Assembly: GCA_001917735.1 (NCBI GenBank)
Contig: MNEO01000062.1
Span: forward strand, 1-13,076
Source: Chloroflexi bacterium 13_1_40CM_68_21
Lineage (GTDB): Bacteria > Chloroflexota > Limnocylindria > P2-11E
Length of the DNA stretch: 13,076 nt
Direction of reading: 5' to 3'
Shown here: positions 1 through 13,076 of the stretch, one piece after another
Position numbering within the stretch: the stretch's first letter is position 1
Layout of the letters: each line of letters starts with the position of its first letter
Position numbers and translations under genes: made by a program
Notes under the pieces: generated by a model
What the model was told of the DNA's origin: nothing
Databases searched by the model: none
What the model saw: only the letters and a program-made list of their open reading frames with translations

Positions 1-115
1 CTGCTGGGCGGACCTCCTCTTCGTCGACGGCGATCCGATCAAGGACCTCGGCGTGCTCATGACGCCAAAGGGCGTGTATGTGCGAGGTGTGGCTTCCGCG
101 CCAACTTCATCGTGA
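1..115 (+). CDS. Amidohydrolase family protein, C-terminal fragment (5' end outside window)
   Basis: The first complete codon is at base 2 and the frame ends with TGA at 113-115. The 37 visible residues contain ADLLFVDGDPIKDLGVL, which matches the C-terminal strand of metal-dependent amidohydrolases of the imidazolonepropionase/prolidase type, where the usual form is ADLxxVDGDPLxDIxxL. All metal ligands and the catalytic core lie upstream of the window, so substrate and activity cannot be judged. The tail after the motif (MTPKGVYVRGVASAPTSS) is only loosely like the usual closing strand. The gene runs toward the minus-strand DUF2652 gene, 73 bp away, and no convincing terminator hairpin with a T-run is seen between them. 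Confidence 0.72.
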   Translation, partial: CWADLLFVDGDPIKDLGVLMTPKGVYVRGVASAPTSS

Positions 116-188
116 TCGGCGCGGCGTCCGCCGAAGATCTGGACACGCTTCGTCGAGGAGTGCCCGTCGAGTCCACCGGTGGTGGCGG

Positions 189-1241
189 TCACAGTGTGTT
201 GGGTGCGGTCAGCTCACGAAGCACGTCGCGAACGCCGTCGAGCATGCCCGGCGCGAGCTCATCCAGGAACAGCAGCGCCGCGCCTGAATCGACGTCGTCA
301 TCCTCGGGCCATCCGATCCAGCAGTCCCAGTGAGTGCTGGCGTCCCCGAGCGGCCGGAGCCGATCGGTCATGTACGCCACGGGCACGCCAGGGAATGCAG
401 TGCGCACGGTCATCTCGCGCGGCGGCTCGGCGCTGACTATGCGAAACGACGACGATCGACCATCACCATGGTGGCAGTGGAACTCGCCGCCGACATAGGT
501 GCCGCGGGCACCCGGGGCGACGAATGCGACACGGTCCGCGCCGAGGCGCCGCCGCATCACATTCGGGTCCGTCCAGAGTCGCCAGGCGACGTCGATCGGA
601 GCCGCGAGCTCCTCCTGTCGATGCCAGCGCGCGGTGCTTGCGTCGACCGAGATCATCGCTTCGCGCAGTGCCTCCGCTCGGACATCGGTGAGGTCGCGAT
701 ACGAACCCTCCACCACGCCGAGGTCATACGTCTGTGACAGGGCGATGAACCCCTGACGATCCTGCGGATTCCACCCCGCGAAGGTCGGCTCCGACACGTA
801 GACATACTCACGAAGGGGAACGGAGTTCTTTGTCAGGCGATGGACGAGATTTACATCCGCGCCGAAGAGCTGGACCCGATTGCCGATCTCTTGCCGCGTG
901 AACGATCCGCGATGTGCGAAGAACTTCAGGCCCAGATCGCCGACGCTCGCGCAGGCCTGGCAGGGGCAGGTCGTCGCGCTGGTGATATCCCGCACGCGGC
1001 GGTGGTACGCGCCGAAGCACTCTGTTATCCAGTTGAGAACGCGGCCGTCGAGATTTTCAGTGGTTGCGCAGATGGCGTCGCCCTCGAGTTGATCAATCGA
1101 AAGCCGACCTTCGAACGAGCGGTAGATCACGCTGAGCAGCTCGGCGAGGATCTCGACGGAGTGCTCTTGCTCCGTACCAGCGATGTACCGCGTGTAGCCC
1201 GAAATGTCGGCGATGACGAGGGTCCCCGTGACCTGGGGCAT
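189..1241 (-). CDS. DUF2652 nucleotide-cyclase-fold protein fused to a SRPBCC domain
   Basis: This 350-residue protein has two domains. Residues about 5-195 match DUF2652, a class III adenylate/guanylate cyclase-like fold. It opens with LVIADISGYT, has LEGDAI at 52-57 and GADVNLVHRL at 127-136. The two aspartates that bind metal in class III cyclases, D12 and D55, are both present. A TCPCQAC cluster at 91-97 is typical of DUF2652. Residues about 205-345 look like a SRPBCC/START-like ligand-binding domain (HRQEELAAPIDVAWRLWTDP onward). Cyclase activity of this family is not established to my knowledge; a ligand-gated signalling enzyme is inference. The start is chosen because the domain begins at residue 5. 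No Shine-Dalgarno is seen; a CATAAT box ends 8 nt before the ATG. It lies 54 bp downstream of the DUF255 gene and could be partly co-transcribed with it. Confidence 0.82.
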   Translation of the reverse strand: MPQVTGTLVIADISGYTRYIAGTEQEHSVEILAELLSVIYRSFEGRLSIDQLEGDAICATTENLDGRVLNWITECFGAYHRRVRDITSATTCPCQACASVGDLGLKFFAHRGSFTRQEIGNRVQLFGADVNLVHRLTKNSVPLREYVYVSEPTFAGWNPQDRQGFIALSQTYDLGVVEGSYRDLTDVRAEALREAMISVDASTARWHRQEELAAPIDVAWRLWTDPNVMRRRLGADRVAFVAPGARGTYVGGEFHCHHGDGRSSSFRIVSAEPPREMTVRTAFPGVPVAYMTDRLRPLGDASTHWDCWIGWPEDDDVDSGAALLFLDELAPGMLDGVRDVLRELTAPNTL

Positions 1242-1249
1242 TCACACAA

Positions 1250-1255
1250 ATTATG
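1250..1255 (-). promoter_or_regulatory. Candidate -10 box for the DUF2652 gene, implying a leaderless start
   Basis: Read on the minus strand, CATAAT matches the TATAAT consensus at five of six positions. It lies in the only AT-rich patch of the 54 bp gap and is 8 nt from the ATG at 1241. Transcription starting 6-8 nt downstream would give a leader of zero to two bases, and no ribosome-binding site is visible. The -35 region at 17 bp spacing (TTCTTC) is poor, so this is a candidate only. Confidence 0.35.
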
Positions 1256-1295
1256 GAACTTCTGGCATCGATGAAGAACGCGTGCCGGTCAGGTC

Positions 1296-3074
1296 TTAAT
1301 CCGCGCGGGCGTGACGTGCCGAGGCCTCCTCCAGCTGGTGAGCCAGCGATTCCTCTTCCGTGATCGGCGCGGAGCACACCGTCCCCACGCACACGTAGGC
1401 CGCCACGCGGTCGGCAGGGAAACCTAGCCGCGCGAGCGCCTCGGCGTCGCGGTCTGGTACGAGCCGATGGAGCGAGCGCGCGGGATCTGTCGACAGTCGT
1501 GCCCGCGCCCACAGAGCCGCGGCCGTCGCGTCATCGCTCGGTCCGACGACGGCCACGACGAGCGGTTCCGCGAGGGCGCGCGCGACGGCGTTCGCGTAGC
1601 TCGCCGCGAATTGTCCCCAGCCGCGGTACTCGCCGGCGAACGACCGCAGGGTTCGGAGCGCGAGCTCGCGCCACTCCTTTTCGCCGGTGAGCGCGGCTAG
1701 GCGCAAGAGGCCCTCGGCGGCGAGCGCATTTTCGTCGATCGGGCGCTCGCGCCTCGCGAGACGCCCTGGCTCGTGTGTCTTCTCCGGCGCATCGAAGAAG
1801 CCGCCGAGCTCGCGGTCCTCGAGCCGGTCGCGCATCCGCGACGCGGCGGCCAACGCGAAGTCGAGCGCCCCGCCGTGCTCGCCGGTTTCGTACCCATCGA
1901 GGAGGGCGTTCAGCCACGCCGCGATGTCCCCGAGCAGATCCGGGATCCGCGGCGCGGTCGCGCCGTCGACGTGGTGAAGAGAGCCATCGCGGATCAGGCG
2001 CTCCTGGACCGAGCGGAGAGCCGCACTGGCACGCTCCGAAAGGCGACCATCGTCGACCGCGAGCGACGCGGTGTAGTAGGCGGACGCGGCGAGGGCGTTC
2101 CAGCTCGCGTAGATCGTGGGATCCACGAAGGGCGCGCCGTGCTTCGTACGTTCGGCGGCGTCGAGCGTGTAGTAGTGCTCGTCGGCGTCCTGCGAGCCGG
2201 CGAACGCCTTAGCGTCATCACGCCAGAGCGTCGCGTCCATCCAGAGGACCACGTCGCGCACGACGCGGTCGTACCCGGCCGATGGGAACGAGCGGTGCGC
2301 TTCCGCGTAGATCGCGAGAAGCTCGGCGTTGTCCTCGAGCATCTTCTCGTAATGCGGGATCTCCCACTGCCGCGTGGTCGAGTAGCGGAAGAAACCGCCC
2401 TCGACGTGGTCGTGCATCCCGCCTCCCGCCATCGCGGCGAGGGTCTTGTGGAGCATCGTCGCGAGCTCGGGGTAGCCGAAGCGCCGGTGCTCGTCGAGCA
2501 GGAACCGAAGGATCTTGGGCTGCGGAAACTTCGGCTCGCGTCCGAAACCGCCGAACTGCGGGTCGTACTGGCCGCGCACCAGTGAGCCGACCGCGTCGAC
2601 GATCTCCCAGCTCAGGTCTCCAGCCTGCGGAGCGCGCGCCGCGCTCTCCTTCTCGCGGAGCTCCGCGACACGGTGAGCGAGCTCGGAGCGCTGCGTCGTC
2701 CAGACGTCGGCGACCTGGCTCAGATACGAGCGCATCGCTTCAGGAGGGATGTACGTGCCGCCGTGGACGATCTCGCCGTCCGGGGTGAGGAACGCGGTGG
2801 TCGGCCAGCCGCCCATGTTGTAGCGGCGGTTCACGTCGGGGCGCTCGTCGTTGTCGACGCGCACCGGCACGAAGCGTTCGTTGATGAGACGGATGACTTC
2901 AGGGTCGCTGTAGCTCGTCTCATCCATCACGTGACACCAGTGGCACCACACCGCGCTGATTGCAAGCAGCACCGGCTTGTCGGAGACCTGCGCCTCCTGG
3001 AACGCCTTCGCGCTCCACTCGCGCCAGCCGATCTCCGACGCGCGGTTCGGACGCGGCGAGAAACGGAACGTCAC
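1296..3074 (-). CDS. DUF255/YyaL-type thioredoxin-domain protein
   Basis: This 592-residue protein belongs to the DUF255 (YyaL, spermatogenesis-associated protein 20) family. The N-terminal thioredoxin-like domain has the redox pair C44-H-W-C47 within WCHWCHVM and the cis-proline turn GGWPTTAF at 88-95. An alpha/alpha-barrel part follows, with the family signatures GGFGREPKFPQP (175-186), GGGMHDHVEGGFFRYS (217-232) and PHYEKMLEDNA (240-250). The two C-terminal cysteines C562 and C567 are present. It is somewhat shorter than the roughly 650-700 residues usual for the family. The usual opening NPVDWYPW is replaced by a divergent NRASEIGWREWSAKAF. No signal peptide is seen, so it is probably cytoplasmic. 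Its biochemical role is unknown; protein thiol redox or sugar-epimerase-like functions have been suggested for relatives. The ATG overlaps the stop of the upstream VOC gene as ATGA, so the two are translationally coupled. Confidence 0.88.
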   Translation of the reverse strand: MTFRFSPRPNRASEIGWREWSAKAFQEAQVSDKPVLLAISAVWCHWCHVMDETSYSDPEVIRLINERFVPVRVDNDERPDVNRRYNMGGWPTTAFLTPDGEIVHGGTYIPPEAMRSYLSQVADVWTTQRSELAHRVAELREKESAARAPQAGDLSWEIVDAVGSLVRGQYDPQFGGFGREPKFPQPKILRFLLDEHRRFGYPELATMLHKTLAAMAGGGMHDHVEGGFFRYSTTRQWEIPHYEKMLEDNAELLAIYAEAHRSFPSAGYDRVVRDVVLWMDATLWRDDAKAFAGSQDADEHYYTLDAAERTKHGAPFVDPTIYASWNALAASAYYTASLAVDDGRLSERASAALRSVQERLIRDGSLHHVDGATAPRIPDLLGDIAAWLNALLDGYETGEHGGALDFALAAASRMRDRLEDRELGGFFDAPEKTHEPGRLARRERPIDENALAAEGLLRLAALTGEKEWRELALRTLRSFAGEYRGWGQFAASYANAVARALAEPLVVAVVGPSDDATAAALWARARLSTDPARSLHRLVPDRDAEALARLGFPADRVAAYVCVGTVCSAPITEEESLAHQLEEASARHARAD

Positions 3075-3436
3075 TGCGGTATTTCGTCCAGCTCGATCTT
3101 GTTGCCGAACGGATCGAAGACGTAGATGCGCCGCCAGCCCGGAATCGGATCCGCGTCCTCGAAGCGGGCGCCGGCGTCGCGGAGGCGCGAGGTGATCGCG
3201 CCGAGGTCGTCCACGCGGACGGCGAAGTGCCGGCGCGGGTGCAGAGCGAGCTCACTGTCGGCGGAAAGATGCACGTGCCCGGAGCCGGCCGCGTACCAGA
3301 TGCCCGGGCGGTCCTGCAACGTCGAGGGGCGTTCGATCTCCTCGAGACCGAGCGCGTCTCCGTAGAACCGCCGAGCGCGGGCTTCCTCACCAGGCGGATA
3401 GAACACCTGCGCGTGATGCAGCGAAATCCCCAACAA
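3071..3436 (-). CDS. VOC (glyoxalase/bleomycin-resistance fold) protein
   Basis: This 121-residue single VOC module has paired beta-alpha-beta-beta-beta repeats. Likely metal ligands are H8 (LHHAQVFYPPG), H70 (RRHFAVRVDD) and E115 (GNKIELDE), so the metal site looks intact, as in glyoxalase I and dioxygenase-like members. The closing FDPFGNKIELDE is a classic VOC signature. The substrate cannot be told. The only in-frame start is TTG at 3436-3434, with a second TTG directly after it; no ATG or GTG lies upstream in frame as far as the divergent iron-sulfur carrier gene. The stop overlaps the DUF255 start by 4 bp. The gene is divergent from the iron-sulfur carrier across 86 bp that probably holds both promoters. 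A TAGACT box at 3447-3442 on the minus strand is a weak -10 candidate. Confidence 0.85.
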   Translation of the reverse strand: MLGISLHHAQVFYPPGEEARARRFYGDALGLEEIERPSTLQDRPGIWYAAGSGHVHLSADSELALHPRRHFAVRVDDLGAITSRLRDAGARFEDADPIPGWRRIYVFDPFGNKIELDEIPQ

Positions 3437-3452
3437 CCCCGAGTCTAGGCCG

Positions 3453-3481
3453 CGAAAATGACCTACTTTTCGACGTTTTCG
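3453..3481. promoter_or_regulatory. Inverted and direct repeats in the divergent promoter region (candidate operator)
   Basis: CGAAAA at 3453-3458 and TTTTCG at 3467-3472 form a perfect 6 bp inverted repeat with an 8 nt spacer. A second TTTTCG copy lies at 3476-3481, 9 bp after the first. The cluster sits between the divergent VOC and iron-sulfur carrier genes, just upstream of the candidate -10 box of the latter, where an operator would be expected. No regulator is assigned; the repeats are short and could be chance. Confidence 0.35.
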
Positions 3482-3486
3482 TGGGT

Positions 3487-3492
3487 TATCAT
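3487..3492 (+). promoter_or_regulatory. Candidate -10 box for the iron-sulfur carrier operon
   Basis: TATCAT matches TATAAT at five of six positions and lies in a local AT-rich stretch. A start near 3499 would give a leader of about 24 nt that contains the strong ribosome-binding site at 3511. No good -35 hexamer is seen at 16-18 bp, so either an activator or a different sigma factor may be involved, or this is not the true promoter. Confidence 0.35.
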
Positions 3493-3510
3493 TTCTTGTG
3501 TAACGCGCAC

Positions 3511-3516
3511 GGAGGT
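3511..3516 (+). promoter_or_regulatory. Ribosome-binding site GGAGGT that fixes the TTG start at 3523
   Basis: GGAGGT lies 6 nt before an in-frame TTG at 3523. This is the best Shine-Dalgarno in the window. It argues against the longer reading from GTG at 3481, which has no ribosome-binding site and would overlap the candidate promoter. Confidence 0.7.
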
Positions 3517-3522
3517 GCCGAC

Positions 3523-3921
3523 TTGGCGATCGAGCAGAGCCCTACGACGACGGAGACCTCACTCGTGTCACTGACCGCGCGGGCGACGGACAAGCTCAAG
3601 GAGGTCCTCGCGAAGCAGGACCGCCGCGACCTCGCGCTGCGCGTCTACGTCACACCGGGTGGGTGCTCGGGCTTTTCTTATGGCATGACCTTCGCCGAGG
3701 GCACCGAAGAGGACGATGCGATCGTGGAGCAGGACGGCGTTCGCGTGGTCGTCGACCCGATGAGCGCGATGTACCTCAAGGGCTCGGAGATCGACTTCGT
3801 CGACGCTCTCATGGGCGGCGGGTTCGCGCTTCGCAACCCCAACGCGGTCTCGAGCTGCGGCTGCGGCCAGTCCTTCAAGACTGCGGACCAGTCCGGCACC
3901 GCGAAGGCCTGCTCGCACTAA
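3523..3921 (+). CDS. A-type iron-sulfur cluster carrier (IscA/ErpA/HesB family)
   Basis: This 132-residue protein, read from TTG 3523, has the HesB/IscA fold with the three conserved cysteines: C48 in PGGCSGFSYGM and the C112-G-C114 pair in SSCGCGQSF. Members receive and hand over 2Fe-2S or 4Fe-4S clusters during assembly in the cytoplasm. The core from SLTARATDKLKEVL to SCGCGQSF is complete. A short tail ending in KACSH adds a fourth cysteine (C130). TTG is chosen over GTG 3481 because of the GGAGGT site 6 nt upstream and because the extra 14 residues are unlike the family. It is the first gene of a run with a VOC gene and a nicotinamidase gene. Cluster supply is relevant to the iron-sulfur enzymes further right, but the sequence does not prove a dedicated link. 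Confidence 0.92.
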   Translation: MAIEQSPTTTETSLVSLTARATDKLKEVLAKQDRRDLALRVYVTPGGCSGFSYGMTFAEGTEEDDAIVEQDGVRVVVDPMSAMYLKGSEIDFVDALMGGGFALRNPNAVSSCGCGQSFKTADQSGTAKACSH

Positions 3922-4335
3922 ACGCCGACGGCTCGCGTCACCGGTCTCGGCGGAGTTTTCTTTCGCGCTCATGATCTAGACGCGCTCGCCGATTGGTACC
4001 GCACGCACCTCGGCCTCCCCGCCGGAGAAGCCGGCTGCACCGGCGCGGAGATCCGATGCCACGTGTTCCCGTGGCGCCAGCCCGACGATCCAGAACGTCC
4101 GGGCGCAACGGTGTGGTCGCTCTTCAAGCAGGACACGAAATACTTCGGCCCGGGCGAGCCGGCGTTCATGCTCAACTACCGGGTCGACGACCTCGACGCG
4201 ATCATCGCCAAGCTCCAGGCGGAAGGGGTTCACGTGGGTTCCGAGCGATCCCAGGATGAGAACGGCCGCTTCGCGTGGGTGACCGATCCGGAGGGGCATC
4301 GCATCGAGCTCTGGGAGCCGGCTCCGGGCCACTAA
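3922..4335 (+). CDS. VOC-family protein with no canonical start codon
   Basis: The frame runs directly on from the TAA stop (3919-3921) of the iron-sulfur carrier gene, in the same frame. It encodes a full VOC module: VTGLGGVFFRAHDLDALADW from codon 3937, NYRVDDLDAIIAKLQAEG in the middle, and DPEGHRIELWEP at the end. The family core starts at VTGLGGVFF, yet no ATG, GTG or TTG precedes it. The first codon after the stop is ACG, in the context TAAACG, one base from the common coupled form TAAATG. The first canonical start is GTG 4063, which would remove about 47 residues including the first beta-alpha-beta unit. Start at ACG, an assembly error, or a lost start codon are all possible. The usual first two histidine ligands are not evident, while E remains in IELWEP, so it may not bind metal. 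The nicotinamidase gene begins 2 nt after its stop. Confidence 0.7.
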   Translation, partial: TPTARVTGLGGVFFRAHDLDALADWYRTHLGLPAGEAGCTGAEIRCHVFPWRQPDDPERPGATVWSLFKQDTKYFGPGEPAFMLNYRVDDLDAIIAKLQAEGVHVGSERSQDENGRFAWVTDPEGHRIELWEPAPGH

Positions 4336-4337
4336 GG

Positions 4338-4859
4338 ATGAAGCGCGCGCTCGTCGTCGTCGACATGATCGAGGACTTCGTCCGCGAAGGCGGCGCGCTT
4401 TACTGCGGCCCTTCGATGGCACGGATCCTCCCCGTGATACAGCATGAGATCGCGCGCTCCCGCGACGCGAACGAACCGGTCGTCTATCTGACCGACAACC
4501 ACCTGCCCGGCGACGCGGAGTTCCAGATGTTTCCGCCGCACGCGCTCGTGGGCACCAAGGGAGCCGAGATCGTCCCCGAGCTCAAGCCCCAAAAGGACGA
4601 CGTCGTCATACCGAAGCGGCGGTATTCGGGCTTCTTCGGGACGGACCTCGACATCACCTTGCGGGAGCGCGGCGTGGACACGCTGCGCCTGGTCGGCGAT
4701 TGCACGAACATCTGCGTCCTCTATACCGCGGCCGACGCGCGCAACCTCGGCTACGCCGTCGAGGTCGTCGAGCGGGGCGTGACCTCATTCGATGAGGAAG
4801 CGCACCGCGACGCGTTGCGCGAGCTCGAAAAGACGCTCGGAGCGAAGATTCTGCGTTAG
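4338..4859 (+). CDS. pncA: Nicotinamidase / cysteine hydrolase of the isochorismatase fold
   Basis: This 173-residue protein most resembles nicotinamidases, which turn nicotinamide into nicotinate and ammonia in NAD salvage. The triad is D9 (VVVDMIEDF), K93 (PKRRYSGFFGTDLD) and C126 (TNICVLYTAADA). Metal ligands D53 and H55 (TDNHLPGD) and H68 (FPPHALVGTKGAE) are present. The fourth histidine of the Mycobacterium enzyme is not, as in some other bacterial forms. The ending LEKTLGAKIL is also typical. ATG 4338 is chosen because the beta strand ALVVVDM starts at once; an upstream ATG at 4275 lies inside the VOC gene. AAGG directly before the ATG is too close to be an ideal ribosome-binding site, so coupling to the VOC gene is likely. 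Its 3' end overlaps the convergent LysE gene by 4 bp. Another isochorismatase-like amidase is the main alternative. Confidence 0.85.
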   Translation: MKRALVVVDMIEDFVREGGALYCGPSMARILPVIQHEIARSRDANEPVVYLTDNHLPGDAEFQMFPPHALVGTKGAEIVPELKPQKDDVVIPKRRYSGFFGTDLDITLRERGVDTLRLVGDCTNICVLYTAADARNLGYAVEVVERGVTSFDEEAHRDALRELEKTLGAKILR

Positions 4860-5443
4860 CCGAGTGCGATGTGGGCCGCGAGCGCGAGGATGATCACACC
4901 GCTCGCGACTGCGGCGACGCGCTGCACGAGGGGTGTCAACCGCCCGTGGAGCATCGCGCCCGCGAACGCGAGGACCTCCTGCCAGGACAGTGACGACAGG
5001 AACGCCCCGGCAACGAACGCCGACCGCGAGGCGAGATCCGCGGAGACTTCCGGCAAGGCGACGGCGAGCGAGACGAAGTAGATGACGGTGGGCGGGTTCA
5101 GGAGTGTGAGCAAGAGAAAGATCGGGTACATCGGCCCGCGGATCTCACGGTCCACGACGCGCGCAGCCCGGAACATGCCCCGAATGGCGAGGTACGCGAG
5201 CACGATTGCGGCGACGATCCGCGTCACCGGTAGGAATGGTTCGAACACGCGACTCGCCGCAGCCCCGAACAGCATCGCGACCGATGCGTAGATCAGGTCC
5301 GCGGTCGCCGTACCCGCGCCCGCGGCCGCGGCGGCCCGGAACCCTTGGGCGACCCCGACCCTCAGGATCAAGATGGCGATCGGTCCGACGGGGATCGCGA
5401 TCGCATAGCCGGCGGCGACGCCGACGAGAAACGCGGCGACCAC
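4856..5443 (-). CDS. LysE/RhtB-type transporter
   Basis: This 195-residue inner-membrane protein has about six hydrophobic segments. LysE family marks include IPVGPIAILILRVGVAQGFRA at 17-37, GAGTATADLIYA at 42-53, a central charged loop RAARVVDREIRG (92-103), and TLLNPPTVIYF at 113-123, which fits the family TLxNPxxxxFF pattern. Relatives export amino acids or small metabolites by proton exchange; the substrate here is unknown. It starts at GTG 5443, overlapping the stop of the upstream AhpD-like gene by one base (TAGTG), so it is the last gene of the ligase-AhpD-LysE unit. That context suggests export of a pathway intermediate or toxic aromatic acid, but this is inference. Its end overlaps the convergent nicotinamidase gene by 4 bp. 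Confidence 0.88.
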   Translation of the reverse strand: MVAAFLVGVAAGYAIAIPVGPIAILILRVGVAQGFRAAAAAGAGTATADLIYASVAMLFGAAASRVFEPFLPVTRIVAAIVLAYLAIRGMFRAARVVDREIRGPMYPIFLLLTLLNPPTVIYFVSLAVALPEVSADLASRSAFVAGAFLSSLSWQEVLAFAGAMLHGRLTPLVQRVAAVASGVIILALAAHIALG

Positions 5444-6186
5444 TAGGCGGGGGCCGGCTCCAGCTGCAGCGCGGTGGAGAATGCGCAGTTCTTCGCGAAC
5501 ACGCTGATCACCGTCGTGGCCTCGAAGAGCTGCTCGTTGGTCATGCCGAGCTGGCGCAGCGCCTCGGCCCGATAGGTGATCGACAGGCGGGCGTCATTCA
5601 CAACGCTCGTCGCGTACGCGATGAGCTCCTTGTTGAGACGCGAGACCTCACCCTCGAGGACGGTCGCGACCTCGCGATCGAGGACGATCTTCGCGAACTT
5701 CGGGTCGGCGGCCATATACGTGAAGTAGCGCGGAACGCTTCCGAGCTTGTGCCGGACCTCGACCAGGATCGGGGTCGACGGGTCCTGTACGCGCATTGGC
5801 GCGACGTCGTTGAAGGCGGCGATCGCTCGCTCGAAGATGTTGATGCTCGTGACGTGAGCGATCGTGGCGACCAGCTCAACGATCTGACCGTCGTCGATCG
5901 CGTACTCGCGCTGCAGGCCGCGCGTGTGCGCGACGAGCTCGTACGGCGCCGAGAGGCTCGCCGCGACGGCGAGCGCGATCATCCGCTTCTGCTGATTGAG
6001 CAAGGTCCGCGTCGCCATCACGTGCGCGAGCTCCTGGTGGTTGACCATGAGGAGCGACGGCCGAAGGCCAAGGGCTCGGGTCGAGGGCGTCATCGCCGGG
6101 GCCTTCGAGAGCTCCCGGATCATGGCGTCCATCTTTCGGACCCCCTCGCTGTGCTGTGATTCCTCGGGCAGCTTGATGGTCGGCAT
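5443..6186 (-). CDS. Two-domain AhpD/carboxymuconolactone-decarboxylase-like protein without catalytic cysteines
   Basis: This 247-residue protein holds two AhpD-like helical units, about residues 40-125 and 145-240. In canonical members a CxxC pair with a histidine four residues on lies in the core helix. Here the first unit reads ASLSAPYELVAH, so CxxC is replaced by A80-P-Y-E83, although H87 stays. The second unit reads NDARLSITYR, with A199-R-L-S202 and Y205 in place of the histidine. The single cysteine C234 is outside these sites. Peroxidase or disulfide chemistry is therefore unlikely; a ligand-binding, decarboxylase-like or structural role is possible. GAGGG 8 nt upstream of the ATG is a good ribosome-binding site. 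The gene starts 3 bp after the stop of the aryl-CoA ligase and overlaps the LysE gene by one base, so all three are one operon. Confidence 0.8.
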   Translation of the reverse strand: MPTIKLPEESQHSEGVRKMDAMIRELSKAPAMTPSTRALGLRPSLLMVNHQELAHVMATRTLLNQQKRMIALAVAASLSAPYELVAHTRGLQREYAIDDGQIVELVATIAHVTSINIFERAIAAFNDVAPMRVQDPSTPILVEVRHKLGSVPRYFTYMAADPKFAKIVLDREVATVLEGEVSRLNKELIAYATSVVNDARLSITYRAEALRQLGMTNEQLFEATTVISVFAKNCAFSTALQLEPAPA

Positions 6187-6189
6187 CGC

Positions 6190-7482
6190 TTAAGCCCTCG
6201 CTTCCTCTCGTCTTCGCACGAACCGCTTGGCCTTCATGTCAAAGCGGGGCAGCGTCCCCGGCGCGACGGACTCGACGGCGCAACGGATCCCGAGATCGCG
6301 GTGGATCGCCGTCGCGACCTGATCGGCGAGGTCGGATCCACCACGTGCCTCCACCGTGCAGCGCAGCTCGTCCATCGCGCGCACCGTCACGACCTCCACG
6401 CGATACTCCTCGATCTCCGCAAAGCGGCGGACGATCGCGTCGATCGCGCTCGGGAACACATTCACGCCGCGGATCGTGAGCATGTCGTCCACGCGCCCGG
6501 CGATCCCGCCGGCGAGCTTGAGCAGCGTGCGCCCGCAGGAGCACCGACCGCGGACAGCGCGAACGCGGTCGCCGGTGCGATAACGGAGCACCGGCATACC
6601 CCATCGTCCGAGGTTGGTCATGACGAGCTCGCCCTCGCCTTCGTCCTTCGTCTCGCCAGTCTGGGGATCGAGGATCTCCGCGACGAAGTCCGACTCATTG
6701 ATATGCACGCCGTCGCGAGCCTCGCACGAAAACCCGTGCGCGCCGATCTCGGTGGCCCCGGTGTGGTCGAACGATGTCACGCCGAGCTCAGTCTCTATGC
6801 GCTCGCGCGTGGCCGGGATCGACGCCCCGGGCTCGCCGGCGTGTATCGATACGCGCAGGGCTGAGCGCGCGATATCGATGCCCTCCGCACGCGCGACCTC
6901 GGCAAGCCTCAAGGCATACGTGGGCGTGCACATCAGCACCGTCGCTTCCGCGGCGATGATGGCCGCCACCCGCTCGGCCGATGACATCGCGCCGCCGGTG
7001 AGGCAGAGCGCGCCCAGCTGCTCGGCGCCCGCGAAGGCCGACCAGAAGCCGACGAACGGACCGAACGAGAACGCGAAGAAGATACGGTCGCGGCTGGTGA
7101 CGCCCGCGGCGCCATAGATCGGCCGCCAGCTGTTCCGCCACCACTGCCACGATTCGGCGGTGTCCAGCACGAACAGTGGCCGGCCGGTCGTCCCACTCGT
7201 TTGATGAAGCCGGACGTACTGCTCGACCGGATAGGTCAGGTTCGAGCCGAATGGCGGATGCTCGGCCTGGTCCGTCGATAGCTCAGCTTTCGTCGTGAAC
7301 GGAAGCTCCCGCGCCGACCGGAGCTCGCGCACGTCGCGGATGCCGGCGTCGGCGAGCTTCCGGCCGTAGAACACATTGGTCAGCAGGAGCTCCGGGAGGG
7401 CTCTCGAGAGCCGACGCCACTGCGCCGCCCGGCGCTCGTCGTCGCTCCAGGTCTCGGATCGATCGAGCGCCCCACCCGGCAT
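6190..7482 (-). CDS. Phenylacetate-CoA ligase-like aryl acid:CoA ligase (AMP-binding)
   Basis: This 430-residue adenylate-forming enzyme is of the PaaK type (family usual length about 430-450). It has the ATP loop TSGTTGRP at 95-102, the adenylation motif YRTGDR at 301-306, GRVDDMLTIRGVNVFPSAID at 329-348, and a C-terminal small domain ending LPRFDMKAKRFVRR, whose lysines K417 and K419 hold the catalytic lysine. A CSCGR element at 314-318 matches a cysteine motif frequent in this family. Such enzymes make aryl-AMP and then aryl-CoA in the cytoplasm. The acid cannot be identified by eye: phenylacetate, benzoate or hydroxybenzoates are options. It is the first gene of the minus-strand operon and is divergent, across 68 bp, from the IclR gene and the 4-hydroxybenzoyl-CoA-reductase-like cluster. 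That makes it a good candidate to supply that enzyme's CoA-ester substrate. No clear ribosome-binding site precedes the ATG. Confidence 0.88.
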   Translation of the reverse strand: MPGGALDRSETWSDDERRAAQWRRLSRALPELLLTNVFYGRKLADAGIRDVRELRSARELPFTTKAELSTDQAEHPPFGSNLTYPVEQYVRLHQTSGTTGRPLFVLDTAESWQWWRNSWRPIYGAAGVTSRDRIFFAFSFGPFVGFWSAFAGAEQLGALCLTGGAMSSAERVAAIIAAEATVLMCTPTYALRLAEVARAEGIDIARSALRVSIHAGEPGASIPATRERIETELGVTSFDHTGATEIGAHGFSCEARDGVHINESDFVAEILDPQTGETKDEGEGELVMTNLGRWGMPVLRYRTGDRVRAVRGRCSCGRTLLKLAGGIAGRVDDMLTIRGVNVFPSAIDAIVRRFAEIEEYRVEVVTVRAMDELRCTVEARGGSDLADQVATAIHRDLGIRCAVESVAPGTLPRFDMKAKRFVRRREEARA

Positions 7483-7531
7483 GTTTCGCGGAGTTTAAGC
7501 GGAGGCCCGCTGCTCGCCGCAATGACTGGCG

Positions 7532-7551
7532 TACTATCCGCGGTACGCGTA
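7532..7551 (+). promoter_or_regulatory. Candidate -10 box and 8 bp palindrome at the IclR start
   Basis: TACTAT at 7532-7537 matches four of six positions of the -10 consensus and lies 13 nt before the ATG at 7551, which implies a leader of only about 7 nt. TACGCGTA at 7544-7551 is a perfect 8 bp palindrome that ends on the first base of the ATG, where a bound regulator would block expression. IclR proteins commonly bind near their own start in divergent gaps, so this may be an operator, but no longer repeat supports it and no good -35 is seen. Confidence 0.35.
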
Positions 7552-8210
7552 TGGCCGACAGTACGGGGATGCTCCGACCGGTGCCCGCCGTGGACAAAGC
7601 CGCGCGCGTGCTGCGTGCGCTCGCCGACGGCGGGCGCGCGATGGGCATCAGCGAGCTGGCACGGGCGCTCGACGTCTCCAAGGGGACGCTCCGGGACGTC
7701 CTGCTCACCCTCGCGCACCACGGGCTGGTCGTGCGCGATCCCGACACTCGCTTCCGCCTTGGCCCAGAGCTCCGTGCGCTCGCGGATGCATCGGCACCGG
7801 ACCTGCGAGCGCTCTCGCAGCCCTACCTCGTGTCGCTCATGGAGACCTTCGGCGAGACCGCCATCCTCGGGCTGGTCGTCGACGGAAAGCTCGAGATCGC
7901 GGCGCGCGCCGAACCGGCGACCGATCTCCACATGACCGCTCCGCTCGGCCGCCGCCTGCCCCTCGAGAAAGGCGCGCACGGCAAGGTGCTGGCGACCCGC
8001 GAGGAGATCGGCTACGACGACCAGGAGCTGTTCGCCGGCGTCCGCGCAGTTGCCGCACCGATCGTGGATGCGCGGGGACGGCGCATCGCCGTGCTCATGG
8101 TCGTGGGCTTCAAGGAGCGTGTCGATCTCCGCACGCTCCGGCGCATCGGCGAACGTTGCGCATCGGCGGCGCGCGCGCTGTCGCAGCGGATCGGAGCGCA
8201 GGCCGCATGA
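7551..8210 (+). CDS. IclR-family transcriptional regulator, compact form
   Basis: This 219-residue protein has an N-terminal winged helix-turn-helix at about 12-70 (VDKAARVLRALADGGRAMGI, then SELARALDVSKGTLRDVLLTL). An IclR effector domain follows to about 212, including LPLEKGAHGKVLA (136-148) and VAAPIVDARGRRIAVLMVVG (167-186). The family usually has 240-270 residues. The missing part lies between KVLA and the GV-AAP strand, where only about 16 residues stand in place of the usual helical stretch. Ligand binding may thus be altered or the fold simplified. Its stop overlaps the start of the 2Fe-2S subunit gene as ATGA, so it is co-transcribed with the reductase genes. It faces the divergent aryl-CoA ligase gene, and control of both units in response to an aromatic acid or its CoA ester is the natural inference. 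Confidence 0.88.
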   Translation: MADSTGMLRPVPAVDKAARVLRALADGGRAMGISELARALDVSKGTLRDVLLTLAHHGLVVRDPDTRFRLGPELRALADASAPDLRALSQPYLVSLMETFGETAILGLVVDGKLEIAARAEPATDLHMTAPLGRRLPLEKGAHGKVLATREEIGYDDQELFAGVRAVAAPIVDARGRRIAVLMVVGFKERVDLRTLRRIGERCASAARALSQRIGAQAA

Positions 8211-8680
8211 CTTCGACGAAGGTGCTCATCACCCTGCGCGTGAACGGAGAGCCGCGGACCGTCGCGGCCGAGCCTCATCACACGCTCCTCGAGGTGCTCC
8301 GCGAAGAGCTGGACCTCACGGGGACGAAACATGGTTGCGAGCTCGGAGAGTGCGGCGCCTGCACCGTACTGCTGAACGGCGCACCGGTCCTTTCTTGCCT
8401 CACCCTGCCATCGCTCATCGGCGACGCCGACGTCACGACCGTCGAAGGCCTCGCCACCGGCGAGAGACTTCATCCGCTGCAGACCGCATTTGCCGAGGAG
8501 GGCGCGGCGCAATGCGGCTACTGCACACCCGGGATGCTCATGGCGGCGAAGGCCCTGCTCGATGCGACGCCTCGTCCGACCCGCGAGCAGATCGCCATGG
8601 CGATCAGCGGGAACCTCTGCCGCTGCACCGGCTATACCGCGATTTATGAAGCTATCGAGAAAGCCGCATTACGCGCATGA
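8207..8680 (+). CDS. hcrC: Molybdenum hydroxylase 2Fe-2S subunit, 4-hydroxybenzoyl-CoA reductase gamma type
   Basis: This 157-residue subunit has the two 2Fe-2S domains of the xanthine oxidase family. The plant-type cluster ligands are C44, C49, C52 and C64 (HGCELGECGACTV...SC). The helical second domain has C103 and C106 (CGYCTPGM) and C138 and C140 (NLCRCTGY). Length is standard for HcrC/CoxS-type subunits. Electrons pass through it between the FAD subunit and the Mo site. ATG 8207 is chosen over an upstream ATG at 8156 because it gives the usual N-terminus (MTSTKVLITLRVNGEPR) and an ATGA overlap with the IclR stop. GGAG lies about 10 nt upstream. Its stop overlaps the Mo-subunit ATG as ATGA. 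The gene name rests mainly on the neighbouring beta subunit; by itself it could be any CoxS/XdhC-like small subunit. Confidence 0.88.
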   Translation: MTSTKVLITLRVNGEPRTVAAEPHHTLLEVLREELDLTGTKHGCELGECGACTVLLNGAPVLSCLTLPSLIGDADVTTVEGLATGERLHPLQTAFAEEGAAQCGYCTPGMLMAAKALLDATPRPTREQIAMAISGNLCRCTGYTAIYEAIEKAALRA

Positions 8681-11103
8681 GCGAGTTCTCGGTCATCGGG
8701 CGGCGCCTGCCGAAGGTCAACTCGTGGGCACACCTGACCGGCCAGGCGCGCTACGCCGACGACCTCTTCCTGCCGCGCATGCTCTACGGTCGCCTGCTCC
8801 GCTCGACACGGCCGCACGCGCGCATCCGGCGACTGGACGTCTCGCGAGCGGCCGCGCACCCGGGCGTCGTCGCGATCGTCACAGGCGCGGACATGCCCGC
8901 GAAGATGGGGATCATGCCCTCGACGCAGGACGAGACGGCCCTGGCGGTCGACAAGGTGCGCTACGTGGGCGAGCCGGTCGCCGCCGTCGCCGCCGTCGAC
9001 GAGGACACCGCCTTCGACGCCCTCTCGCTCATCGAGGTCGACTACGACGACCTCGAGCCGATCTTCACGATCGAAGAGGCGCTCGAGCGCGAGGACGTGA
9101 AGATCCACGAAGAATCCAAGCGGGCCAACGTCTTCAAGGAGGTCCACCTCAGCTTCGGTGACCTCGACGCCGGCTTCGCCAGCGCCGACCACGTCCGCGA
9201 CGACTGGTTCTTCTTCGAGGGCAACACGCACGCGCCGATCGAGTCGCATAGCGCGGTCGCGAGCTACGGCGCCGACGACAAGCTGACGCTCTGGACCGCG
9301 ACCCAGGTCCCCCACTACCTGCACCGCGAGCTCGAGAAAGTGCTGGGCCTGCCGCGCTCGCGCGTCCGCGTGATCGCGACGCCCAACGGCGGCGCGTTCG
9401 GCGGCAAGAGCGACCCCTTCGGCCACGAGTTCGCGGCGGCGCTCCTCTCCATCCGCACCCGCCGCCCGGTGAAGATCACGCTCGATCGCGAGGAGGTCTT
9501 CTACGCGCACCGCGGCCGGCATCCGGTGAAGATGCGCATCCGCACCGGCGTGAAGAGGGACGGCGAGATCACCGCCGTCCACTACCAGAGCTGGCTCGAC
9601 GGCGGCGCGTACGCCTCGTACGGCATCGCCACGACTTACTACACCGGCGCTCTCTTGACCGTCACTTACCGCATCCCCGCCTACAAGTTCGACGGCGTGC
9701 GCGTTTACACGAACAAGCCCCCGTGCGGCCCCAAGCGCGGACACGGCACGACGCAGCCGCGGTACGGCTTCGAGTGCCAGATCGACAAGATCGCCGAAGA
9801 TCTCGGACTCGACGCGCTCGAGTACCGGAAGCGCATCCTGCAGCCACCGCAGAGCCGCACGGTGAACGACCTGCGCATCACGTCCATGGGCCTGGGCGAC
9901 TGTCTCGACGCGCTCGGGCGCGCGACCCGCTACAGCGAACGCCACGGACAGCTCGGGCGCGGCAAGGGCATCGGGGTCGCCGGCAGCGCGTACATCTCGG
10001 GCGCGGGCCTACCGATCTACTGGAACGAGATGCCTCATTCGGGCGCGGAGGTCCGGATCGATCGAGGCGGCGGCGTCACCGTGATGTGCGGTACGGCGGA
10101 GATCGGGCAGGGCTCCGACAACATGCTCGCATCCGTGGCGGCCGAGACGCTCGGCATCCTGCCCTCGGACGTGCACGTGGTCTCTGGGGACACATCGCTC
10201 GCGCCGGTCGACCTCGGCAGCTACTCGAGCCGTGTGACCTTCATGGCTGGGAACGCGGTGAAGGACGCCGCGATGAAGCTGCGTGCGCTGCTCTTCGCCG
10301 CCGCATCGGAGAAGCTCGGCGTCGCGGAGGACCGCCTGCTCGCGGCCTACCACCGGATCTATGACCAGAGCGACCCGGAGAAGTTCGTCACGTTCGCGGA
10401 CGCCGCGGTGCTGGCGGAGTCGAAGCACGGCACCCTGGTCGCGGCCGGGAGCTACAAGCCGCCCAAAGGCATCGGCGGGTCGTTCAAGGGTGCGGGGGTC
10501 GGGCCGACGCCGGCGTACTCCTACCAGGCGGCGGTTGCCGAGGTGAGCGTCGACCTCGAAACGGGAACGCTCACCGTCGACAAGGTGACGACCGCGCACG
10601 ACTGCGGCCGGGCGCTCAATCCCGCGAACGTCGAGGGCCAGATCGAAGGCTCGGCGTATATGGGGTATGGCGAGATCATCGCCGAGGAGCAGGTTTTCCG
10701 CGGCGGTCTGCACAAGAAGCCGTCGCTCCTCGATTACAAGCTGCCCACCTCGCTCGACACGCCCGCGCTCGAGGCGATCGTGGTCGAGAGCGTCGACGCG
10801 GAGGGACCGTTCGGCGCGAAAGAGGCCGGAGAGGGTCCCCTCAATCCGGTGATCCCCGCGATCGCGAACGCGGTCTACGACGCGATCGGGGTCCGCTTCG
10901 ACGAGACGCCGATCACCCCGGAGAAGATCCTCGATGCGCTCGGCAAGCGCGACAATCGGGGCATCCCCAAGACGCGCATCGGGCCGGACGGTCTTGGCGA
11001 GCGGGACGGCGCCCCCAAACGCGCGCTGCGGCGCCTCACCGCGTCGACCGAGGCACGCGAACGGAAACCGGCCGGGGGCCGGGGGGCAGAGCCCCCCGAC
11101 TGA
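8677..11103 (+). CDS. hcrA: Molybdenum hydroxylase large (Mo-binding) subunit, 4-hydroxybenzoyl-CoA reductase alpha type
   Basis: This 808-residue subunit binds the Mo-pterin dinucleotide cofactor. It has the N-terminal ald_Xan_dh a/b-hammerhead domain (VTGADMP at 68-74, VRYVGEPVAAV at 94-104), then GGAFGGK at 238-244, PCGPKRGHGT at 349-358, EIGQGSD at 475-481, DLGSYSSRVTF at 512-522, and GAKEAGEGP at 713-721, in which E719 corresponds to the catalytic glutamate. The PCGPKRGHG segment and the DLGSYSSR segment fit the 4-hydroxybenzoyl-CoA reductase group. The CO-dehydrogenase loop AYRCSFR is absent. The expected reaction is reductive removal of the ring para-hydroxyl of an aryl-CoA; the substrate is inferred. 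Relative to the roughly 770-residue family it has an extra, charged, Gly/Pro-rich tail from about 756, the end of which is encoded by a GC hairpin. The stop overlaps the FAD-subunit ATG by one base (TGATG). Confidence 0.88.
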   Translation: MSEFSVIGRRLPKVNSWAHLTGQARYADDLFLPRMLYGRLLRSTRPHARIRRLDVSRAAAHPGVVAIVTGADMPAKMGIMPSTQDETALAVDKVRYVGEPVAAVAAVDEDTAFDALSLIEVDYDDLEPIFTIEEALEREDVKIHEESKRANVFKEVHLSFGDLDAGFASADHVRDDWFFFEGNTHAPIESHSAVASYGADDKLTLWTATQVPHYLHRELEKVLGLPRSRVRVIATPNGGAFGGKSDPFGHEFAAALLSIRTRRPVKITLDREEVFYAHRGRHPVKMRIRTGVKRDGEITAVHYQSWLDGGAYASYGIATTYYTGALLTVTYRIPAYKFDGVRVYTNKPPCGPKRGHGTTQPRYGFECQIDKIAEDLGLDALEYRKRILQPPQSRTVNDLRITSMGLGDCLDALGRATRYSERHGQLGRGKGIGVAGSAYISGAGLPIYWNEMPHSGAEVRIDRGGGVTVMCGTAEIGQGSDNMLASVAAETLGILPSDVHVVSGDTSLAPVDLGSYSSRVTFMAGNAVKDAAMKLRALLFAAASEKLGVAEDRLLAAYHRIYDQSDPEKFVTFADAAVLAESKHGTLVAAGSYKPPKGIGGSFKGAGVGPTPAYSYQAAVAEVSVDLETGTLTVDKVTTAHDCGRALNPANVEGQIEGSAYMGYGEIIAEEQVFRGGLHKKPSLLDYKLPTSLDTPALEAIVVESVDAEGPFGAKEAGEGPLNPVIPAIANAVYDAIGVRFDETPITPEKILDALGKRDNRGIPKTRIGPDGLGERDGAPKRALRRLTASTEARERKPAGGRGAEPPD
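11080..11098. repeat. Perfect GC hairpin at the 3' end of the Mo-subunit gene
   Basis: CGGGGGGC and GCCCCCCG form an 8 bp perfect stem around the 3 nt loop AGA. It lies inside the last codons of the Mo-subunit gene and ends 4 nt before the ATG of the FAD-subunit gene, so it covers the place where its ribosome-binding site should be. The form resembles small REP-like palindromes that add short Gly/Pro-rich tails such as GGRGAEPPD. No T-run follows, so it is not a standard terminator. A role in setting subunit ratio by masking or processing is inference. Confidence 0.6.
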
Positions 11104-12119
11104 TGCTGCGTCTGCCGCGTTTCCGGATCCTGGCCCCGCGCACCTACGGCGAGGCTGCCGAGCTTCTTCGCGATCACGGCGCCGGCGAGCTCGACCGCTC
11201 GCGCGGTACGCCGACCCTCGGCGTGATGCTCGTGGCCGGCGGGACGGACCTCTTCCCCAACATGAAGCGGCGTCAATTCGCGCCGGAGATCCTCGTGTCG
11301 CTGGCGCACGTCCGCGGCGCCGCCGGGATCCAGGAGAACGGCGAGCTCGTGGTCAGCGCCGGCACGACGTTGACCGCGCTCGCGGACGATGCCCGCGTCC
11401 GGGAGCGCTACACGGCGCTCGCCGAGTCTGCTGGGGTGGTGAGCACGCCGCAGCTCCGAAACATGGGCACGATCGGCGGAAACATCTGCCTCGACACGCG
11501 CTGCAACTGGTACGACCAGTCGCTCTTCTGGCGGACCGCCGAGGGGTACTGCATGAAGACGAATCCCGAGGTCGTGTGCCGCGTCGCGACATCGAGCCCG
11601 CGCTGCCTTGCCGTCGCGAGCGCCGACACGGTCCCCGCGCTGATGGTCCTCGGCGCGACGATTCATTTCGAAGATGCGCGCGGGGCTCGCGACGTCCGCC
11701 TCGCGGAGTTCTACCGCGAAGACGGCATGTCCCCCTCGACGCTCCGTCCCGATGAAGTTCTCACCGACGTGACGATCCCGCGCGAGGAGGGCTGGCGCAG
11801 CACATACGTGAAGCTGCGCGATCGCGGCTCCTTCGACTTCCCGATCGCGGCGGTCGCCGCGGCCGTGCGCTACGACGGCCGAGCCGTCACCGACGTTCGT
11901 GTCGCGATCACCGCCCTCGCGTCGCGTCCCATCCTCGTCGACGCGGCGCGCGCGGCGCTCATCGGCACGCGGCTCGAGGACGAAGCGATCGCCGCGGCGG
12001 CGGAGGCAGTGCACAAGGCCGCGCGGCCGATGGACAACACCTCGGGCACGATCTCGCAGCGCAAGCGCGCGTCGCGTGTCCTCGCCGAACGCGCGCTGCG
12101 CGCTCTTCGCCCGCGATAG
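11103..12119 (+). CDS. hcrB: Molybdenum hydroxylase FAD subunit with extra 4Fe-4S loop, 4-hydroxybenzoyl-CoA reductase beta type
   Basis: This 338-residue subunit has the FAD-binding marks AGGTDLFPNMKRR (45-57) and TIGGNICLDTRCN (123-135). Directly after the second lies an insertion rich in cysteine: C134, C150, C159 and C168, ending SSPRCLAVASADTVPAL. In the 4-hydroxybenzoyl-CoA reductase structure from Thauera a loop at this place binds a 4Fe-4S cluster through four cysteines spaced, as I recall, 16, 8 and 9 residues apart; here spacing is 16, 9 and 9. Other xanthine oxidase-family FAD subunits lack this loop. The cluster lets low-potential electrons enter from ferredoxin, so the enzyme would work as a reductase. 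C129 is a further cysteine. The gene starts at ATG 11103, coupled to the Mo-subunit stop, and is followed after 3 nt by the cofactor gene. Confidence 0.9.
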   Translation: MLRLPRFRILAPRTYGEAAELLRDHGAGELDRSRGTPTLGVMLVAGGTDLFPNMKRRQFAPEILVSLAHVRGAAGIQENGELVVSAGTTLTALADDARVRERYTALAESAGVVSTPQLRNMGTIGGNICLDTRCNWYDQSLFWRTAEGYCMKTNPEVVCRVATSSPRCLAVASADTVPALMVLGATIHFEDARGARDVRLAEFYREDGMSPSTLRPDEVLTDVTIPREEGWRSTYVKLRDRGSFDFPIAAVAAAVRYDGRAVTDVRVAITALASRPILVDAARAALIGTRLEDEAIAAAAEAVHKAARPMDNTSGTISQRKRASRVLAERALRALRPR

Positions 12120-12122
12120 CCC

Positions 12123-12707
12123 GTGCGCGCCGTCGCCGTGGTCACCGCTGCGGGTTCGGCGGAGCGCTTCGGCGGCAAGAAGCTCCTCACGCCGATCGAT
12201 GGCGAGCCGCTCCTCGACCACACCATCCGGGCGCTCCTCGAGGGAGGCGCTGCCGAGGTCATCGTCGTCGTCGGCCGCGATGCGCGCGCTGAGCTCGAAC
12301 GCGACGTCAACGCGATGCTCGACGCGCGCGTCCGCCCTGTCGAGAATCCCGATCCGTCGCGCGGGATGTTCAGTTCGATCCAGGAAGGGGTGGCGCAGGC
12401 GCAGGGCGACGCGATCCTGGTCATGCCCGGGGACATGCCGTTCGTCTCGGCCGACACTGTGCGCGTGGTGATCGACGCGTTCGCGCGCAAGCCGGCCATC
12501 GTGTCGCCGCGCTACCACGGAAAGCGCGGTCACCCCATCGCCCTGCCGCCGTCGCTGCGCGACGAGATCCGTGCGGCCGATCCACGCACGACGCTACACG
12601 ACGTCATTCACCGGCACACCGAGATGCGCGTGGACGTGGAGGTCGAGGACCAGGGGATCGTCCGCGACGTGGATACCGCCGCCGATCTCGGCGCACCCGG
12701 GCGCTGA
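12123..12707 (+). CDS. mocA: MocA-type molybdenum cofactor cytidylyltransferase (NTP transferase)
   Basis: This 194-residue protein is a MobA/MocA-like nucleotidyltransferase. It has the nucleotide-binding loop AAGSAERFGGKKLL at 9-22, GMFSSIQEG at 81-89, the metal-binding PGDMPFV at 102-108, GKRGHPIALP at 133-142 and DVDTAADL at 182-189. MocA joins CMP to Mo-molybdopterin to make the cytosine dinucleotide cofactor used by xanthine oxidase-family enzymes in bacteria. The start is GTG 12123, three bases after the FAD-subunit stop; no ATG fits the conserved beta strand. Placement directly after three Mo-hydroxylase subunit genes supports a dedicated maturation role. No XdhC-type insertion chaperone is visible in the window. 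Distinction from other NTP transferases of this group rests on motifs and context. Confidence 0.85.
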   Translation: MRAVAVVTAAGSAERFGGKKLLTPIDGEPLLDHTIRALLEGGAAEVIVVVGRDARAELERDVNAMLDARVRPVENPDPSRGMFSSIQEGVAQAQGDAILVMPGDMPFVSADTVRVVIDAFARKPAIVSPRYHGKRGHPIALPPSLRDEIRAADPRTTLHDVIHRHTEMRVDVEVEDQGIVRDVDTAADLGAPGR

Positions 12708-12708
12708 A

Positions 12709-12718
12709 CAAACGTTTG
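12709..12718. promoter_or_regulatory. Perfect 10 bp palindrome CAAACGTTTG
   Basis: This palindrome begins one base after the mocA stop and ends 12 bp before the candidate -35 box of the next gene. It is AT-richer than its surroundings and has no loop, which fits a dimeric regulator site better than a terminator. The binding protein is unknown. Confidence 0.4.
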
Positions 12719-12730
12719 CGGGTGGGTAAA

Positions 12731-12759
12731 TTGACGTCCGCGGTGAGGGTCGTTAACTT
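12731..12759 (+). promoter_or_regulatory. Candidate sigma-70-type promoter for the Tat iron-sulfur gene
   Basis: TTGACG at 12731-12736 matches five of six positions of the -35 consensus. At 17 bp spacing lies TAACTT (12754-12759), a modest -10 with T, A and final T conserved. Transcription would begin near 12766, about 54 nt before the ATG at 12820. The 112 bp gap that holds it is the largest between any two genes here, which marks the end of the reductase operon. Confidence 0.45.
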
Positions 12760-12819
12760 GCCGACGAGGATCCGCCGTCCCCCTGGGGAGGCCTACAAAA
12801 GCGCAGAGGTGCGGTGCGG

Positions 12820-13076
12820 ATGAACGTGGGACCGGGCGATCGGGACGGACAGCCGGCGGATCGGGCGGATCTCTCCCGCCGCGACTTCCTTCGCCGCGGC
12901 GCCGCACCGGTCGTGGCCTTCATCGCCCTCGAAGCGATCGGCGGCCTCGGCCTGGCGACCGGCAGCGCACCGAAAGAGACCAAGCTCTCGAGCGGCGTCA
13001 TCTTCCCCGACCCCAGCCTGTGCATCGGGTGTCTCACCTGCGAGGTGATCTGCTCGCAGGAGCACAAGCGCGAAGG
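12820..13076 (+). CDS. Tat-signal 4Fe-4S ferredoxin-type protein, N-terminal fragment (3' end outside window)
   Basis: The 85 visible residues open with a twin-arginine signal, SRRDFLRRG at 19-27, followed by a hydrophobic stretch at 30-50. After a short linker comes a 4Fe-4S motif with C68, C71, C74 and C78 in CIGCLTCEVICSQEHK. The CxGCxxCExxCSxxH form is typical of multi-cluster electron-transfer subunits that partner molybdenum or tungsten enzymes (for example of aldehyde oxidoreductase or formate dehydrogenase type). A Tat signal implies folding with clusters in the cytoplasm and then export or membrane attachment. E38 within the hydrophobic stretch is unusual. AGAGG at 12805-12809, 10 nt before the ATG, supports this start; an in-frame GTG at 12814 is too close to it. 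Its partner lies beyond the window, so a link to the reductase operon is unproven. Confidence 0.8.
   Translation, partial: MNVGPGDRDGQPADRADLSRRDFLRRGAAPVVAFIALEAIGGLGLATGSAPKETKLSSGVIFPDPSLCIGCLTCEVICSQEHKRE

Follow-up and report, generated by a model that had tools for sequence, protein, structure and literature searches.

A sister clade of 4-hydroxybenzoyl-CoA reductase, encoded beside a PaaK-like ligase in a Chloroflexi genome and present in several other bacterial groups

The window analysed here, a stretch of 13,076 nucleotides from Chloroflexi bacterium 13_1_40CM_68_21 (contig MNEO01000062.1), encodes the three subunits of a molybdenum enzyme of the xanthine oxidase family (Table 1). 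Its closest characterised counterpart is 4-hydroxybenzoyl-CoA reductase (HCR), HcrABC of Thauera aromatica (PDB 1rm6, 1sb3; TIGR03193-03195). Genes for an IclR-type regulator, the gamma, alpha and beta subunits and a MocA-like nucleotidyltransferase follow one another on the same strand, overlapping or only a few bases apart, and a gene for a PaaK-like ligase diverges from this IclR-led operon across a gap of 68 bp. The start of gamma was set at the ATG at 8207, within an open frame that begins at 8156. The nearest solved relatives of the ligase are phenylacetate-CoA ligases and 2-hydroxyisobutyryl-CoA synthetase, and the MocA-like protein, judging by its model scores, probably serves molybdopterin cytosine dinucleotide synthesis. 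Elsewhere in the window (189-1241, minus strand) a 350-aa protein with a DUF2652 domain is encoded, for which no NCBIfam match was obtained.

Table 1. Features of the ligase and reductase locus, with positions in the window.
Feature	Position	Strand	Domains, scores or remarks
PaaK-like AMP-forming aryl-CoA ligase	6190..7482	-	234.7-248.5 bits with PaaK models, under their cut-offs
Palindrome CGTAC-N8-GTACG, a candidate operator immediately before the IclR start	7530..7547	+	Pattern match only
IclR-type regulator, first gene of the operon	7551..8210	+	HTH_IclR, IclR_C domains
Gamma (2x [2Fe-2S]) subunit	8207..8680	+	Fer2, Fer2_2 domains
Alpha (molybdenum) subunit	8677..11103	+	HcrA kinship; PPCGPKRGHG motif; Glu719
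Beta (FAD) subunit, 338 aa	11103..12119	+	FAD_binding_5 / CO_deh_flav_C domains; HcrB kinship
Loop of [4Fe-4S] type from C129 to C168, with C134, C150, C159 and C168 as proposed ligands	11487..11606	+	
MocA-like nucleotidyltransferase	12123..12707	+	TIGR03310 143.2 bits (cut-off 186.45); DVU_1551 model 144.4

The contigs closest to the window come from soil Chloroflexi metagenome genomes (L001 and L002), whose beta subunits are 91-92% identical to that of the window, and several related proteins, P0015, P0102 and P0129 among them, carry the name Candidatus Limnocylindria. Across the 19 loci of the window's lineage, many of which are cut by contig ends, homologues were found of MocA in 17, of IclR in 12 and of the PaaK-like ligase in nine. 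The gap between the ligase and IclR genes holds the palindrome CGTACTATCCGCGGTACG (7530-7547), which was matched once in the window, 0.03 matches being expected with up to three mismatches allowed. A related sequence occupies the same place in seven aligned loci of the lineage, and a looser palindrome pattern was found in four of 132 loci, once in each. The palindrome is a candidate for the IclR operator.

Downstream of MocA, a gene for a Tat-type 4Fe-4S dicluster protein begins (window 12820-13076), which only part of the lineage has. In L002 (11712-14786) the corresponding gene is followed by those for a cytochrome b561-like protein and then a beta-propeller protein, and farther downstream (L002:16288-20857) lies a second trimer of the family, the FAD subunit of which has a four-cysteine loop of the PaoB type. 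The Tat iron-sulfur and cytochrome b genes were considered as electron donors and were not adopted, the iron-sulfur gene being present in seven of the 19 lineage loci. No short ferredoxin gene was detected near the trimer by a pattern scan of 75 loci (L001-L073, L080 and L081), a pattern that unusual ferredoxins would escape. Seven of these loci gave a match, which was the Tat-type iron-sulfur gene in L001, L002, L004, L005 and L016, a frame downstream of MocA in L006, and a far-off frame of 66 codons in L024.

An earlier note on this DNA had drawn attention to four cysteines of the beta subunit, C134, C150, C159 and C168, in an insertion that it took to be the hallmark of the HCR beta subunit and to reverse the electron flow usual in the family. 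The cysteines themselves were confirmed, as were the motifs GTIGGN, CLDTRCNWYDQ and SSPRC, and the interval given for them, 11487..11606, runs exactly from C129 to C168 (codons 11487-11489 for C129, 11502-11504 for C134, 11550-11552 for C150, 11577-11579 for C159 and 11604-11606 for C168). Alignment with HcrB (1rm6_B), which the note had proposed as a check, paired the four one to one with C122, C138, C146 and C155. Because they are invariant in an alignment of 30 beta sequences, with identity down to 41%, and coincide with the HcrB cysteines, the loop cysteines are not a product of chance. C129 aligns with HcrB C117 and is only nearly invariant in the same 30 sequences, and was therefore left out of the ligand count. 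HcrB 1rm6_B was also the best PDB sequence match of the beta subunit (E=1.5e-54; next 4.3e-28) and the best fold match of its AlphaFold2 model (Foldseek E 1.2e-34; next, a CO dehydrogenase subunit, 4.0e-27). The mean pLDDT of this model was 81.6, and loop residues 132-165 had values below 50.

The presence of such a loop is not peculiar to HCR. In an alignment of 15 FAD subunits, four loop cysteines in another spacing were found in the L087 subunit encoded between paoA and paoC and in those of the L002 and L010 second trimers, and the FAD subunit of L091 has four as well; the insertion is absent from five other FAD subunits of the family (L083, L089, L090, L092 and L124). The solved aldehyde oxidase subunit 5y6q_B has cysteines in the loop region too, and PaoB binds a [4Fe-4S] cluster. 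The loop was consequently rejected as sole proof of an HCR: since a PaoB-type subunit and second trimers of the window's own lineage have the four cysteines, the hallmark claim was not borne out. The claim of reversed electron flow fared no better, as the loop alone does not show it; the title of the 2004 HCR structure paper names both an extra [4Fe-4S] cluster and an inverted electron flow. The feature that fits HCR is the spacing of the cysteines rather than the mere presence of the loop, C-x15-C-x8-C-x8-C in the window and x15, x7, x8 in HcrB, with a different spacing in the PaoB type.

Comparison of the alpha subunit with solved chains gave 630.1 bits for HcrA (1rm6_A), 282 for the next chain and 250.6 for the large subunit of nicotinate dehydrogenase, and identity to Thauera HcrA was 41.8%. 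TIGR03194 was the top model for alpha, at 887.6 bits (cut-off 994.55; next model 519.3), and TIGR03195 the top NCBIfam model for beta, at 283 bits (cut-off 404.55). The gamma subunit scored 173.9 bits against TIGR03193 (cut-off 257.8) and slightly higher, 177.7, against a glyceraldehyde dehydrogenase model, so that gamma is not discriminating. None of the three subunits reached the curated HCR cut-off (TIGR03193/03194/03195). Two genome searches gave no hits above these cut-offs either. In the class of G022 (the Betaproteobacteria bin with L040) none of 274 genomes had an alpha subunit over the HCR cut-off and three had one at E<=1e-200, and in the phylum of G001 (Chloroflexi) none of 301 had a beta subunit over the cut-off and 54 had one at E<=1e-60. 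HCR reference sequences were therefore drawn from a protein search with HcrA.

In a maximum-likelihood tree of 55 alpha rows, a group of 40 that unites classic HCR with the window and the window's relatives split from 15 other family members at 100/100. Within this group, eight rows of classic HCR form one clade and 32 rows, the window's among them, its sister, both supported at 100/100. The 15 outsiders comprise an annotated xdhB (L088), an annotated paoC, CO enzymes (1zxi and 8uem), quinoline and 6-hydroxypseudooxynicotine enzymes, two second-trimer paralogues and unassigned members, of which the L091 alpha groups with that of L087 at 100/99. These 55 rows are 51 of the 87 rows of a quick tree together with four PDB chains; the quick tree, made from 72 of 75 alpha frames (three under 700 aa were left out) and 15 HCR rows, agrees with the careful one. 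A tree of the large subunit was another check proposed in the note, and it placed alpha with HCR, outside the xanthine, CO and aldehyde enzymes sampled.

Single positions gave the same grouping and also a division within it. At 27 positions the 46 HCR rows and the 54 clade rows have the same residue, at least 95% fixed, which is seen in no more than 12% of 18 others; the His of the RGHG motif is one of them, and another is a Glu that precedes the catalytic position by three residues. RGHG was found in all 56 clade alphas and in none of 19 other family members. At 42 alignment positions, classic HCR and the window's clade are fixed differently. HcrABC and the window enzyme thus have in common three subunits, matching loop cysteines, a catalytic Glu and the RGHG His with 26 further positions; they differ in that alpha identity is about 42%, the window scores fall below all cut-offs, the 42 positions are fixed differently and the window belongs to a sister clade, with PaaK-like ligase, IclR and MocA-like genes as its neighbours. 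Since the tree places the clade as a sister and all subunits score below the curated cut-offs, the window enzyme is best described, on its sequence, as a member of a sister clade of HCR rather than as a proven HCR. The original observation is confirmed and its interpretation partly supported: kinship with HCR stands on the best PDB matches of alpha and beta, the beta fold, the tree and the signature positions, the curated scores do not admit the enzyme to HCR proper, and reductive aryl-CoA chemistry is a well-founded inference only.

Glu719 of the window alpha subunit (codon 10831-10833) aligns with Glu726 of HcrA, which we take to be the catalytic base of the xanthine oxidase family. Glu occupies this column in all 46 HCR rows, in 17 of 18 other family members and in all 14 rows of the window's lineage (the window included). 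Clade members outside the lineage have Gln instead (39 of 40 rows, L020, L029 and L064 among them, and one gap). The lone Gln among the 18 other family members, that of L005, lies in a misaligned alignment end, and among 120 listed close protein relatives of the window alpha 114 have Glu and six fell outside the search pattern. In the 55-row tree the sister of the window's lineage, at 99/94, is Ktedonobacter racemifer with a Gln, so that either Glu was regained or Gln arose twice, two changes either way. Loss of the general base in the Gln enzymes would disfavour hydroxylation, yet it is also a departure from classic HCR, and the residue thus cuts both ways.

A genome scan for the beta subunit returned 73 loci, 19 from the window's lineage and 54 from other Chloroflexota, Rokubacteria, Methylomirabilota, Acidobacteria, Planctomycetota, Gemmatimonadota, SAR324, and Myxococcota-type and Proteobacteria bins. 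An alpha subunit above our score limit was present in 43 of these 54. Their database names are mixed, many relatives being called HCR subunits and two among the relatives listed aldehyde oxidase. In flanks of up to 10 kb, boxB-like genes accompany nine of the 54 outside loci, boxC seven, benzoate-CoA ligase eight and a PaaK-like ligase 11, the last lying directly 3' of beta in L025, L026, L034, L038, L071 and L072; in 34 of the 54, none of these four genes was found in the fetched flanks. By NCBIfam, BoxB of L029 (858.5 bits) and L064 (704.1 bits) exceeded the cut-off of 499.1 and that of L019 (210.9 bits) was under it, and BoxC of L064, at 686.9 bits, fell just under its cut-off of 712.3. The remaining boxB-like and boxC genes were called from BLAST scores alone.

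Searches were extended to 26 draft genomes, 13 of the window's lineage and 13 outside it, of which the completeness is unstated, so that absences are weak. BoxB was over the cut-off in five of the 26 and BoxC in six, all among the 13 outside the lineage. HGD-D, a family that covers subunits B and C of benzoyl-CoA reductase together with related dehydratases, was over the cut-off in six, two of them in the window's lineage. PobA, the usual aerobic 4-hydroxybenzoate enzyme, had no match at E<=1e-20 in 25 of these draft genomes of unstated completeness and a match in one. Four of the 13 outside genomes (two Ktedonobacter, one Anaerolineales and one Proteobacteria bin) had neither BoxC over the cut-off nor HGD-D, which none of the readings below explains.

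Within the window's lineage, neither BoxB nor BoxC was over the cut-off in any of the 13 genomes, and benzoyl-CoA-reductase-like gene pairs were found in two, G010 (L121) and G008 (L122). In G010 these genes and the trimer share one contig of 184,009 bases. The best scores in L121 and L122 were BcrC- and BcrB-like, under the cut-offs, and an activase-type gene accompanies them (class I type). A distant BoxB relative of 447 aa, encoded at L124:7638-8981 in G001, was matched in 12 of the 13 lineage genomes, the match being split or carrying an internal stop in G003, G004 and G010, and in one of the 13 outside genomes at 34% identity. This protein scored 64.8 bits against the BoxB model (cut-off 499.1), and its best solved match was a phenylacetate-degradation-related protein, with BoxB second. 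From this kinship it is predicted to be a di-iron oxygenase; that it attacks benzoyl-CoA is a guess. In the regions fetched from G001, G002 and G012 its gene lies next to that of a shorter paralogue, putatively PaaC-like by comparison, to a gene of the benzoate-CoA ligase family and to a further trimer of xanthine oxidase type; G001 also has, beside it, a gene for cytochrome c oxidase subunit I that scores over the cut-off.

Taken together, these data make it probable that the genes at 8207-12119 and the divergent ligase gene encode an HCR-type system in which the ligase activates a hydroxy acid and the trimer reductively dehydroxylates 4-hydroxybenzoyl-CoA. The window enzyme is most likely a hydroxyaryl-CoA reductive dehydroxylase that works much as HCR does, and its substrate and direction, like cluster assembly, electron donor and regulation, are what we infer beyond the gene order, kinship and residue conservation observed here. 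The PaaK-like ligase would form the CoA ester of an aromatic hydroxy acid, 4-hydroxybenzoate being the likeliest, and the operon would supply an alpha-beta-gamma molybdenum iron-sulfur flavoenzyme of HCR type. The beta subunit would take up electrons, through the [4Fe-4S] cluster of its loop or through its FAD, and gamma would relay them by its two [2Fe-2S] clusters to the molybdenum site of alpha, where 4-hydroxybenzoyl-CoA would yield benzoyl-CoA and water by reductive loss of the ring hydroxyl. Cofactor in its cytosine dinucleotide form would come from the MocA-like protein, and both ligase and reductase would be controlled by the IclR protein from the common promoter region of 68 bp.

This proposal is supported because HcrA and HcrB are the closest solved relatives by wide margins and because the tree, the 27 positions, RGHG and the loop spacing agree with them; boxB, boxC and benzoate-CoA ligase genes in part of the outside flanks, a PaaK-like ligase gene following beta in six loci, and the lack of a PobA match in 25 of the 26 draft genomes add to it. 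It is weakened by scores below the HCR cut-offs, the 42 fixed differences and a lineage lacking BoxB and BoxC over the cut-off and having benzoyl-CoA-reductase-like gene pairs in only two of 13 genomes, and further by the 34 bare flanks of 54, the lack of a short ferredoxin gene in the pattern scan, Gln outside the lineage and the low confidence of the modelled loop. A broader proposal is tentative and open to considerable doubt: the window would represent a second HCR clade, found in many uncultured phyla, that supplies benzoyl-CoA, in oxygen-using bacteria, to BoxB or perhaps, within the window's lineage, to the predicted di-iron protein, with Gln possibly fixing the reductive direction outside the lineage and the window's lineage having kept or regained Glu.

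The 42 differences from classic HCR, together with a ligase that is PaaK-like and not of the benzoate-CoA ligase type and the 13 lineage genomes without BoxB or BoxC over the cut-offs, would also be consistent with reductive dehydroxylation of some other hydroxyaryl-CoA, for example a dihydroxylated or 3-hydroxylated benzoyl-CoA, to a product other than benzoyl-CoA. We regard this as unlikely, since boxB-like genes in nine and boxC genes in seven of the 54 outside flanks specify proteins that both act on benzoyl-CoA, and since the 27 signature positions are common to the clade and HCR. An HCR relative with another phenol substrate is nevertheless known: Ucdh, the urolithin C dehydroxylase of Enterocloster bolteae, which is reported as 32.7% identical to HCR and described as the second reductive dehydroxylase found in the xanthine oxidase family (PMC12771579). 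Like HCR, Ucdh is a xanthine oxidase family enzyme that removes a phenol hydroxyl reductively; unlike the enzyme proposed for the window, it acts on a substrate that is not a CoA ester, and FAD and two 2Fe-2S clusters are described for it (PMC12771579).

The trimer might instead be oxidative, hydroxylating an aryl-CoA or heteroaryl-CoA and passing electrons via the [4Fe-4S] cluster to an acceptor. A model for such oxidative hydroxylation of a heteroaryl-CoA is 2-furoyl-CoA dehydrogenase, which, with nicotinate dehydrogenase and Ucdh, is not among the rows of the alpha tree. The catalytic Glu of the window's lineage is compatible with this chemistry, as are the cytochrome c oxidase subunit I gene in one lineage genome (G001) and the four-cysteine loop of a subunit encoded between paoA and paoC, genes annotated as those of an aldehyde enzyme. 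Set against a reductase as the nearest characterised kin and Gln as the catalytic residue in 39 of 40 relatives outside the lineage (with one gap), these points leave oxidation a distinctly unlikely role. An ordinary aldehyde, xanthine or CO type dehydrogenase with a PaoB-type loop is disfavoured and very improbable: PaoABC-type aldehyde oxidoreductases (plasmid locus L087; 5y6q; background in PMC3958847 and PMC2997495) do share the alpha-beta-gamma build and four loop cysteines, and a trimer with a PaoB-type loop lies downstream in relatives of the lineage, but they differ from the window in loop spacing and lack RGHG, the L087 alpha is placed elsewhere at 100/100, the window alpha lies outside the aldehyde, xanthine and CO groups with the same support and has RGHG alongside an HCR-type loop spacing, and TIGR03194 gave 887.6 bits vs 519.3 for the next model.

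The preferred reading, reductive dehydroxylation of 4-hydroxybenzoyl-CoA, has a possible parallel in Aromatoleum aromaticum EbN1, for which PMC9765128 counts a presumptive reductive dehydroxylation to benzoyl-CoA among the steps common to growth with and without oxygen, the box pathway following when air is present. That organism is a facultative anaerobe, whereas the window's relatives are mostly in uncultured phyla. SAR324 bins are described as having box genes and an HCR with a thioesterase, and the authors read this arrangement as a side pathway making 4-hydroxybenzoate (PMC4782131), a reading that differs from the one adopted here. In the open-licence literature, no paper was found that joins 4-hydroxybenzoyl-CoA reductase with the box pathway or with Rokubacteria, or hydroxybenzoyl-CoA reductase with benzoyl-CoA epoxidase; 4-hydroxybenzoyl-CoA is joined there with boxB and aerobic metabolism, as in PMC4782131 and PMC9765128.

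The surprise at this locus is the breadth of the clade, its partial linkage to box genes and a Glu/Gln switch in a sister clade of HCR. Enzymes of the xanthine oxidase family mostly oxidise their substrates, and the HCR step is known best from anaerobes. That some relatives of the window enzyme in other phyla are encoded beside genes for oxygen-dependent benzoate breakdown hints that reductive dehydroxylation may also serve oxygen-using bacteria. If this is true, a sister clade of HCR that is widespread in bacteria of soil and sea, and lies partly near boxB and boxC, would make reductive phenol dehydroxylation available to microbes that use oxygen and encounter hydroxybenzoates from lignin. 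With the natural switch between Glu and Gln, the question of what determines the reaction direction of these enzymes can be addressed directly.
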